Assembly: GCA_002163005.1 (NCBI GenBank)
Contig: MAAF01000060.1
Location: 1-64,000, forward strand
Direction: 5' to 3'
DNA from: Colwellia psychrerythraea
Lineage (GTDB): Bacteria > Pseudomonadota > Gammaproteobacteria > Enterobacterales > Alteromonadaceae
DNA length: 64,000 nucleotides
The position numbers were made by a program, and so were the translations under genes. The first letter of the stretch is position 1. The number at the start of each line of letters is the position of its first letter. Positions 1 through 64,000 of this stretch are shown piece by piece. Under the pieces are notes generated by a model that saw nothing but the letters and a program-made list of their open reading frames with translations, was not told the DNA's origin and did not search any database.

Positions 1-7
1 ATAACTA

Positions 8-21
8 ATTGTTAAAGAAAA
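8..21 (-). promoter_or_regulatory. boxA-like antitermination site of an rRNA leader
   Basis: Read on the minus strand this is TTTTCTTTAACAAT, which matches the E. coli rrn boxA stretch TGCTCTTTAACAAT at 12 of 14 positions. It lies downstream of two rrn-type promoters pointing the same way. In rRNA operons boxA loads the Nus antitermination complex in the leader before 16S. The 16S gene itself would lie left of the window and is not seen. Confidence 0.6.
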
Positions 22-94
22 GAGGTCTTAGTCGCATTCGCTAATGACCTTGGCTTCTTGGTTAACGTTGCCGTTTGCCCGAAGCAGGATGCGC

Positions 95-122
95 ATTGTA
101 CGCTTCCGAGTTTTGATGTCAA
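95..122 (-). promoter_or_regulatory. rrn P2-like promoter, leftward
   Basis: On the minus strand there is TTGACA at 122-117, a 16-base spacer, and TACAAT at 100-95, followed at once by GCGCATCC. A 16-base spacer and a GC-rich discriminator are the hallmarks of stringently controlled rRNA promoters (E. coli rrn P1 reads TATAAT then GCGCC). The stretch upstream (123-165) is almost pure A/T and could act as an UP element. Transcription would leave the window to the left. Confidence 0.7.
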
Positions 123-212
123 CGTTTATTTTAAATTATTTTAAAAACATTTTAAAACTCAACGTTAAGTTAACTGATTTACTCTAAAAGTAACTAGATA
201 ACTTATCAAAAC

Positions 213-238
213 AGTTCTTTGGGTTACCCCTTGGAACT
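213..238 (-). other. hairpin in the early rrn leader
   Basis: On the minus strand CAGTTC pairs with GAACTG and an inner GGG pairs with CCC around a TAA loop. The hairpin begins just downstream of the upstream rrn-type promoter, so it would be near the 5' end of that transcript. Its role is unknown; it has no U tract and is not a typical terminator. Confidence 0.4.
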
Positions 239-246
239 GGATGCGC

Positions 247-274
247 ATTTTAGAGACTTTTCACATTTGATCAA
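247..274 (-). promoter_or_regulatory. rrn P1-like promoter, leftward
   Basis: On the minus strand there is TTGATC at 274-269, a 16-base spacer and TAAAAT at 252-247, followed by GCGCATCC, the same discriminator as at the second promoter about 150 bases downstream. The identical discriminator and spacer length argue for two tandem promoters of one rRNA operon. The -35 is weaker than that of the downstream promoter. Confidence 0.6.
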
Positions 275-473
275 GGGTTATTTTCACTTTCATGTTTGAT
301 CGGGCATTTAATGTACACATAGCTTTCTTATTGGGCTATACAGCACGATCAAAAACGATCCTTTATTAATTTATTATCTAATACTGTCTTTATCAGGTAC
401 TTTTACTTTGCTATTTATTAGGAGAAAACCTGTCTATATAGCTAAGTAATAAGCATACTTTTAATCCTATAAT

Positions 474-502
474 AAAAAAACCGACACTAAGGTCGGTTTT
501 TT
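474..502 (-). terminator. rho-independent terminator after purD
   Basis: The stem ACCGAC / GTCGGT closes a short loop and is flanked by A and T runs on both sides, so it can work on either strand. It lies about 80 bases past the purD stop and separates purD from the downstream rrn promoters. Confidence 0.8.
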
Positions 503-583
503 AAACATGTCCACATGATCATAGGGCTAAAATGAACTAGATCACAGAGGTGATCTTTCTGATTTCCCTATCTATTTTTTTAG

Positions 584-1879
584 TTAGCTATTTTCTTGTT
601 CACGTTCTATCGCGCGATAAGCAATATCAGTTCTAAACTCTACACCTTTCCAGCTTATTTGATGTAATAGTTCATAAGCTGTTTGTTGTGCTTCGGTTAC
701 TGTATTACCTAATGCAGTTGCACACAGTACACGACCCCCATTAGTCACTACTTCACCTTGCTCGTTTAACTTAGTGCCGGCATGGAATGTCTTGGCTGAT
801 ACATTGTTGTTAGTATCTAAACCTGAAATAACATCACCCTTAGGGTAATCAGCTGGGTAGGCTTGTGCAGCAAGCACAACACCAACAGCAGCACGACTAT
901 CAAAGTCGATAGTTACTTTATCTAACTCACCACGTGTAGCGGCTAAACATAACTCAACTAAATCTGATTTTAAACGCATCATGATAGGTTGTGTTTCAGG
1001 ATCACCAAAACGGCAATTGTATTCAATAACGTTTGGTGTTCCGTCTGCAGCGATCATGAGGCCAGCATATAAGAAACCACTGTATGGTGCATCTTCGTTG
1101 GCCATACCCTCAACCGTTGGCATAATAACTTCAGCCATAATACGATCATGGATTTCAGACGTTACTACAGGTGCTGGAGAATATGCACCCATGCCGCCAG
1201 TGTTAGGACCTAAGTCGCCGTTTAATGCACGTTTATGATCTTGGCTTGTTGCCATTGGTAAAACATTTTTACCATCAACCATTACAATGAAGCTTGCTTC
1301 TTCACCTTCAAGAAATTCTTCAATTACTACGCGATGACCAGCATCACCAAATGCATTACCCGCTAACATATCTGTAATCGCATCTTCTGCTTCTTTAAGT
1401 GTAAGGGCAACAATAACGCCTTTACCAGCCGCTAAGCCATCGGCTTTAACAACAATTGGTGCACCTTGTTCACGAACATAAGCCAAGGCAGGCTCAACTT
1501 CAGTGAATTTAGCATAGCTACCTGAAGGAATTTTATTACGTGCTAGGAAGTCTTTAGTAAATGACTTTGAACCTTCAAGCTGTGCGGCTTTGGCACTTGG
1601 ACCAAAAATAGCTAAACCTTGCGCTTGAAAAGCATCAACAACACCATCAACAAGGGGCTGCTCAGGACCTACAATAGTTAAGGCAACGTCTTCACTTTGA
1701 GCAAAAGCAACTAGGGCAGCATTGTCACTAACATCAATAGCAACATTTTCTAATTTAGCTTCAGTTGCTGTACCCGCATTACCTGGGGCAACAAACACTT
1801 TAGTAACCTGACTTGATTGAGCCGCTTTCCACGCTAATGCATGTTCACGACCACCGCCGCCAATAACTAAGATTTTCAT
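584..1879 (-). CDS. purD: phosphoribosylamine--glycine ligase
   Basis: GAR synthetase joins glycine to 5-phosphoribosylamine with ATP in the second step of purine synthesis, in the cytosol. The 431 residues match the family's usual length. The N-terminal nucleotide-fold motif LVIGGGGREHALAWK is at residues 4-18, and the ATP-grasp part has VVKADGLAAGKGV near 142-154 and YNCRFGDPETQ near 290. The ATG has AGGAAAA upstream. purH lies further upstream on the same strand, but here a methyltransferase-like gene and a repeat-bearing gap separate the two, whereas purH and purD adjoin in E. coli. Confidence 0.97.
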   Translation of the reverse strand: MKILVIGGGGREHALAWKAAQSSQVTKVFVAPGNAGTATEAKLENVAIDVSDNAALVAFAQSEDVALTIVGPEQPLVDGVVDAFQAQGLAIFGPSAKAAQLEGSKSFTKDFLARNKIPSGSYAKFTEVEPALAYVREQGAPIVVKADGLAAGKGVIVALTLKEAEDAITDMLAGNAFGDAGHRVVIEEFLEGEEASFIVMVDGKNVLPMATSQDHKRALNGDLGPNTGGMGAYSPAPVVTSEIHDRIMAEVIMPTVEGMANEDAPYSGFLYAGLMIAADGTPNVIEYNCRFGDPETQPIMMRLKSDLVELCLAATRGELDKVTIDFDSRAAVGVVLAAQAYPADYPKGDVISGLDTNNNVSAKTFHAGTKLNEQGEVVTNGGRVLCATALGNTVTEAQQTAYELLHQISWKGVEFRTDIAYRAIEREQENS

Positions 1880-1919
1880 ATGTTTTTCCTATGTATTTTC
1901 TTTTGCGCTAAATCAGCAA

Positions 1920-2768
1920 TTACTTGGCTGGTTTAACAAATTTTAATGTCATGCGATCGCTTTCGCCAATCGCTAAATATTTTGCTCTGTCCGTTGCACC
2001 TAAACGCAATACGGGTGGTAATGTCCACACACCTTTTGGATGAATAGCTAAATCTTTTGCATTAGCATTAACTTCAGTTGAACCAGCAAACCTAAAACCA
2101 GCCGCTTTGGCTTGTTTAATAGTTTGTACTTCAGATACGTAGCCTCTTGCTTTTTCTGGGCTAACACCTGCTGGTAATCTGTGCTCAACGATACCTAAAA
2201 CGCCACCTGGCTTAAGTGCATTAAAAGCATCTTTAAAAACTTGCTCTACACCCGCATCTTTCCAGTTATGAAGATTTCTAAACGTTAAGATTAGATCCGC
2301 AGTACCTTGTGGTGCTAATTCACTTTCTTGACGTGGTGTGAAGTCTGTTAAAACAACTTCACTGAACACAACATCAGATGCCAGTTTCTTCACTAATTTT
2401 TTACGAGAATTGCTGTAATAGTTATCTTCACCCGTATCAGGGTAATGGGCACCATATAGTTTACCAGTACCTTTTAAGGCTGGCGCTAGTATTTCAGTGT
2501 ACCAACCACCACCTGGCGTAATTTCAACAACGGTCATATTGGGTGTAAAACCAAAAAACTTTAACGTTTCAATAGGATGACGGTATTGATCACGCGCTTT
2601 GTTTTTAGCAGTACGGTGATCACCTGACACAGCATTTTCAAGTGCTTTTACTGAGGCAGTATTTTCATGTGCATGGGTATCATGCGCCATAGCAGATAAA
2701 CTTAATGCACTACAGCTTAGGGTTACTGCAATAGCAATTGATTTAAGCGCGTTTGTTTTAATTGTCAT
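1920..2768 (-). CDS. exported class I SAM methyltransferase-like protein
   Basis: The 282-residue protein starts with a cleavable signal peptide (basic MTIKTNALK, hydrophobic core, likely cut after SAMA near residue 28), then a His-rich stretch (HDTHAHEN). The body has a Rossmann-type methyltransferase layout: VVEITPGGGWYTEIL near 83-97 resembles motif I, and LILTFRNLHNW near 160-170 resembles the post-II/IV region of the predicted methyltransferase family COG4798. The substrate is unknown. Export is odd for an enzyme needing SAM, which is a cytosolic cofactor. It lies between purH and purD but is set off from purH by 413 bases, so it probably has its own promoter. Confidence 0.8.
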   Translation of the reverse strand: MTIKTNALKSIAIAVTLSCSALSLSAMAHDTHAHENTASVKALENAVSGDHRTAKNKARDQYRHPIETLKFFGFTPNMTVVEITPGGGWYTEILAPALKGTGKLYGAHYPDTGEDNYYSNSRKKLVKKLASDVVFSEVVLTDFTPRQESELAPQGTADLILTFRNLHNWKDAGVEQVFKDAFNALKPGGVLGIVEHRLPAGVSPEKARGYVSEVQTIKQAKAAGFRFAGSTEVNANAKDLAIHPKGVWTLPPVLRLGATDRAKYLAIGESDRMTLKFVKPAK

Positions 2769-2872
2769 AACTATTTTCCTTGTGATATTTATTAGTATTT
2801 TATACCGATATTATTATGCTATCGATTAAGCTATTAATTAACGACAATATTTATAACAGATTTGAAACAAAC

Positions 2873-2933
2873 AAGCAGCGTTGATTTTATTTCCATACAT
2901 ATTTCATTGTAAGTAAATAAATCAACACTGCTT
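2873..2933. repeat. long inverted repeat upstream of the methyltransferase gene
   Basis: The left arm at 2873-2892 (AAGCAGCGTTGATTTTATTT) and the right arm at 2915-2933 pair over about 19 bases with one mismatch and one bulge, around a 22-base loop. T-rich sequence follows on the plus strand. It may be a terminator or a degenerate mobile palindrome; its role is not clear. Confidence 0.5.
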
Positions 2934-2969
2934 TTATTTTACACTTTTTATCACACCTTAATGAAGTTC

Positions 2970-3055
2970 CTTTAAGCTGATTGGTTCAATTTACAGAAAA
3001 AAGCACGGAGCTGACGAATGTCAGTGAGTACTTTTGACGCATAAATTGAGCCAAC
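2970..3055 (+). repeat. structured repeat, copy 1
   Basis: The copy opens with CTTTAAG and has nested inverted arms. The outer stem pairs TTGGTTCAATTTA with TAAATTGAGCCAA, the middle stem AAAAG with CTTTT, and the inner hairpin CTGAC-GAAT-GTCAG. Unpaired CACGGAG and TGAGTA flank the inner hairpin, and TGACG sits before the outer right arm. Two further copies keep these unpaired parts while the stems differ. Confidence 0.75.
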
Positions 3056-3077
3056 TGAAACCTCATTAACGAAGCAC

Positions 3078-3166
3078 CTTTAAGCTAGAGTATTCAAAAT
3101 CAAACGATAAGCACGGAGCGTATGACTATACGTGAGTACTTATCGTGACGAGTTTGTGTTCTCTAG
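3078..3166 (+). repeat. structured repeat, copy 2
   Basis: This copy has the same framework as the one ending at 3055: CTTTAAG start, CACGGAG and TGAGTA around the inner hairpin, TGACG on the right. All stems are changed with pairing kept: the inner hairpin is CGTAT-GACT-ATACG, the middle stem CGATAAG / CTTATCG, and the outer arms CTAGAG / CTCTAG and CAAAC / GTTTG. Compensatory change on both sides points to selection on structure. Confidence 0.75.
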
Positions 3167-3181
3167 CGACAAGGTTATTTG

Positions 3182-4783
3182 TTAATGGCGGAAGTGACGC
3201 ATACCTGTAAACACCATCGCGATGTTATGTTCGTCTGCTGCAGCAATAACTTCGTCATCACGCATAGAGCCACCTGGCTGAATTACAGCAGTAATTCCTG
3301 CTTCAGCTGCAGCATCTAAACCATCACGGAATGGGAAGAATGCATCAGAGGCCATAACAGACCCTTTAACTTCTAAGTTTTCATCAGCAGCTTTTATACC
3401 AGCAACTTTTGCTGAGTATACGCGGCTCATTTGGCCTGCGCCGACACCGATAGTTGAGCTATTTTTAACATAAACAATGGCGTTAGATTTAACAAATTTC
3501 GCTACTTTCCAACAGAATTGTAAATCACGCATCTCTTCATCAGTAGGTTGACGTTTAGTTACTACTTTTAAGTCATCACTTGTTACGCGACCTTGATCAG
3601 TATCTTGTACTAATAAACCACCGTTAACACGTTTAAAATCGAAACCAGTAGTTTTGTTATCCCACTGACCACATTCTAATAAACGTAGGTTAGGTTTAGC
3701 AGCAACAATTTGTGCAGCCGCATCTGAAACGCTTGGTGCAATAATCACTTCAACAAATTGACGAGATACAATTGCTTCAGCCGTATCTGCATCTAACTCA
3801 CGGTTAAACGCGATAATGCCACCAAATGCTGACGTTGGGTCAGTTTTATAAGCGCCTTCATAAGCGGCTAAAATATCATCACCAATCGCAACACCACATG
3901 GGTTTGCATGTTTAACAATTACACAAGCTGGCTCATCAAATTCTTTAACACATTCTAATGCCGCATCTGTATCAGCAATGTTGTTATAAGATAAAGCTTT
4001 ACCTTGTAATTGTGTCGCAGTAGAAACTGACGCTTCTTCAGGGTTCGCTTCTTTGTAGAAAGCAGCATCTTGATGTGAGTTTTCACCGTAGCGTAAATCT
4101 TGAGTTTTAATAAACTGGCTATTAAAAGTACGTGGGAATTTAACTTTGTTGTCGAAAGACGCTTCAGATTCTGTTTCGCCGTACGCTGGTAACATTTTAC
4201 CAAAGTAGTTAGCAATCATACCGTCGTAGCTAGCTGTGTGCTCGTAAGCAGCAATTGCTAAATCGAAACGTGTTTTATACGTTAAAGAATTATCGTTATT
4301 ATCTAATTCAGCTAATACACGATCGTAATCGCTAGCATTAACAACAATAGTTACGTCTTTATGGTTTTTAGCAGCGGCGCGAACCATTGTTGGTCCACCG
4401 ATATCAATATTTTCAATGGCATTTTCTAATGAACAGTTTTCATCACTAACGGCATTAGCAAATGGGTACAAGTTAACCACTACCATATCAATTGCGCTGA
4501 TACCGTTTTCGTCCATTACGACTTCATCAATACCACGGCGCGCTAAAATGCCGCCATGTACTTTAGGGTGTAACGTTTTAACACGACCATCCATGATTTC
4601 TGGATGACCAGTGTAATCTGAAACTTCAGTTACTTTGATGCCGTTTTCGGCTAATAATTTTGCTGTGCCGCCAGTAGAAAGAAGATCAACACCTTTCTCA
4701 CTTAGACGTTGAGCAAACTCAACAATACCTGCTTTATCAGAAACACTTAATAGTGCGCGTTTAATTGGACGTGGAGTATCCAT
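3182..4783 (-). CDS. purH: bifunctional AICAR transformylase / IMP cyclohydrolase
   Basis: This enzyme makes the last two steps to IMP: formylation of AICAR with 10-formyl-THF, then ring closure. The 533 residues fit the family. The N-terminal MGS-like cyclohydrolase domain (about 1-200) shows [11 protein letters not shown] near 34-44 and [14 protein letters not shown] near 70-83. The C-terminal transformylase domain carries [12 protein letters not shown] near 288-299 and ends in GMRHFRH. Structured repeats lie on both sides: one in the leader, two past the stop in the opposite orientation. No E. coli-style PurR operator was seen upstream. Confidence 0.97.
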
Positions 4784-4824
4784 AATTTTATTTACCTTTC
4801 ATTTTTTAACGATCCATCTTGTTG

Positions 4825-4913
4825 CTGTATTGCCCAATTAGTACGTCAAAATTACTCACTGACATTCGTCAGCTCCGTTACTTTTCCTGCTAATTGCACC
4901 ATACAACTTAAAG
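4825..4913 (-). repeat. structured repeat, copy 3, in the purH leader
   Basis: On the minus strand it starts with CTTTAAG and has the inner hairpin CTGAC-GAAT-GTCAG, the ACGGAG and TGAGTA internal parts, and TGACG on the right. The outer stem pairs GCAATTAG with CTAATTG plus GTAT with ATAC, different bases from the two copies beyond the purH stop but paired at the same places. It ends about 40 bases before the purH start and would be in its mRNA leader. Confidence 0.75.
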
Positions 4914-4956
4914 CTGAACAGTTAATTGAATAAATATTTAGAGTGATTTAAAACAT

Positions 4957-4979
4957 AAAAAGCACCCGAGGGTGCTTTT
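4957..4979 (-). terminator. rho-independent terminator after fis
   Basis: A near-perfect stem AAAAGCACCC / GGGTGCTTTT with a two-base GA centre lies 16 bases past the fis stop. With A and T runs on both sides it ends the dusB-fis transcript before the purH leader. Confidence 0.8.
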
Positions 4980-4994
4980 CATTAAAATTCGATA

Positions 4995-5282
4995 TTAGTT
5001 CATACCGTATTTTTTAAGTTTCTTGCGTAACGTACCGCGGTTGATGCCTAGTAAGTTAGCTGCGCGTGTTTGGTTACCGCGAGTGTACATCATAACTTCT
5101 TCTAACATTGGCGCTTCAATTTCGCTCAATACAAGGTCATACATATCATCAACATCGTTACCATTCAATTGTGATAAGTAGTTGCTAATTGCGATTTTAG
5201 CTTGGCTACGTAATGGAGAAGTTTTTGTTTGTGTTTGAATATCGCCAGTGATAAATGGAGAAGAAACATTTTGTTCGAACAT
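4995..5282 (-). CDS. fis: DNA-binding protein Fis
   Basis: Fis is a small nucleoid protein that bends DNA and activates rRNA promoters. The 95 residues are close to the 98 of E. coli. The C-terminal helix-turn-helix (about 70-95, with [21 protein letters not shown]) is fully recognisable, and the N-terminal part has the dimer helices. It lies 62 bases after dusB on the same strand, the conserved dusB-fis arrangement. The rrn-type promoters at the left end of the window would be natural targets. Confidence 0.97.
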
Positions 5283-5344
5283 ATGATATAACTCTTTCTT
5301 TTGTTAATAAAAATAAAATAAAACTATAATAACTAGTACTAGCC

Positions 5345-6361
5345 CTAATAAGAGCCAGTCGCAAAGTCATCAAAAAATTTGTCTAACGTCACCAATTGTT
5401 CATCAGTAGACGTTAAACCATTAAAAATAGCCCTAAACGCTTTGCCTTGGTCAATAGTAAACGCTGTGCTAAAACCGTCTGTGGTCTCAACCAGGTTTTG
5501 TACATACCAAGAAACATGTTTTCTGGCGATCATCACACCTTTGAAATCGCCGTAAAACTGATGTAACTCCATAACGTGTGCTAATACAATTGAACGAACT
5601 TCGCTCAATTCGGGTGCAGACATCTTATTACCCGTGGCCAAGAAATGATTAATTTCTCGAAAAATCCACGGACGACCCTGTGCACCACGACCAACCATTA
5701 TGGCATCCGCGCCCGTATGGTCTAAAACCTGTAGTGCTTTTTCAGGTGACGTAATATCACCATTTGCCACTACCGGAATTGAAATAGCCGATTTTATTGC
5801 TTTAATCGTGTCGTATTCCGCATTGCCTTTATAAAAGTCATTACGAGTACGGCCATGCACTGCGAGTGATGCTATACCACTATTTTCAGCAATTTTTGCT
5901 ATTTCAATACCATTACGGGTATCTTCACACCATCCTGTGCGAATTTTTAGCGTGACCGGTATATTTACCGCGTTCACCACTGACTGAACAATTCGCTCAA
6001 CCTGTGTTGGTTCTCTTAACAAAGCAGAACCCGCTAATTTTTTATTTACCTTTTTTGCCGGGCAGCCCATATTGATATCAATAATTTGTGCGCCGTTATC
6101 AGCATTTACTTTGGCAGCAAACGCTAATTCATCAGGGCAACTTCCGGCAATTTGTACGCTACGGATACCCGCAGCATCACCATGCAGCATTCTCAATTTA
6201 GACTTTTGTGTATTCCATACTTTCGGGTTTGACGAAAGCATTTCAGACACTGCTAAACCCGCACCCAATTGACAACATAATTGTCTAAAAGGTTGATCGG
6301 TGATCCCTGCCATAGGAGCAAGCATTACCTGCGAATTAAGTTGATATGTGCCTATTTTCAT
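5345..6361 (-). CDS. dusB: tRNA-dihydrouridine synthase B
   Basis: This FMN enzyme reduces uridine to dihydrouridine in tRNA with NADPH. The 338 residues have the TIM-barrel start [14 protein letters not shown] at 15-28, the catalytic cysteine C100 in [18 protein letters not shown] near 140, and phosphate-binding [12 protein letters not shown] near 222-233. It is co-oriented with fis. In most gammaproteobacteria prmA precedes dusB in one operon; here about 600 bases with a pseudogene and a repeat separate them, so dusB probably uses a promoter just upstream. Confidence 0.96.
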
Positions 6362-6505
6362 ACTGCTGTTTTTTTGAGCTACCTTTCAAAAGGGCGCTAA
6401 GTTTACTCGTTTTTTTTTCAATTGAAAAGCATAGAATTTGAACAATATTTGATTTTTTTCACCTTTTTGATATTGACATTTATTAAAACATTAATGTGAG
6501 CGTAA

Positions 6506-6511
6506 ATTATA
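6506..6511 (-). promoter_or_regulatory. candidate -10 element for dusB-fis
   Basis: The minus strand reads TATAAT here, about 145 bases before dusB, inside an inverted repeat CGTAAA / TTTACG and followed by the GC-containing ACGCTC. A TTGTCA is present but 20 bases upstream, longer than the ideal spacing. A promoter is expected here because prmA has been separated from dusB. Confidence 0.4.
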
Positions 6512-6652
6512 CGATTTACGAATAAATTTATTGACAAAGCCGACAAAAAAGATAATACCAAATATACCGCAAACTTAGCTCGAACAACGCCTACAACGGT
6601 AGCAAAGCAAAATTACTAACACTTACCTAAACTAATAATAATTATAAATATA

Positions 6653-6770
6653 ATGACAACTATTCAAAAAATGCCCATTACTAATGTATTTGGACAAAGT
6701 GATTACAGCGCCACTTTGCACCTTGGTAGTGAAAAATCCCCGTTAATCTTCTGCTTGATACCGATAGTAA
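6653..6770 (+). pseudogene. fragment of a pepsin-like aspartic peptidase gene
   Basis: An open frame reads MTTIQKMPITNVFGQSDYSA then TLHLGSEKSPL, and after a one-step frame change NLLLDTDSK and stop. This resembles the start of family A1 (pepsin-type) peptidases, where a short beta hairpin leads to hydrophobic-hydrophobic-DTGSS with the first catalytic Asp. Bacterial pepsin homologues are known from Shewanella and related marine genera. Only about 40 residues remain; the frame is broken, the glycine of DTG is changed, and the rest is replaced by a MITE-like repeat. The 70-codon plus-strand ORF spanning this junction is therefore not a real protein. Confidence 0.45.
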
Positions 6771-6960
6771 GTAGTACAAAGCACTACTTACCAAGCAACG
6801 ATGAAGTGATGTGGCTCAAGCGCTTCTTCGATGGGTTTAAAATGACTTTATACGGCGTTAAATAATCAAACCATAGAATGACTATGGTTAAATTATTTGC
6901 CTTGTCTAAAGTGGTTTTAATTCCCACTGAAATCCTGCACTTTGATTGGTAATGGGTATA
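6767..6960. repeat. MITE-like repeat C, left-truncated copy
   Basis: From 6793 to 6960 this matches 29994-30160 closely. Shared parts include CAACGATGAAGTGATG, the imperfect palindrome around AAGCGCTTCTTCGA, the hairpin CCATAG / CTATGG, TTCCCACTGAAATCCTGCAC and the end GGGTATA. A hairpin GTAAGTAGT / ACTACTTAC stands at its left edge; the other copy has a different hairpin, CTGTGAT / ATCACAG, at that spot. The left terminal repeat present in the other copy is missing here. Confidence 0.7.
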
Positions 6961-6963
6961 TAA

Positions 6964-7845
6964 CTACTTTCGTTGTCCGTTTAAGCGAACCCACTCTTCT
7001 TGTACGCTCACTGGTTCCATATCACACCATTGTCCGTACAATGTTTGTAGTACTTCTGCTTGCTCTTCAAGTACACCTGACAACGCCAACAAACCTTTAT
7101 CACCAACATACTCAATTATAGTAGGCGCTAACTCACGTAATGGCCCCGCTAGAATATTTGCCACAACGACATCAGCTTTAAATTCAGGCTGATCTTTAGG
7201 CAAGTATAATTCAAGTCTATCGGAAACATTATTACGCTCAGCATTAGCAAGGCTTGCTTGCAAAGCTTGTGGGTCGATATCAATACCAATAACTTTCTTC
7301 GCGCCTAATTTAAGCGCTGCTAATGATAAAATGCCTGAGCCACAACCAAAATCGACTACTGTTTTATCTTGTAGGTCTAAGCTGTCTAACCAAGTTAAAC
7401 ATAATGCAGTGGTAGGATGGGTTCCGGTACCAAAAGCAAGACCAGGGTCTAACATTACATTAACGGCTTCAGGATCTGGAACATCGCGCCAGCTAGGACA
7501 AACCCATAAGCGTTCACCAAATTTCATTGGGTGGAAGTTGTCCATCCATTCACGTTCCCAGTCTTTGTCTTCTAATTGCTCTAGCTTGTACAGCATTTTC
7601 TCTTTATCTGGGTGAATACTCTGCAAGTAACTAATGACTTTATCCATATCATGGCTTGCTTCAAATAAGCCCATAACGATTGTATTTGACCAGTAGATAA
7701 CTTCATCACCGGGAAGTGGCTCATATATTGGGGTGTCTTGCGCATCGATAAAAGTAACTGCTTGTGAACCACAGGCTGAGAGCCAGTCACTATATTTTTC
7801 GGCGTTGTCTTCGTTGGCACTTAATCTTAGTTGTATCCAAGGCAT
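6964..7845 (-). CDS. prmA: ribosomal protein L11 methyltransferase
   Basis: PrmA methylates L11 at several amino groups using SAM. The 293 residues equal the E. coli length. The N-terminal L11-binding domain (1-60) starts MPWIQLRLS; the SAM domain has [16 protein letters not shown] near 137-152, motif [24 protein letters not shown] near 162-184, and [10 protein letters not shown] near 222-231, the NILA motif of the family. It no longer adjoins dusB, being separated by repeat C and a pseudogene. Confidence 0.97.
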
Positions 7846-8015
7846 CTTATTTCTCTACTGGTATTTTGTGTTTGCTGCTACTCGTTGTCGCTACAATTGT
7901 CGGTGGCGCAAAGAGACGATGTTATTGGCAAATAGTAGCAATAAATAAGCTTGATGCTAGTTTATCATTCATTACTGCTAGAGTAGGCATAAATAACCAG
8001 AAAAAGGAAAATACC

Positions 8016-8504
8016 ATGTTGGATTTACTCCCTGACTTGTTTGATCAATATCCAGAGCAACTTAGCCTTGCTAATGAAGCTTTTATTGATTACGGAAAGA
8101 ACACTATTTTTTATGGTGAGATAGTCACTGTTGCATGCTTTGAAGATAATTCTAAAGTGAAAGAACTATTAGCTACCGATGGTACAGGCAAGGTACTGGT
8201 TGTTGATGGTAAAGGCAGTATGAATCGTGCCTTATTAGGCGATATGATAGCAGAAAATGCGGTTAAGAATCATTGGCAGGCAGTGGTAATCAATGGCTGT
8301 ATTCGTGATGCGGGTACTATCGGAACTTTAGCTATTGCAGTAAAAGCCCTTGGGTGTAACCCGATAAAAACAGAAAAATTGGGTGTCGGTGACATTAACC
8401 TTGTCGTTAATTTTGCTAATGTTGAATTTATACCGGGTTGGTATGTATATGGTGATGCAAATGGCTTGGCAGTAAGTGAATCAAAGTTAAAAATACAGTG
8501 CTAA
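8016..8504 (+). CDS. rraA: RNase E inhibitor RraA-type protein
   Basis: RraA binds RNase E and lowers its activity; related proteins are aldolases. The 162 residues match the E. coli size of 161. The start at 8016 has AAAAAGGAAAATACC before it and begins MLDLLPDLFDQYPEQLSLAN; a longer open frame from 7764 overlaps the prmA start antisense and is not needed. Family motifs include LLGDMIAENAVKNHW near 74-88, VINGCIRDAG near 93-102 and VGDINLVVNFANVEFIPG. The gene is divergent from prmA. Confidence 0.94.
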   Translation: MLDLLPDLFDQYPEQLSLANEAFIDYGKNTIFYGEIVTVACFEDNSKVKELLATDGTGKVLVVDGKGSMNRALLGDMIAENAVKNHWQAVVINGCIRDAGTIGTLAIAVKALGCNPIKTEKLGVGDINLVVNFANVEFIPGWYVYGDANGLAVSESKLKIQC

Positions 8505-8590
8505 ATTCGGTATCAAATTCTCTATCAAAGTAATACAGATTAAGGTTTTATCTTTTCTGCTATGTTAATCTGAGCGTAATAAGATAGGTA

Positions 8591-8746
8591 ATACCAATTC
8601 CATTAAATTATTGCTCACTTGTTCTGGTTAAAATATTCCCAGGCGTTGCTCTCAATCCCAATAGCCAGCTATTGGTCAATCAAGCGCCTACCCTAGAATT
8701 ATTTTTCCTACGCACAACAAGATCACAAACTTAATGGGATTGGTAT
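8591..8746. repeat. MITE-like repeat B, copy 1
   Basis: This 156-base element has 18-base terminal inverted repeats with two mismatches (ATACCAATTCCATTAAAT and the complement of ACTTAATGGGATTGGTAT). The centre is a palindrome CCAATAGC-CA-GCTATTGG within larger arms GGCGTTG / CAAGCGCC. A second copy is at 34923-35081. It carries no gene. Short length, terminal repeats and dispersal fit a non-autonomous miniature transposable element. It fills most of the gap between rraA and the cysG-like gene. Confidence 0.8.
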
Positions 8747-8768
8747 AATTAAAAAAGTTGGCTTGTAG

Positions 8769-9734
8769 ATGAAGTATTTTCCCGTTTTTCTTGATGGTAG
8801 TAAAATTAATGCCATGGTAGTTGGTGGCGGTGATGTTGCCGCTCGTAAGATTGAATTACTGTTAAAGACCACAACAAAAATAACCATAATGGCAGCAAGC
8901 GTTACGGATGGTGTTGAGCGCTTAATTAACGAAAATCAATTAAGCTGGTTAAAACATAACTACCAAGCTGGCTTGTTAACTAAAATTACCTTAGTGATTG
9001 CCGCCACAGATAATACCGCAGTTAATGAGCAGGTTTATCATGAAGCGGTAGCATTTAACATTCTTGCTAATGTGGTTGATCAACCAGCCCTTTGTACTTA
9101 TATCACGCCAGCGATTATTGATCGTTCGCCTATGATTATTGCACTTTCAAGTTCAGGCAGTGCCCCTATTCTCATTCGCATGTTACGAGAGCAGATTGAG
9201 AAAATATTACCGCAAGGATACGGCCGTTTGGCTGATTTTTCATTAAAATTTCGTGATCATGTAAAAGCACGCATAAAAGGCATACGTAATCGCCGCACCT
9301 TCTGGGAAAACACCTTACGTGGTTCAATCGGGCAAGCATTACTCGATGGAAAACAACAAGAGGCTGAGCAACTGCTGATTATGAGCTTGAAAGAAAAAAT
9401 TGCGCCACCTCAGGGTGAAATTATTTTTATTCAAACCCTTAAGGGGAACCCTGATAACTTAACCTTGAATGCCCACCGTGCTTTACAGTTTGCTGATGCT
9501 GTTTTTTATGATGGTGAGGTAAATATCGAGCTGATTGAATATGTCCGCCGTGATGCAGAAAAATATCCTCAGAGCGTCAGTTCAAGACTTATGCTCAATT
9601 ACCAGCATGCGTTAGAACTTGCCCAAAAAGGTCAACAGGTTATTTACTTACTTAGCGGCAATGAAGAATTACCCAGTAATGAGGCTTTAATTGCTAGTGG
9701 TATTAGTACCAAAATAATCACCAGTGGCAGCTAG
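8769..9734 (+). CDS. precorrin-2 dehydrogenase / sirohydrochlorin ferrochelatase with a half SUMT-like tail
   Basis: The first 200 residues match the CysG N-terminal module that oxidises precorrin-2 with NAD and inserts iron to make siroheme: MVVGGGDVAARKIELLL near 17-33, the ATDN aspartate near 77-80, and SSSGSAPILIRMLRE near 122-136 with the serine used in chelation. CysG continues with a complete methyltransferase (total about 457 residues), but here only about 110 residues follow, resembling the N-terminal lobe of SUMT and lacking its glycine-rich start and the second lobe. The tail probably cannot methylate uroporphyrinogen III, so a separate SUMT would be needed. Confidence 0.85.
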   Translation: MKYFPVFLDGSKINAMVVGGGDVAARKIELLLKTTTKITIMAASVTDGVERLINENQLSWLKHNYQAGLLTKITLVIAATDNTAVNEQVYHEAVAFNILANVVDQPALCTYITPAIIDRSPMIIALSSSGSAPILIRMLREQIEKILPQGYGRLADFSLKFRDHVKARIKGIRNRRTFWENTLRGSIGQALLDGKQQEAEQLLIMSLKEKIAPPQGEIIFIQTLKGNPDNLTLNAHRALQFADAVFYDGEVNIELIEYVRRDAEKYPQSVSSRLMLNYQHALELAQKGQQVIYLLSGNEELPSNEALIASGISTKIITSGS

Positions 9735-9765
9735 CCCTTTAAAATTCTAGCAGCCGAAAATAATA

Positions 9766-9794
9766 TTGATTCAAATAATAACAGTGCGTATTAT
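9766..9794 (+). promoter_or_regulatory. candidate sigma-70 promoter for the RluA-family gene
   Basis: TTGATT at 9766-9771 and TATTAT at 9789-9794 are separated by exactly 17 bases, in an AT-rich gap about 95 bases before the next start codon. This is a match by eye only. Confidence 0.45.
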
Positions 9795-9890
9795 ATTAAT
9801 TGCGATTATAATACGTACAATTGTCAATAAAGTAACCATCGTTAAGCCAAGGTTACTATCTAAGGTTACTCCGCTGTAGCAATAACGTCT

Positions 9891-11579
9891 ATGTCAAATA
9901 CTTCTATTTCCACTTACCTTTCTACTTTTGTTAGTGATATTTCACACTACTCATTACCCGACTCCTTACCCGGTAAGTTTACCTACCCTTTTTGTTATCA
10001 GGCACACCCGCTAGCATTAACGGCGAGTGAAGAGTTACAACAAAAATTGGAAAAGTTCCATCCTGTTGAGTCTGAACAACAAGGAAGAATGTATGGGGTA
10101 TTAATCGTTAAAGATACTCAAGGCTCGCTTGGCTACTTAGCAGCAATTTCGGGCAATGCGAATGAGAACATGGCCGATGACAACTATTCAATTAACTTTG
10201 TTCCCACTATCCATCAAGCGTATAACCAGAGTGAATTTGAGAAACAGCAACAAGTTGAAATCAATGATATCAACAAAAAAATTAATCTACTCGCAGCTAA
10301 TCCTGAGATTGATAAATTAACGGCTTTATTGAAGACAGAGGTCGCTAAGTCTGTTCAAGAAATACAATGTCTGCAACAACAAATGCGAGATAATAAAAAA
10401 GCACGTAAAGACCAACGCACTTGGCTAAGCACTGCGGCTTTATCTGAAGATGAACACAGAGACATTAGCATTGCGCTATCTCGCGCCAGCGTAACGGATA
10501 AAAAAGCGCTGCAAGCTCTAAAACTACATCATCAAACAAATATTAGCTTAACCTCAAATAATTTACAGCAACTTACCGATGAAATAGAGTCGTTAAAAAA
10601 ACTAAGGAAAAAGCTCTCTGCGAAACTGCAAAAGCATTTTTTCAAACAATATAAAATGCTCAATAGTAAAGGGGAGAGAAAAGACTTAACTAAAATTTTT
10701 TCCGATACCATAGTGCAAAAGCCACCTGCCGGCTCTGGTGATTGTGCAGCTCCAAAATTGTTACAGTATGCCTTTGAACATAAATTAACACCGCTGTGTA
10801 TGGCTGAATTTTGGTGGGGAAAACAGCCTAAATCTGAAATCAGAAAACACAAACACTTCTACCCTGCCTGCCAAGGTAAGTGCCAACCAATTTTAGGTCA
10901 TATGCTTGCTGGTATGGAGGTAGATAAAAATCCTTTATTGGATAATCCAGCCAAAGGTAAAGATCTAGAGATCGTTTTTCAAGATGAGCATGTTGTGGTG
11001 GTAAATAAGCCCGCTGGTTTATTATCTGTTCCTGGAAAGTCGATTAAAGACTCAGTTTATACACGTATTAAGACACAATTCCCTCAAGCAACTGGTGGTT
11101 TGATTGTTCATAGATTAGATATGGCCACCTCAGGTTTGTTGATGTTGGCACTCAATGAACGAGCCCATAAACACTTGCAGCAACAGTTTATGAATAAAGA
11201 GGTTAGCAAACGTTATGTAGCAACTATTGAGGGTAAATTAGAAAAAACGTCTGGTGAGATATGTTTACCCCTTCGTGGTGACTTTGATGATAGACCAAAG
11301 CAAATGGTCTGTCATGAGCATGGAAAGTATGCTGAAACTCATTGGCAGCTCATTGAAGAAACAGAGAATACGAGTAAGTTGTTTTTATACCCTATCACGG
11401 GCAGAACACATCAACTACGGATGCATTGCGCTCACCCGGATGGACTTAACATAGCCATTATGGGTGACGGTTTATATGGCAACAGTGCTGATAGACTTCA
11501 TTTACATGCACAACGCTTAAGCTTTAAACATCCCATAACCAAAGAGCTATTAACCTTTGAAATAGCGGAAAGTTTTTAG
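9891..11579 (+). CDS. RluA-family pseudouridine synthase with a long coiled-coil N-terminus
   Basis: The C-terminal part (about 340-555) is an RluA-type pseudouridine synthase that isomerises uridine in structured RNA: VVVNKPAGLLSVPGK near 369-383, catalytic Asp410 in HRLDMATSGLLML, and GRTHQLRMHCAHPDGL near 504-519. The first 330 residues are unusual for RluA. They include a Lys/Gln/Glu-rich stretch (about 120-260) likely to form a coiled coil, and a CAAPKLLQYAFEH segment near 285. The whole 562-residue layout occurs in marine gammaproteobacteria; the RNA target cannot be read from sequence. The start has no clear ribosome site. Confidence 0.88.
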   Translation: MSNTSISTYLSTFVSDISHYSLPDSLPGKFTYPFCYQAHPLALTASEELQQKLEKFHPVESEQQGRMYGVLIVKDTQGSLGYLAAISGNANENMADDNYSINFVPTIHQAYNQSEFEKQQQVEINDINKKINLLAANPEIDKLTALLKTEVAKSVQEIQCLQQQMRDNKKARKDQRTWLSTAALSEDEHRDISIALSRASVTDKKALQALKLHHQTNISLTSNNLQQLTDEIESLKKLRKKLSAKLQKHFFKQYKMLNSKGERKDLTKIFSDTIVQKPPAGSGDCAAPKLLQYAFEHKLTPLCMAEFWWGKQPKSEIRKHKHFYPACQGKCQPILGHMLAGMEVDKNPLLDNPAKGKDLEIVFQDEHVVVVNKPAGLLSVPGKSIKDSVYTRIKTQFPQATGGLIVHRLDMATSGLLMLALNERAHKHLQQQFMNKEVSKRYVATIEGKLEKTSGEICLPLRGDFDDRPKQMVCHEHGKYAETHWQLIEETENTSKLFLYPITGRTHQLRMHCAHPDGLNIAIMGDGLYGNSADRLHLHAQRLSFKHPITKELLTFEIAESF

Positions 11580-11635
11580 TCCTACGCTCAGTTTAAACAC
11601 CAATAAAAGCGGAACTTCAGCCAGTTTTTGAATCA

Positions 11636-11669
11636 GTAAAGACACCTTGTAACTTCATAGTGTCTTTAC
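11636..11669 (+). repeat. 10-bp inverted repeat after the RluA-family gene
   Basis: GTAAAGACAC pairs perfectly with GTGTCTTTAC around a 14-base loop, 57 bases past the stop. It could be a weak terminator, though no T run follows. Confidence 0.4.
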
Positions 11670-11755
11670 CGTTAAAGATTATCAGTCACAATCTATCGAA
11701 CAGGCCATTCAAGAAATAACGACTTAAAATCACGTACCTATTACCCGCATTTTTA

Positions 11756-11788
11756 TCTGTAACGGCATAATATTTTTGCCGTTACAGA
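11756..11788. repeat. perfect 12-bp inverted repeat
   Basis: TCTGTAACGGCA and TGCCGTTACAGA form a perfect 12-pair stem with a 9-base AT loop just before the decayed TPR gene. With no T run on either side it may be an operator or a mobile palindrome rather than a terminator. Confidence 0.5.
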
Positions 11789-11800
11789 ACTTGTTAAAAT

Positions 11801-12256
11801 ATTGAAAAACTCATTTCTTTTTATAACGCCTTTCCAAGTGGTCGTAACGTGGTTTACCTTTCAGCTGCGTACCAAGGAAGTAATCAATTAACCGTTGCAA
11901 CATCAACACTAGAAAATCATTTATTAACCAACAAAGTAAATGATCGTGTTAGAGCAATTTGAGCAAGTTTAAATCTTCAAAATGAAGCCGACAAAGCATT
12001 AACAAATTATCAAGTATTAGTGCAAACACAACCGGAAAGCGTTTTAGTCAATAATAATTTTGCTTGGCTATACATGGAAAAAGCGGTTAAAGCGTATAAA
12101 CTAACAGAAGGTAATAGTGTAAATATAACGTTGAATTACATTGAAGGGCTTATTGCTAATGAACGTAGAGATGAAGCCAGAAAACTGTTAAAAAAAACGC
12201 CCCCTCAAAGTGAGGCTAAAAAAGCCAAAATGAAGACATTACTCGATATGGGATAA
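11801..12256 (+). pseudogene. decayed PrsT-like TPR protein gene
   Basis: One frame can be read through an internal TGA at 11960. It gives FYNAFPSGRNVVYLSAAYQG, then residues ending STLENHLL, the stop, ASLNLQNEADKALTNYQVLV, then NNNFAWLYMEKAV and a tail ending LLDMG. Along its length it parallels the C-terminal TPR part of the intact prsT that follows, for example FYNAFPSGRN against LYQKSPTALN and NNNFAWLYM against LNNLAMLEL. Upstream the frame is lost. The downstream 78-codon GTG ORF is just the last piece. It is most simply a decayed tandem paralogue. Confidence 0.7.
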
Positions 12257-12268
12257 AAAGGAATTAAC

Positions 12269-15022
12269 ATGAACGACTCCACGATGAAGTGTATCAAGCT
12301 AGCAGCAATATTATCTATCGCCATAGGTCTATCTGCTTGTTCAGAACAAAAAACTACAGAAGAGTATATAGCGGCCTCGAAAGTTTATATTCAGAATCTT
12401 GAGTATGGCGCAGCGATAGTTGAATTAAAAAACGCGGTTCGACAAGCACCAAAAGATGCTGAAGCGCGTTATTATTTAGCTAAAGCTTACACTGAGCAAG
12501 GGAGTTATGTAAACGCCGAAAAGGAGCTAGATAAAGCAGAACAGTTTGGTTTTAAAATGGCGCTGTTGCTACCTGATTTGGTATTTATAAAATCAAAATT
12601 AAATAAAGTCGAAGAAGTATACGCTTTAGTGGAAAATGTAGATTATTTAAATGATGAGCAATACATCGTTGCTCTAACATATGCCGGTATCACTGCACTG
12701 AATAACAAAGAGCTAGCAAGAGCTCAAGACTTTATAGCTCAAGCAAATATAATTAGTGAAACATCTCTTTATAGTAAAATGGGAGCGGCTTATTTATTCC
12801 ATGCGGAAGAGAATTTTTCCAAAGGGATGGAGATAATTGATACTGTATTGAGCGAATCACCAGCTTTTTCAGAGGCACTTTTACTGAAAGGCCATTTGTT
12901 ATTTTCTTCAGGACAATTTATCCAAGCAAATGAGGTATACACCAAATACAGACAACGACATCCTCTCGCTGACTACGTTCGTTTCTTTGAAGTAAATAGT
13001 TTGATCTCAGCAGAAGAATATGGAGCAGCTGATGTTAAGGCGACAGAGTTATTAAAACGTTTCAAAAATTCACCTTTGGCTCATCAATATAAAGCTCAAG
13101 TTGAGTATCAAAAGAAAAATTATGAAGATGCGCGATCTTATGCAATTAGTGCAGCCCAGCAAGGGAATGAGTTTATTCTTTCAAAGTTGATTGCTGGTAT
13201 GAGTTCTTATCAATTGGGAGATATTGAACAAGCCCATGGTTATTTAAATCAAACTGAAAAATATTTACCCTCATCCCATCCAATAAAAAGGGTGCTTGCC
13301 TACATTAAAATAAAGCTAGGTTATACCACTGAAGCTATTGATACCTTAAGTACATTAGAGGGACTGACCACATCTGATGCTGGCTTATTTCAATCATCAA
13401 GTAGTGAATTGATGAAAGCGGGAGATTTTGAAAACGCGATAAAGTTGCTAGATAAAGCGTCTAGCATAGCACCAGAAAGTGCCTCTGTCGCAACCCAAAA
13501 AGGCATGCTAAAACTTTCTCAGAACGATAAAACAGGTCTTGCATCGCTCGAACATGCGTTAAACCTAGATCCTAATTTAAAAGAGGTAGAATTTTCTTTG
13601 GCAATACAATATTTAGATAATGGAGAAGAGAAAAAAGCGCGCTCTATTGCGAAAAAATGGATTGCCTCGCAAGATAATCAAGTATCTGGATATTTACTGT
13701 TAGGAATAATTCATTCGAATAATAACCTGAGTTCAAAAGCCGAAGAAAACTATCAAAAAGTACTCACCATTGAACCTGAGAATTACACTGCACTATTTTA
13801 TCTCGCCGATATTGCAGAGAAGGCTGATAGGCTGTTGGACGCAGTTGACTATTATCAAAAAGTAGTGACTATTTTACCTGAGCATAAAGGCGCCATTCAA
13901 AGATTAAGCCGATTACAGCTCAAACAAAATAATACCTCTGACAATGTTGAATTTTTATCAACATTAGTGGCTAAATACCCTGAAAATATCACCTTAGCAT
14001 TAGGGCTGGCACAAAATTTACGCTTAAATAATGAATTGAAAAAAGCCATTACATTATTGGAAAATATGTCTGATAAGGCAAGAAGTTCACAACAATATTG
14101 GGCTATTTTAGGTGACAATTATCTTCAAGCGAAAAATCACACCGAAGCGAAAGAATGTTTTAAAAAAGTGCTTGCTCTAAATCCAAATCATTTTGTCGCA
14201 CATTTGCGCCTTATCGGTATATTGGAATTTGATCGCCACTACAAACAGGCCTTAACATATACGATAAGCTCATTAGAGAGGTTTGAACAGAATACTCTGT
14301 TATTAATATTAAAAGCAAAATTCGAGTTATTAACTGGCAACTTAACTTCAGCTAAAAAAACGGTGAGTTATTTACAAGAACAAAACATTACATATTACCT
14401 TGTTAATAAATTTGCTGGGGAGCTGGCCCTTGCTGAAAAAGACTACCCTACCGCTATCGATAACTTCAATGAACTTTATCAAAAAAGCCCAACAGCGTTA
14501 AATGTTATGTTATTAGCAAGAGCATTGAGCTTCAATGGTCAAAAAGCAGAAGCTGCCCAGACCATAGAGAGTTACCTTGCTAGAATGATAAAAGATCATA
14601 AAGTAAGAATGTTATTAGCTGAGTTATATATGCAGTTTGATGAGGCTAAGGCGATCAAGCACTTAGAGATAATAAATCAAAGTGAACAAAACAATGCGGT
14701 GGTATTAAATAACTTGGCGATGCTGGAGTTGAAACGCGCTAGACCCGAGCAAGCATTGTTATATGCTGAAAAAGCGTTTGAACTTAAATCAGGCATTCAT
14801 CAGATAGCAGACACCTATGGTGCGGCCTTAGTGACGGTTAAAAATTTCGACAGCGCAATTATCGTGTTGGTAAATGCCATCAAGCAAGGCAGTGAAGCTG
14901 AAACCACGTATGTGAATTTAACTAGAGCTTATTTAGCTACAGGCAAAACGGATAAAGTTAAAGCCCTGCTAGATTCCATCAAAGATAGAACCTTCTATTC
15001 TAAAGTTCAGGCATTGAGGTAA
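12269..15022 (+). CDS. prsT: PEP-CTERM system TPR-repeat lipoprotein PrsT
   Basis: A 917-residue lipoprotein built almost wholly of tetratricopeptide repeats. The signal ends in a lipobox, LSAC, with the cysteine at residue 24, so it should be anchored in the envelope. At least a dozen helical-pair repeats follow, e.g. GAAIVELKNAVRQAPKDAEA near 48-67 and ALNLDPNLKEVEFSLA near 430-445. Family knowledge: PrsT-type proteins occur with exosortase/PEP-CTERM loci and are thought to act in exopolysaccharide export or assembly. The start has AAAAGGAATTAAC before it. A PEP-CTERM protein gene follows; no exosortase gene is in the window. Confidence 0.88.
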   Translation: MNDSTMKCIKLAAILSIAIGLSACSEQKTTEEYIAASKVYIQNLEYGAAIVELKNAVRQAPKDAEARYYLAKAYTEQGSYVNAEKELDKAEQFGFKMALLLPDLVFIKSKLNKVEEVYALVENVDYLNDEQYIVALTYAGITALNNKELARAQDFIAQANIISETSLYSKMGAAYLFHAEENFSKGMEIIDTVLSESPAFSEALLLKGHLLFSSGQFIQANEVYTKYRQRHPLADYVRFFEVNSLISAEEYGAADVKATELLKRFKNSPLAHQYKAQVEYQKKNYEDARSYAISAAQQGNEFILSKLIAGMSSYQLGDIEQAHGYLNQTEKYLPSSHPIKRVLAYIKIKLGYTTEAIDTLSTLEGLTTSDAGLFQSSSSELMKAGDFENAIKLLDKASSIAPESASVATQKGMLKLSQNDKTGLASLEHALNLDPNLKEVEFSLAIQYLDNGEEKKARSIAKKWIASQDNQVSGYLLLGIIHSNNNLSSKAEENYQKVLTIEPENYTALFYLADIAEKADRLLDAVDYYQKVVTILPEHKGAIQRLSRLQLKQNNTSDNVEFLSTLVAKYPENITLALGLAQNLRLNNELKKAITLLENMSDKARSSQQYWAILGDNYLQAKNHTEAKECFKKVLALNPNHFVAHLRLIGILEFDRHYKQALTYTISSLERFEQNTLLLILKAKFELLTGNLTSAKKTVSYLQEQNITYYLVNKFAGELALAEKDYPTAIDNFNELYQKSPTALNVMLLARALSFNGQKAEAAQTIESYLARMIKDHKVRMLLAELYMQFDEAKAIKHLEIINQSEQNNAVVLNNLAMLELKRARPEQALLYAEKAFELKSGIHQIADTYGAALVTVKNFDSAIIVLVNAIKQGSEAETTYVNLTRAYLATGKTDKVKALLDSIKDRTFYSKVQALR

Positions 15023-15116
15023 TAGTTGATTGATAGCTTGTAAAGCACCATGGACGGCTTGTTTTATCAAGTGGAGGAACTAATTATAGCTGCTAAATGA
15101 GAAAATCACTAACATT

Positions 15117-15143
15117 AAAACTGTCAGCATTCTTTACAGTTTT
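15117..15143 (+). terminator. possible terminator after prsT
   Basis: AAAACTGT pairs with ACAGTTTT around an 11-base loop and is followed by TTG. The stem is short and AT-rich, so termination would be weak. It may instead be a binding site for an activator of the sigma-54 promoter about 70 bases downstream. Confidence 0.4.
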
Positions 15144-15210
15144 TTGTTTAAAATATGATCAATTTAACTAGTGTGATTTTTTCTCCTTTAACTTCAAGTG
15201 CTAATAATCT

Positions 15211-15226
15211 TGGTATGTTGGTTGCT
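15211..15226 (+). promoter_or_regulatory. sigma-54 promoter of the PEP-CTERM protein gene
   Basis: TGGTATGTTGGTTGCT fits the sigma-54 consensus TGGYAYRNNNNTTGCW at every defined position, with GG and GC spaced as required for -24/-12. It lies 44 bases before the start codon at 15271. PEP-CTERM genes in other bacteria are known to be controlled by RpoN with the PrsK/PrsR two-component pair, so position and context support it. Neither regulator gene is in the window. Confidence 0.8.
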
Positions 15227-15270
15227 TTATAACCAATGCAAGTTACTTTATTTTAATACATAAGGACATT

Positions 15271-16092
15271 ATGATGAAAAAATTAATAATAGCAGGAACG
15301 ATTGCAGGAACAATATTATTATCGAGCTTTAGTGCATCTGCGGCTGTGGTGAGTGCTGGTGGTATTAATTGGGATGATGACACGACGGGTCCTGGTCTGG
15401 GTGGTGTTACCGCGCAAGCTAATTTTCAACAGTGGTTTACCGATAGCGCCACGGGAATGGCTGGTGGCGTTGATATAATAACCACTGATGCTGCAGTTGC
15501 CGGTGCTGCTGGTAAAGAATTGGTAGGTATTGGTGAGTTTTATAGTTTTGCTGATGGTAGAGAGCCTGTCGGTCCTCCTTCATTCTGTGTTGTTGCTGGC
15601 TGTGAACTTACTTTTGCTTTTGGTGGTTTAATCGTCAACCCCGATGGTATTACCTTTTCTACCGCTGGCGCTTGGTTTAATATCTACATCGATCAAGTTC
15701 CAGATTTTGATGGACCAGGTATTGGTGATACAACCTTGTCTTCGACTGCTCATACTAAATTCGCCGAAGCACAAAATGGCACCTTATGGGCGTCTTTAGC
15801 ATATGATAGCTTTGACTTAGACGGTACGCTGATAGGTGGTGAAACAGAATTTACTATGTCAGTTGTTGCAGGTAAGGCAATTGCTGCGGTAGAGGCTGCG
15901 CTAGATTACAATTCAGCAATATATAGCGATATTGCTTTCACTGCAGGGGCAACCTTTGTCGATGGCAATTTGTATACGCTTGATGGTAATGGTCAAATGA
16001 TTAATGTTGAAGTGCCAGAGCCAACTTCTTTAGCAATTTTAGGCTTAGGTTTACTTGGTTTGGCAGGTGCTAGACGCCGTAAACAAGCTTAA
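15271..16092 (+). CDS. PEP-CTERM sorting-domain protein
   Basis: A secreted 273-residue protein with an N-terminal signal peptide (cut probably after SASA near 25) and a textbook PEP-CTERM tail from about residue 248: VPEPTS, a hydrophobic helix LAILGLGLLGLAG, and the basic end ARRRKQA. Exosortase recognises this tail and processes or anchors the protein. The middle is rich in Gly, Asp, Ala and Thr with no recognised catalytic motif; two cysteines (CVVAGC) lie near 108-113. ATAAGGACATT gives a good ribosome site. It has its own sigma-54 promoter and terminator, so it is probably a single-gene unit. Confidence 0.9.
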   Translation: MMKKLIIAGTIAGTILLSSFSASAAVVSAGGINWDDDTTGPGLGGVTAQANFQQWFTDSATGMAGGVDIITTDAAVAGAAGKELVGIGEFYSFADGREPVGPPSFCVVAGCELTFAFGGLIVNPDGITFSTAGAWFNIYIDQVPDFDGPGIGDTTLSSTAHTKFAEAQNGTLWASLAYDSFDLDGTLIGGETEFTMSVVAGKAIAAVEAALDYNSAIYSDIAFTAGATFVDGNLYTLDGNGQMINVEVPEPTSLAILGLGLLGLAGARRRKQA

Positions 16093-16121
16093 TCATTAGC
16101 TGACAGTAGACCATTCAATAT

Positions 16122-16150
16122 AAAAAAAGCCTCTATTTAGAGGTTTTTTG
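16122..16150. terminator. bidirectional terminator between the PEP-CTERM gene and the flavoprotein gene
   Basis: The stem GCCTCTA / TAGAGG(T) is flanked by AAAAAA on the left and TTTTTT on the right, so it can end transcripts from both convergent genes. It sits 30 bases past the PEP-CTERM stop and about 90 bases past the flavoprotein stop. Confidence 0.8.
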
Positions 16151-16242
16151 TTTTCTAACAATGACCCGTCCTAAATAAAGTTTATTGTATTATCTACTTT
16201 ACATAGTAAATATAAGCCGTTGTGTTAATTGTGAATATACCC

Positions 16243-17895
16243 CTATCTTGGGTTATATCGACCGACACTTAAAATATTATTGGGATCGACTACTGATTTT
16301 ATATCATTGACGGTTTTCCAAAATTCCGATTCAGCATCTAGTAACCATTGCTGTTGATCTATGTTCAATCTATAAGGTATGTAGCCTAATTTCACTCCCT
16401 CAACTACCAGTTCTTTCAGGCAATTATGAGCATCTTTAACTGCATCAGGGTTTGATAAATCAAACAGAATGGGAATAGTGCTGTCTACACAATCATGTTT
16501 TAAATTAGTAAAAGTAATTAAGGGTTCAATATTAAACTTAGGGCAGATTGTTCTAATGTAATTGACATATTCCCGCATAACTTTTGGTTTCATGGTGATC
16601 AATGGTGCGTACCAAAGCAGCCCACACCCGTCTCTTCCTGGAGATAGATCATCGGCAGGAAATTGTTTTGAATTTTGATGACGCCAATAAGCAAGCTTCA
16701 AGGCAATATTATTTGGTCGCCCTAACATTATTTCTTTGCCGCGCTCAAATGAGGTCAGCTGGTGTTTAACGAGCGATAATATTGGTAATAATTTGAAAAA
16801 GAAGCTGGGCATGGCATTGATTGCCGCATTGCCAATAGGAAAAATTGGGCTATCAGAGTATATCTGCCGACAAGGAAGCGTTTTAAATATACTTTTAATT
16901 TCACTTTTAGCTACCTTTGCCACACCCTTCGAGCCATAAATACTGCCCATGATGGTCCAACTAGGAGTTTGTTGAGCTTTACTTAGCTTGTCAATATCGG
17001 CTGAAGACATAACTTTATGTTCGCCGGGGTTAGGGTTTTCAGCAAACATGGATAAAACCCGTCTTTTATCCATCAGGTTTATTGAGCCAACAATGCCTTC
17101 ATACTCTCTTAATACTTGACCAATTAAAGGGATTGCTTTTTCTAAATCTTTATCATCGGGCACTTGAATAATAAAAGAGATAAATTTTTGAGGTTTTTTC
17201 GCCACCCGAATCGTCATTTGGGTGACTATGCCAAAATTTGATTGAGTAAATAAACCATCTAAATAAGGACCAAGGCCCCATTTAAATGTTTTATCAGCTG
17301 TTTTGTTTTGTGATGCATCTAACTCATTAACCGCGGAAGAGTAGCTTCTTGCATTTGCCCAATATCCTTGAATAGCAGTAACAGCAGCAAAATGATCGGT
17401 ATACGGAGTAATGCCATAGCCACGTTCGACGGCATTACCAACAATTGAGCAGCTAGGGCCAGCTCCGGTAACAGGCACCATAAAGTTATCACCTTTGCTG
17501 ATGAAGAAGTCACTAAGGAGCTGTTGTGTGACACCTGGTTCTAAAGTAACTAAACCTAAGTCTTCATCGAATTCAATCTTTGTTAAAGCGGATAAATCTA
17601 AGATTACAACTTTTCTATTACATTCAGGTGGTTGGCTGGTTCCGTACCCCCAATTTAATCCGGTACTTATTGGGTAAATAGTAAATTTTAATTCTGCTTG
17701 ATTTGCTAGCTCATTTGCAAGGATAAGCAATGATTCAACATCTTTGCTATTATGGACTTTGACTACTGCAATAATATTGGTTTTACCATCTAAGCCTTCT
17801 GGACCACGAAGATATGGTGTTAATTCGTAAGCATTAGTAATCACTGAGGCTTGATTGCTTATCGCCGTTTTTATGTAAGAGATACAATCTGACAT
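16243..17895 (-). CDS. VAO/PCMH-type FAD-linked oxidoreductase
   Basis: 550 residues. The FAD-binding half has the PP-loop motif PISTGLNWGYG near 76-86, VTLEPGVTQQLL near 116-127 and PVTGAGPSCSIVGNAVERG near 141-159. The second half is a cap domain, and the end DPNNILSVGRYNPR is typical of the vanillyl-alcohol oxidase / 4-cresol dehydrogenase group, which oxidises para-substituted phenols. The actual substrate is unknown, and whether FAD is covalently bound cannot be told. It lies 44 bases after an FeeM-like acyltransferase gene in the same operon, so its substrate may be an N-acylated product. The start is MSDCISYIK with AGGATTA before it. Confidence 0.82.
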   Translation of the reverse strand: MSDCISYIKTAISNQASVITNAYELTPYLRGPEGLDGKTNIIAVVKVHNSKDVESLLILANELANQAELKFTIYPISTGLNWGYGTSQPPECNRKVVILDLSALTKIEFDEDLGLVTLEPGVTQQLLSDFFISKGDNFMVPVTGAGPSCSIVGNAVERGYGITPYTDHFAAVTAIQGYWANARSYSSAVNELDASQNKTADKTFKWGLGPYLDGLFTQSNFGIVTQMTIRVAKKPQKFISFIIQVPDDKDLEKAIPLIGQVLREYEGIVGSINLMDKRRVLSMFAENPNPGEHKVMSSADIDKLSKAQQTPSWTIMGSIYGSKGVAKVAKSEIKSIFKTLPCRQIYSDSPIFPIGNAAINAMPSFFFKLLPILSLVKHQLTSFERGKEIMLGRPNNIALKLAYWRHQNSKQFPADDLSPGRDGCGLLWYAPLITMKPKVMREYVNYIRTICPKFNIEPLITFTNLKHDCVDSTIPILFDLSNPDAVKDAHNCLKELVVEGVKLGYIPYRLNIDQQQWLLDAESEFWKTVNDIKSVVDPNNILSVGRYNPR

Positions 17896-17939
17896 TAGTA
17901 ATCCTAAACAATATTGTTGAGTAAAGCTAAAGCCGCTAT

Positions 17940-18710
17940 TTATTTATCGGCGGCATTGGTAAAGGGAATTAATGAAATCTGTTGAGCAAGATCATTGTGA
18001 ATTATGCTGTAAAGCTCTTTGAGCTCTTGGCTTAGTTCTGAATTAAAGTCATTTCTGTCAAGATAAAATAATGCTCTTTTTCCATGATACTCCATCTCAT
18101 TCCCAACCTGCTTAAAAGGTAAGCCGAATTGTACTAAAAGGCGATTTAATTTTGGCTCTACCATAACAAACAAACCCACATGATTGCAGAGTTCTGCTAA
18201 TGCTATGCCTGCAAGGTATAATCCCATAGCGATATTCGGAAAATGTCTGTGTTCCTCTTCTGTATAAATTGTGTCAGGATTTTCTTCACAGATAATATAT
18301 GGTTTATTTTTTTCTTTTTTTCTTCGCCGAAAAGATTCGAGTACAGCGAGACGGGAAAACTCACCAAAACTACCTCGAGCTAACTGGGTAGAGTCAATGA
18401 TATTAGTTCGTGCGCTTTCTAGGCAGTTTTGCTCAAAAGGTAATAAATAATCAGGTTGGGATATTGGAGGGATGATTAATCTAATACAGCCTGCATAATC
18501 CCCTGTTCTACGATGTTCTAACAGGCAGTGGTAGGCGGAATTATCATATTCATCGGTTTCCATCCCTCTGTCATTCTCTGGTTCCCAGCCTAATTCTTTA
18601 CTGTACACACCGTATCGTATTTTGAAGGCTTGCTGCCGTAGCTCTTTAGTATTAGCAAATTTAATTTTAAAGTACTGATTAAAATTGTCAGCAATTGAAT
18701 ATTCACTCAT
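17940..18710 (-). CDS. PEP-CTERM/exosortase-associated N-acyl amino acid synthase-like acyltransferase
   Basis: 256 residues from the start used here, chosen because GGGA lies six bases before this ATG; ATGs at 18713 and 18722 are possible. The N-terminal QAFKIRYGVYSKELGWEPEN and central GEFSRLAVLESFRRR (about residues 116-130) match the autoinducer-synthase-like GNAT fold of N-acyl amino acid synthases such as FeeM and the exosortase-linked acyltransferase family. These transfer a fatty acyl chain from acyl-ACP to an amino group. The acceptor is not known. The gene is first in a two-gene operon with a VAO-type flavoprotein and faces a PEP-CTERM gene across a shared terminator. Confidence 0.85.
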   Translation of the reverse strand: MSEYSIADNFNQYFKIKFANTKELRQQAFKIRYGVYSKELGWEPENDRGMETDEYDNSAYHCLLEHRRTGDYAGCIRLIIPPISQPDYLLPFEQNCLESARTNIIDSTQLARGSFGEFSRLAVLESFRRRKKEKNKPYIICEENPDTIYTEEEHRHFPNIAMGLYLAGIALAELCNHVGLFVMVEPKLNRLLVQFGLPFKQVGNEMEYHGKRALFYLDRNDFNSELSQELKELYSIIHNDLAQQISLIPFTNAADK

Positions 18711-18795
18711 CATTATTCCCATATATCTAAGGCGATTATTAATAGTAACTTTTGCAGTTAGCTAAAAAAATATAACAGCAAACACTTTTTTCAAT

Positions 18796-18801
18796 ATTAT
18801 A
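18796..18801 (-). promoter_or_regulatory. candidate -10 for the acyltransferase-flavoprotein operon
   Basis: The minus strand reads TATAAT, about 85 bases before the acyltransferase start, next to a TTAACGTTAA palindrome that could be an operator. No good -35 is seen, and no sigma-54 match was found in this gap. Confidence 0.35.
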
Positions 18802-18927
18802 ACTTAACGTTAACTTTAGTATTTTAAAAGTAAAATGTCACTACCGATGGTTGGCTCAGAAAATTTTTTCTAAAATCAAGGGGGTCAGATCACTTGTTTA
18901 TTTCATTTGTACTCTAAAGGTTTTCGA

Positions 18928-19044
18928 TCACCGCCATGGTTTTCTAAAAACACCGTTTCTTCCCATTAAATTTTCAAGCTCATTAAGGAACTTTTTATTA
19001 CCAAGAGCTTGTAATTTATGTGCAGACAAACGCAACGCTGTTCA
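18928..19044 (-). pseudogene. C-terminal relic of a REP-associated (Y1-type) transposase
   Basis: The minus strand reads ALRLSAHKLQALGNKKFL then NELENLMGRNGVFRKPWR and stop. It resembles the end of REP-associated tyrosine transposases, where a leucine/glycine-rich helix precedes a GR-x-x-x-P-tail. An in-frame TGA stands just upstream, so the gene is broken. About 40 bases past the stop the plus strand has GGGGGTCAGATC, a sequence type often found beside such transposases. The two plus- and minus-strand ORFs of 68-76 codons over this region are not convincing proteins. Confidence 0.4.
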
Positions 19045-19204
19045 AAGCTGTGATGGGATCGTATTTTCAAATAGTGAATAATAATTTGTTTCTCTTTCTT
19101 GTATGACTACTCTGAAGTTTCTTCCATAATGTTTCCAGGAATACTTTTTTTCACTATTTTTCAAGGTATATAGAGAAGAATTTATATTGGGTTTTATTCT
19201 TAGC

Positions 19205-19342
19205 ATGAGCTTCGTTTTTGGTGCAGTACTACCTACAATATTTGCCACTTTGATAGCGCTTATCTCCGCTACTGTTTACTTTGTCGTGCATTTTATTTGG
19301 TTACGCATAAAGAGTATCACAACAAGAAAACAAGCAACTTAG
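19205..19342 (+). CDS. possible small single-span membrane peptide
   Basis: A 45-residue frame starts MSFVFGAVLPTIFATLIA, continues with a long hydrophobic stretch and ends in a basic tail, KSITTRKQAT. The shape fits a single membrane span with a cytosolic tail. No ribosome site is clear, and it may be only the end of a lost gene. The rest of 18723-19361 holds the acyltransferase promoter area and a transposase relic. Confidence 0.25.
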   Translation: MSFVFGAVLPTIFATLIALISATVYFVVHFIWLRIKSITTRKQAT

Positions 19343-19361
19343 CCAAAGTTTCAAACAAGTT

Positions 19362-19976
19362 TTATTGGGATATCGCGAGTAGCATCCGCATATTTTTTTT
19401 AATTGCGTCACTTAACTCACTAAGGTCATTTACTACAATATTAGCTAAGCTCGCATAACTCACCGTTTTGGTATAAGTGACAAGGCAAGACATGGTATTG
19501 GCATTTTGTGCCGCTTGAAGATCATATAAATAGTCACCTACATACAACAGGTTTTCAGGTGGAGCATTCCAATATTCCGCTAAATGTAATAAAGCATCAG
19601 GAGCGGGTTTAGCTTTATGATCCTCCCGTGTTAACAATATGGGAATATCAATATTATTATTTTTAAGTTTTATTAAGGCTGCTTGTTTACAATTGCGCGT
19701 GACAATAGCACAGGGTATAGAAAGTTTTGACAATAGCGTTAATAGCTCATCAGTCCCGGCCAACTTGTTAGCATTGAGAGCATCATTGATTTCATATTCA
19801 ACTAACACTCTATTGGCATCAATCTGTTGCTTTTGCGGTAATGAATCAACAAAATCCAATAAGTCGATTTCTTTTGCGCAACCTAAGGACTTTCTAATAC
19901 TATCAAAGTTCAAGGATGAAGAAACTAAGGTATTGTCTAGGTCAAAGATAACGCCCAGCAGTCTATGTGTTAACAA
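19362..19976 (-). CDS. HAD-superfamily hydrolase, phosphoglycolate phosphatase-like
   Basis: 204 residues of a HAD-IA phosphatase: motif I VIFDLDNTLV (nucleophile Asp13 and acid Asp15), motif II threonine in AIVTRNCK near 94-100, motif III lysine in KAKPAPDALLHL, and motif IV GDYLYDLQAAQNA near 147. The cap is the small helical type. The start appears to be TTG, preceded by AGGAG at nine bases. A gph phosphatase is missing from its usual place between rpe and trpS in this window; this gene is too divergent to say that it replaces it. The substrate is unknown. Confidence 0.85.
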   Translation of the reverse strand: MLTHRLLGVIFDLDNTLVSSSLNFDSIRKSLGCAKEIDLLDFVDSLPQKQQIDANRVLVEYEINDALNANKLAGTDELLTLLSKLSIPCAIVTRNCKQAALIKLKNNNIDIPILLTREDHKAKPAPDALLHLAEYWNAPPENLLYVGDYLYDLQAAQNANTMSCLVTYTKTVSYASLANIVVNDLSELSDAIKKNMRMLLAISQ

Positions 19977-20046
19977 TATTAAATTCTCCTATCAAGTTCG
20001 TCGATCAATCGATAACTATCAACTTATAATTATCAATTAAATGCAA

Positions 20047-20211
20047 TCAGTGAGTTAGATTTTTATAGGCTATCCAACAAGTATAACCATCAAAATCACA
20101 CTGTGCTTGAATACCTACAAACTCATATTGATTGCCTAACTGAGTACCTTTGCTTGATATTAAATCAAATAATCGCAAATAATCTCGGTATTTTAATATG
20201 TTATTAGTCAT
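20047..20211 (-). CDS. possible small hypothetical protein
   Basis: A 54-residue frame begins MTNNILKYRDYLRLFDLI and ends CWIAYKNLTH, with GIQAQCDFDGYTCW in between. The charged and aromatic pattern looks protein-like, and the frame lies upstream of the HAD gene on the same strand. No good ribosome site is seen. I do not recognise the family. It could be a remnant. Confidence 0.35.
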   Translation of the reverse strand: MTNNILKYRDYLRLFDLISSKGTQLGNQYEFVGIQAQCDFDGYTCWIAYKNLTH

Positions 20212-20348
20212 AGAGATAAAACGCTATCATTTGGTGGTAACAACAGGTAAAACATATAATAACTCCTATGATTAAACTCATAAAAGCATTACGTAAGAAC
20301 AATAAAATAAGGATGCATATTGTCCTGATCCATCACTTTTTATAAACT

Positions 20349-20380
20349 GGATCCCCGACTAATACACCACGGGGATGACG
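20349..20380. repeat. REP-like palindrome
   Basis: GGATCCCCG at 20349-20357 pairs with CGGGGAT from 20370, followed by GACG. Palindromes of the type CTGGATCCCCG...CGGGGATGACG are widespread extragenic repeats in proteobacteria. It lies just left of the 8-bp tandem repeat. Confidence 0.5.
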
Positions 20381-20392
20381 TCCCTGAGCCAT

Positions 20393-20453
20393 GGGCATAG
20401 GCATGTGGGCATGTGGGCATGTGGGCATGTGGGCATGTGGGCATGTGGGCATG
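20393..20453. repeat. tandem repeat of GCATGTGG, six perfect copies
   Basis: Six exact copies of the 8-base unit occupy 20401-20448, with a degenerate unit before and a partial unit (GCATG) after. The unit is not a multiple of three and no gene covers it. Such arrays vary in copy number through replication slippage. It lies about 160 bases upstream of the glycerate kinase-like gene. Confidence 0.9.
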
Positions 20454-20610
20454 ATAAAATAAGAGCATATTTTTCCGCTCTATCATCAAATAAACGTATC
20501 GAGGCTCAATAATACTTAGAAGTAATACTTAGAAACAATAGCTGGATTTATTGTAAGTGGCGTAAGCGATAGGACCATAACAGTTTTTATTATTTATCAA
20601 GGGTGAAAAA

Positions 20611-21492
20611 ATGCTTTCAGATTTTATTAAACAACATAGGTTACCTGAAGAATTTAGGCTAACGGTAAAAGAGCATTACAAACCACTTGCTGATCAATTT
20701 GTTAGTCAATTTAAAATAAGCAAGAACCCATATTTTGTAGGTATTAATGGCTGCCAAGGTAGTGGTAAGTCAACACTCTCCGACTTTATTGCTGAATATT
20801 TAATAACACAATATCAGCTTAATGTTGTCGTCATGTCTTTAGATGATTTTTACTTATCAAGCGAAATACGCAATCAATTAGCATACGACATTCACCCACT
20901 TTTAGCGACTAGAGGTGTTCCAGGCACTCATGATGTCACCGCCCTTAATCATGTATTAACTCAACTATCGGAGCACAAAACAGGGTTTTCTATTCCAAAA
21001 TTCAATAAAGCTACCGACGAGCCACTTCCTGAAAGCCAATGGACTTCGATAAAAAAACCGGTAGATATTATTTTATTAGAAGGTTGGTGCTGGGGCGTAC
21101 CACCACAAACAGATGAGCAACTACAAATCCCAATTAATGAACTTGAATTACAACATGACGTAACTGGAGAATGGCGTAGTTATGTCAATCAACAACTTAA
21201 AATTGCTTATGAACCACTGTACAAAAAAATGGACTTTTGGTTAGCATTACAAGCGCCGTCTTTCGATTGTGTTTACCAATGGCGATTAGAACAAGAACAA
21301 AAATTACAAGCCAAAAACATCGGCTTATCTAATTCAAAAGTGATGTCTCCCGCAGAGGTATTAAATTTCACTCAGTATTTCCAAAGACTTAGCCTACAAG
21401 GGGCAGGTACCATTTCAAAATATGCAGATGCTGTTTTTCATTTAGATTATGATCGTCATATTATAGATACTCCCTTAATGACAAGATTATAA
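20611..21492 (+). CDS. P-loop kinase of the D-glycerate 3-kinase / YggC type
   Basis: 293 residues. The Walker A motif is GCQGSGKST at 47-55, followed by VVMSLDDFYLSSEIR near 75-89 and RGVPGTHDVTAL near 104-115, all marks of the GLYK/YggC kinase family related to uridine and pantothenate kinases. In plants and yeast the family phosphorylates D-glycerate at O-3; in bacteria the substrate is mostly untested. ATG is preceded by AAGGGTGAAAAA. It stands alone, downstream of an 8-bp tandem repeat. Confidence 0.82.
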   Translation: MLSDFIKQHRLPEEFRLTVKEHYKPLADQFVSQFKISKNPYFVGINGCQGSGKSTLSDFIAEYLITQYQLNVVVMSLDDFYLSSEIRNQLAYDIHPLLATRGVPGTHDVTALNHVLTQLSEHKTGFSIPKFNKATDEPLPESQWTSIKKPVDIILLEGWCWGVPPQTDEQLQIPINELELQHDVTGEWRSYVNQQLKIAYEPLYKKMDFWLALQAPSFDCVYQWRLEQEQKLQAKNIGLSNSKVMSPAEVLNFTQYFQRLSLQGAGTISKYADAVFHLDYDRHIIDTPLMTRL

Positions 21493-21776
21493 CCCCTGAA
21501 TTCAAATTGCATGTGAGTAATAACATACTAATCGCACGCTTAACCAGTTAGTGGAATAAGGAGTGTGCGGAAAGTTTTTCAGAAATATTTAAAATACACT
21601 TCAATAAAATGTTTTTTGAAAAATATGAAAACTTTGAGTAACACATTTTTCTAGTTCAAACGTAGCTATACCCCTCCTACAGAGAGCACACATTTTCATC
21701 TATTGATTTTTAGCACAACACATGTAAAGTGGTCATACCAGATTAAGCCTTATTAAAAATAAATACATCAACTTTT

Positions 21777-22640
21777 ATGCCTAACTTTTATTCTACGGAA
21801 TCAAAAATTATTTGCGTGGACAAGTTCGCTATTGCAGCAACCACCTACTCGCCAACAACAGACGTTAAGGGGGCAATTTTAATAGGCCCTGCGACCGGAA
21901 TACAAAGACAATTTTATGCTAGCTTTGCCTCTTTCCTTGCGGAAAAAGGCTATGGCGTGATCACCTTTGATAATAGAGGTATTGGTGGCTCTTTGATTGG
22001 AAGCGTAAGAAAAAGTGATGCATCATTACAATGTTGGGGTGAAAAAGACATGCCTGCAGTGTTTGAGCAACTTAAAACAACATTTCCTAATACGAACTAT
22101 CATTTGATTGGACATAGTGCAGGAGGTCAACTTGTTGGGTTAATGCATAATGCGAAGGATTTCACTTCCATCTTTAATTTTGCAAGTTCATCCGGTCAAT
22201 TAAAGAACATGAGCGGAACCTATGCGATAAAGGCACACTTTTTTATGAATTTCTTTATCCCATTGAGTAATACTCTTTTTGGTCATACGAAATCTCAATG
22301 GTTAGGTATGGGCGAGCCTTTACCTAAAGTGGTCGCTCAACAATGGCGAGATTGGTGCAATAGTGAAGGCTACGTAAAAGCTTCCTTTGGTAAAACAGTT
22401 CATACTCATTTATATGATGATTTATCCACGCCATCTATGTGGGTGAATGCAGCTGATGATGAGATCGCAATTGATGCAAATGTTGAGGACATGCTCAGTG
22501 TCTTCACAAAAATGAGTGCGGAAACACTCACTTTATCTGCTGATGATTATGCATTAGATGAAATAGGACATATGAAATTCTTTAGCCGAAAGTCTCAGGT
22601 GTTATGGATTCATGCCTTGAACTGGTTAGAAAAGCATTAA
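21777..22640 (+). CDS. alpha/beta hydrolase
   Basis: 287 residues of a predicted alpha/beta hydrolase (COG4757-like). The nucleophile elbow is GHSAGG with Ser114, an oxyanion-type region is GPATGIQRQFYASFA near 38-52, FDNRGIGGS lies near 64-72, and the C-terminal His is in EIGHMKFF near 265. It has no signal peptide, so it is likely cytosolic. The substrate is unknown. The 283-base gap before it shows no recognisable gene, only an AT-rich region. Confidence 0.85.
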   Translation: MPNFYSTESKIICVDKFAIAATTYSPTTDVKGAILIGPATGIQRQFYASFASFLAEKGYGVITFDNRGIGGSLIGSVRKSDASLQCWGEKDMPAVFEQLKTTFPNTNYHLIGHSAGGQLVGLMHNAKDFTSIFNFASSSGQLKNMSGTYAIKAHFFMNFFIPLSNTLFGHTKSQWLGMGEPLPKVVAQQWRDWCNSEGYVKASFGKTVHTHLYDDLSTPSMWVNAADDEIAIDANVEDMLSVFTKMSAETLTLSADDYALDEIGHMKFFSRKSQVLWIHALNWLEKH

Positions 22641-22658
22641 AAGCTGATAATTGAGTTT

Positions 22659-23054
22659 TTACATCTGTAGTAAAATAAGTGCTTGGTCTTTCTTGGTCAT
22701 TTTACTCACCACCAACTTAAATGAGTTATCCATCATCCGCTCTACCTCACCTTGTGGGACTGAGCCATCCAAAATGACGGTATTCCACAAACGTTTGTTC
22801 ATGTGATAAGCCGGAATAATCGAGGGGAATATATCGCGTAACATAACAGCTTCATCGGGATTGCACTTTAGGTTCATCCACCAGTCTTTTTTCTCTCCAT
22901 CGCCCTTGCCCATCTTCCCTAAAGCTAAAGTAGCAAACATTTTGTTTTTCACTTTGAATACTTTAACTTCCTCACCAAATGGGAAGTCTAACGTGGTTTC
23001 TGGCTTATTAAGTAAATAGTGTTCAGCTTGAGTATGGTCTGGGCTATCAGTCAT
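22659..23054 (-). CDS. MmcQ/YjbR family protein
   Basis: 131 residues of the CyaY-like YjbR fold. Typical signs are the early LNKPETTLDFPFGEEVKVFK, VKNKMFATLAL, the WWMNLKCNPDEAVMLRD stretch and NKRLWNTVILDG. Some members bind DNA, but the function is poorly defined. It is convergent with the alpha/beta hydrolase gene, with 18 bases between the stops. Confidence 0.88.
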   Translation of the reverse strand: MTDSPDHTQAEHYLLNKPETTLDFPFGEEVKVFKVKNKMFATLALGKMGKGDGEKKDWWMNLKCNPDEAVMLRDIFPSIIPAYHMNKRLWNTVILDGSVPQGEVERMMDNSFKLVVSKMTKKDQALILLQM

Positions 23055-23180
23055 AGCTTGGTTCCTTATCGAATAAAGTCCTGATTAATAATCTATCGTA
23101 ATTCAATAATAGATGAAATATAAATCCCGGCATTAAGTTCTTCTATAGTATAAATTCAATTTTATATAGCAGGTGCACTT

Positions 23181-23489
23181 ATGTGTAGTACACCAAAACC
23201 TAAGCAGAAAGTTAAAGGTAAAAAATCAACCAATGTCGTCAGTATTTTATCTCAGATGAATGCTGAACAAAGAAAACAGTTTGCTGAACGTGCCAATGCA
23301 GCGAGTGAACGACGAGAGATAGAAGAACAAAAAGCAATATTAGAGCAGACTCAGATAGATCTGAATAAAGCTCATACTTCACTAAAGAAAAATACCATGG
23401 CGAGTAAGCCATGGCATTATTGGTTAATAAACGCTAGTTTTAGTGAAATATTTCAAACACTACTCCATAAAAAATATGCAATGAAATAA
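23181..23489 (+). CDS. hypothetical coiled-coil protein
   Basis: 102 residues, not recognised. It begins MCSTPKPKQKVKGKKSTNVV (basic), then a long charged helix of about residues 25-70 (QRKQFAERANAASERREIEE) likely to form a coiled coil, and ends with an aromatic segment, WHYWLINASF. GCAGGTGCACTT precedes the ATG. It stands alone between two minus-strand units. Confidence 0.6.
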   Translation: MCSTPKPKQKVKGKKSTNVVSILSQMNAEQRKQFAERANAASERREIEEQKAILEQTQIDLNKAHTSLKKNTMASKPWHYWLINASFSEIFQTLLHKKYAMK

Positions 23490-23515
23490 CGCTAAAATAC
23501 ACTTGGACATTAATT

Positions 23516-24028
23516 TCAAAGTGTTAATAACCATTGCGTTAAAAGCTCTTCAGCAATTAAACCACTTTTCCCATGAAATTTTCCCTGTTCATCAATAAAG
23601 TAGCTGCGCGGCAACTCGCCAAACCATTGTGGATCAACTTGGTACCTTTGCTGAGCTTCCTGCCCTTGTGTAAAGTGGAAGCTCTTCAAACTCACTAGAT
23701 TAAAGTGTTTTATGATGTCATCTCTTTCCTGTTCACTGCTCTCTTCGGTGTCTGTGTTTATCATAACCACGGCTAAATTTTTCTGCTTTTGTTGTAACTT
23801 TTGTACTAATGCAAGTTCTTTCATACAAGGAGGACAGTCAACTGACCAAAGTAAAACTAGCCACTTTTGAGCAAGTTTCTCTTGTTTCACTTGTTCAAAA
23901 CGAACCTTGTTAAACTCAACAGAGTCCTTACTTAAAGGCTCTGATTGAGCTAAGCCACTCATGAAAAACGCCCCAATAAGCAGTGCACTAGTTAGAAGTA
24001 GTGTTTTTACCGACATTAACCTTTTCAT
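23516..24028 (-). CDS. TlpA-like periplasmic thioredoxin-fold protein
   Basis: 170 residues from the start used here, MKRLMSVKTLLL, whose ATG overlaps the upstream stop as ATGA; the longer frame starting at 24067 reaches into that gene. A signal or anchor helix is followed by a thioredoxin fold with the active site CPPC in WSVDCPPCMKEL, VVMINTDTEE, and the cis-proline region GELPRSYFI. The role is probably thiol exchange in the periplasm. Translational coupling to the Cys-rich BNR protein suggests that it maintains that protein's cysteines or a metal site there. Confidence 0.82.
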   Translation of the reverse strand: MKRLMSVKTLLLTSALLIGAFFMSGLAQSEPLSKDSVEFNKVRFEQVKQEKLAQKWLVLLWSVDCPPCMKELALVQKLQQKQKNLAVVMINTDTEESSEQERDDIIKHFNLVSLKSFHFTQGQEAQQRYQVDPQWFGELPRSYFIDEQGKFHGKSGLIAEELLTQWLLTL

Positions 24029-25260
24029 AGTTGACTCAGCCAATGGCCTTGTTGAAAGCGATGCCAAGACACAAAACTCTTGCTTTCTCCTTGAATGATA
24101 AAGGGTCTATCAGAGCCCTTCGTCGATGTTGCTAACACCTTAGCAGCTCCAAAAGTCACACCTTTATCGGTCGATTGTTGATGCCATAGTTGATGTTCAG
24201 TTCCGGTGAATTGAGTCCAAACAATGTCAATAACACCGTTTTGTTCACTCATATGAGGATGAGCCGCTTGTGCTGCTTGTTTCCCAACCGCTAAAGGTAA
24301 TGATAATGACTTACCGGCATCGTCAGAATAGCCATAAAAAATACCTTTGCCTTTATCACCTTGGTTATACCACACCATGTGATAGCGGTTATCTTTAGCT
24401 ATCGATAAAGCGCCGCCTTGGTGTGGGCAACCATTTATTTTCCAGTGATCATGGCTTACTTGATAGGGTTTGCTCTGCTCACCTAGCGTTGTAATAGCAA
24501 ATTCTCTGATATTATCTCCATAAATATGACGCCATAATATAGCGAGTTTACCTTGTTGGTTATAATCCACCGCTAACCGGCAACAAACACAGGTGCCATT
24601 AACAACTTCTTGATTAACAAACTGTGCTGTTGTTTTAGTCATATTGCCACTGGCAATGAAAATAGCCGAGCCATTGTTTGCATCTTTTCTCTGTTTTAAA
24701 CGGCCATCTAACCATACAATGCTAACCTCGTTTTCGTCATTAACTACCATTTCATTAAAACTATGCCCCGTGAGTAAACCATCATCATTTACCGTAATAG
24801 GCGTAGAAAAAGTTTTACCATAATCACTAGAATAACTATAACGAATATCCGCGGTGTATTTTTTCTCGCGCGGTGTAGCCCATGACAAATAGACCCCTTG
24901 CTTTGAATCAAATGCTATTTTTGGCCTGTTTTCATTTCGTGCTGATATCTTTTCTTTTGGTATAGCAACAGCTTTTGCTATACCAAAATTCTTGCCATTA
25001 TCTGATGAAGTTTGATAATAAATATTATCTTGTTGACTCCAAACTCGCCAAAAGTCACCGTTAGGCGCAAAAGCACTTGTGACCGTTTTTCCGCATATCA
25101 CTGCAATTTTTTGACAACTTGTCTTTGCTTGCTTTGCTGATTTTTGACCTTGATGCTGGCTATGATCCATGGGCTCAGCCAACACTTGCTGGCTAATGCC
25201 TATGCTTAAGATAAAGTTCATTAAAATTAATAGCTTTAGTCGGTTTTTAATATTTTTCAT
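24025..25260 (-). CDS. secreted BNR/sialidase-fold protein with conserved cysteines
   Basis: 411 residues from the start used here; the longer frame to 25338 runs into the upstream gene. The signal peptide is MKNIKNRLKLLILMNF..., cut near VLAEP, followed by a His/Met stretch MDHSQHQGQ. The body has several Asp-box-like repeats (SSDNGKNFG, SSDYGKTFS, SDDAGKSLS, STDKGVTFG), which signal a beta-propeller of the sialidase fold. Cysteines occur as TCVCCRLAV and NGCPHQGG. Catalytic residues of true sialidases are not evident, so sialidase activity is not claimed. It is coupled to the TlpA-like gene and follows a TonB receptor by 23 bases. Confidence 0.75.
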   Translation of the reverse strand: MKNIKNRLKLLILMNFILSIGISQQVLAEPMDHSQHQGQKSAKQAKTSCQKIAVICGKTVTSAFAPNGDFWRVWSQQDNIYYQTSSDNGKNFGIAKAVAIPKEKISARNENRPKIAFDSKQGVYLSWATPREKKYTADIRYSYSSDYGKTFSTPITVNDDGLLTGHSFNEMVVNDENEVSIVWLDGRLKQRKDANNGSAIFIASGNMTKTTAQFVNQEVVNGTCVCCRLAVDYNQQGKLAILWRHIYGDNIREFAITTLGEQSKPYQVSHDHWKINGCPHQGGALSIAKDNRYHMVWYNQGDKGKGIFYGYSDDAGKSLSLPLAVGKQAAQAAHPHMSEQNGVIDIVWTQFTGTEHQLWHQQSTDKGVTFGAAKVLATSTKGSDRPFIIQGESKSFVSWHRFQQGHWLSQL

Positions 25261-25283
25261 AGCATTTCTCATTTTAGCTATTA

Positions 25284-27398
25284 TTACCATTGATAACTCA
25301 TCCCCATATAAGCAGTTCTTGGCGCACCCGGTGACCAAGAGTTTCTGCCATAACGATATTCACCGCCTTGAGCATAGACCTTATCTGTTAAGTTAAGAAT
25401 TCTTGCATTGAAAGAGAGTTGATTGTTTAGCTGATAACGCGCTTTTAAGTTAACCACACTATAACCATCATATATTCTGTCTAACCCTGTTTCAGGATCT
25501 GTGCTGTTTGCATCATCCATCCAGTATTCGCCAACCGATTGTAGCTCTACTTGGCTTGAGAATCCTTCAAGGTAACTTGGTAAATAACGTAAGCGAACAT
25601 TAGCAATGTAATCTGGTGCCATACGCATTTCATTACCTGAATATTCTTCATGTTCATCAAATTCATGTTTACTCTTACTGTAAGCAACGCTCAAATTTAA
25701 TTCGTCATTGATTACCCATAAAGTAGATAACTCAATACCTTTATGAAGTACTCGGGTGGCGTTAGTTAAATAACGCTGACCTTGCTCGTTATAGGCATGC
25801 ACTATGCCGTCATCAACATCCATAAAATACAAAGCAGCATCGAATGTTATGTTATCAAAATTACCTTTATAGCCTATCTCATAGGTGTCAGAGGTTTCAG
25901 GATCAACAGGTGCAGCTACTTCACTATCTTTAGTCGTTAAATGATAAAGACTACCTGCCGTTGGTAACCTAAAACTGTTGGCATACCTAAAATAGGTACT
26001 AGTATTCTCAGATAAGTGATAGTTCAAACTTACTTTAGGGCTGAGATGTGAAAAATCATCGTCTCGGTCTTCTAAGCTTATTTTTCCATGTCCGATATCA
26101 CCATAAACGCCAAGGTGATTGGTAAATTCATATTTCGCATAGTCATAACGAACCCCAACAGTTAAGTCGAGATTTTCTGTCAATGTACGCTTGTGTTGCA
26201 GGTAAGGTGAAATGCTAGTGTAACTTGTCGTGTCATCGTAAAATTTCTCCCCTTTTACAAAGGTATCAGCGCCCCAACCTGTCGTGGTAAAATCTAGTGG
26301 CTGATAAGAGAGTTGGTCACCTTCAGTGTATTCAAAATCAAGTCCTACGGTTGTTTCATTGTCAGCCGTGTGAACAAAATTCGCCAGCGCTAATAAACCT
26401 ACCGTATTCACTGTCGATTGCACTTTAGGCATGTTCTTATTCCATGTCGCCGTATAATCATTGGTGCGGTGACGTAAGTAAGGGATTACAGAATAATAAC
26501 TGTCCTCATTCATTTGATCCCACTGCGTTGTTAAACGCATATATTGCGTTTTACGCAAAGGATCACTCGCCAGTACTTCATCAGATAAACCTGAATTAGT
26601 ACGATCATTTTCAATCTGTTCGTCATTCAAGCTCGCTGCCATTTCTTGCTCAAGATCAGAGGCAGTAAAAGAGGTGATTAACCGCTCATTGGCTGATAGT
26701 TCATATTCATGGCGCAAGTTGATCTCTGCACGCTGCGAGGCAGTATGATCTCGCCAGCCTTCATTTGTTACATAGGAAGCAGATGCTCGGATACCTTGTG
26801 TATTTGAAAGCTTATTACTGTGACTAACTTGTACTCTACCGTATTGCTCTTGACCCAATACAACATCCATCGCTGTTTCAGTTTGCTCTGCGACTGGTTT
26901 GGTCAAAATATTTACAGTGGCGGCAACAGCACCCGAGCCATATAAAGCGGTTCCGGCCCCTTTAAGTACTTCCATTCGACCAACATTAGAATTGAAACTA
27001 GACCACCATAAGGCATTATGATTGAAAAATGCAGCTGACTGTAAAGGCACATTATCTTGCAGAAATAAATAATAGCCACTGGTATTCATCGGCATTCTGA
27101 TTGACGTTTTATGACCTTGACCACCTGATAATTGATCAATTAACACTCCTGAAACACTGTTTAATGATTCAGCAACATGCTGACCATTATCCATTTGTAG
27201 TTCTTCTTCGCTTATACCATGCACAGACATGGCTAAATCTGTATCAAGGGCCTCTTTACGGTTTGCCGTTATCGTCATGCGCTCCATATCACTTCTTATC
27301 GAACCATCAGGCAGAGTTTCAGCTGAGGTGGCATAACAAGTATTGGCAATAATAAGTGCAAGTAACGAGGGAGTAAAAATTCTAAGTTTTAGGATCAT
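25284..27398 (-). CDS. TonB-dependent outer-membrane receptor (second of the pair)
   Basis: 704 residues from MILKLRIFTPSLLA; the longer frame to 27479 would add a non-signal leader. A signal peptide is followed by a plug domain (MERMTITANRKEALDTDLAM, VSGVLIDQLSGGQGHKTSIR, GRMEVLKGAGTALYGSGAVA) and a 22-strand-type barrel ending YMGMSYQW, with a terminal aromatic for BAM. These proteins import scarce ligands with TonB energy. The ligand is unknown; neighbours point to a metal. It leads an operon with the BNR protein and the TlpA-like protein, and an operator-like palindrome lies 61 bases upstream. Confidence 0.9.
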   Translation of the reverse strand: MILKLRIFTPSLLALIIANTCYATSAETLPDGSIRSDMERMTITANRKEALDTDLAMSVHGISEEELQMDNGQHVAESLNSVSGVLIDQLSGGQGHKTSIRMPMNTSGYYLFLQDNVPLQSAAFFNHNALWWSSFNSNVGRMEVLKGAGTALYGSGAVAATVNILTKPVAEQTETAMDVVLGQEQYGRVQVSHSNKLSNTQGIRASASYVTNEGWRDHTASQRAEINLRHEYELSANERLITSFTASDLEQEMAASLNDEQIENDRTNSGLSDEVLASDPLRKTQYMRLTTQWDQMNEDSYYSVIPYLRHRTNDYTATWNKNMPKVQSTVNTVGLLALANFVHTADNETTVGLDFEYTEGDQLSYQPLDFTTTGWGADTFVKGEKFYDDTTSYTSISPYLQHKRTLTENLDLTVGVRYDYAKYEFTNHLGVYGDIGHGKISLEDRDDDFSHLSPKVSLNYHLSENTSTYFRYANSFRLPTAGSLYHLTTKDSEVAAPVDPETSDTYEIGYKGNFDNITFDAALYFMDVDDGIVHAYNEQGQRYLTNATRVLHKGIELSTLWVINDELNLSVAYSKSKHEFDEHEEYSGNEMRMAPDYIANVRLRYLPSYLEGFSSQVELQSVGEYWMDDANSTDPETGLDRIYDGYSVVNLKARYQLNNQLSFNARILNLTDKVYAQGGEYRYGRNSWSPGAPRTAYMGMSYQW

Positions 27399-27458
27399 AA
27401 TGTTATTTCGTGTTAAAAAACTACCATTAATGGTAACAGCTGAGTCGCTGTTTAACGG

Positions 27459-27483
27459 TGTGACATAATGTCGCAACATTGTA
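27459..27483 (-). promoter_or_regulatory. operator-like palindrome and -10 of the second TonB receptor operon
   Basis: TGTGACA-TAA-TGTCGCA spans 27459-27475, a 7-base inverted repeat with one mismatch. On the minus strand TACAAT at 27483-27478 stands two bases before it, so a bound protein would cover the transcription start. The same 7-3-7 pattern, TGCGACA-AAG-TGTCGCA, is upstream of the other receptor gene. The regulator is not identified. Confidence 0.55.
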
Positions 27484-27562
27484 AATAAAACCGACTAACA
27501 TTAACTTTATATTGTTTTAAATCAAAACTTTAATAAATAAACTTCAATATAAAGACAGATAC

Positions 27563-27592
27563 AAAAAAGCCCTTACTCTAATAGTAAAGGCT
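27563..27592 (-). terminator. terminator after the methionine-rich TonB receptor gene
   Basis: The minus strand reads GCCTTTACT-loop-AGTAAGGGC followed by six T bases, 47 bases past the receptor stop. It separates the two receptor genes into two transcripts. Confidence 0.75.
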
Positions 27593-27638
27593 CTAATAAC
27601 ACCGATAATTTGTAACCGTAATTCGAAATTAAGATCCG

Positions 27639-29858
27639 TTAGAAAGAATAAGTTGCTTCAAGCCATGCACTTAACCCTTCGCTTGGCAATCTATTCATTA
27701 CCGGCGTTTCTACTTCTTTAACGCGATTATAACCGCCTAAGTGATTTTGATATTCTCTATCAAGTAGGTTATCAATCCCACCACGTAGGGTAAGATCAGC
27801 CGTAACAAAATACTCAACATCAATGTTAACTAAACCATAGCCAGATGTTGCCTGCTCAGTATTCGTTGCAGAAACATCATCTTGTGCCGCAACAGCAACT
27901 AGCGTTAAGTTGGTGATGACATTTTCATTATGGTAACTAACGCTTACTTGACCATTAAGTGGTGCAATGCGGTATAAGTTGTCATCAATATCACGGCGTT
28001 CACCTTTAACATAGCTGGCGACACCAGATAACTGGAAGTTATCTGTAAGATTGTAATACCAATTAACATCCGCGCCGTATAACTTAGCATCAACATTGCT
28101 AAATTTAAGTGGATTGTCATCCCCAGCCATCATCGATGCCATCATTTTTGCCGAGGCATCGTCCATATCCAGTGGTGTGCCTTGAATGTAGTTATCAATA
28201 TTTTGATAAAACACATGTGGTGCAATCATAAAGTCACTTGATTGCCAGGTTAAACCAAGGTCAGCTTGATAGGCTGTTTCTGATTCAAGATCAATATCAC
28301 CAATATAAGTATGGCCATCTGCTAATCCACCCGTAGATTCCATTGGCGTCCATAAATAACGCTCTTGGTATGATGGTGCACGGTTTTTCATACCCACACC
28401 AATATAAAGTGATAAAGTTTCACTTAGCTGTGTTTGAGTACCTAAGGCAATATCTACATTAGTGTCTGAGACTTTGCGGTCTGCATTATTAAAATCATCT
28501 TCAAGATCACTTAATAAACTTCCCATGCTCGGCATCATAGCTGAATTCATACTTCCCATATTAGAAGCCATGCCTGAATCCATACTTCCCATGCCTGAAT
28601 TCATATCGCCCATTGGCATATTCATCGCCATATTACCGCTTACTTCATCTGCATTCGATAGTGCATGTTTTACTCTTACGCCTAACTGAACGGTGGTTTG
28701 TCCATACTGATTTTGCCATTCAGTAAAAAAGCCAAAACGATCATCTTGCACATTATTAAAGTTGACCACTTCGAACATAACATTAGTTGGGTTTGTAATA
28801 ACTGAGTCATGCGTTGCAAGATAACCATCAACACCAAAACTCAATTCACCAAAGCTGAACTCACGATTTAATACGAATTTAAAGTCTGTGGTGTCAGCAA
28901 GGGCTGTGTTACGACGTTTTTTCATTGGATCATGGGCACGCATTAAAAAGTTAGTCATGCCATGATCTGCATCTAAATAACCTAATGACCATTCGCCTTG
29001 CCATTGTCCTAATTGGAAATCACCATCTAAATTAATGCGGCTACTTTCTATATATTCAATATCCATTGGTAGTGCTGGCGTGCCTGAGTCGGTCGTTTTT
29101 GTATAGTGATAACTCAAACCCACAGTATTATTTTCAGTAGCGTGTCTTACATCAAAGCCTGCTTGCGTTTTTTCAAAGTCAGTAGGAGCAATGACAGTAC
29201 CGTCACCACTTTCCATGCTATCGCCTGCTTGAGTGTTACCATAAAGCAAGACCGCAACATCTCCTTTAGCTAAGTTGGTTACACCAGAAAACGTACTCGC
29301 GCTGTTATTGCTGCGATAGCCCGCTTGCAAGTCACCTGATACTTGGACATTTTCCGAATTCATTACTTCTGCTTTACGCATTGAAATGTCGATAGCACCA
29401 CCTATTGTACTCATGCCAGCAGAAACTGGCGCAATGCCGCGGTATACCGTCATTGAATCAACAATGAGTGGAGTTGAATAACTTAAAGGTGTGTCCATAG
29501 CGTTAGGACCGGCGCCAATAATAGGATGACCATCAAGTGAAGTAGCAACTCTGTCGCCGAATAAACCACGGTACTGAGCTATACCGGTAATTGGGCCATT
29601 ACTGTTAATGTTCGCGCCGGGAACAGAAGCTAGCCAATTGGCTAAATCAGCTTCGGTAGTTTTACCTTGCGCGTAACTTTGATTGTCTACAAGAGAATTA
29701 TGACGCTGATTTGAGATAGTGATAACTTCAATATCTTTAATCGTGCCTTGAGCTGCATTTGCTAAAAATGGGAGCGCTAAAGCAGGAAGTGCCATAGCAC
29801 TGCTACCCAATACAATGAGATTAACAGCGAGAGCAATAGGTTTTAGAGTAAAATTCAT
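27639..29858 (-). CDS. TonB-dependent receptor with a methionine-rich loop, putative copper type
   Basis: 739 residues from MNFTLKPIALAVN; the frame to 29900 reaches into a repeat. It has a signal peptide, the plug (IKDIEVITISNQRHNS; NGPITGIAQYRGLFGDRV; VYRGIAPVSAGMSTIGGAI) and a barrel ending WLEATYSF. Residues about 409-445 hold 13 methionines in 37 residues, in MNMPMGDMNSGMGSM-like units, encoded at 28524-28634. Met-rich motifs bind Cu(I) in many copper proteins, and TonB receptors of the OprC/NosA type take up or load copper. Copper is an inference from these signs. A MITE-like repeat lies directly upstream, between the gene and its probable operator. Confidence 0.88.
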   Translation of the reverse strand: MNFTLKPIALAVNLIVLGSSAMALPALALPFLANAAQGTIKDIEVITISNQRHNSLVDNQSYAQGKTTEADLANWLASVPGANINSNGPITGIAQYRGLFGDRVATSLDGHPIIGAGPNAMDTPLSYSTPLIVDSMTVYRGIAPVSAGMSTIGGAIDISMRKAEVMNSENVQVSGDLQAGYRSNNSASTFSGVTNLAKGDVAVLLYGNTQAGDSMESGDGTVIAPTDFEKTQAGFDVRHATENNTVGLSYHYTKTTDSGTPALPMDIEYIESSRINLDGDFQLGQWQGEWSLGYLDADHGMTNFLMRAHDPMKKRRNTALADTTDFKFVLNREFSFGELSFGVDGYLATHDSVITNPTNVMFEVVNFNNVQDDRFGFFTEWQNQYGQTTVQLGVRVKHALSNADEVSGNMAMNMPMGDMNSGMGSMDSGMASNMGSMNSAMMPSMGSLLSDLEDDFNNADRKVSDTNVDIALGTQTQLSETLSLYIGVGMKNRAPSYQERYLWTPMESTGGLADGHTYIGDIDLESETAYQADLGLTWQSSDFMIAPHVFYQNIDNYIQGTPLDMDDASAKMMASMMAGDDNPLKFSNVDAKLYGADVNWYYNLTDNFQLSGVASYVKGERRDIDDNLYRIAPLNGQVSVSYHNENVITNLTLVAVAAQDDVSATNTEQATSGYGLVNIDVEYFVTADLTLRGGIDNLLDREYQNHLGGYNRVKEVETPVMNRLPSEGLSAWLEATYSF

Positions 29859-29898
29859 GTGATTTTCACTTACAGTAATATGAAATAAATTCAGTAAC

Positions 29899-30161
29899 AT
29901 ACCCGTTACTAATCAAGATGCATGTTTCAGAGTGCTTGAGCAATTTCAATTCAAGGCGCTGTGATGAAATAATGGTTATTCCATTGTAAATCACAGCAAC
30001 GATGAAGTGATGTTGCACAAGCGCTTCTTCGATAAGTTTAAAATCACTTTATACGGCGTTTAATAATCAAAACATAGAATGACTATGCTTAAATTATTTT
30101 TCTTGCCTAAAGTCATTTTAATTCCCACTGAAATCCTGCACTTTGAATGGTAACGGGTATA
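29899..30161. repeat. MITE-like repeat C, complete copy
   Basis: About 263 bases with terminal inverted repeats: the left end ATACCCGTTACTAATCAAGA mirrors the right end, whose complement reads ATACCCGTTACCATTCAAAG, and similarity runs further in. Inside are a hairpin CTGTGAT / ATCACAG, the palindrome near CAAGCGCTTCTTCG and a CATAG / CTATG hairpin. Its right 167 bases match 6793-6960. It sits 40 bases upstream of the TonB receptor start and carries no gene. Confidence 0.75.
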
Positions 30162-30221
30162 AAATTGGTATAACGCTATTTTGTAAGTGATTACATTTGG
30201 ACACAAATGGAAATGGGTAAT

Positions 30222-30240
30222 GTGCGACAAAGTGTCGCAC
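30222..30240 (-). promoter_or_regulatory. operator-like palindrome of the methionine-rich TonB receptor
   Basis: GTGCGACA-AAG-TGTCGCAC is a perfect 8-base inverted repeat. On the minus strand a TTGACC is followed after 17 bases by TTTTAA, and the palindrome begins four bases further, the same layout as at the other receptor. It lies about 365 bases before the receptor start because the 263-base repeat is inserted between them. It could alternatively be a short hairpin after the beta-lactamase-like gene, but no T run follows. Confidence 0.5.
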
Positions 30241-30298
30241 CTTAAAACTCGCTTAGTTGCGCTAGGTCAAATAAGCAGAAGTTGGTAAATGAAAAATA

Positions 30299-31222
30299 TT
30301 AAATAACACCTGCTTTTTTCAAATGATTTCTAGCAATTTCAACACGAACGGCTTTCATTTCTGCATAGCTGCCCCGCGTAAAGTTAAAGGCAAAGTAATG
30401 CACACCTTTCGCATTTTCAACAAAGCCAACATACCAACCTAACATGGACTTACTGCTTTTATCATTGCCATTTGCTTTACCAGCTCCCGTTTTTGCATAA
30501 AGTGAATAGTTAGCGGTTTTTTCAACTAACATAACTTCTTTGAGTGTATTAATACTGTGCTGACTTACGCCTAATTGCCCACGATGCATTTTTTGTAAAA
30601 AACGTACTTGCTCTAATGCCGAAATTTTCATACTGCCATTAAGCCAAAAATTATCTAATCCCGAGGAAATGTCCTGATTTCCGTAATTGAATTTTGAGAC
30701 ATAAGACTGCATTTTATCTTGACCAATATCCGTTGCTATTTGTCGAAAAATGGGCACCATAGAAAACTTAAATGCTTTGGTAAGGTCATACTCTGCAAGT
30801 TTCCAAACCGATGGCCACCACGGTTTCGCCGGATACTTCTCTTTGTCAAACGTTAATACTTGTTGTGCGTTAGCTATTTGCTTGCTATCCAATGCAATAA
30901 GGCTATTAGTGATTTTAAAAGTAGAAAAAGGTGATAAGCGTTGTTTTGCTCTCTCTTCATTTACCAGTGATAGCATCTCATTTTCTTCTGTGTATGATGA
31001 ACCTTGAGTCACTTTGGCGCTATGGTGAGTATTTTCATCCTCACTCGTTGTCTCACTGACTATTTGTGTCATCGCCTCACTTTTCTTTTCGCTGACTTTT
31101 GTACTTAACAAAACAAAAGTACAACTATTAGTACTAGCAAGACAAAGTTCATTACTGGCAATTGCTTGCTGGGTAAAACTGCTCAGTGCTAATGCACTAA
31201 CAATACAGATAAATTTTTTCAC
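30299..31222 (-). CDS. class D (OXA-type) beta-lactamase homologue
   Basis: 307 residues with a signal peptide (cut near QAIA, residue 22). All class D motifs are present: Ser100-Thr-Phe-Lys103 in SPFSTFKITNSLIALD, S154-M-V156, Y180-G-N182, W and KTG at 244-246. Class D enzymes hydrolyse beta-lactams using the active-site serine and a carbamylated lysine. About 35 Ser/Thr/Glu-rich residues (roughly 43-78) are inserted between the first strand and the serine helix, which is unusual. The start is GTG with AGAGG upstream. It could instead be a penicillin-binding sensor-like protein; activity is not shown. No LysR- or BlaI-type gene adjoins. Confidence 0.82.
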   Translation of the reverse strand: MKKFICIVSALALSSFTQQAIASNELCLASTNSCTFVLLSTKVSEKKSEAMTQIVSETTSEDENTHHSAKVTQGSSYTEENEMLSLVNEERAKQRLSPFSTFKITNSLIALDSKQIANAQQVLTFDKEKYPAKPWWPSVWKLAEYDLTKAFKFSMVPIFRQIATDIGQDKMQSYVSKFNYGNQDISSGLDNFWLNGSMKISALEQVRFLQKMHRGQLGVSQHSINTLKEVMLVEKTANYSLYAKTGAGKANGNDKSSKSMLGWYVGFVENAKGVHYFAFNFTRGSYAEMKAVRVEIARNHLKKAGVI

Positions 31223-31382
31223 ACAAACCTCTTTAATAGGGAAACTGAATAGGAAATTATAGCCAATCTACTGAACTTGTATTTTGAAGCATAACGGGCA
31301 TACATAAAAGAAAAATAATACGCGGCTTCAATATCGCGAACAATGACGTAAATCAAGCAAGCAGATTTATGCCATTGATAAG

Positions 31383-31407
31383 GTGACAAATACAAATTTA
31401 GTGTCAC
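31383..31407. promoter_or_regulatory. spaced inverted repeat in the beta-lactamase/protease divergent region
   Basis: GTGACA and TGTCAC are perfect 6-base arms, 13 bases apart, 33 bases before the protease start. The half-site resembles that of the TonB receptor operators (TGTCRC), but the spacing is larger, so a link is only a suggestion. Confidence 0.3.
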
Positions 31408-31439
31408 AATGGTTAAATAGGTTATCAACAGGAAAATGA

Positions 31440-32711
31440 ATGAAAGCTTTTTTTACCTTAGTTTTTATATTATTAAGTTCTACTACTTTTGCCTCTGAGC
31501 AAGCTGAAGAAATATTTGCGCAACTCACCCCCTCTCTTTACCAAATTAAATTAATTGATAAAGCCAGTGGAGAGAAGTCTTCTATTGGTTCAGGTTTTCA
31601 AATCAGTAATGATGGCATTATTGCAACCAACTATCATGTGATATCTAGCTATGCTCGTCATCCCGAAAAATATCGCATTGAGTACTTAGATCACCAAGGA
31701 AAAATGGCAGAGGTGGAATTGGTTAGTGTTGATGTTATTAATGATCTGGCATTAGTAAAACGTCAAGTTGAAGGTGAAATGCCTTATTTCCAGCTTTCTG
31801 ATCAAAAACCTACTAAGGGTGAAAAGTTGTTTGCCTTAGGCAACCCTCATGATTTAGGCATGATTGTGGTACCTGGCACTTATAACGGCTTAAAAAAAGA
31901 ATCGTTTAATGAGCGTATTCACTTCACGGGTTCTATTAACTCAGGTATGAGTGGCGGGCCTGTAGTTAACAAGTCTGAAAAGGTAGTGGGTATCAATGTT
32001 GCCACATCAGGTAACCAAATTGGTTTTTTAGTACCTCATGATAAATTGGTTAAGCTTTTTAATGACTACAACAAAGAAGCTCCTACCGATATTAAACAAC
32101 AAATGGCTGAACAGTTATTAGCTAATCAAAACAAACTAATGAAGGTGTTGCTTAATAATACTTGGCAAAGTAAAGAGCTGGCAGGTAAAGCAATGATCCC
32201 AATTATCGAGGTACCTTTTATTCGTTGTTGGGGCGATTCCAATGCAGATAAAACCGATGCCCTTATTTTAGCGGCCATTGCAAATTGTTCGCTCGATGAA
32301 AACACCTATCTTTCATCACATTTTTTTACTGGCAGTGTAGAAATTGAATTTCGCTATATGCAGGCAAAAAACTTAAGTGATAATAAATTTTATCACTTAT
32401 ACCAGCAACAGATAGCCCGAGCAGGTGCCGGTAATAGAGCAGGAAAAAATGATGTCAGTGAGTATCAATGCCACCATGATTTAGTTACTCCTTCAAGTAC
32501 CGCTAATACAAATAAGGAGATTAATAACAAAAGTATTTTCTGTACTCGTGCTTACAAAGACTTCCCTGGATTATTTGATGTTTTGTATTTAGGAGCTAGT
32601 GTCGATAAGAATCAGCAAGCGTTAGTGAGCCACTTTACTATCGCTGGAGTCAGCCAAGAAAATGCTATGGCATTTACCGGTAAATTTATGGAGGCTGTAT
32701 CATGGAAGTAG
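31440..32711 (+). CDS. secreted trypsin-like serine protease
   Basis: 423 residues with a signal peptide (MKAFFTLVFILLSSTTFA). The catalytic triad of a DegP/HtrA-type S1 protease is complete: His66 in ATNYHVISS, Asp102 in NDLALVK, Ser171 in GMSGGPVV. The protease domain covers about 25-205. There is no PDZ domain; the last 200 residues are unlike known domains and carry several cysteines (RCWGDSN, NCSLDEN, YQCHHD, FCTRAYK) that could form disulfides. The downstream FHA gene overlaps it by ten bases, so the two are translated together. The target is unknown. Confidence 0.85.
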   Translation: MKAFFTLVFILLSSTTFASEQAEEIFAQLTPSLYQIKLIDKASGEKSSIGSGFQISNDGIIATNYHVISSYARHPEKYRIEYLDHQGKMAEVELVSVDVINDLALVKRQVEGEMPYFQLSDQKPTKGEKLFALGNPHDLGMIVVPGTYNGLKKESFNERIHFTGSINSGMSGGPVVNKSEKVVGINVATSGNQIGFLVPHDKLVKLFNDYNKEAPTDIKQQMAEQLLANQNKLMKVLLNNTWQSKELAGKAMIPIIEVPFIRCWGDSNADKTDALILAAIANCSLDENTYLSSHFFTGSVEIEFRYMQAKNLSDNKFYHLYQQQIARAGAGNRAGKNDVSEYQCHHDLVTPSSTANTNKEINNKSIFCTRAYKDFPGLFDVLYLGASVDKNQQALVSHFTIAGVSQENAMAFTGKFMEAVSWK

Positions 32712-33772
32712 GTATGGAAGTAATTCAATGCACTGAGGATTGCATTACAGAGATAGAGCCAACGAAGCAGATTAAAAACGATGATTTATCAATCGAGCAA
32801 GGTGAGATAATAATTGAAGAAATCAGCCGCAACCATAAACTACTACATCGTCATAAATTAAACCGAAATGAAGTATCTATTGGCCGAAACTACCACAATG
32901 ATATTATTTTAACTGACCCACATATTTGTCCCCAGCATCTCTCATTAAAATATTCTCAAGGCATCTGGCACCTTAGTGATAACAACTCAGTTAATGGGAC
33001 TTTATTAGAGAACAGCCTAGATAAGCGGCAAGATGCTCATCAACAAGTGATTAGCGACGGCGATGTCATTATTTTAGGGAAAAGCCAATTAAGAATACTG
33101 TTTAGTGATCATCAAGTATCAGACACTATTGCACTTAGCCCGTTTGAATCTCTTATTGATTTAATCCGCCATCCTATTGCTGTTTTTATTAATGTTGCTT
33201 TGTTTATGCTAATAGCCGGTAATATTTCCTATTTAAACCAACAAGTAGAAACTAATATAAGTCAGTTATTTGTTAGCGCTTTTAGTATGAGCTTATTATT
33301 TTCTCTATGGCCTGCAGGCGTTGCCTTAGTATCTCACCTCACTAAGAATGAACCGAGGATATTAGCTCAGTTTGGTATCAGCTTTGTCTTTTTCATACTG
33401 ATGTGGTTCAGTGATTTACTAGAGCAAGTTGTTACCTTTAATTCAGCTAGTAACTCCGCCTTAGGCTTATTAATTACCTTACTGCCTATTTTGTTAGCTT
33501 TTAGCTTGTTCTGGTTAAATAGTTATATTGGTTTTCATATGAGCGCTAAACGTAGATTTGTCGTAGCCCTCAGCATTACTGCGTTACTGTTCGGCGGCAC
33601 TTATTTATTACAATACAGTAAAAAGCGTGAGTTCAATCCACACCCTAATTATAATGCCACCATCATGGCACCTGTATTTTTAATAGCGCCTAGTAACAGC
33701 GTTGACGATTTTATTAAACAAAGTAATGGTTTGTTTGAGCAAGCCAGTAAAGCGGCATTAGAAAAAGACTAA
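32702..33772 (+). CDS. FHA-domain membrane protein
   Basis: 356 residues. An FHA domain (about 45-125) has the conserved SIGRNYHNDIILTD and the later HLSLKY and NSVNGTLLEN; FHA domains bind phosphothreonine. Five hydrophobic segments follow (starting near 160, 195, 225, 255 and 280), then a soluble tail. The domain order suggests a cytosolic FHA anchored in the inner membrane. No Ser/Thr kinase gene is nearby. The ATG overlaps the protease stop region; a second ATG four codons in is also possible. It probably acts with the protease in one envelope process. Confidence 0.82.
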   Translation: MEVGMEVIQCTEDCITEIEPTKQIKNDDLSIEQGEIIIEEISRNHKLLHRHKLNRNEVSIGRNYHNDIILTDPHICPQHLSLKYSQGIWHLSDNNSVNGTLLENSLDKRQDAHQQVISDGDVIILGKSQLRILFSDHQVSDTIALSPFESLIDLIRHPIAVFINVALFMLIAGNISYLNQQVETNISQLFVSAFSMSLLFSLWPAGVALVSHLTKNEPRILAQFGISFVFFILMWFSDLLEQVVTFNSASNSALGLLITLLPILLAFSLFWLNSYIGFHMSAKRRFVVALSITALLFGGTYLLQYSKKREFNPHPNYNATIMAPVFLIAPSNSVDDFIKQSNGLFEQASKAALEKD

Positions 33773-33805
33773 TATCAAATAATACAGCGCTTATAAAGAG
33801 CCAAT

Positions 33806-33843
33806 AAAAAAGCTTATTTTCTTTATGAAAATAAGCTTTTTTT
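33806..33843. terminator. bidirectional terminator between the FHA gene and trpS
   Basis: A 16-base perfect stem (AAAAAAGCTTATTTTC with its complement) around a TTTAT loop, ending in a T run, lies 33 bases past the FHA gene stop and serves the convergent trpS too. Confidence 0.85.
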
Positions 33844-33885
33844 GTTTGAAGAATTACTGATTACTGAGTAATTCCGTATTACAAC

Positions 33886-34893
33886 TTATGGACGAGGAAT
33901 AAAACCTACCGCTTCGTATACTGAAGCAAGTACTTTATTAGCTCGGGCAGACGCTTTTTCAGCACCATTATGCATAACTTGCTCTAAGAATGCTGTGTCT
34001 GCACGGTATTGATGGAATTTAGTTTGAATTGGCTCTAACAAGGCCACTACTGCATCTGCAACATCGCCTTTTAAATGACCATACATTTTATCTTCATAGG
34101 CAGGCACTAAGTCGGCAACACTCTTACCTGTGGCACAAGACAATAGTGACAATAAGTTTGATACACCCGGTTTTTCTTCAAGATTATAATATATGCGAGC
34201 TTGTTCATCAGAATCAGTAACTGCACGTTTAATTTTCTTGGCAACCTTTTTAGGATCTTCTAATAAACCAATGAAGTTACCTGGATTAGTATCAGATTTA
34301 GACATTTTTTTAGTGGGTTCAAGCAAACTCATTACACGAGCACCATGCTCAGGAATAAACGGATCTGGTACTGTGAAAATATCGCCATAAAGATTATTAA
34401 AGCGCGTAGCAATATCTCTAGCCAACTCTAAATGCTGCTTTTGATCATCACCTACAGGAACACGGTCAGCACCGTAAAGAAGAATATCAGCAGCCATCAA
34501 TACTGGGTAAGTGAATAAACCTGAATTCATATTAGCTTCAGATTTTTGAGACTTATCCTTGTATTGAGTCATGCGATTTAACTCGCCCATTTGGGTATAA
34601 CAGTTCAGCACCCAACTCAATTGTGCATGTGCTGGAACATGCGATTGAATAAAAATAGTACTTTGTTCGGGATCAACGCCACAAGCTAAGTAGAGTGCTA
34701 AACCATCTAAGGTGGCATTGCGTAAATCTTCAGCCTTAGGACGAACGGTAATAGCATGTTGATCTACCAACATATAGTAACATTCGTGAGTTGACTGCAT
34801 ATTAACCCATTGTTTTAATGCGCCTAAATAATTACCAATAGTTAACTCGCCTGACGGCTGACAGCCACTTAATACAATAGGTTTACTTGTCAT
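33886..34893 (-). CDS. trpS: tryptophanyl-tRNA synthetase
   Basis: This class I synthetase charges tRNA-Trp. The 335 residues match E. coli TrpS. The HIGH-type motif is [12 protein letters not shown] at 18-29 and the KMSKS loop is at 196-200, with [21 protein letters not shown] before it. In relatives it closes the dam-rpe-gph-trpS run; here gph is absent and repeat B stands between rpe and trpS. Confidence 0.97.
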
Positions 34894-34922
34894 TTTTTTA
34901 CCCTTTAAATTCAGAATGCTTT

Positions 34923-35081
34923 ATACCAAGTTCATTAAATTATTGCCCACTTGTGCGGGTTAAAATACTCCACGTCTGCGTTGCTCTCAATCCCAATAGC
35001 CAGCTATTGCTCAATCGAGCGCCTTGCCCTGATTTATTTTTCCTGTGCACAACAAGCTCACAAACTTAATGTAATTGGTAT
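34923..35081. repeat. MITE-like repeat B, copy 2
   Basis: 159 bases highly similar to 8591-8746. It shares CATTAAATTATTG near one end, the central GTTGCTCTCAATCCCAATAG and the CCAGCTATTG palindrome, and the end AACTTAATG...ATTGGTAT; the left end ATACCAAGTTCATTAAAT is slightly changed. It fills the gap between trpS and rpe where gph is found in relatives. Short ORFs across it are chance. Confidence 0.8.
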
Positions 35082-35101
35082 TACTTATGTTTGCTTAATA
35101 A

Positions 35102-35776
35102 TTATTGAGAAATTTTCGCTAATTCACTGCGCATTTCATCAATTGCGACTTTGTAGTCATCTTGAGAAAATATTGCGGAGCCAGCAACAAACATATCAGC
35201 CCCTGCATCGGCAATTTCAGCAATATTATTGGCTTTAACACCACCATCAACTTGTAAGCGAATGTCATAACCACTTTGCTTAATTTTTTCTTTTACCAAA
35301 CGTAACTTATCTAATGTGGTAGGAATAAAAGATTGGCCACCAAAGCCAGGATTTACTGACATTAACAAAATCACATCAAGCTTATCCATGACAAAATCTA
35401 AACAATGCAAAGGCGTCGCTGGATTCAGCACTAAACCAGCTTTACAACCATTGTCTTTTATTAGCTGTAAGCTTCTGTCGATATGGTCACTGGCTTCAGG
35501 GTGGAAAGTGATTATGTCTGCACCCGCTTCAGCAAAACCAGGAATGAGCGTATCAACATTCTTAACCATTAAATGGACATCAATTGGGGCCGTTATGCCG
35601 TAGTCACGTAATGACTTACATATCATAGGGCCAAACGTTAAATTTGGCACAAAGTGATTATCCATCACGTCAAAATGAACAACGTCAGCGCCTGCCGCTA
35701 AGACTTTAGCAACATCATCACCTAAGCGAGCAAAGTCGGCAGATAATATAGAGGGGGCAATTAAAAATGGTGACAT
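35102..35776 (-). CDS. rpe: ribulose-phosphate 3-epimerase
   Basis: This enzyme interconverts ribulose 5-phosphate and xylulose 5-phosphate in the pentose phosphate pathway. 224 residues from the ATG at 35776, chosen over an upstream TTG because AGGAAAC lies seven bases before it. Motifs: [31 protein letters not shown] with metal ligands His/Asp, [18 protein letters not shown] and [10 protein letters not shown], all of the Rpe TIM barrel. In relatives it follows dam directly; here a 2-kb insert with a porin gene lies between. Confidence 0.97.
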
Positions 35777-35825
35777 GAGCAAAGTTTCCTAAAAAAATAT
35801 GCCGCTATTATACCCAAGCATTATA

Positions 35826-35855
35826 TAAATGCGAATAGCCTAAATGCGAATAGCT
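35826..35855. repeat. 15-bp tandem duplication
   Basis: TAAATGCGAATAGCC is followed directly by TAAATGCGAATAGCT, then TAAATG. It is a simple duplication upstream of rpe, with no coding role. The rest of the 300-base gap to the porin gene shows only AT-rich promoter-like sequence. Confidence 0.7.
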
Positions 35856-36093
35856 TAAATGAATGCCATAACGCACTGCTTTTGAACATAGCTTAAATTA
35901 ACGCACCAAGAAAGCGCACCACAGCAGTCATTAAGAAATAACCCAACGAAGCAACACTCATATAGCCAATTGTTTTTTATAGATAAAAAATAAAATGATA
36001 TCTAAATAAAACTCAGGCATTAACTTTGCACTTATCAAATTAGCATTAAATTACCTTTAACTAATCTAATAACTTTCACACAATGAGAATAAT

Positions 36094-36783
36094 ATGAAAA
36101 AGATACTAGTAAATATCGCACTCGCTTCCACTTTAATAACAGGTTCTCTTGCTACATCTTCAGCATTTGCTGTTGAAGGATTGTCAGCAAACGTTGGAGC
36201 AACGAGTAACTATTTATGGCGTGGCGTAACACAAACTGATGATGCTGCTGCTATTTCTGGTGGTATTGACTATGAGCATCAATCAGGGTTTTATGCTGGT
36301 ACTTGGGCTTCTAATGTAGATTTTGGTGACGATGCAAGTGCCGAACTAGACTTTTACTTAGGTTTTGGTGGTGATCTAGGTCAAGGTGTTGGTTACGATG
36401 TTGGCTATATTTATTATGCTTACCCTGATTCAGCACAAACTGACAGTACTAATGAATATGATTTTGGTGAAGTATATGGCTCATTAAGCTACTCATACTT
36501 TTCAGTTTCTGCCAACTACGGTGTAAATAATGATGATGGTGCACAATGGGCTGATAGTGCATTATATATTTCTGCTGACGCTGAATTTGAAGTAGCTGAA
36601 GGCTTAACTTTAGCGCTACATATAGGTGATTACTCATTTGATGATGACTACAAAAGTGATGATTATAGTGACTACGGTGTAAGCTTAAGCAAAGATGGCT
36701 TTACCTTCGCTGTATCAGATACTGATATGGATAACGATGATATGAAATTTACCGTGTCTTATTCTATCGATATCGATTTATAA
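36094..36783 (+). CDS. TorF-family putative porin
   Basis: 229 residues. A signal peptide (cut after AFA near 27) is followed by GLSANVGATSNYLWRGVTQT, the typical start of the TorF/gcw_chp family, and alternating beta strands ending in VSYSIDIDL with aromatic or hydrophobic alternation. The acidic residues are many (DDDYKSDDYSDYG). The fold is thought to be an outer-membrane barrel; the transported solute is unknown. The gene has its own terminator. Confidence 0.88.
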   Translation: MKKILVNIALASTLITGSLATSSAFAVEGLSANVGATSNYLWRGVTQTDDAAAISGGIDYEHQSGFYAGTWASNVDFGDDASAELDFYLGFGGDLGQGVGYDVGYIYYAYPDSAQTDSTNEYDFGEVYGSLSYSYFSVSANYGVNNDDGAQWADSALYISADAEFEVAEGLTLALHIGDYSFDDDYKSDDYSDYGVSLSKDGFTFAVSDTDMDNDDMKFTVSYSIDIDL

Positions 36784-36836
36784 AATAATTTATTGATTCT
36801 TTTTTCGATTAATTGACGAATAAACAGTCAAAGACA

Positions 36837-36873
36837 TAGAGGTGAACTTGAGTTATACTTGTTCACCTCTTTT
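36837..36873 (+). terminator. rho-independent terminator after the TorF-like gene
   Basis: AGAGGTGAAC pairs with GTTCACCTCT over ten bases around a 13-base loop, followed by TTTT. It lies about 55 bases past the porin stop. Confidence 0.8.
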
Positions 36874-36881
36874 AGTACACA

Positions 36882-37199
36882 GTGAAAAAAATCATGTCAA
36901 AACGGATTATGACAAACTCTTCTTTTTCAAAGTTTAAGCAATTATCTTTTGCTTTTACCCTTACTCTTGTTATTTTATTTACTCTGAACAAGTATACCGC
37001 CAGTCAAAACATACAAGCAAAGTTACTAAGTTCATGTATGCTTGTAGAGTCAAACTTACCTATGAATCATATAAATCATCCTTGCCATACCACTAATATG
37101 TCGAATAAAAGCTGGATATCTTGGTTATCAGGTGAAAGTAAATCTACGCATTTACATTTTTTAGATTTAGTAGAGCTTATTCATTATAGCTTCCATTAA
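36882..37199 (+). CDS. hypothetical protein with one N-terminal membrane span
   Basis: 105 residues, not recognised. A basic start is followed by a hydrophobic segment (FAFTLTLVILFTL, about 28-40) that could be a signal anchor. The rest has two cysteines and several histidines (NHINHPCHTT, and STHLHFLDL near the end). The first ATG or the second (MSKRIM) could be used. It precedes the DUF2970 gene by 31 bases and may share its transcript. Confidence 0.55.
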   Translation: MKKIMSKRIMTNSSFSKFKQLSFAFTLTLVILFTLNKYTASQNIQAKLLSSCMLVESNLPMNHINHPCHTTNMSNKSWISWLSGESKSTHLHFLDLVELIHYSFH

Positions 37200-37230
37200 A
37201 ACAACTTTAGCTTTTATCATTCAAAGCAGC

Positions 37231-37407
37231 ATGAAAAACACTTTTAAAAGTGTCGCTGCTGCTTTTTTTGGTGTGCAAAATGAAAGTAACCGTAAGCGAG
37301 ATTTCTCTGAAGGTCGACTCTCTCACTTTATTATTGCTGGCATTATAACTGTGCTGATTTTTATCGCTTGCTTGATAGCTGTTGTCAGCTTAGTTATGCC
37401 AAACTGA
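37231..37407 (+). CDS. DUF2970 small membrane protein
   Basis: 58 residues: MKNTFKSVAAAFFGVQNESN, then RKRDFSEGRLSHFIIAG and a single hydrophobic span to VVSLVMPN. The motif SVxAAFFGVQxxxNRxRDF with a following membrane helix is that of the DUF2970 family, common in gammaproteobacteria and of unknown function. The ribosome site is weak (AAAGCAG). Confidence 0.8.
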   Translation: MKNTFKSVAAAFFGVQNESNRKRDFSEGRLSHFIIAGIITVLIFIACLIAVVSLVMPN

Positions 37408-37821
37408 CCCATTACTCTCCTACCCCAATGCTTATATCCCTTCTGTACTATTAGCCATTCAACTGTATTTCAGTATGCAGTAGTGACCAAAATTCAACAG
37501 CGATATTTCCACAGTGAGCATAATCTTAAACTCCAAATAAAGTCTGCTTACGTCGAGTGCAGAGACTTTTTGAGTAATAAATTGCTATAGCGATGGATGG
37601 CTGATACCCGAGAGCTATCTACTTATTTTTGAACAATTCATGGCGACAAAAACCTGTTAAGAGATTCTATCGCCTATGGCTTGCTGTAGGAGCAAAAGCT
37701 AGGTGTGGTTCATTACTTAAAGACTGAGTAAATAATCAGATGAATAAATCAGGATTGCACTAATTAATTGCAAGGTTAACTTAATATAGTGCGGCTTTCT
37801 TTTGACGGGAAAATATATCGC
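37408..37821. other. gap without a recognisable gene
   Basis: This 414-base stretch between the DUF2970 gene and the end of dam holds no convincing frame, repeat or RNA. Near its right end an imperfect TGCACTAATTAATTGCA palindrome stands about 55 bases past the dam stop. I see nothing else. Confidence 0.5.
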
Positions 37822-38658
37822 TTATTTATAAAGTGCTAATACCTCTTTAACTTTAACTCGTCCTTGTCCCTTTGGGCTAATTGAACGTTGTACTTGAAAA
37901 AATTCTCTTTTATCCGCATTTTTATACAGTTCACGGGTAAAATCGACGTGATGATTAGAAATAATAGTCGCTACACCTTGCTGCTTTGCTTTTTCAGCAC
38001 AAGCCACCAATCTGATCTGATCTTCATCGGTAAATGAATTACCAGCATAAGCCGTAAAATTAGAAGTTCTATTAATTGGAGAGTACGGTGGATCACAATA
38101 AATAACATCATCACTTTTAATTTGAGTGAATGCGTTTTCAAAATCACCTTGTACAAACGTTGCTTTTTGAGCCTTCTTAGAGAAAAACTCTAATTCCGCT
38201 TTTGGGAAATATGGGTGCTTATATCTTCCAAACGGTACATTGTAGCCACCACTTTTATTATAACGGCATAGTCCATTGTAACCATGTCGATTTAGATACA
38301 AGAAGAGTAATGAACGTTGGTATGAATCGTTGGACTCATTAAACTGTTTTCGTAACTCATAATACTTTTCAGGATGATTGTAATCACCATCAAAGTACAT
38401 TTGAGCATCAGCAATAAATTGTGAAGATTGATCTTTGATGATGTTAAATAGAGAGATTAGATCTTTGTTCATATCAATTAACAGATATTCATCAAAGTCT
38501 ATATTCAGAAAAACAGAGCCACCACCAACAAAGGGTTCAACGAGTCTTTTTTTACCCTTTACAGGCAAAACTTTTAGAATTTCACCTACAACTCTTTTCT
38601 TGCCGCCAGCCCATTTTAAGGGTGATCGCATATTAGTTTGTAATGTATCTTTACTCAC
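37822..38658 (-). CDS. dam: DNA adenine methylase
   Basis: Dam methylates adenine in GATC and guides mismatch repair and replication timing. 278 residues from the GTG at 38658, chosen because AAGG lies six bases before it and the length then equals E. coli Dam; the longer frame uses TTG at 38676. Motif I is PLKWAGGKKRV near the start, with PFVGGGSVFLNI following, and the catalytic motif IV is DPPYSPI in VIYCDPPYSP. It follows damX by 229 bases on the same strand. Confidence 0.95.
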   Translation of the reverse strand: MSKDTLQTNMRSPLKWAGGKKRVVGEILKVLPVKGKKRLVEPFVGGGSVFLNIDFDEYLLIDMNKDLISLFNIIKDQSSQFIADAQMYFDGDYNHPEKYYELRKQFNESNDSYQRSLLFLYLNRHGYNGLCRYNKSGGYNVPFGRYKHPYFPKAELEFFSKKAQKATFVQGDFENAFTQIKSDDVIYCDPPYSPINRTSNFTAYAGNSFTDEDQIRLVACAEKAKQQGVATIISNHHVDFTRELYKNADKREFFQVQRSISPKGQGRVKVKEVLALYK

Positions 38659-38887
38659 TCTAGACCTTATTGCCAATACGGTAATTTATGCTGGCGTAAT
38701 TTTCTGAAGAATAATAGCAGTTGTAGTCTTTTGTATAGATCTTAGCAAGAACAATGTGTAGAAGTCTAATACCATGAAAATGAGTAATAGAAATTTATCT
38801 TCTTCAACTATGCTTGTCCTTTATTATTTTTGCTATAGAGCTAAGCTGTTGTCTACTTAATAATTTAAGGGCGGATTGTAGCTTGAA

Positions 38888-40309
38888 TTATTGCTTAAAG
38901 GTATTAATTTCGTTGATAACCGATGAAATAGACTTGACCCAAGGTTTGCGCTCAACCAGTTGTAGTGGTAACAACTCAATTGTGGCTCTGGCTTCAGGTT
39001 TATTTGAAAAAACTTTCGATGTGACAACAGTAAAGTTCTTCCCTTTAAGTTGCTTTTGGTAGCTATGAAGATTTTCTTCTGGGTAAAGTGATAAAAATCG
39101 TTTCAATAACCTTTCATCAGAAAACCCTGCAATTTGGATAACATATCCATTTTCATATTCTTTTGCTTTGGTTTTATAATAATTATTACTGATTTCAACG
39201 AGTGGATTTTGGTTAACTATTTCTTTACTCGCAATATTAATAACATTGGCATCAATTTTATTATCCGTAACAGCTAATGCTTGAAGAACATCCCCCACTT
39301 CAGCGGGTATTTCCTTAATAGGATTAACTAACTGAATAGCCATTAAAGCCTGATTAATTTCTTCACTCGTTGCTTGTATTGTATCTGACGATTTACTAGC
39401 ATGAGTCGATTGCTCAATCAAAGCAGTCTTTTGTTTCTTTTGCATTGTTCTCGTATTTTCATTGCCTGGAATGTCATTTGAGATAGGCAAGAATAAATCC
39501 CGAGAAGTATGACTTTCAAGCACTGTTTGTTCTTTTATATTGAACGCTTGCTTATTAACATCGTCAGCGATTAATAAATAAACCCAGGTGAGCACTACGC
39601 CAATAATTACAATAGCGCTAGCCAAACTTACCTTTTGCCAAAAAGGTAGAGGGCTAGTACTACTTGTAAGCATCATTTTTTTATCATCTAAGCTAATTAC
39701 TTGGCCAGATCCGGCATCAATAACAGCCATTTTATTCTTAAACAAACTTTTATTAATCGCCAGTTGTTGTGCCGCTTCGGTTAAGCCAAAAAGCACTACG
39801 TTAATAGTTAGTTTACTTTTTTTGGCTAAGCTCACTAATTGACACAGCTCATATTTAACCTGTAATGAAAGAGCATGGGCATGATCAATGACGATAGAAA
39901 TAGATTCACCGTGTTGCTTCGCGAAGCGCAAAACACTTACCGCTAGCGATTGCTCTGGGTCAAATAAGGTATTTACAAATAATTGTTCTATTAAACGACA
40001 TCGTATCTGAATATCATTTAGTTTTGAAGAAGCAGCAACAAATGCCACATTGATGTGATTATTTTCAGTATCAAGAGGGTCCACACTGGGCTTTACATTT
40101 GAAAGACTAACTAGAAACTGGCTAGCCAACTCTGAGTATTGCTCACTATCATTACCAACCACCAGCACAGCTTGTTTAGCAAAACGTAAGTTGTAGTCAA
40201 TCCGAGACGTCACGCTAATAGCTATAGTCCCATTCGCTAATGTAGATTCACTCTCAGTTGGTCTTTGTGTTGTTTGATATGTCATATGAGAGTTTGCGGA
40301 TGCAGACAT
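38888..40309 (-). CDS. damX: cell-division SPOR protein DamX
   Basis: 473 residues. The first 220 form an ATPase-like region with VLVVGNDSEQYSELASQFL near 50, where a GspA/ExeA-type ATPase has its P-loop, but Walker A is not intact. A membrane span (SLASAIVIIGVVLTWVYLLI, near 245) leads to a low-complexity linker, and a SPOR domain closes the protein (YVIQIAGFSDERLLKRFL near 388). SPOR binds denuded peptidoglycan at the division septum. It lies between aroB and dam as in E. coli. Confidence 0.9.
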   Translation of the reverse strand: MSASANSHMTYQTTQRPTESESTLANGTIAISVTSRIDYNLRFAKQAVLVVGNDSEQYSELASQFLVSLSNVKPSVDPLDTENNHINVAFVAASSKLNDIQIRCRLIEQLFVNTLFDPEQSLAVSVLRFAKQHGESISIVIDHAHALSLQVKYELCQLVSLAKKSKLTINVVLFGLTEAAQQLAINKSLFKNKMAVIDAGSGQVISLDDKKMMLTSSTSPLPFWQKVSLASAIVIIGVVLTWVYLLIADDVNKQAFNIKEQTVLESHTSRDLFLPISNDIPGNENTRTMQKKQKTALIEQSTHASKSSDTIQATSEEINQALMAIQLVNPIKEIPAEVGDVLQALAVTDNKIDANVINIASKEIVNQNPLVEISNNYYKTKAKEYENGYVIQIAGFSDERLLKRFLSLYPEENLHSYQKQLKGKNFTVVTSKVFSNKPEARATIELLPLQLVERKPWVKSISSVINEINTFKQ

Positions 40310-40370
40310 GCTTAATCCTTTCTATGCTTTAAATTTTTCTCGTAGACAGCACATCTACGAGAAAAGATAA

Positions 40371-41435
40371 TTATAGAATTTCTTGAAGCGTATCATGAGT
40401 GACATCGTCACGAATTTCAGATTGCCCAATGGCTGTTGGTACTATAAACCTTAGCTTGCCGGCAATATTTTTTTTGTCTCGACGCATATGACGAATAAAT
40501 TCAGCGAAGCCCATATTTTGAGGAGCAGTTATGGGTAAATCAAACGCTGCAATCAATCCTTCAATTCGTCGAAGTTCTGACACTTCAAGCAAATTCATTG
40601 CTACGGCTAATTTAGCAGCAAGTACCATGCCAGTAGCTACGGCTTCACCATGTAACCATTTGCCATAACCTTGCTCGGCTTCAATAGCATGACCAAAAGT
40701 ATGGCCAAGGTTGAGCAATGCTCTAACACCTGATTCTTTCTCATCACTAGCAACAATATCGGCTTTACATTGACAGCACTTTTCTATCATTTGTGCTAAA
40801 ACGTGTTTGTCACCTGATTTAATCGCTGACATGTTATCTTCAAGCCAGATAAAAAAGTCTTTATCGCCTAAAATACCATACTTAATAACTTCAGCCATTC
40901 CTGCATTAAACTCACGAATAGGTAACGTTGTAAGGCTATCAATATCGATAAATACCGCTTTAGGCTGATAAAATGCACCCACCATATTTTTACCTAATGG
41001 GTGATTCACCGCTGTTTTTCCACCGACGGATGAATCAACTTGTGAAAGAAGCGTTGTCGGGATTTGTATAAAATCAATGCCACGCTGATAACACGCTGCA
41101 GCAAAACCGGTTATATCACCGATGACCCCTCCACCTAATGCAATTAAAGTTGTATCTCTGCCGTGCTCATATTTAAGCAAGTGGGAAATGATAACTTCAA
41201 AGTTAGCTAAATTTTTCTCCGCCTCACCATCAGGCAGTATAACTTCATCTACGATAAAGTCGGTTAACTTCGCTTTTAATGAATCTAGATATAAAGGTGC
41301 AACAATATCGTTTGTTACAATACATACCCGTTTAGCACGAATATGAGATGAAAGCAGGTCTGTTGTACTTATCAGACCTGAATCAATATAGATAGGATAA
41401 CTACGTTCGCCTAGTTCAAGATTAAGAATTGCCAT
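40371..41435 (-). CDS. aroB: 3-dehydroquinate synthase
   Basis: This is the second enzyme of the shikimate pathway, NAD- and zinc-dependent. The 354 residues match the family. Motifs: [14 protein letters not shown] near 87, [21 protein letters not shown] near 109-129, [19 protein letters not shown] near 136-154, and zinc-binding [20 protein letters not shown] near 255-275. It is 34 bases after aroK and 61 bases before damX in a conserved operon. Confidence 0.98.
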
Positions 41436-41469
41436 ATCAGATTACTACTAGGCTCCAACGCAGGTTAAA

Positions 41470-41988
41470 TTAAAAGTCGAGTCGTTCTATAATTTTATGA
41501 GCGACGACTTTGGCGCTTTGATCATCAGTTTGCACGATAATATCAGCGATATCTTCATAAAGCGGATTACGCTCAACAGCTAAGTTTTCTAAAACTGTGC
41601 GTGGCTCTTCTGATGTTTGTAAAAGTGGACGGCGACGATCTCTTTGAGTACGAGCAACTTGTTTATCAATCGTTGTTTCAAGGTAAACAACAATACCGCG
41701 AGCTGATAAATGATTACGAACACTAGTGCTAATAACCGAGCCGCCACCTGTAGCTAAAACAATGCCATGCTTTTCACTCAGGTCCTCAATAACTGTTTCT
41801 TCTCTTTTGCGGAAACCTTCTTCACCTTCAAGATCAAAAACCCAAGCGATGTCTGCTCCTGTACGACGCTCTATTTCTTGGTCAGAGTCAAAAAACTCAA
41901 GATGCAATCGGTCTGCTATTTCTCTACCGATAGTGCTTTTACCAGCACCCATAGGGCCTATAAGGAATATGTTACGTTTTTCTGCCAT
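41470..41988 (-). CDS. aroK: shikimate kinase I
   Basis: AroK phosphorylates shikimate with ATP. The 172 residues match E. coli AroK. The P-loop [12 protein letters not shown] is at 11-22, the shikimate-binding region has [20 protein letters not shown] near 32-51 and [15 protein letters not shown] lies near 76-84, and the lid has RRRPLL. It is the first gene after the pilQ terminator, with a candidate promoter about 110 bases upstream. Confidence 0.97.
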
Positions 41989-42096
41989 TAGATTTACTTA
42001 ATACTCGTTGTGTTAACAGAACAGTCAAAAATCAAAATACAATGAAATTGAACTTTTGACGCAAAAGAGGTCTCCCTCGGAAATTTCAAGGGCGTA

Positions 42097-42126
42097 ATTA
42101 TCGCAAGTGTTACGCACAAATTGCAA
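42097..42126 (-). promoter_or_regulatory. candidate promoter of aroK-aroB-damX
   Basis: The minus strand has TTGCAA at 42126-42121 and GATAAT at 42102-42097 with an 18-base spacer, downstream of the pilQ terminator and about 110 bases before aroK. It is a match by eye. Confidence 0.45.
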
Positions 42127-42170
42127 GCAACAATAGTACTATCTTAGCTAAAAACGCTCTTATTAAAATA

Positions 42171-42214
42171 AAAAATCCATTAAGTGACGAAAAAACACGA
42201 CATTTAATGGATTT
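42171..42214 (-). terminator. terminator after pilQ
   Basis: Arms AAATCCATTAA (42173-42183) and TTTAATGGATTT (42203-42214) pair, with GTG / CAC inside. On the minus strand the stem is followed by TTTATTTT. It lies 15 bases past the pilQ stop. Confidence 0.75.
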
Positions 42215-42228
42215 CCTTCGCATATAAA

Positions 42229-44343
42229 CTAAAAGTGCTCAGTTACAATTCGTGGTGTAACGAAGATTAACAATTCTTTTTTCTCGTTTAATTGACTTGA
42301 GTTTCTAAACATCCAACCAAGATATGGAATATCACCTAAAATTGGAATTTTAGAAACTGTGCTGATAATCGCTTGCTGATAAATACCACCTAGTACAATA
42401 GTTTCACCGTTATTAACCAAAACCTGGGTTCCAATACGCTGAGTATCAATCGCTGGAGCTAAACCACTTGTAATATCTGATATGGTATCTTGTGTAACCA
42501 CCAAATCTAAGATGATTTTATCATCAGGGGTAATGTGTGGCGTTACCGTTAAGCTCAAGACTGCTTTTTTGAATTGTGTAGCCGTCGCACCACTTGAGGC
42601 AGCTTCTTGATATGGAATTTCAACACCTTGCTCTATGTAAGCTTCCTTTTGGTTTGCTGTGGTAATACGCGGACTAGCAATAACTTCACCTTTATTTTCT
42701 TTCTCAAGTGCAGAAAGTTCTAGGTCTAGAATGGTTCCATTTGCCAAACGAGCAATCTGAAAAGCAATTGTTCCTGCTGCATTGGCCACCGGAAGGTTTA
42801 CATTTAGACCATCATCAATTGATGGTACTTGACCTACCCCTGGAGTATCTGATCTGGTACCGTTTGCACTACTGGCCCCTTCTATGCTGCCTGAAGTCGC
42901 AAATTCACCATCCGTGTTAGTAACCCCCCAACGAATACCTAATTCTTCGTTCATATTATCTTTGACAGTTACCATACGAGCTTCAATTACAACTTGTCTA
43001 ACAGGCACATCAAGAATAGTAATCATTCGCCTAATATCTTCAATACTCTTTGCTGTATCACGTATTAATAGTGTATTGGTACGCTCATCAACAGATACAC
43101 TGCCACGAGCAGATAAAATACTAGTATCTTCATTTTTAATCAGCTCTGAAAATTCAGTTGCTTTTGCATAGTTAATTTGAAGGTATTCAGAATATAAAGT
43201 AGCCAACTCTTCAACTTGTTGCTTTGCTTGCAAGCTTTGCGCTTCGCGAGCAGCGAGTTCATCACTTGGAGCGACCATTAAAATATTACCTTGCATGCGC
43301 TTGTCTAAACCCTTCACTTTCAAGATAATGCTTAGTGCTTGATCCCAAGGTACACCATCAAGACGGAGTGTTATATTACCTGTAACGGTATCACTGATAA
43401 TTAAATTAAATTCATTATAATCTGCAATTATCTGTAAAACAGTTCGAACAGGAATATCTTGAAAGCTTAATGAAATACTACGACCATTAAAATCATCAGT
43501 TTCTCCTAAATAGGTAGGTGCTTTTTCAGGTTTTTTCATTACCGTTAAAATAAATAAATTTTCTTCTTGTTTCTGGGTAAAAATAAAGCCACTTTCAACT
43601 TCAATGACTAAGCGTGCGTTTCGTCCTTCTTTAAAAGTTTCAATACTCGTCACTAGTGTACCAAAGTCAGTAACATCTAACTTATAAAGCAAGTCTTCAA
43701 TAATTTCAGTGTTATGAAATTCGACATTCAATTTACCTAATTTATCATTTACATCCGCAGCTAGCATACTGTCTCTTAGATAAACTAATATTTGTCCCTC
43801 ATTATTACCATTTAATCTAAAGTCAATTGACTCGATATGGTTAATAAATTTCTCACCTGCAGGACTTAATGTTTCAACAACTTCAGCTGACTGGCCATAG
43901 TTAAAAGTGATCGAAAATTCTTTGTCGCTATTTAATGAGACATCAAAAACAGCAAGTTTTTCTAGACTAATTAACGCAACAACTTTACCTGTCGTAGCAT
44001 CTAAATTGATTTCTTTTACGCCTGCATGGTTAATTAAAGTCTCTTTTAGATCTTTACCAAAAGTGTATGCGTCAAAAGTCACTTCTACAAAAGCAGGATT
44101 CATCGATGTTTTAACTACTGGCAGGGAAGTGATCTTTTCTGTAAAGCTGAAAACAAGAACAATTTGATCACTTTGAATAGTGTTATACGAGATACCAAGC
44201 AGTTCATTATTATTTATAGAATCATCATTAGCAGCACTTACTGAAAACGACAACGTCAACACAGACAATAAAAATAGGCTTAAAAGCCAGAGTTCTTTAA
44301 TAGCAGTAAAGCCTTTATAATTTTTCATTTGATTAAATAGCAT
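42229..44343 (-). CDS. pilQ: type IV pilus secretin PilQ
   Basis: 704 residues. After a signal-like N-terminus come two AMIN-type beta domains (about 40-270) that bind peptidoglycan. The secretin N0/N1 domains follow (ISLSFQDIPVRTVLQIIADY near 288; SARGSVSVDERTNTLLIRDT near 399), then the secretin core with VIASPRITTANQKEAYIEQG near 558, ending VTPRIVTEH. PilQ is the outer-membrane ring through which the pilus passes. It is last in pilMNOPQ, 11 bases after pilP. Confidence 0.96.
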   Translation of the reverse strand: MLFNQMKNYKGFTAIKELWLLSLFLLSVLTLSFSVSAANDDSINNNELLGISYNTIQSDQIVLVFSFTEKITSLPVVKTSMNPAFVEVTFDAYTFGKDLKETLINHAGVKEINLDATTGKVVALISLEKLAVFDVSLNSDKEFSITFNYGQSAEVVETLSPAGEKFINHIESIDFRLNGNNEGQILVYLRDSMLAADVNDKLGKLNVEFHNTEIIEDLLYKLDVTDFGTLVTSIETFKEGRNARLVIEVESGFIFTQKQEENLFILTVMKKPEKAPTYLGETDDFNGRSISLSFQDIPVRTVLQIIADYNEFNLIISDTVTGNITLRLDGVPWDQALSIILKVKGLDKRMQGNILMVAPSDELAAREAQSLQAKQQVEELATLYSEYLQINYAKATEFSELIKNEDTSILSARGSVSVDERTNTLLIRDTAKSIEDIRRMITILDVPVRQVVIEARMVTVKDNMNEELGIRWGVTNTDGEFATSGSIEGASSANGTRSDTPGVGQVPSIDDGLNVNLPVANAAGTIAFQIARLANGTILDLELSALEKENKGEVIASPRITTANQKEAYIEQGVEIPYQEAASSGATATQFKKAVLSLTVTPHITPDDKIILDLVVTQDTISDITSGLAPAIDTQRIGTQVLVNNGETIVLGGIYQQAIISTVSKIPILGDIPYLGWMFRNSSQLNEKKELLIFVTPRIVTEHF

Positions 44344-44354
44344 TATTAATTCCT

Positions 44355-44909
44355 TTACTTATTTGACTCTTCAGATTGTACAATGTTTAATGTCGCTTCT
44401 CGCTCTACCCAACATCCTGCGCCATCTGGAGCTAATTCAATTATTTTCACTGTTTTTGCACTCACCTGTGTAATACTGCCATTATATAAGCCAAGATAAT
44501 TTCCTAGAGCAACTCTATGCAGGCTTAGATCTGAAGCTTCGAGTAAAGCCCAGAGCATAGTTGCATCACCTAAGGTACCGCGCATAGTTAAATCACTTAA
44601 CGCATACTTTTCTAACGGTTGCTTACGACGATTAGTATTGGGACTTAAACACCCTGCCATTTGTTGCATTTTTTGCTGAATAGCTTCAGGTTTAGGTAAC
44701 ACAAATGGGCTACGTAGGTCATCGGCTGAATAAGCAATATGATTAAAAGGGTTAACCTCTGGCATAGGATCAATATAATTAGTCGTGGTTGCCTTTACTT
44801 GAGCCATGTGAGTTTTTATTTCAGAGGTATCATCAAAACACCCCGACACCAAAGTCAGCGTAGTGATACTGAGAACTATTTTTGTCAATATTTGAGGAAT
44901 GATTGTCAT
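44355..44909 (-). CDS. pilP: type IV pilus lipoprotein PilP
   Basis: 184 residues. The lipobox is TLVSGCFDDT, with the cysteine at residue 24, so the protein is a lipoprotein. The C-terminal beta domain (about 95-175: DLTMRGTLGDATMLWALLEA, VALGNYLGLYNGSITQVSA) is the PilP HR domain that binds PilQ and links it to PilN/PilO. The ATG overlaps the pilO stop by four bases. Confidence 0.95.
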   Translation of the reverse strand: MTIIPQILTKIVLSITTLTLVSGCFDDTSEIKTHMAQVKATTTNYIDPMPEVNPFNHIAYSADDLRSPFVLPKPEAIQQKMQQMAGCLSPNTNRRKQPLEKYALSDLTMRGTLGDATMLWALLEASDLSLHRVALGNYLGLYNGSITQVSAKTVKIIELAPDGAGCWVEREATLNIVQSEESNK

Positions 44910-45502
44910 TTGGCTGCCTCCTCTTGATAGCGGTATGTTTTAGCTTGTAACTTTAAATTTAAGGTTTCACTATCACCTTGTGAAATCTTTATCTTAAAGT
45001 CGTGCAAAGTCACAATTCTTGGTAAGCCGGCAATTTTGCTGACAAACTGCCCAAATGAGTGATAGGGGCCAACTACTTCAATATCAATCGGTAATTCAAT
45101 ATAAATCGCTTTACTAATTTCTGGTTGCCACTCTAACTTCACAAAATCAAGTCCACTCGTTGTACCTACAAAAGTAATATCATCTAATAAGCCAGGAATC
45201 TCATGGCTATTAGGTAAGCTACGTAATTGATTAGCAAAAGTATCTTCTGCCTCAATCATTTGAGCGCGAAACAATTCCAGATTAGCAGCAACATGGTATT
45301 TCGCACGGTAAGATTCTTTTAAAGTTGTCTCTTCAGAGAATACACGGTCAAGTTGCTTCATTTGATCGCTAATTAAGCCCATATAACCTAAAAACCCGAC
45401 CATTACCGATAGAAAAATAGCTAGAAGCAACTTTGCTGCTGCTGGCCATTGACCTATATTTTCTAGTTCTAGATTGTCAAACTGGGATGCATCAAACTTC
45501 AT
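44906..45502 (-). CDS. pilO: type IV pilus inner-membrane protein PilO
   Basis: 198 residues. One membrane span (AKLLLAIFLSVMVGFLGYMGLI, about 22-43) is followed by a coiled coil and a ferredoxin-like periplasmic domain, ending in GPYHSFGQFVSKIAGLPRIV and LKLQAKTYRY, which are typical PilO parts. It pairs with PilN. Its start overlaps the last base of the pilN stop. Confidence 0.95.
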   Translation of the reverse strand: MKFDASQFDNLELENIGQWPAAAKLLLAIFLSVMVGFLGYMGLISDQMKQLDRVFSEETTLKESYRAKYHVAANLELFRAQMIEAEDTFANQLRSLPNSHEIPGLLDDITFVGTTSGLDFVKLEWQPEISKAIYIELPIDIEVVGPYHSFGQFVSKIAGLPRIVTLHDFKIKISQGDSETLNLKLQAKTYRYQEEAAK

Positions 45503-46068
45503 TATTTGCTCCCTTTCTTAGCATCATCCAAGCCTTTAATTTTAACTTTCATTTTAAAACTACTAAGCAATTTAGGAGAGCCATCATCAGCAGTAATAGA
45601 CTCTGGGGTTGCATCAACAAACAAATCAGATAGCTCAACAGCACGAATCATATTAGCTAAATGGTTATTCGATTCACTCTTTCCGATAAGCTGTAAAGTA
45701 TTACCTCGCTTTTCTAGCTCAATAATATAGATACCATTAGGAATAATTTTGGCAATCTCATCAAGCACTTGCGTACCTACATTTCGACTACGTTGTAATT
45801 GCTCAACAACATTAATTCGTTTTTGTAACGCCAATTTTTTAGCGTTTAACGTTTTTATTTCATTGATTTGAATATCAAGTTGCGCAATTTCATTTTTCAG
45901 GTATTGATTTTTACTATTTTGACCATCAATGTGTGCTTGATAATAAAAATTAATTGCCAGAACAAGTGCTAAGGTAAATAAACCGACCGCGGCTAAAATG
46001 GTAAAGTATTCTTTTTGCTGTGCCTTAAGTGCTGCTTCGCGCCAAGGCAGTAGGTTTATATATGCCAT
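45502..46068 (-). CDS. pilN: type IV pilus inner-membrane protein PilN
   Basis: 188 residues. The cytosolic start INLLPWREAALKAQQKEY is the conserved segment that docks into PilM. A membrane span (FTILAAVGLFTLALVLAINF), a coiled coil and a periplasmic domain (LIGKSESNNHLANMIRAVE) follow. It overlaps pilM by 13 bases, which supports coupled translation. Confidence 0.96.
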   Translation of the reverse strand: MAYINLLPWREAALKAQQKEYFTILAAVGLFTLALVLAINFYYQAHIDGQNSKNQYLKNEIAQLDIQINEIKTLNAKKLALQKRINVVEQLQRSRNVGTQVLDEIAKIIPNGIYIIELEKRGNTLQLIGKSESNNHLANMIRAVELSDLFVDATPESITADDGSPKLLSSFKMKVKIKGLDDAKKGSK

Positions 46069-47135
46069 GGCGTAAAACTCCTTAAGGCTAAACCTGTTGC
46101 CACCATTAATTGAGGTGCAACACTTGCTAGTTCATCTTGCTCAATAGATTCACCATATGACATATCATTGAATGGATTAGCAATAACGGTATGTATTCCT
46201 AATTCCTCGGTAAGCAAATTCTCAATGCCTTCTAACGCGGCTGTACCGCCAGAAATCAATAAATAATCAACCTTTTCTTGACCACTTGTAGTTAAAAACA
46301 TCTGAATCGCACGGCGTATTTGTTGCATTAACACAGTATGAAAGGGGGCTAATACTTCAAAAGTATAATTTGGTGGTAGGTCGTTAGAAGTCTTTGCTTC
46401 TTCAGCCTGTTCAAAGGATTTATTGTAATAAGATACAATAGAGCGAGTGTATTGTTCTCCTCCAAACATTTGATCTCGACTATAGATGTGTTTACCCGCA
46501 TCTGTTGCTGAGAAAAGTGTAACCGTTGAGCCAATATCAACAATTGCTACTACTTTATCTTTCGCATCATCGGGAAGCTGTGCTAGACATAGATCATAAG
46601 CTCGACCAACTGCATAAGATTCAACATCAATGACTTTGGCATGGAAGTCTCCTGCATCTAATGCTGCGACACGCGCTTCAATTGACTCCGTTCGAGCCGC
46701 GCTAAGTAAAACATTCACTTTACTAGGGTCTGATTCGTTAATACCAAGGGTTTCAAAATCCAAACTGACTTCATCAAGCGGAAAGGGAATGAGGCTATCA
46801 GCTTCAATTTCTATTTGGCTAGCGAGCTCATCCTCTGTCAAAGCAACATCCATATAAATCATTTTAGTGATAACTGTTTGCCCTGACACAGCAGATGCTG
46901 CATCGGTTGCTTTTGCAGAAATTTTTTTTCTTAGTTTAGCTATAACAACACCGACGGCTTCAATGTCTTGAATCTCACGGTCAACAATTGAGCCACGAGG
47001 CATTAACTCAATAGCAAAATCTTCTATTACAAAACCGTCATTTCCCTGACTCAACAGTACAGCTTTTACAGAATGGGAACCAATATCAATCCCCACCATC
47101 ACCGAGCTTTTCTTTTTCCATAGTTTGTCTAGCAT
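46056..47135 (-). CDS. pilM: type IV pilus assembly ATPase PilM
   Basis: 359 residues of an FtsA/actin-like fold: phosphate-1 motif VGIDIGSHSVKAVLLS near 14-29, connect and phosphate-2 VVAIVDIGSTVTLFSA near 200-215, and the adenosine motif LLISGGTAALEGIENLL near 293-309. PilM sits on the cytosolic side and binds PilN. It is the first gene of the operon and is divergent from mrcA with a 125-base gap, as in relatives. Confidence 0.97.
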   Translation of the reverse strand: MLDKLWKKKSSVMVGIDIGSHSVKAVLLSQGNDGFVIEDFAIELMPRGSIVDREIQDIEAVGVVIAKLRKKISAKATDAASAVSGQTVITKMIYMDVALTEDELASQIEIEADSLIPFPLDEVSLDFETLGINESDPSKVNVLLSAARTESIEARVAALDAGDFHAKVIDVESYAVGRAYDLCLAQLPDDAKDKVVAIVDIGSTVTLFSATDAGKHIYSRDQMFGGEQYTRSIVSYYNKSFEQAEEAKTSNDLPPNYTFEVLAPFHTVLMQQIRRAIQMFLTTSGQEKVDYLLISGGTAALEGIENLLTEELGIHTVIANPFNDMSYGESIEQDELASVAPQLMVATGLALRSFTPWHI

Positions 47136-47260
47136 AACGACCTACAATTTTATTTTTGTAATTATTTTAGACGCAAAATACGCATAAATACATTTATTAC
47201 ATGCTTTTACACGATATACTAGTACTATCTTACATTTTTATCCACCAATTGGTATTTACT

Positions 47261-49846
47261 GTGTTGTCAATAAAAAATTTATTAAAAGTCAGTTTGATAC
47301 TGTTAATTATAGTGTCAATTGCCGTTTATAGTTTATACCTTTCTATGCGTTCAGAATTACCGAGTGTTGAATCCCTAAAAGACTTGCATTGGCAAACTCC
47401 ACTACAAGTTTATAGTCAAGATGGTTTGTTAATTTCACAATTTGGTGAAAAGAAACGTACTCCATTAACGCTAGAACAAGTTCCTCAACAACTTATTGAT
47501 GCCTTATTAGCTACAGAAGATGACCGGTTTTATTTACATTTTGGTGTTGATCCAATAGGTATGGGGCGTGCTGTGCTTGGTAAATTAATGGGCCGAGATA
47601 AAGGCGGCGCTAGTACCATCACTATGCAAGTAGCACGTAATTTTTTCTTAACTCGTGAGGTTACTTACACGCGTAAAATTCGTGAAATATTTTTATCATT
47701 TCACATTGAAAATTTACTGAGTAAAGACGAAATATTAATGCTATACATTAATAAAATCGAATTGGGTCATAGAGCATTTGGCTTTGGTGCTGCTGCACAA
47801 GTTTATTATGGTAAGGAGATTCACGAACTTAACCTAGCTCAAATAGCTGTACTCGCTGGGTTGCCAAAAGCTCCTTCCACATTAAATCCTATTCGTTCAC
47901 CAAAACGAGCTAAAGCTCGCCGTTCTGTAGTTCTACAGCGTATGCTAGTTAGTGGTTACATCTCTGATTTACAATACCAGACAGCCAAAAATTCACCGAT
48001 CACAGGAAAGAAACATGGTGCTGAAATTGAATTAAATGCTCCTTATGTTGCCGAAATGGCTCATAATGAAGTGCTTAAGCGCTACGGAAAAGCTAAAGCT
48101 TATACGGAAGGCTACAAAGTATTTACCACGGTAACCGCAAAACTACAAACGGCGGCTGAACAAGCACTGGTAAATAACTTATTGAATTATGACCAACGTC
48201 ATGGCTACCGTGGACCTCTATCTTCACTTATATCTCAACCCATACCCACGAAAGAGACTTATTCTACAACAGAAAGAGTACCCTTATCACAAGAAGAGCT
48301 AACCAAGGCCCTCTCAGATGCGACTTATTATCAAATGCTTATACCGGCAATAGTAATAGCTGTTGAAGAAAAGTCAGTTAGCATCCAATTGCGTAACAAA
48401 GAGATAGCTACAATTACGTGGCAGGGTTTAGCTTGGGCACGTCCTTATATCAACGACCAAAAGCAAGGTAGACCACCCAAGACGGCAAAAGACATCCTTA
48501 AATACGGTGATGTTATTTTAGTCAGTAAAATGACGGATAATAATTACCGCCTTGGCCAACTTCCGACAGCCAGTGCAGCCATCGTGTCTTTATCTCCAAA
48601 TGATGGTGCAATTAAAGCGGCTGTTGGCGGCTTTAGTTTCAAGCAGAGTCAATTTAATCGTGTTACTCAAGCTAAGCGTCAAGTGGGTTCAAATATCAAA
48701 CCCTTTATTTATTCTGCTGCTCTAGAGCACGGATTCACCCTCGCTTCATTAGTGAATGATGCCCCAATAAATCAATGGGATAAAAGTTCGGGGGTTGTAT
48801 GGCGTCCTAGAAACTCCCCTGAAACATATGTGGGTCTATTGAGAGTTAGATTAGCATTGGCACAATCAAAAAATGTAATCGCGGTAAGATTATTAAAAAG
48901 CATTGGCGTTACCAATACCATAAAGCACTTAACCGCTTTTGGATTTAATGCTGCTGATTTACCACGTAACGAAACATTAGCACTTGGCTCTGCCTCTTTA
49001 ACCCCCTTAGAAGTAGCCACAGGATTTGCTGCCTTTGCTAATGGTGGATTTTTAGTGGAGCCTTATCTAATAGAGCGTATTGAGAACAGTGAAGGAGAAG
49101 TTATATATCAATCTAACCCTGCGATAGCGTGTGATTCATGTATTCAAGCTGATACATTAGATGACACTGGCCAAGAAATTGATTTATTAAACAGCAGTAC
49201 AGGTATATCACTTGAAGATGCCCTGCTCTCTGAAACACCTTTAAATAATCCAGCAGTTGATATCAAACAAGCAACTCGTATCATCAGTCCGCAAAATGCT
49301 TTTTTAATCACTCAAGCGCTTAATAGTGCTATTTGGGGAGCCGATTGGTCTGCCAAACATGGCTGGCAAGGAACTGGTTGGCGAGCTAGAACACTAAAGC
49401 GCCGTGATATTGCAGGTAAAACAGGTACGACGAACGAAGCAAAAGATGCGTGGTTTTCTGGATTTAGCCGAAATATAGTCACCACCTCATGGATAGGTTT
49501 TGATGATCCTCGCCATATTCTGGGCCAATCAGTTTATAATAATAACTTAGGGAAAAATCAAACAACAGGTAAAGAGTTTGGTGCTAAATCAGCGCAACCG
49601 GCATGGATTGACTTTATGCGTATTGCGCTTGCTGAAGCTAAGCCAGAAGCTTTTCAGCCCCCCATAGATATTGTGTCTGTCCGTATTGATAAGACGACAG
49701 GAAAATTAACCACCAAGACCGATAAAAGCAGTCAATTTGAATACTTCCGTCTAGGGAAAGTACCAACAGAATATGTGACTGAAGATAGCAGTAGTGAAAT
49801 ATTATCTGGTGGTCAGCAAAAAGAAGAGGAAGAAGAGCTTTTTTAA
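47261..49846 (+). CDS. mrcA: penicillin-binding protein 1A
   Basis: A bifunctional peptidoglycan glycosyltransferase and transpeptidase in the inner membrane. 861 residues from the GTG at 47261, chosen because the protein then begins with a short basic part and a single span as in E. coli PBP1A; a longer frame starts at 47201. The GT51 domain has ATEDDRFYLHFGVDPIG and GGASTITMQVARNFFL. The transpeptidase has serine motif SNIK in QVGSNIKPFIYSAAL and KTG in AGKTGTTNEAKDAW. The OB-like insert of PBP1A lies between. It is divergent from pilM. Confidence 0.95.
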   Translation: MLSIKNLLKVSLILLIIVSIAVYSLYLSMRSELPSVESLKDLHWQTPLQVYSQDGLLISQFGEKKRTPLTLEQVPQQLIDALLATEDDRFYLHFGVDPIGMGRAVLGKLMGRDKGGASTITMQVARNFFLTREVTYTRKIREIFLSFHIENLLSKDEILMLYINKIELGHRAFGFGAAAQVYYGKEIHELNLAQIAVLAGLPKAPSTLNPIRSPKRAKARRSVVLQRMLVSGYISDLQYQTAKNSPITGKKHGAEIELNAPYVAEMAHNEVLKRYGKAKAYTEGYKVFTTVTAKLQTAAEQALVNNLLNYDQRHGYRGPLSSLISQPIPTKETYSTTERVPLSQEELTKALSDATYYQMLIPAIVIAVEEKSVSIQLRNKEIATITWQGLAWARPYINDQKQGRPPKTAKDILKYGDVILVSKMTDNNYRLGQLPTASAAIVSLSPNDGAIKAAVGGFSFKQSQFNRVTQAKRQVGSNIKPFIYSAALEHGFTLASLVNDAPINQWDKSSGVVWRPRNSPETYVGLLRVRLALAQSKNVIAVRLLKSIGVTNTIKHLTAFGFNAADLPRNETLALGSASLTPLEVATGFAAFANGGFLVEPYLIERIENSEGEVIYQSNPAIACDSCIQADTLDDTGQEIDLLNSSTGISLEDALLSETPLNNPAVDIKQATRIISPQNAFLITQALNSAIWGADWSAKHGWQGTGWRARTLKRRDIAGKTGTTNEAKDAWFSGFSRNIVTTSWIGFDDPRHILGQSVYNNNLGKNQTTGKEFGAKSAQPAWIDFMRIALAEAKPEAFQPPIDIVSVRIDKTTGKLTTKTDKSSQFEYFRLGKVPTEYVTEDSSSEILSGGQQKEEEEELF

Positions 49847-49900
49847 CTAGGGTTTATTGGTATAACTCTGAAAAATTAGTTATCTCATATTACAAGAACA

Positions 49901-49934
49901 AAAAAAGCAGCTAGTGAGTTACATTAGCTGCTTT
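49901..49934. terminator. bidirectional terminator between mrcA and argA
   Basis: AAAGCAGCTA pairs with TAGCTGCTTT around an 11-base loop, with an A run before it. It lies 55 bases past the mrcA stop and also serves the convergent argA. Confidence 0.75.
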
Positions 49935-49992
49935 CAATATAGACTTGATTTGGTGTTGATATTCAACTAAACATCAATGTTATAACAATCAC

Positions 49993-51312
49993 TTATATAT
50001 CTTTGATAAAGACTTTCGAATTACGTTGAAAGTTATACATCTGTTTTTTCCCTTCAGGTAACCGCTCTAGTGATGCTTCAATAAAGCCTTGCTCTAGAAA
50101 CCAATGTCCACTGACAGTAGTCAATAAAAATAACGATGTTAAGCCTTTCTTTTTAGCATTCAACTCTAACGCACTTATAATTCGTTCACCTCGATTGCCT
50201 TTACGATAATCAGGGTCAATGACAACACAAGCAACTTCAGCCATCTTTGCCTCTGGATATGGGTATAAAGCAGCGCAGGCGATGATCACTTCTTCTTTTT
50301 TAAGCACAGTGAAGTATTCTATTTCCATCTCGAGTAACTCACGAGAGCGCTTTACTAAAACCCCCTCCTCCTCAAGCGGTTGAATCAATTCTAAAATTCC
50401 AGCAACATCATCAATAGTCGCAATAGCAATCAATTCCTTATGATCTTTGGCAATCAAAGTACCCGCACCATCACGGGTAAAGAGTTCTTGCAACAATGCA
50501 GTATCACTTTGATAGCTAACGCAATGACAACGCTCTACTCCGTTTTCGCCACTTTGAATGATTGAACGAAGTAATAACTGACGAACATGGCAGTCTTTTT
50601 CATCAAGCAAGGTTTTTACCGTGCGAACACTACAGCTACGAATTAACTTTCCAGACTTATCAATAAGTCCTTCGTCTTCGGTGAATGCAATAAGCTTATC
50701 TGCTTTCAGTGATATAGCTGTTTGTGTGGCTACATCTTCTAAAGCTAAGTTAAAAACTTCGCCTGTTGGCGAGTAACCTATAGGTGAAAGTAAAACAATT
50801 GAGCCATAATCCAGCTGCATATTAATGCCATCTGAATCTATTCTTCTCACACTACCTGTATACTTATAATCAATACCATTACGAACACCCATAGGTTTTG
50901 CAATGACAAAATTACCCGTACTGACTCGAATTTGCGAGCCGTGCATAGGTGAATTAACGACACCAGTAGAGAGCAATGCTTCAATATGAAGACGTAAGGA
51001 GCCGGTAGCATCTTTAACAGCCACTAATGTTTGTGCATCAGTGACTCGAATATTGTTTACAACGTTTTCCTCAAGCCCTCGTTGCTGCATGCGATCCACA
51101 ATTTGTGGTCTTGCGCCATGCACCACTACTAACTTCACACCTAAACTACGTAATAATGAAATATCATGAATAATATTAGCAAAATTTGGATGCGTAACTG
51201 CTTCACCACCAAACATAAGTACCACCGTTTTTCCACGATGTGCATTAATATAGGGCGCCGCATTCCTAAACCATTTAACGTAATTTTGCTCGCTATTATT
51301 CATGTTTTCCAT
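49993..51312 (-). CDS. argA: amino-acid N-acetyltransferase (N-acetylglutamate synthase)
   Basis: ArgA acetylates glutamate with acetyl-CoA, the first step of arginine synthesis. The 439 residues match E. coli ArgA (443). An amino-acid kinase-like domain (1-285: VLMFGGEAVTHPNFANIIHD, LVVVHGARPQI, LLSPIGYSPTGEVFNLALED) is followed by a GNAT domain (about 295-430: ACVVIDPDYRKGNRGERII). It lies 33 bases after argH(A). With the acetyltransferase fused to ArgH, the cell would have two possible synthases. Confidence 0.96.
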   Translation of the reverse strand: MENMNNSEQNYVKWFRNAAPYINAHRGKTVVLMFGGEAVTHPNFANIIHDISLLRSLGVKLVVVHGARPQIVDRMQQRGLEENVVNNIRVTDAQTLVAVKDATGSLRLHIEALLSTGVVNSPMHGSQIRVSTGNFVIAKPMGVRNGIDYKYTGSVRRIDSDGINMQLDYGSIVLLSPIGYSPTGEVFNLALEDVATQTAISLKADKLIAFTEDEGLIDKSGKLIRSCSVRTVKTLLDEKDCHVRQLLLRSIIQSGENGVERCHCVSYQSDTALLQELFTRDGAGTLIAKDHKELIAIATIDDVAGILELIQPLEEEGVLVKRSRELLEMEIEYFTVLKKEEVIIACAALYPYPEAKMAEVACVVIDPDYRKGNRGERIISALELNAKKKGLTSLFLLTTVSGHWFLEQGFIEASLERLPEGKKQMYNFQRNSKVFIKDI

Positions 51313-51345
51313 TCTTTAATATAACTTAGGTATTTTCACTAAGGA

Positions 51346-53283
51346 CTACTTACTTTGACCAACAATATATTCCATCGCTACTTCATCAGCAGGATCTTTA
51401 TGCGGGCTTGGTTCACTGTCTTCAATGATATTATCGGCTAGCGAGTTCTTATCGATTACGTTAAAACCAAGCAGTTCAAAGTACTGTGGAATATAAGTTA
51501 AAACAATAATTTGTTCTAATTCCATTTGATTAGCAAATTCTAACAAATATTGAACAAGCGCCTCACCTTGACCCTGCTTTTGAGCATCATCTTGCACAAC
51601 TACAGAGCGTATCTCCGCTAAACCTGTTTGATAAATGTAAAGCGATGCGGTACCAACAACATTACCATCAAGTTCAGCTACGACGAAATTCTGGATATCA
51701 TGAATTATATTGTCACGAGTACGTGGTAAAATCTCACCTTTATCAGCCCAAAAATTAGTCAATTGATGAATACTATCAACATCAGACATTCTAGCTCGAC
51801 GAACAGACATAGCTGCAGCACGTTGTGCATTTAAGCGTTGTTTTACTTGCTTAAGTGCCCCTTCAATTCTTTGTTTGCCTGGCGCACCAACAACTTGTTC
51901 ATTTAAAATCGCTTCATTGCCAGACTGCGTAGTCGCCAGCGCTTTTTCAACTTGTGAACGTGAAGTACCACCAAGCGCTTCACGCTTATTAAGCGTTGAT
52001 TCAATTGAAAGATGTTGATAAACATCTGGCTCAATTTTATCACTGAACTCTTGCAGTTGGGTTATGGTTAAATCTTCTAAAGGCACACCTTTATCGATGG
52101 CAGCTAATACTACTTCACCAACAATATGATGGGCTTCACGAAATGGAATGTCTTTACCCACTAAATAATCAGCAAGCTCAGTCGCATTGGCATAACCTTG
52201 TTGAGCCGCCGCTAGTGTACGTGAACGGTTTACTTTCAAACCATCAGCAACTAACACCGCCATTTCCATACACTCTTGCCAAGTATCAAGCGCGTCGAAC
52301 AAACCTTCTTTGTCTTCTTGCATATCTTTATTATAAGCAAGCGCCAAAGCTTTCATTGTAGTTAACATGCCCGTTAATGAACCGAAAACACGCCCTGCTT
52401 TACCACGAATCAATTCACAAGCATCTGGGTTTTTCTTTTGTGGCATCAATGATGAACCAGAACTAACTAAGTCACTCATTTCTACAAAACCAGCTTCACC
52501 TGAATTGTAGAAAATTAAATCTTCTGCAAAACGTGATAAATGCATCATTGAAATACTGGCTGAAGCCAATAACTCAATAACGTGATCCCTGTCAGAAACA
52601 GCATCAAGACTGTTCATGGTTGCGGTTCTAAAACCTAAACGGTTAGCCAGTGCATTTCTGTCAATTGGGTACGCCGTGCCCGCTAATGCGCCAGAGCCAA
52701 GCGGTGAAACATCTAAACGATACAGTGCATCTTTTAAACGACCAATATCACGGTTAAACATTTCTACATAGGCTAAACACCAATGACCAAAAGTAACTGG
52801 CTGTGCTCTCTGTAAATGGGTATACCCCGGAAGCACAGTGTCTTTTTCACGTTCAGCTAAATTCATCATAGCTTGCTGTAAATTCACTAACGCGAAGACT
52901 AAGTCGCCGCCAGTTTCTTTACACCAAAGTTTTAAATCAGTCGCTACTTGGTCATTACGACTACGGCCAGTATGGAGCTTCTTACCTAAATCACCGGTTT
53001 TTTCAATTAACTGAATTTCCACCCAGCTATGAATATCTTCCGCATCAGATAATAAAATTTGTTTAGGGTTTTCTTCTACTGACGCTTTTAATTCTTGCAG
53101 TGCTGCCGTTAAACGAACGAGTTCGTCATCGTTTAATACACCAACTTCATGAATAGCTTGCGCCCAAGCAATTGACCCAACAATATCTTGTACTGCCATA
53201 CGGTAATCTACCGGCAGCGAGTCATTAAATTTCTTAAACTGTAAACTCGCCTTTTCTTTAAATCGTCCGCCCCATAAAGCCAT
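51346..53283 (-). CDS. argH: argininosuccinate lyase fused to a GNAT acetyltransferase, ArgH(A)
   Basis: 645 residues. The first 460 are argininosuccinate lyase, which releases arginine and fumarate: [10 protein letters not shown] at the start, [13 protein letters not shown] near 112, [11 protein letters not shown] and the signature [20 protein letters not shown] near 280-299. About residues 490-640 form a GNAT domain ([38 protein letters not shown]). This fusion, ArgH(A), is known from Moritella and related marine gammaproteobacteria, where the tail can make N-acetylglutamate. It starts two bases after the argG stop. Confidence 0.96.
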
Positions 53284-53285
53284 GA

Positions 53286-54530
53286 CTACTTCTCCTGATC
53301 TTTTTGGCTTAGCGCTGTAATTCTGCTTGATAAACTGAATAAACGAATAAAACCTTCTGCATGTTTTTGGTCGTAAACATCATCAGCACCAAAAGTAGCA
53401 AACGCTTCAGAATACAAACTGTTTGGTGAGCGACGTTGAATCACTTGTGCCATGCCTTTGTATAATTTAACAACTACATCACCGGTTAGCTTTTCAGCAA
53501 ACGATGCAGCTGAAGCTAACTGTGCTTTCGCAAGTGGTGTAAACCAACGTCCATCATAGATAACATGAGAGAATTCAAGACCTACAGATTCACGGTACTT
53601 AAGTGATTCTTTATCTAGAATAAGCGTTTCTAAGCCTTTGTATGCGGCCATTAAAATAGTACCACCTGGTGTTTCATAACAACCACGAGATTTCATACCG
53701 ACTAAACGGTTTTCTACAATATCAATTCTGCCGACACCATGTGCCGCGCCTTTATCATTTAAGTACATTAAGGCTTCATAAGCGCCTGCGCCATTTTGAG
53801 AAAAGTCTTTACCATCGATGGCAACTAATTCACCTTCTTTAAAACTTAATTGTACTTTTTCTGGCACATCTGGCGCATCCATTGGATCAACCGTCATAGT
53901 CCATACTTCTTTTGATGGCTCACACCATGGGTCTTCTAATTCACCACCTTCATGAGAGATATGCCAAGCGTTTGCATCACGGCTATAGATTTTAGTTAAT
54001 GAAGCGGCACAAGGAATCTTACGCTCAGCTAAATAATCAAGTAAATCTTCACGAGACACCATGTCCCACTCACGCCATGGCGCAATAACAGTAAGCTCTG
54101 GTGCTAGAGCCGCAAAACAAGACTCAAAACGTACTTGGTCGTTACCCTTTCCGGTACAACCATGACACACTGCATCAGCGCCAACTTTAAGGGCAACTTC
54201 TATATGTGCTTTAGCAATGATAGGACGTGCCATTGACGTACCTAATAAATATTGACCTTCGTAAACTGAACCCGTTTTTAAAATTGGGTAAATATAGTCT
54301 TTTACGTACTCTTCTTTAAGATCAACTACGTAACATTCTGATGCACCCGAGGCGATGGCTTTTTCTTTAACGCCTTCAAGTTCTTCATCACCTTGGCCAA
54401 CATCAGCACAAAATGCGATAACTTCACAACCGTCATAGTTTTCTTTTAACCATGGAATGATAGCTGATGTATCTAATCCTCCTGAGTATGCCAGTACTAC
54501 TTTTTTAATTTTTTTCTTTGCTAAAGCCAT
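53286..54530 (-). CDS. argG: argininosuccinate synthase
   Basis: This enzyme joins citrulline and aspartate with ATP. The 414 residues fit the shorter type of the family. The pyrophosphatase P-loop is [13 protein letters not shown] near 13-25; further motifs are [15 protein letters not shown] near 122-136, IAPWREWDM, and the tetramer tail [15 protein letters not shown]. It sits between argF and argH(A) in the arginine operon. Confidence 0.97.
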
Positions 54531-54601
54531 GTTCTTCTCTCTTAAATTTGTTTAGTTAATTGCTTACATTGACTAGGTGTTTGGTTCTACTTGTCGTTAA
54601 T

Positions 54602-55543
54602 CTACTTCTGGAATAACGCAACAAGTACGGCATTTTGTGCCCACATTCTATTTTCTGCTTGTTGAAATACTTTTGATAATTCACTATCAAATAACTCAGT
54701 CGTTATTTCTTCTTCCAAATGCGCCGGTTGACAGTGTAATACCATAGTGGCTTGTGCTTTTTCCATCAGAGCATGATTAACTTGATAGGGTGCAAACTTA
54801 GCTAATATTTCTGCTTTTTTACTACTATCTTCATCACCCATAGAAATCCAAGTATCAGTATAAATGACATCTTGTTTACCAATGGCATCAATATCATTAG
54901 TCAGGGTCAACTGACTACCTGACTTTTGAGCAAGTTGTTTTGTTTTTTCAACTATGTCTGCTTGTGCTTCATGACCTTCAGGGCTAATCAAAGTAAAGTC
55001 TACACCTAAAATTGCCGCCATGATCATTAATGAATTGGAAACATTATTACCGTCTCCCACATAGGCTAATTTTACTTGACTTAAATCAGGATAAGTCTCT
55101 GATAAAGTAACAAAATCAGCAAGTGCCTGACATGGGTGATAAACGTCACACAACGCATTAATTACCGGTACGCTAGCGTGTTCAGCTAGACCTTGAATTG
55201 AATCATGACTAAATACCCGAGCAACAATAGCATCAGCAAAACAAGATAGGTTTTTTGCATAATCACTAACACGCTCACGCTCACCTAACTTGCCATTTTG
55301 TTGGCCCAAATATAGCGCATGACCGCCTAGTTTACTAATGCCCATGTCAAAGCTAACGTGGGTTCTTAAAGACGGTTTTTCAAAAATCATCGCCACTGAC
55401 TTACCAGCCAATGCTTGACTATAATCCGCAGGCTTTTGCTTAATGTTAATCGCTAATTCGATTAAAGCTAATAATTCATTTTTATTTAACTGATCATCAG
55501 CCAAAAAATTGTTTAAATGTTGTAATGCTATATTTGTCGACAT
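54602..55543 (-). CDS. argF: ornithine carbamoyltransferase
   Basis: This enzyme makes citrulline from ornithine and carbamoyl phosphate. The 313 residues match the family. The carbamoyl-phosphate loop reads SLRTH in EKPSLRTHVSFDMG near 54-67, where E. coli has STRTR; the key first Arg is kept. DVYHPCQALADF (near 133) and VLHCQPAHLEEE (near 266, with the HCLP-type cysteine) are also present. The change in the loop is worth noting but may be normal for this lineage. Confidence 0.95.
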   Translation of the reverse strand: MSTNIALQHLNNFLADDQLNKNELLALIELAINIKQKPADYSQALAGKSVAMIFEKPSLRTHVSFDMGISKLGGHALYLGQQNGKLGERERVSDYAKNLSCFADAIVARVFSHDSIQGLAEHASVPVINALCDVYHPCQALADFVTLSETYPDLSQVKLAYVGDGNNVSNSLMIMAAILGVDFTLISPEGHEAQADIVEKTKQLAQKSGSQLTLTNDIDAIGKQDVIYTDTWISMGDEDSSKKAEILAKFAPYQVNHALMEKAQATMVLHCQPAHLEEEITTELFDSELSKVFQQAENRMWAQNAVLVALFQK

Positions 55544-55572
55544 AAGTATTTTCTCTCAATATTTCGTTTAGG

Positions 55573-56355
55573 CTAATTTGGCTGGATTTGTGTGCCAACA
55601 CCAACACCATCAAGTAATTGGGTAATTTGCTCTGGCGATTGCCAGCTGGCAACCGCGATACTTCGTCGTAATTGCTGTGCTGCGTGCAAGGCAGCATTTA
55701 CTTTTGCGGTCATACCACCAGCAATAACACCCTGCTGAATCAGGCTTTGTGCTTGTTCAGCATTAAGTGACGATAAATACTCGCCATCAGCACCTTTAAC
55801 GCCATTCACATCGGTTAGTAGTAAAAGTTCAGCGTTGAGTAGCTGACAAATAGCAACGGCGGCATCATCGGCATTAACATTGACTAAGTCACCATTATCT
55901 AGCGCGCCAATTGAAGAAATCACTGGTAAAAACTTATTTTTTAATAAAGAATCCAACAATTTACTGTTATTCGTTTGTGGTACTCCCACTTGCCCTAGGT
56001 CTTGAGTGGATAGCGTACAACTGATCATATCGCCATCATTTAATGATAAACCCACAGCAGCTAAATCCATACTATTAGCGGTGGCAACAATGGCTTTATT
56101 TACCGTGCCGGCAAGAGCACCACTTATCAAGCCTATTTGCTCTTTCGGAGTTACGCGTAAACCGTGTTTTTTCTCGGTAGTAAAACCAGCCTGAGCTAAC
56201 ATTTCATCAACGACACAACCACCACCATGGACCAAAACCACTTGTTTATTTTTCAGCTGTGAAATTACATTGAGTAAGGCATTAAGCGCTGATTCTTTTT
56301 CAAGAATAGCGCCGCCAATTTTAATGACTAATGGCTTCAATACTGGGTGATTCAT
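55573..56355 (-). CDS. argB: acetylglutamate kinase
   Basis: ArgB phosphorylates N-acetylglutamate. The 260 residues match E. coli ArgB (258), without the N-terminal helix of arginine-inhibited types. Motifs: VIKIGGAILEKE near 10-21, VLVHGGGCVVDEML near 40-53, LSLNDGDM near 98, VNVNADDAAVAICQLL near 158, and GGMTAKVNAALHAA near 213. It lies between argC (76 bases) and argF (29 bases). Confidence 0.97.
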   Translation of the reverse strand: MNHPVLKPLVIKIGGAILEKESALNALLNVISQLKNKQVVLVHGGGCVVDEMLAQAGFTTEKKHGLRVTPKEQIGLISGALAGTVNKAIVATANSMDLAAVGLSLNDGDMISCTLSTQDLGQVGVPQTNNSKLLDSLLKNKFLPVISSIGALDNGDLVNVNADDAAVAICQLLNAELLLLTDVNGVKGADGEYLSSLNAEQAQSLIQQGVIAGGMTAKVNAALHAAQQLRRSIAVASWQSPEQITQLLDGVGVGTQIQPN

Positions 56356-56431
56356 TACTGTTCCTTAACTCGGTCTGGCCGTTAATTTTCTAGATGTTGA
56401 TTAATAAGCGTTTATTACTAAGTATTTATTA

Positions 56432-57484
56432 TCAACTGCTGATTAATGAGTACTCGCTAGCCAAGCCAAGTGAAATATTAAAACATTGTACGGCTTGTGA
56501 AGCGGCACCTTTTAGTAAGTTATCTATGGCACAACTCGCCACCACAACCTGCTTTTCTTCATCAAACTGCCAGTGCACATCAGCAAATGGTGTATGAGCG
56601 ACATTGCCAATTTCTGGCCAACTTGCTACTAACCTTACTAAGGGCTTATCACTATATGCCTGTTGAAAAGCCTGCTCTACTTGGGCATTAGTAACTCCCG
56701 CATTGAGTTGCAAAGTTACCGTTGCTAAAAGCCCCCTTTTGTAAGGCGCTAAATGCGGATTGAATATAACATCTATAGCTGCTTCTTGTGATATTTCAGG
56801 CTGATGCCTGTGCTGTAGTACGTTATAAGCTTTTAAGCTCACTTCATTAAAGTTAGTCGCTAATGACGCATTTCTTCCTGCGCCACTCACTCCGCTTATA
56901 CCATTAACCACCACCAATGAATTTTCTACCACTAAATTGTTACTGGTAAGCGGTTTTAAACAAAGTAAACTTGCTGTCGGGTAGCAACCTGGCACCGCGA
57001 CTAGGTTTGTACTGGCAATATCATCTTGTTGCCACTCAGCCAAGCCATACTTAGCCGAAGCTAATGCATCTATATTAGCATGCTCAAAGCCATAGTATTT
57101 CGGGTAATCCTCAGCATCTTTTAATCTAAATCCACCTGAAAGATCGAACACTTTAACGCCTGCTTCGACAAACGCTTGTGCCCAATCAGCACTGAATTCA
57201 TGAGGAGTGGCAAAAAATACTACATCCAATTTCGCCGCGTATTCATCAAACCAAGCGGCTGAAAATGCTTCTAATGGTAAATCACAAACCCCTTGGAATC
57301 GGCCGTGTAACTCACTAAATAACTTTCCTTCTGAACTACTATTTTCAGAGACAACTAAATGACAAATTTGTGCTTGGCTGTGTTTACATAATAAGCCGAC
57401 AAGCTCTGCACCGGCATAGCCACTCGCACCTATAATCGCCACTTTTTGCACACTGTTATTCGAATCTAATATAGCCTTTGTCAT
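56432..57484 (-). CDS. argC: N-acetyl-gamma-glutamyl-phosphate reductase
   Basis: ArgC reduces the acyl phosphate with NADPH. 350 residues. The Rossmann start is VAIIGASGYAGAELVGLL near 15-32. The catalytic cysteine is in NLVAVPGCYPTASLL near 160-174, and GISGVSGAGRNAS lies near 195-207. It is the first gene of the minus-strand arginine operon, divergent from argE. Confidence 0.97.
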   Translation of the reverse strand: MTKAILDSNNSVQKVAIIGASGYAGAELVGLLCKHSQAQICHLVVSENSSSEGKLFSELHGRFQGVCDLPLEAFSAAWFDEYAAKLDVVFFATPHEFSADWAQAFVEAGVKVFDLSGGFRLKDAEDYPKYYGFEHANIDALASAKYGLAEWQQDDIASTNLVAVPGCYPTASLLCLKPLTSNNLVVENSLVVVNGISGVSGAGRNASLATNFNEVSLKAYNVLQHRHQPEISQEAAIDVIFNPHLAPYKRGLLATVTLQLNAGVTNAQVEQAFQQAYSDKPLVRLVASWPEIGNVAHTPFADVHWQFDEEKQVVVASCAIDNLLKGAASQAVQCFNISLGLASEYSLISS

Positions 57485-57576
57485 TTTTGAAGTAGCCTTA
57501 TGAAAGCATGTTATTTACACTAGTAATATAAAGTAACACTACATGGGTAGTTATGCAACTAAACAGCATAACTATT

Positions 57577-57590
57577 TAAGTAAATATTCA
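57577..57590. promoter_or_regulatory. possible ARG box between argC and argE
   Basis: TAAGT-AAAT-ATTCA matches 8 of 10 core bases of the arginine repressor site TGAAT-N4-ATTCA. It is in the 121-base divergent region, 16 bases before the argE start, where ArgR sites occur in E. coli. The match is imperfect. Confidence 0.35.
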
Positions 57591-57605
57591 ATTTATAGGT
57601 TCTAT

Positions 57606-58754
57606 ATGACACAACTGCCTAATTTCAGTCAAAGTTTAAGCCAGTTAATCGCTTGCCCTTCGATCAGCTCCACACAACCGAGCTGGGATCAAGGCAATAA
57701 AGAGGTAATCCAACTATTAGCAACTTGGTTTGAGCAACTTGGTTTTAACATTGAAATTCAAGCAGTACCTGATACCAGTAATAAGTTTAATCTACTTGCC
57801 AAATTAGGTAGCGGTGAAGGTGGTCTGTTATTGGCAGGCCACAGTGACACAGTTCCCTTTGATGAAAATCACTGGCAATCTAATCCTCATACTGTCGTTA
57901 ATCAGGACGATAAGTTTTTTGGTTTAGGTACCTGTGATATGAAAGGTTTTTTTGCTTTTATTTTACAAGTTTGTAAAAATTTAAATGCTGATCAACTTAA
58001 AAAACCTTTATACATTCTTGCCACCGCTGATGAAGAAACAACCATGGCTGGCGCACGATTTTTTGCTAAAAGCCAAGCAATAAAGCCTGATGTTGCCATT
58101 ATTGGTGAACCAACCAATTTAGTGCCTGTAGTTATGCATAAAGGTCACATGTCACACCGTATTAGTGTCGAAGGAAAATCCGGCCATTCAAGTAAACCAA
58201 ATCTAGGTGTGAATGCTATAGAGATTATGTATAAAGTCATTGGTCAGTTAATAGAACTAAAAGAAAAATTTCAGCTCAATTACAAAAACCAAGCATTTGA
58301 CGTTCCAGCACCTACTTTGAACTTAGGCGCTATTTCTGGTGGCGATAATGCCAATAGAATTTGCGGGCATTGCCATTTAGATATTGATTTACGTTCACTG
58401 CCAGGCATGAGTGATGATGAGTTGATTAACTGGCTGAGCGAGACACTAAAACCACTAGCAGAACTTTACCCCGGTAGAATTAGTTTTGAAGAAATGCATC
58501 CAAGTTCACCAAGCTTTGAGCAAAAGAAACCCAGTACACTGATTGATATTGCACAAGAGATTAGTGGCCATAGTTGTTGTGCCGTTAATTACGCCACAGA
58601 AGCACCGTATATTCAGCAACTCGGCTGTCAAACCATAGTGCTTGGCCCAGGATCTATCGATCAAGCCCATCAGCCTAATGAGTTTTTAGCACACAGCGAA
58701 ATTGATAAAACCGAGAAGTTGCTAACAAAAATGATCCAGCATTACTGTTTATAG
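57606..58754 (+). CDS. argE: acetylornithine deacetylase
   Basis: This M20-family metallohydrolase releases ornithine from N-acetylornithine. 382 residues from the ATG at 57606, which has AGGT before it and gives the E. coli length (383); the longer frame from 57543 adds 21 residues. Zinc ligands are in LLAGHSDTVPF, GTCDMKGFFAF, ADEETTMAGARFF and GPGSIDQAHQPNEF. Use of ArgE shows a linear pathway rather than ArgJ recycling. It is divergent from argC. Confidence 0.96.
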   Translation: MTQLPNFSQSLSQLIACPSISSTQPSWDQGNKEVIQLLATWFEQLGFNIEIQAVPDTSNKFNLLAKLGSGEGGLLLAGHSDTVPFDENHWQSNPHTVVNQDDKFFGLGTCDMKGFFAFILQVCKNLNADQLKKPLYILATADEETTMAGARFFAKSQAIKPDVAIIGEPTNLVPVVMHKGHMSHRISVEGKSGHSSKPNLGVNAIEIMYKVIGQLIELKEKFQLNYKNQAFDVPAPTLNLGAISGGDNANRICGHCHLDIDLRSLPGMSDDELINWLSETLKPLAELYPGRISFEEMHPSSPSFEQKKPSTLIDIAQEISGHSCCAVNYATEAPYIQQLGCQTIVLGPGSIDQAHQPNEFLAHSEIDKTEKLLTKMIQHYCL

Positions 58755-58773
58755 TCAAAATATATTCCCGTAA

Positions 58774-58806
58774 AAGCGCAGTCATGATAGTTCTATGACT
58801 GCGCTT
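58774..58806. terminator. bidirectional terminator after argE
   Basis: AAGCGCAGTCAT pairs perfectly with ATGACTGCGCTT around a 9-base loop. It stands between the convergent argE and acyltransferase-like genes. Confidence 0.8.
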
Positions 58807-58817
58807 CATTAGCTTTT

Positions 58818-59945
58818 TTATAAATATTTCAACCACAGTGAATCAGGGTGTTTAACTTTAAAGGCTCGATACCAGATACAAAATGGAAAGAGGAGCAATA
58901 ATAATACGCCACTAATAATGTAGGTATTTGTAAGGTTAGTAAAATCACTCAAACCGCCGTAGGTGGCGGTTCCCGTTAAGAAGATTCTATGCACTAAGTA
59001 AAACATCATTGAAGTTTGCCCAAAAACGAGCAAAACGCCATTCGGTCGCACACCTATTCGCTGTTCAACTTTAATCATTAACGCTAAAATCACCGCCATA
59101 AGCCCTAACTCAAGCATGATAAAACTCGCCGATGGTGGGTACTTGCTTACATGTAACCATTGCTGCCAGCTATTATCTTCTTTTAATAAAAACATATTCC
59201 CGTAATCATTAAAATAACGGATAGCAACAAAAACGGCTAACGCGGAAAAACCTAAACGGAACAGTAAACTGGCTGGACTAATGGTAACTTTCCCATCTCC
59301 ATAATCTAGAATATACCGACCAAAAACCCAGCCTAGAATCATCACCGATAGCCAAGGTACGAGTGCGTAAGAAATACTTAAATCTGCTGAGGAATATTTA
59401 CCGATTAACAAAGCGACAATGATTGATTGTTCTTGTCCTCCAGCAAACCAGAACTGCGCAGTCACTAACTCACCACCTAAGATCCAAGCCAAAGCAATAA
59501 CAAGCAGTTGCGTACTTGATAGGCGTCGAAAGAAAGCCATACACATCATGGCAACGCCTATGGCATAAAGCACCTGAAAAATAACCTTACCAGAAAAGAA
59601 TGACGTGATTGTTGGATCTAATAGCGCAATAAAAGCACCACGAATCAAGATATCTTTATCAATGGCTTTACTGTCAAAGCCTCTAGATAACTTTCGTTCA
59701 ACACTGATTGCTAAAGCAGTGCCAGCAAGGAAGACAAAAACAGGTGCGCAGATGTGGCTTATCCAACGGGTAAAAAATTCGAATGCGGGCAGTGGTGAAC
59801 CTATTATATAACTGGCTGCAGAGTCAGTCGATAGATGTTCTTTGTTATAAGCCATCGACACATGATCAAGCACCATGATGATCATAACAAAGCCGCGCAT
59901 CCAATCAATTGCCGCGATACGTTTGCTTTTTACTTCATTTATCAT
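58818..59945 (-). CDS. inner-membrane heparan-alpha-glucosaminide N-acetyltransferase-like protein
   Basis: 375 residues with about ten hydrophobic segments. The start RIAAIDWMRGFVMIIMVLDH is the hallmark of the DUF1624/HGSNAT acyltransferase family, in which a conserved His/Asp near the first span passes acetyl groups across the membrane. ICAPVFVFLAGTALAI and MMFYLVHR follow the family pattern. The acceptor is unknown; a cell-surface sugar is a fair guess. It lies 40 bases after an uncharacterised gene on the same strand. Confidence 0.82.
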   Translation of the reverse strand: MINEVKSKRIAAIDWMRGFVMIIMVLDHVSMAYNKEHLSTDSAASYIIGSPLPAFEFFTRWISHICAPVFVFLAGTALAISVERKLSRGFDSKAIDKDILIRGAFIALLDPTITSFFSGKVIFQVLYAIGVAMMCMAFFRRLSSTQLLVIALAWILGGELVTAQFWFAGGQEQSIIVALLIGKYSSADLSISYALVPWLSVMILGWVFGRYILDYGDGKVTISPASLLFRLGFSALAVFVAIRYFNDYGNMFLLKEDNSWQQWLHVSKYPPSASFIMLELGLMAVILALMIKVEQRIGVRPNGVLLVFGQTSMMFYLVHRIFLTGTATYGGLSDFTNLTNTYIISGVLLLLLFPFCIWYRAFKVKHPDSLWLKYL

Positions 59946-59985
59946 TATTTCATATCCTTATGTAAAATCATGTTAAGTGGAAGTG

Positions 59986-61365
59986 CTATGACTCAATATT
60001 ATTCCAAAGATTTTGATTGGCCTTGATTGAGAAAAACTCATTGGCATGCCAACAACGAGGTAATAAATCTAACTGTTGTCTTTCATGGGAGTTCGAACTG
60101 AGTAACTCTAATATTTCATTCAAGCGATCTTTACTCAAAGTTGCCAGTTTCTTTGCCGTTTGAGTGAAATATAAATTACTAGCATTTTTAACGACAATAT
60201 TTTGGCCATAGCCAATAAAAGTTAATTGTCGAGTGGTCATTCTACAATTAGGCTGCTCGGGATTTTTTGGATAAAGTCTATTTACAATACCATACTCATA
60301 ACAGTCTCCTTGCTCTCCAAACTCCCCTAGTGGCATATAAACAATACCAAAACCTTGTGGGAACATACCGGTGATTGCATATAAGGCGTCAACGACAGTT
60401 TGTGCACATGCACCAAGCTCAGCATTTTTATTTAATACCTGAAAGACTTTCGGTAATAATTTATAGTTGTAACTTGCTTTGGTAGATAAGATGATAGAGG
60501 TATAAATTTGTGGAACTTTGAGTACATTACCAATACTATTTTTCGGGTTAACACTACTTTTCAGTAACTGTTTAATGAAAGAAAACTTACCTTGTTCATC
60601 GACAAAAAACTGATCTCGCTCTGCCCTGGTATTGCCAACAAAAATTGGAATTCCAATACCTTCACTTAAGTATTTAATAGTTTCACGATAATTAATTTGC
60701 AGCAGTTCTTTTCTTTGCTTAATTTCTAAGGTACGAAAAGGGTCTAATCCTCCCTCAGCACCGCACAATATAGTTTGCGCTTTTGGGTGATAATTACCAA
60801 TATCTTGTAATAACGCAGCCATAACAAGTGGCACTTTAACTTGCTCAACAAAGCGTTGATATTTTTCAGCATCATGCTTAGCAAAATCAATAAATTGCTC
60901 AGCAGAAATATCGGTTAGAAATTTATTTATGTAAGGTTCCAGCATCTGACCATCAATAATCAAACGGTCAAGTAAGCGTAAGCATAATAACGCTTTATAA
61001 ATCGATTTACTCTGCTCATTACGCGTGGCAACCCGCTTACCCTCAGTTGGGCTTAATAATTGAATAGTACCAAGAAATTGTGCTGACTTTCGGTTGTTTT
61101 CAGCATAACTGTCCCCTTCCGCAAGCTCAATAATTGTTAGTGAAATTGATAATAAACTAGCATGACGCTCGGTACGTTCCATTAACTTTAGACGAGACTC
61201 TTCCGCGGTTGTTTTTTCATCTGAAGGGGTAAATTCTTCTTGTTCAAAATATCCAATAGCACGATCTAATAAAGAGTCTTTAACCGCACTTCGTCCGTAA
61301 ACTTTGGCTAATAAATGATAAATTTGTCGTGTGTAATGTGTTTGATGGGGGGTATCTTTAGCCAT
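59986..61365 (-). CDS. uncharacterised protein with a degenerate HD-type region
   Basis: 459 residues, with no signal peptide and no membrane span. The middle part has LLQDIGNYHPKAQTIL (near 187), which looks like an HD-GYP phosphodiesterase helix in which the HD pair has become QD. Near 365 GDCYEYGIVNRLYPKNPEQP resembles the C-terminal strand region of the same group. Metal-binding residues are mostly missing, so enzyme activity is doubtful; it may bind a ligand or be structural. Confidence in any function is low. It may share a transcript with the following acyltransferase gene. Confidence 0.7.
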   Translation of the reverse strand: MAKDTPHQTHYTRQIYHLLAKVYGRSAVKDSLLDRAIGYFEQEEFTPSDEKTTAEESRLKLMERTERHASLLSISLTIIELAEGDSYAENNRKSAQFLGTIQLLSPTEGKRVATRNEQSKSIYKALLCLRLLDRLIIDGQMLEPYINKFLTDISAEQFIDFAKHDAEKYQRFVEQVKVPLVMAALLQDIGNYHPKAQTILCGAEGGLDPFRTLEIKQRKELLQINYRETIKYLSEGIGIPIFVGNTRAERDQFFVDEQGKFSFIKQLLKSSVNPKNSIGNVLKVPQIYTSIILSTKASYNYKLLPKVFQVLNKNAELGACAQTVVDALYAITGMFPQGFGIVYMPLGEFGEQGDCYEYGIVNRLYPKNPEQPNCRMTTRQLTFIGYGQNIVVKNASNLYFTQTAKKLATLSKDRLNEILELLSSNSHERQQLDLLPRCWHANEFFSIKANQNLWNNIES

Positions 61366-61444
61366 TGCACCGCTAGAGTGAATAAATAATATCTATCATG
61401 CTAGGAATGATTACTAAAAGCAATACTTAGAGAGGCTACTATTA

Positions 61445-61484
61445 CCTTGATTCACAATGATTTGATCAACATTATGAATCAAGG
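61445..61484. repeat. 10-bp inverted repeat between metL and the HD-type gene
   Basis: CCTTGATTCA and TGAATCAAGG are perfect arms 20 bases apart, with partial pairing inside. No T run follows, so it is more like an operator or a weak hairpin than a terminator. Confidence 0.4.
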
Positions 61485-61567
61485 CGATAACAGTTTACTT
61501 TTGGGGTTCATTAACTAATGAGTGGCATAAAACAGTGGTTTTTTCAGCACGGTTCCGCTCACAATCT

Positions 61568-64000
61568 CTAGTTAATGCCCTTTATCTTCACTTGATTCTG
61601 TTTGTGCGCAAGTTGCTGACAAATCTTAACGAGATCCGAATGCAAACCGCCGGCCGTTACGTCACGTCCAGCGCCGGGACCACGAATAATCAATGGGTTA
61701 TCTTGATACCAATGACTACTGATTTGAAAAATATTGTCACAAGGGGTTAGGTTGGCAAAAGCATCACTTTGCGGCAACACCTCTAAACTAACTTTTGCGC
61801 TAACCCCTGTTGCTTCATTATGCTGAAAACGCGCAACATAACGGATGCAAGCACCTTTACTACTTGCATCAGACAACGCTGTGGCAAAGTATTCATCTAA
61901 TTCATTAGCTCTGGCTAAAAAATCATTAGTTGATAAAGCTTGTAATGCTTCTGGCACTAAATTTTGACAGTCGATATCTTCTAATGCTAATTCAAAACCC
62001 GCTTTACGCGCTAAAATGAGCAGCTTACGCTGTACATCTCTACCTGATAAATCTTCTCTAGGATCAGGCTCAGTAATACCTTGTGCTAAAGCATTTAATA
62101 ACAGTTCTGAAAATTTTGAGCTGCCATCATACGTTTCAAATAACCAAGAAAGCGTACCTGAAAAGATACCTGATAACTCGCTGATGCTATCGCCACTTTG
62201 ACGCAAGTCATCAATAGCATAATTGATTGGTAAACCCGCACCTACCGTAGTATTGCCTAACCATAAACTGTTATTACTATCTGCGGTATTGACTAAATTA
62301 TTATAATGAGCAGTACTGCTTGAAGCAGCCCACTTATTGGCGCCAATCACATGTACACCTAAAGAAAAAATCTGTTCATACAATAAACTAAAATCTTCAC
62401 TAGGCGTGATATCTACCACAATTAATTCATCGTATGGATTTTGGGTCAACCAAGAAATTAGCTGTTCATGGTCATAGCTTTGAGCTTCTTGGGCGAACAA
62501 TGACGCGGCTTGATTGACATCAATACCATCATTGTTAATTAACGCTTTTTTCGATGAAAGCAAGCCAACTAAATGTAAATTCTCTAACGCGTATACTTTA
62601 TTAAGCTGCGCGGGTAATAATTCTAAAAAACGTTCGCCTATATTGCCCATACCCGCAACAACCAAACCAATATGACGGGCATCTTTAGTCATCTCATGGT
62701 GCACTGTATTTAAGAGCTCAATTGAACAAGGTTCAGGTAAAATAGCGATAACGCTATGGTTATTATCACTACCAACCAAGTTCAATGGTTTAGCCGCTTT
62801 TAATGAGCGTTTAAAGCGCGCTCTTATATCACCACGTTCAGCGACGCGATGACCAACGGTTGCGATAATTGCAACGGGCTTAAAAGTAATTTCAACATCA
62901 TGACTCGCCAACCAATCGCTCAAGGCTTTTTGTTGTCCTTGTGTGATAACCATAAAACCCTTTTGGTCATCTATACAAATAGGGAAAAATTCGGCTTTCG
63001 CCTTGGCCGCAGCTTCTCCTATAAAACTCACCGATTGCGCTAACAGTAGATCATTAAGGTAAGTGACTGATAACTCTTGCTTGGCAATCTGACCAAACTT
63101 ACCAATTTCAGTGCCGATAACTTGTGCATCAAAACTACTAGCAACATGCAAATGGGTATGATGCTCACTTAATGGGTTGATCAATGGCAATAAGGTTTTT
63201 GCATGCAAAACAGGGTTACCCAAGCGGCCTAACTCTTTAGCGACGCCATTGGGTAAACGGTGTAGTTTTCTAGCGCTAGGAACAACACGAGGGTCGGCAC
63301 TATAAATACCATCAACATCTGTCCATAAAGTAACATTTCCCGCGGCAACTAAAGAAGCAATAATAGTAGCGGAGTAATCACTACCGTTACGCCCTAAAGT
63401 ACAGCTTTTACCACGAGAGTCTTTACTAATATAACCGGTAATAACTGCTAACTTACCAAACTGACGCCTTTGTCTTAATTGTGCAGCGCTTATCGCAGTA
63501 TCAACTACGCAACTGTGTTCATTATCGATAACAAGAAAATCACGAGAATCAATACTATTACTTGGGCAAACTTGCTCATTAAGTAACGCTGACAATAACC
63601 TTGCTGACCATACTTCACCTAAGGCTAAAACATCATTATGATGCTGAACAATATCAGCGGTTAACCAAGTAGTTAATTGCTCAATGTCTTTATTCAACCT
63701 AAGCAATAATTGCTTGGTATTATTAGCATTCAATAATTCAGTAATAAGTTGCGCTTGATCTTTCGCTAACTCATCAATAGCTTGCGTTAATTCATCAGCT
63801 TTTTGTATTGTATGTTCTGCAATTGTTCGTTCGACCAGAGAATAGAGAGCAAATAAACGGTCAGTTGTTTTACCATTAGCTGAAACCACAACAATATCGT
63901 TTAGCTGGCAATTTTCACGGATAATTTCAAGCGCACGTTTAATACATTTGGCCGTTGCTAATGAACTACCACCAAATTTATGTACTTGAATAGCATGCTT
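61568..64000 (-). CDS. metL: bifunctional aspartokinase / homoserine dehydrogenase II, 5' end outside the window
   Basis: About 810 codons are inside the window; the frame stays open to the right edge, so the start lies beyond it. The first visible residues include VHKFGGSSLATAKCIKRALE, the aspartokinase motif. GEVWSARLLSALLNE and GRNGSDYSATIIASLVAAG follow. The dehydrogenase part has VVAGMGNIGERFLELLPAQL, ANKWAASSSTAHYNNLV, GAGLPINYAIDDLRQSGD and ending GPGAGRDVTAGGLHSDLVKI. It aligns in order with E. coli MetL rather than ThrA. It phosphorylates aspartate and reduces the semialdehyde to homoserine for methionine and threonine. Confidence 0.95.
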   Translation of the reverse strand, partial: KHAIQVHKFGGSSLATAKCIKRALEIIRENCQLNDIVVVSANGKTTDRLFALYSLVERTIAEHTIQKADELTQAIDELAKDQAQLITELLNANNTKQLLLRLNKDIEQLTTWLTADIVQHHNDVLALGEVWSARLLSALLNEQVCPSNSIDSRDFLVIDNEHSCVVDTAISAAQLRQRRQFGKLAVITGYISKDSRGKSCTLGRNGSDYSATIIASLVAAGNVTLWTDVDGIYSADPRVVPSARKLHRLPNGVAKELGRLGNPVLHAKTLLPLINPLSEHHTHLHVASSFDAQVIGTEIGKFGQIAKQELSVTYLNDLLLAQSVSFIGEAAAKAKAEFFPICIDDQKGFMVITQGQQKALSDWLASHDVEITFKPVAIIATVGHRVAERGDIRARFKRSLKAAKPLNLVGSDNNHSVIAILPEPCSIELLNTVHHEMTKDARHIGLVVAGMGNIGERFLELLPAQLNKVYALENLHLVGLLSSKKALINNDGIDVNQAASLFAQEAQSYDHEQLISWLTQNPYDELIVVDITPSEDFSLLYEQIFSLGVHVIGANKWAASSSTAHYNNLVNTADSNNSLWLGNTTVGAGLPINYAIDDLRQSGDSISELSGIFSGTLSWLFETYDGSSKFSELLLNALAQGITEPDPREDLSGRDVQRKLLILARKAGFELALEDIDCQNLVPEALQALSTNDFLARANELDEYFATALSDASSKGACIRYVARFQHNEATGVSAKVSLEVLPQSDAFANLTPCDNIFQISSHWYQDNPLIIRGPGAGRDVTAGGLHSDLVKICQQLAHKQNQVKIKGIN

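Follow-up and report, generated by a model that had tools for sequence, protein, structure and literature searches.

ERIC, IRU and RU-1 elements have been described from enterobacteria and Vibrionaceae (PMC2229807; PMC10969869; PMC2267715). ERIC is described as inserting with a TA duplication (PMC2229807), and for Yersinia the published accounts give it an orientation-dependent effect on mRNA stability (PMC2229807; PMC10969869). A 2007 review leaves the mechanism of movement of such repeats to future work (PMC2229807). ERIC repeats are also widely used in typing. Overlap of ERIC with stop codons in a preferred orientation, as well as internal insertions of ~70 bp, have reportedly been noted by De Gregorio (2005) and by Wilson and Sharp (2006).

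REP and BIME sequences, associated with RAYT, are likewise dispersed, structured intergenic repeats at gene ends, a REP being ~30–40 bp in length. The elements described here share this general character, but they are far longer, their stem sequence is not conserved, and Y1_Tnp was not found in 12 of the 39 genus genomes that carry them. Integron attC sites keep their shape while the stem sequence varies, and one strand is folded. The present copies resemble them in these respects only: they are single or in short tandems beside ordinary genes, and none of the attC core motifs was seen by eye. With a probability of roughly 60%, we read the present copies as a new family, ERIC-like in design: dispersed hairpins of ~122 bp that are non-autonomous and for the most part old, with MITE-like spread, in which the folded strand matters and which are now largely residents at gene ends. 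No description of this hairpin family was found in the literature searched, which covered papers open without subscription, so that its absence from print is not established.

The window (the whole 64-kb stretch of DNA analysed) contains three sites with the pattern ACGGAG..TGAGTA, at 3005–3030 and 3113–3138 on the plus strand and at 4853–4878 on the minus strand, compared to a mean of 0.05 and a maximum of 1 in 100 dinucleotide shuffles. They belong to three structured copies around purH, at the places where an earlier, sequence-only reading had put them (Table 1). Copy 2 was excluded from the building of model R1 (described below), yet was recovered by it; its middle stem is longer. The arms were placed by extending the pairing across the family. 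That reading had listed unpaired motifs common to the copies, and the apex motifs are indeed kept far beyond the three, whereas its CACGGAG is not present in copy 3, which has AACGGAG. It had also placed two copies, in opposite orientation, past the purH stop. The orientation was correct, but copy 2 does not lie wholly beyond the gene, since its 3′ arm contains the stop codon (TTA, 3182–3184). A purH relative at E ≤ 1e-50 is present in 37/39 genus genomes; in one relative, at G007:C1:990806-992403, purH is reported as two matches in different stretches, one with an internal stop.

Table 1. Positions, strands and supporting details of the elements and neighbouring features (window coordinates, except in the last line, which gives loci).
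Feature	Position	Strand	Details
Copy 1, full element with arms	2957–3078	+	Core 2969–3069; R1 93.8 bits, E 5.9e-21
Copy 2, also full, forming a tandem with copy 1	3065–3186	+	Core 3077–3177; R1 63.8 bits, E 1e-12
Copy 3, sense orientation, in purH leader	4805–4926	-	Core 4814–4914; R1 103.7 bits, R2 105.5 bits
purH, 533-aa ORF	3182–4783	-	Name taken from the sequence-only reading
Terminator-like hairpin 3′ of the gene upstream of purH	4955–4982	-	Consensus match; 3 such sites vs. 2.0 expected
Long inverted repeat with T-rich end	2869–2941		By eye, also in many genus relatives; not reported by the terminator scan
172-bp derivative	L354–L361, L364–L374		Genome G163

The gene at 4995–5282, which we take to be fis-like, is followed by the terminator-like hairpin, so that copy 3 lies between this hairpin and purH. 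The purH transcript may possibly end at the long inverted repeat, in which case copies 1 and 2 would lie in its 3′ untranslated part. Copies 1 and 3 have 26 identical bases in opposite orientation (3005–3030 and 4853–4878), so that in a purH mRNA containing both, pairing between the leader and the 3′ part is conceivable.

Beyond the 101-nt core, in-register pairing extended ~12 bp on the upstream side and 9 bp on the downstream side before dropping to background, showing that the element is a single hairpin of ~122 bp; the boundaries given in the sequence-only reading were thus too narrow. The arms have a consensus near (G/T)TAACTATTCA. Inward from them come a step resembling CTTTAAG/GACAAG, then the long outer stem and an asymmetric loop, which reads AAGGA / GACGCA in the own-genome copies; the middle stem, the GGA / GA internal loop and the apical stem follow. 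The first pair of the apical stem is G·T, a wobble, in 41/46 diverse copies and A·T in the other 5. For the internal loop, a kink-turn and a sarcin-ricin reading were weighed by eye only and not adopted. Three loci have an extra insertion of ~70–76 nt at one internal place, beside the apical GAGTAC: L114 and L123, which are the purH 3′ site in G036 and G033, and L231, which is the L013 site in G018. This resembles the ~70-bp internal insertions reported for ERIC.

The stems covary. Seven copies from the own genome, gathered with a sequence pattern, had both sides altered in 14 of 32 pairs, with a covariation score of 0.362 compared to 0.182 ± 0.026 for shuffled and ≤0.107 for slid alignments. 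In 46 diverse copies, changes on both sides were seen in 43/45 base pairs and all four helices covaried; the covariation score was 0.667, against 0.126–0.185 with slid partners, and 85.1% of the cells were paired, against ≤41.8%. None of 500 shuffles attained any of the five measures. With 46 related copies and a structure drawn from the family itself, this count gives no probability; the case rests instead on how far the slid controls fall short. The sequence-only reading was right on both counts that it had singled out: stems that covary rather than vary independently, and apex motifs conserved far beyond the three copies rather than confined to them.

RNA from the element strand folded better than shuffled sequence, with z scores of −3.3, −4.9 and −3.9 for copies 1, 2 and 3. 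The energies leave the strand question unsettled, since for copies 1 and 2 the complement folds equally well or better (−28.3 vs. −33.9 kcal/mol and −38.2 vs. −38.0 kcal/mol, element strand first), while for copy 3 it does not: this copy alone clearly prefers its own strand (−32.1 vs. −19.7 kcal/mol). Without selection on a single strand, the loss of a Watson–Crick pair should produce G·T and A·C in roughly equal numbers. We counted 189 G·T and 24 A·C cells in 81 copies (106 matches minus 13 duplicate or partial rows and 12 with indels), most of them gathered by a covariance model that itself rewards G·U. When the count was limited to the 30 pairs with a Watson–Crick majority, the numbers were 87 and 20. 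With the near-invariant wobble omitted, the ratio of G·T to A·C was 81:18 in copies antisense to their neighbours, 29:2 in 13 sense copies and 7:4 in mixed contexts. The outer stems of 20 copies found by apex sequence alone, in which some rows are out of register and several copies are orthologues, had 52 G·T, 22 A·C and 127 other mismatches.

We also compared orthologous copies, using 128 genus copies in 18 groups that had been gathered with the apex motif. One-sided changes between copies ≤10% apart (33 pairs) comprised 40 G·T and 14 A·C; at ≤6% (20 pairs) the ratio was 16:10, and in the core of the antisense subset of close orthologues it was 5:8. Conserved columns changed less than variable ones (29/957 vs. 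49/924). An earlier set of four site groups gave 18 G·T, 12 A·C and 31 other changes. In the family as collected, G·T thus firmly outnumbers A·C, which speaks for a single folded strand; selection on the copies where they now lie is no more than likely. A double-stranded DNA cruciform was rejected on account of the asymmetry, which takes the earlier conclusion, that covariation implies a constraint on a folded single strand, one step further. We considered the possibility that there is no selection on folding at all, and that hairpin-templated (template-switch) repair of imperfect palindromes keeps the arms matched. Such repair would account for arms that change jointly at one site in sister genomes, as at the L013 and gspG sites, and fits with the age of the own-genome copies and the weak asymmetry in very close orthologues. 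However, it should be strand-symmetric, so that no excess of G·T would be expected, and it would not conserve the apex motifs; we regard this explanation as very improbable.

Searching the own genome with the sequence pattern gave 8 places, compared to 3 for a reversed control pattern, and model R1 was built from 7 of the 8. R1 in turn recovered at least 32 own-genome copies at E ≤ 1.1e-5, plus another at E 0.2, with 150 of 1365 candidates scored. The search of the genus genomes that the sequence-only reading had proposed gave R1 matches in 39/39, with 6–46 in each at E ≤ 0.01. Across the order, R1 matched in 55/295 sampled genomes at E ≤ 1e-4, and the wider model R2, built from the 46 diverse copies, in 90/295 genomes and 22/99 genera at E ≤ 0.001; both searches scored 11–13 candidates per genome, and the copy counts there are lower bounds. 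Exact matches to a strict apex pattern in named records comprised 20 loci from Vibrio, Aliivibrio, Psychromonas and one unclassified gammaproteobacterial MAG. Small genomes of order family f7, along with genomes of f8, f9, f13 and f14, contain several mostly weaker R2 matches each (L158–L187), which suggest further related elements, some of ~106 or 147 bp.

The copies have a preferred place. Among 94 copies with called neighbours, many of them orthologues, 68 were antisense to both neighbours, 15 were sense to both, 10 lay between convergent genes and 1 was undetermined. The stop codon of the antisense gene fell on or beside the 3′ end of the element in 73/94 copies, and the mirror arrangement was seen in none (0/94). 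The first base of the stop lay at position +16 from the core end or nearer, most frequently at +5 and at ≤+9 in 64 copies; with the stop so near the core, the terminal arm usually contains it. Clusters of C-terminal peptides showed that the 73 docked copies represent ~42 distinct gene ends, and from these peptides the docking and host genes presumably include leuC, infB, mreB, dnaK, guaA, groES and ndk. A purine-linked regulator of purH was rejected in view of this diversity.

The bracketing of purH, which the sequence-only reading had put at the centre, is consequently not the point. Although the model matched the purH 3′ end in 26/30 genus loci, it matched the leader in only 4/30. By eye, the 3′ end has an interrupted copy in L114, a degenerate one in L115 and no copy in L116 and L121, and the element occurs there in several versions with differing stems, at times in tandem. 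Many genus genomes without a copy in the purH leader show another conserved, repeat-like leader instead, CATGTAAC..AAGTTAGCAGTA (L099–L101, L103, L104, L106–L111 and others). In four genomes of another genus (L071, L079, L080 and L094, one equated with Psychromonas), purH has a copy at the corresponding position, and a further one, in sense, precedes purD; the two genes were recognised by eye.

Such positions raise the possibility of a cis-regulatory RNA, a leader or 3′ UTR structure read by a ligand, protein or RNase and repeated by chance. The element-strand RNA folds well, and in 13 of the 15 copies sense to both neighbours a start codon follows 17–37 nt past the core; the 29:2 ratio also comes from 13 sense copies. 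Yet in the 68 copies antisense to both neighbours the folded strand lies outside the neighbours' mRNA, and the G·T excess is present there too (81:18). Furthermore, the docking genes are diverse and there is no Rfam match: Rfam 15 gave 0 matches in the 64-kb window at gathering score, and at E ≤ 5 the sole match to copies 1 and 2 was a snoRNA on the opposite strand (E 3.6). We therefore consider a cis-regulatory RNA improbable.

The sequence-only reading knew of no named family that fits. In the sense of strict membership this stands, as the Rfam result shows, but ERIC/IRU is a relative in design. Both are single, long imperfect hairpins near coding ends (~120–127 bp in ERIC, IRU and RU-1), and the apex of E. 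coli ERIC, GGAG-stem-TGA with a G·T wobble, is shared with the present family; this apex is our own reading of ERIC, not a published criterion. The wobble is present in 29/31 ERIC sequences, namely the E. coli sequence and 30 loci fetched by DNA similarity alone. When R2 was run with filters off on 93 kb around the 30 ERIC loci, it gave 35 matches at E ≤ 10, of which 25 were on ERIC and its strand, one per locus (25/30), and 10 were elsewhere. The scores on ERIC were low, 13–28 bits (20.2 and 16.6 bits for two E. coli ERIC loci), 5/30 loci were missed, and in six (L188, L195, L196, L198, L199 and L201) only the ERIC apex was matched, which indicates a shared design, and perhaps shared descent, but not membership.

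The two kinds also differ in detail. ERIC ends are TATACCC-like rather than TTAAC/GTAAC-like, and the arms and internal loops are unlike. Docking on stop codons is one-way in the present family, while the 30 ERIC loci were mixed in orientation (12 ++, 9 --, 5 +- and 4 -+), with the ERIC 3′ end contacting a stop codon in five (L205, L213, L214, L216 and L217). E. coli ERIC DNA matched in 35/295 order genomes at E ≤ 1e-5, with two candidates scored per genome; in the same search ERIC DNA was not found in the own genome. The genus is represented in the sample by two genomes, G000 and G004, and neither gave a match. In G103, G216 and G246, from the family of the Vibrio record, ERIC and the present family occur at different coordinates. 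The ends of the present element read (T)TA(A), with which a putative empty purH leader in L113/L114 agrees by eye, and the palindromic ends would mask a 2-bp repeat. The present family might itself be a divergent branch of ERIC, given the common apex GGA-G..T-GA, the wobble at similar frequency (29/31 and 41/46), the similar length, the R2 matches on the right strand and the five stop-codon contacts. We think this distinctly unlikely, since the ends are unlike, ERIC DNA was not matched in G000 or G004 with two candidates scored per genome, ERIC orientation is mixed and both kinds coexist in three genomes. As far as the sequences go, ERIC/IRU is a clear relative in design, without the present copies being ERIC in the strict sense. 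It is possible, though doubtful, that the two are branches of an ancient superfamily of mobile hairpins with a single folded strand read by its shape, in which the apex GGA-G..T-GA would be a recognition site and the 3′ ends would settle on stop codons, perhaps supplying them. If that were true, the open question of how ERIC moves would become a search for an apex-binding protein.

Comparison of 24 own copies showed a maximum pairwise identity of 79% and a median of 58%; by this measure the own-genome copies are old. No signal of an 8-bp target duplication was found in 207 ordinary copies, where the mean was 2.21 of 8 matches compared to 2.19–2.29 in permutations. Each of the 49 boundary combinations gave at most one copy with ≥7/8 matches, and one of five permutations also gave one. 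Recent movement was seen once only, in G163 (from the genus of the Psychromonas record), which contains 11 full or nearly full copies of a 172-bp derivative with 99–100% identity over 171–172 bases. The derivative consists of the element plus ~48 bp upstream, with an inner terminator-like hairpin, and its ends are perfect 12-bp inverted repeats near the family arm consensus. Among the 8 copies read, 7 are flanked by exact 8-bp direct repeats, and in the eighth the repeats agree at 7 of 8 positions; the last base of the unit differs in one of the seven copies with exact repeats. This is direct evidence that such arms can act as transposition ends, at least in the 172-bp derivative. IS66 has GTAA ends and 8-bp duplications, and the derivative is like an IS66-type MITE in both respects, whereas the ordinary copies are without the duplications.

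At E ≤ 1e-5, Y1_Tnp matched in 27/39 genus genomes, some of the assemblies being incomplete, and was not found in G038, G011 and G003, which carry 44, 37 and 36 copies. DDE_3 matched in 14/39 of the same, partly incomplete assemblies at the same threshold, and the own genome was not among them. A dedicated mobiliser of RAYT or IS630 type in the genus is thus unsupported, since neither domain tracks the element. The distribution of Y1_Tnp also bears on the idea that a recombinase or HUH transposase recognises the element as a hairpin of single-stranded DNA, comparable to attC or REP/RAYT, where covariation would reflect recognition at mobilisation only. Stems that vary around fixed apex bases, an asymmetry that favours one strand in the antisense copies too, and the weakness of that asymmetry between very close orthologues, which selection chiefly during copying would predict, are all consistent with such a hairpin. 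We nevertheless think it unlikely, because 12/39 genomes, including the three copy-rich ones, were without a Y1_Tnp match and because the mobile derivative has inverted ends and 8-bp duplications, like the product of a double-strand transposase.

Under the preferred reading of a new ERIC-like family, past copying by a putative enzyme would have spread the element as a MITE-like unit, with the arms serving as terminal inverted repeats. The folded strand would be read by its shape, since the stems vary freely while the apex motifs do not. Most copies would now be old residents of gene ends, perhaps partly held there by selection on the fold, and by analogy to Yersinia ERIC their role in place is probably that of a hairpin at transcript ends and in leaders that alters mRNA stability.

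A sister-like family with many covarying copies reveals which parts are constrained (the apex, the wobble and the strand) and provides a dataset for testing candidate binding proteins. Docking on stop codons in a fixed orientation, furthermore, amounts to a natural series of gene-end variants on which effects on mRNA could be measured, and some of the docked gene ends have unoccupied counterparts in close relatives. In a comparison of six sites in five genomes of close relatives, the leuC site was occupied in the own genome, G003, G035 and G018, and unoccupied in G010 and G012, while the gspG and L013 sites carried different covarying versions of the element.
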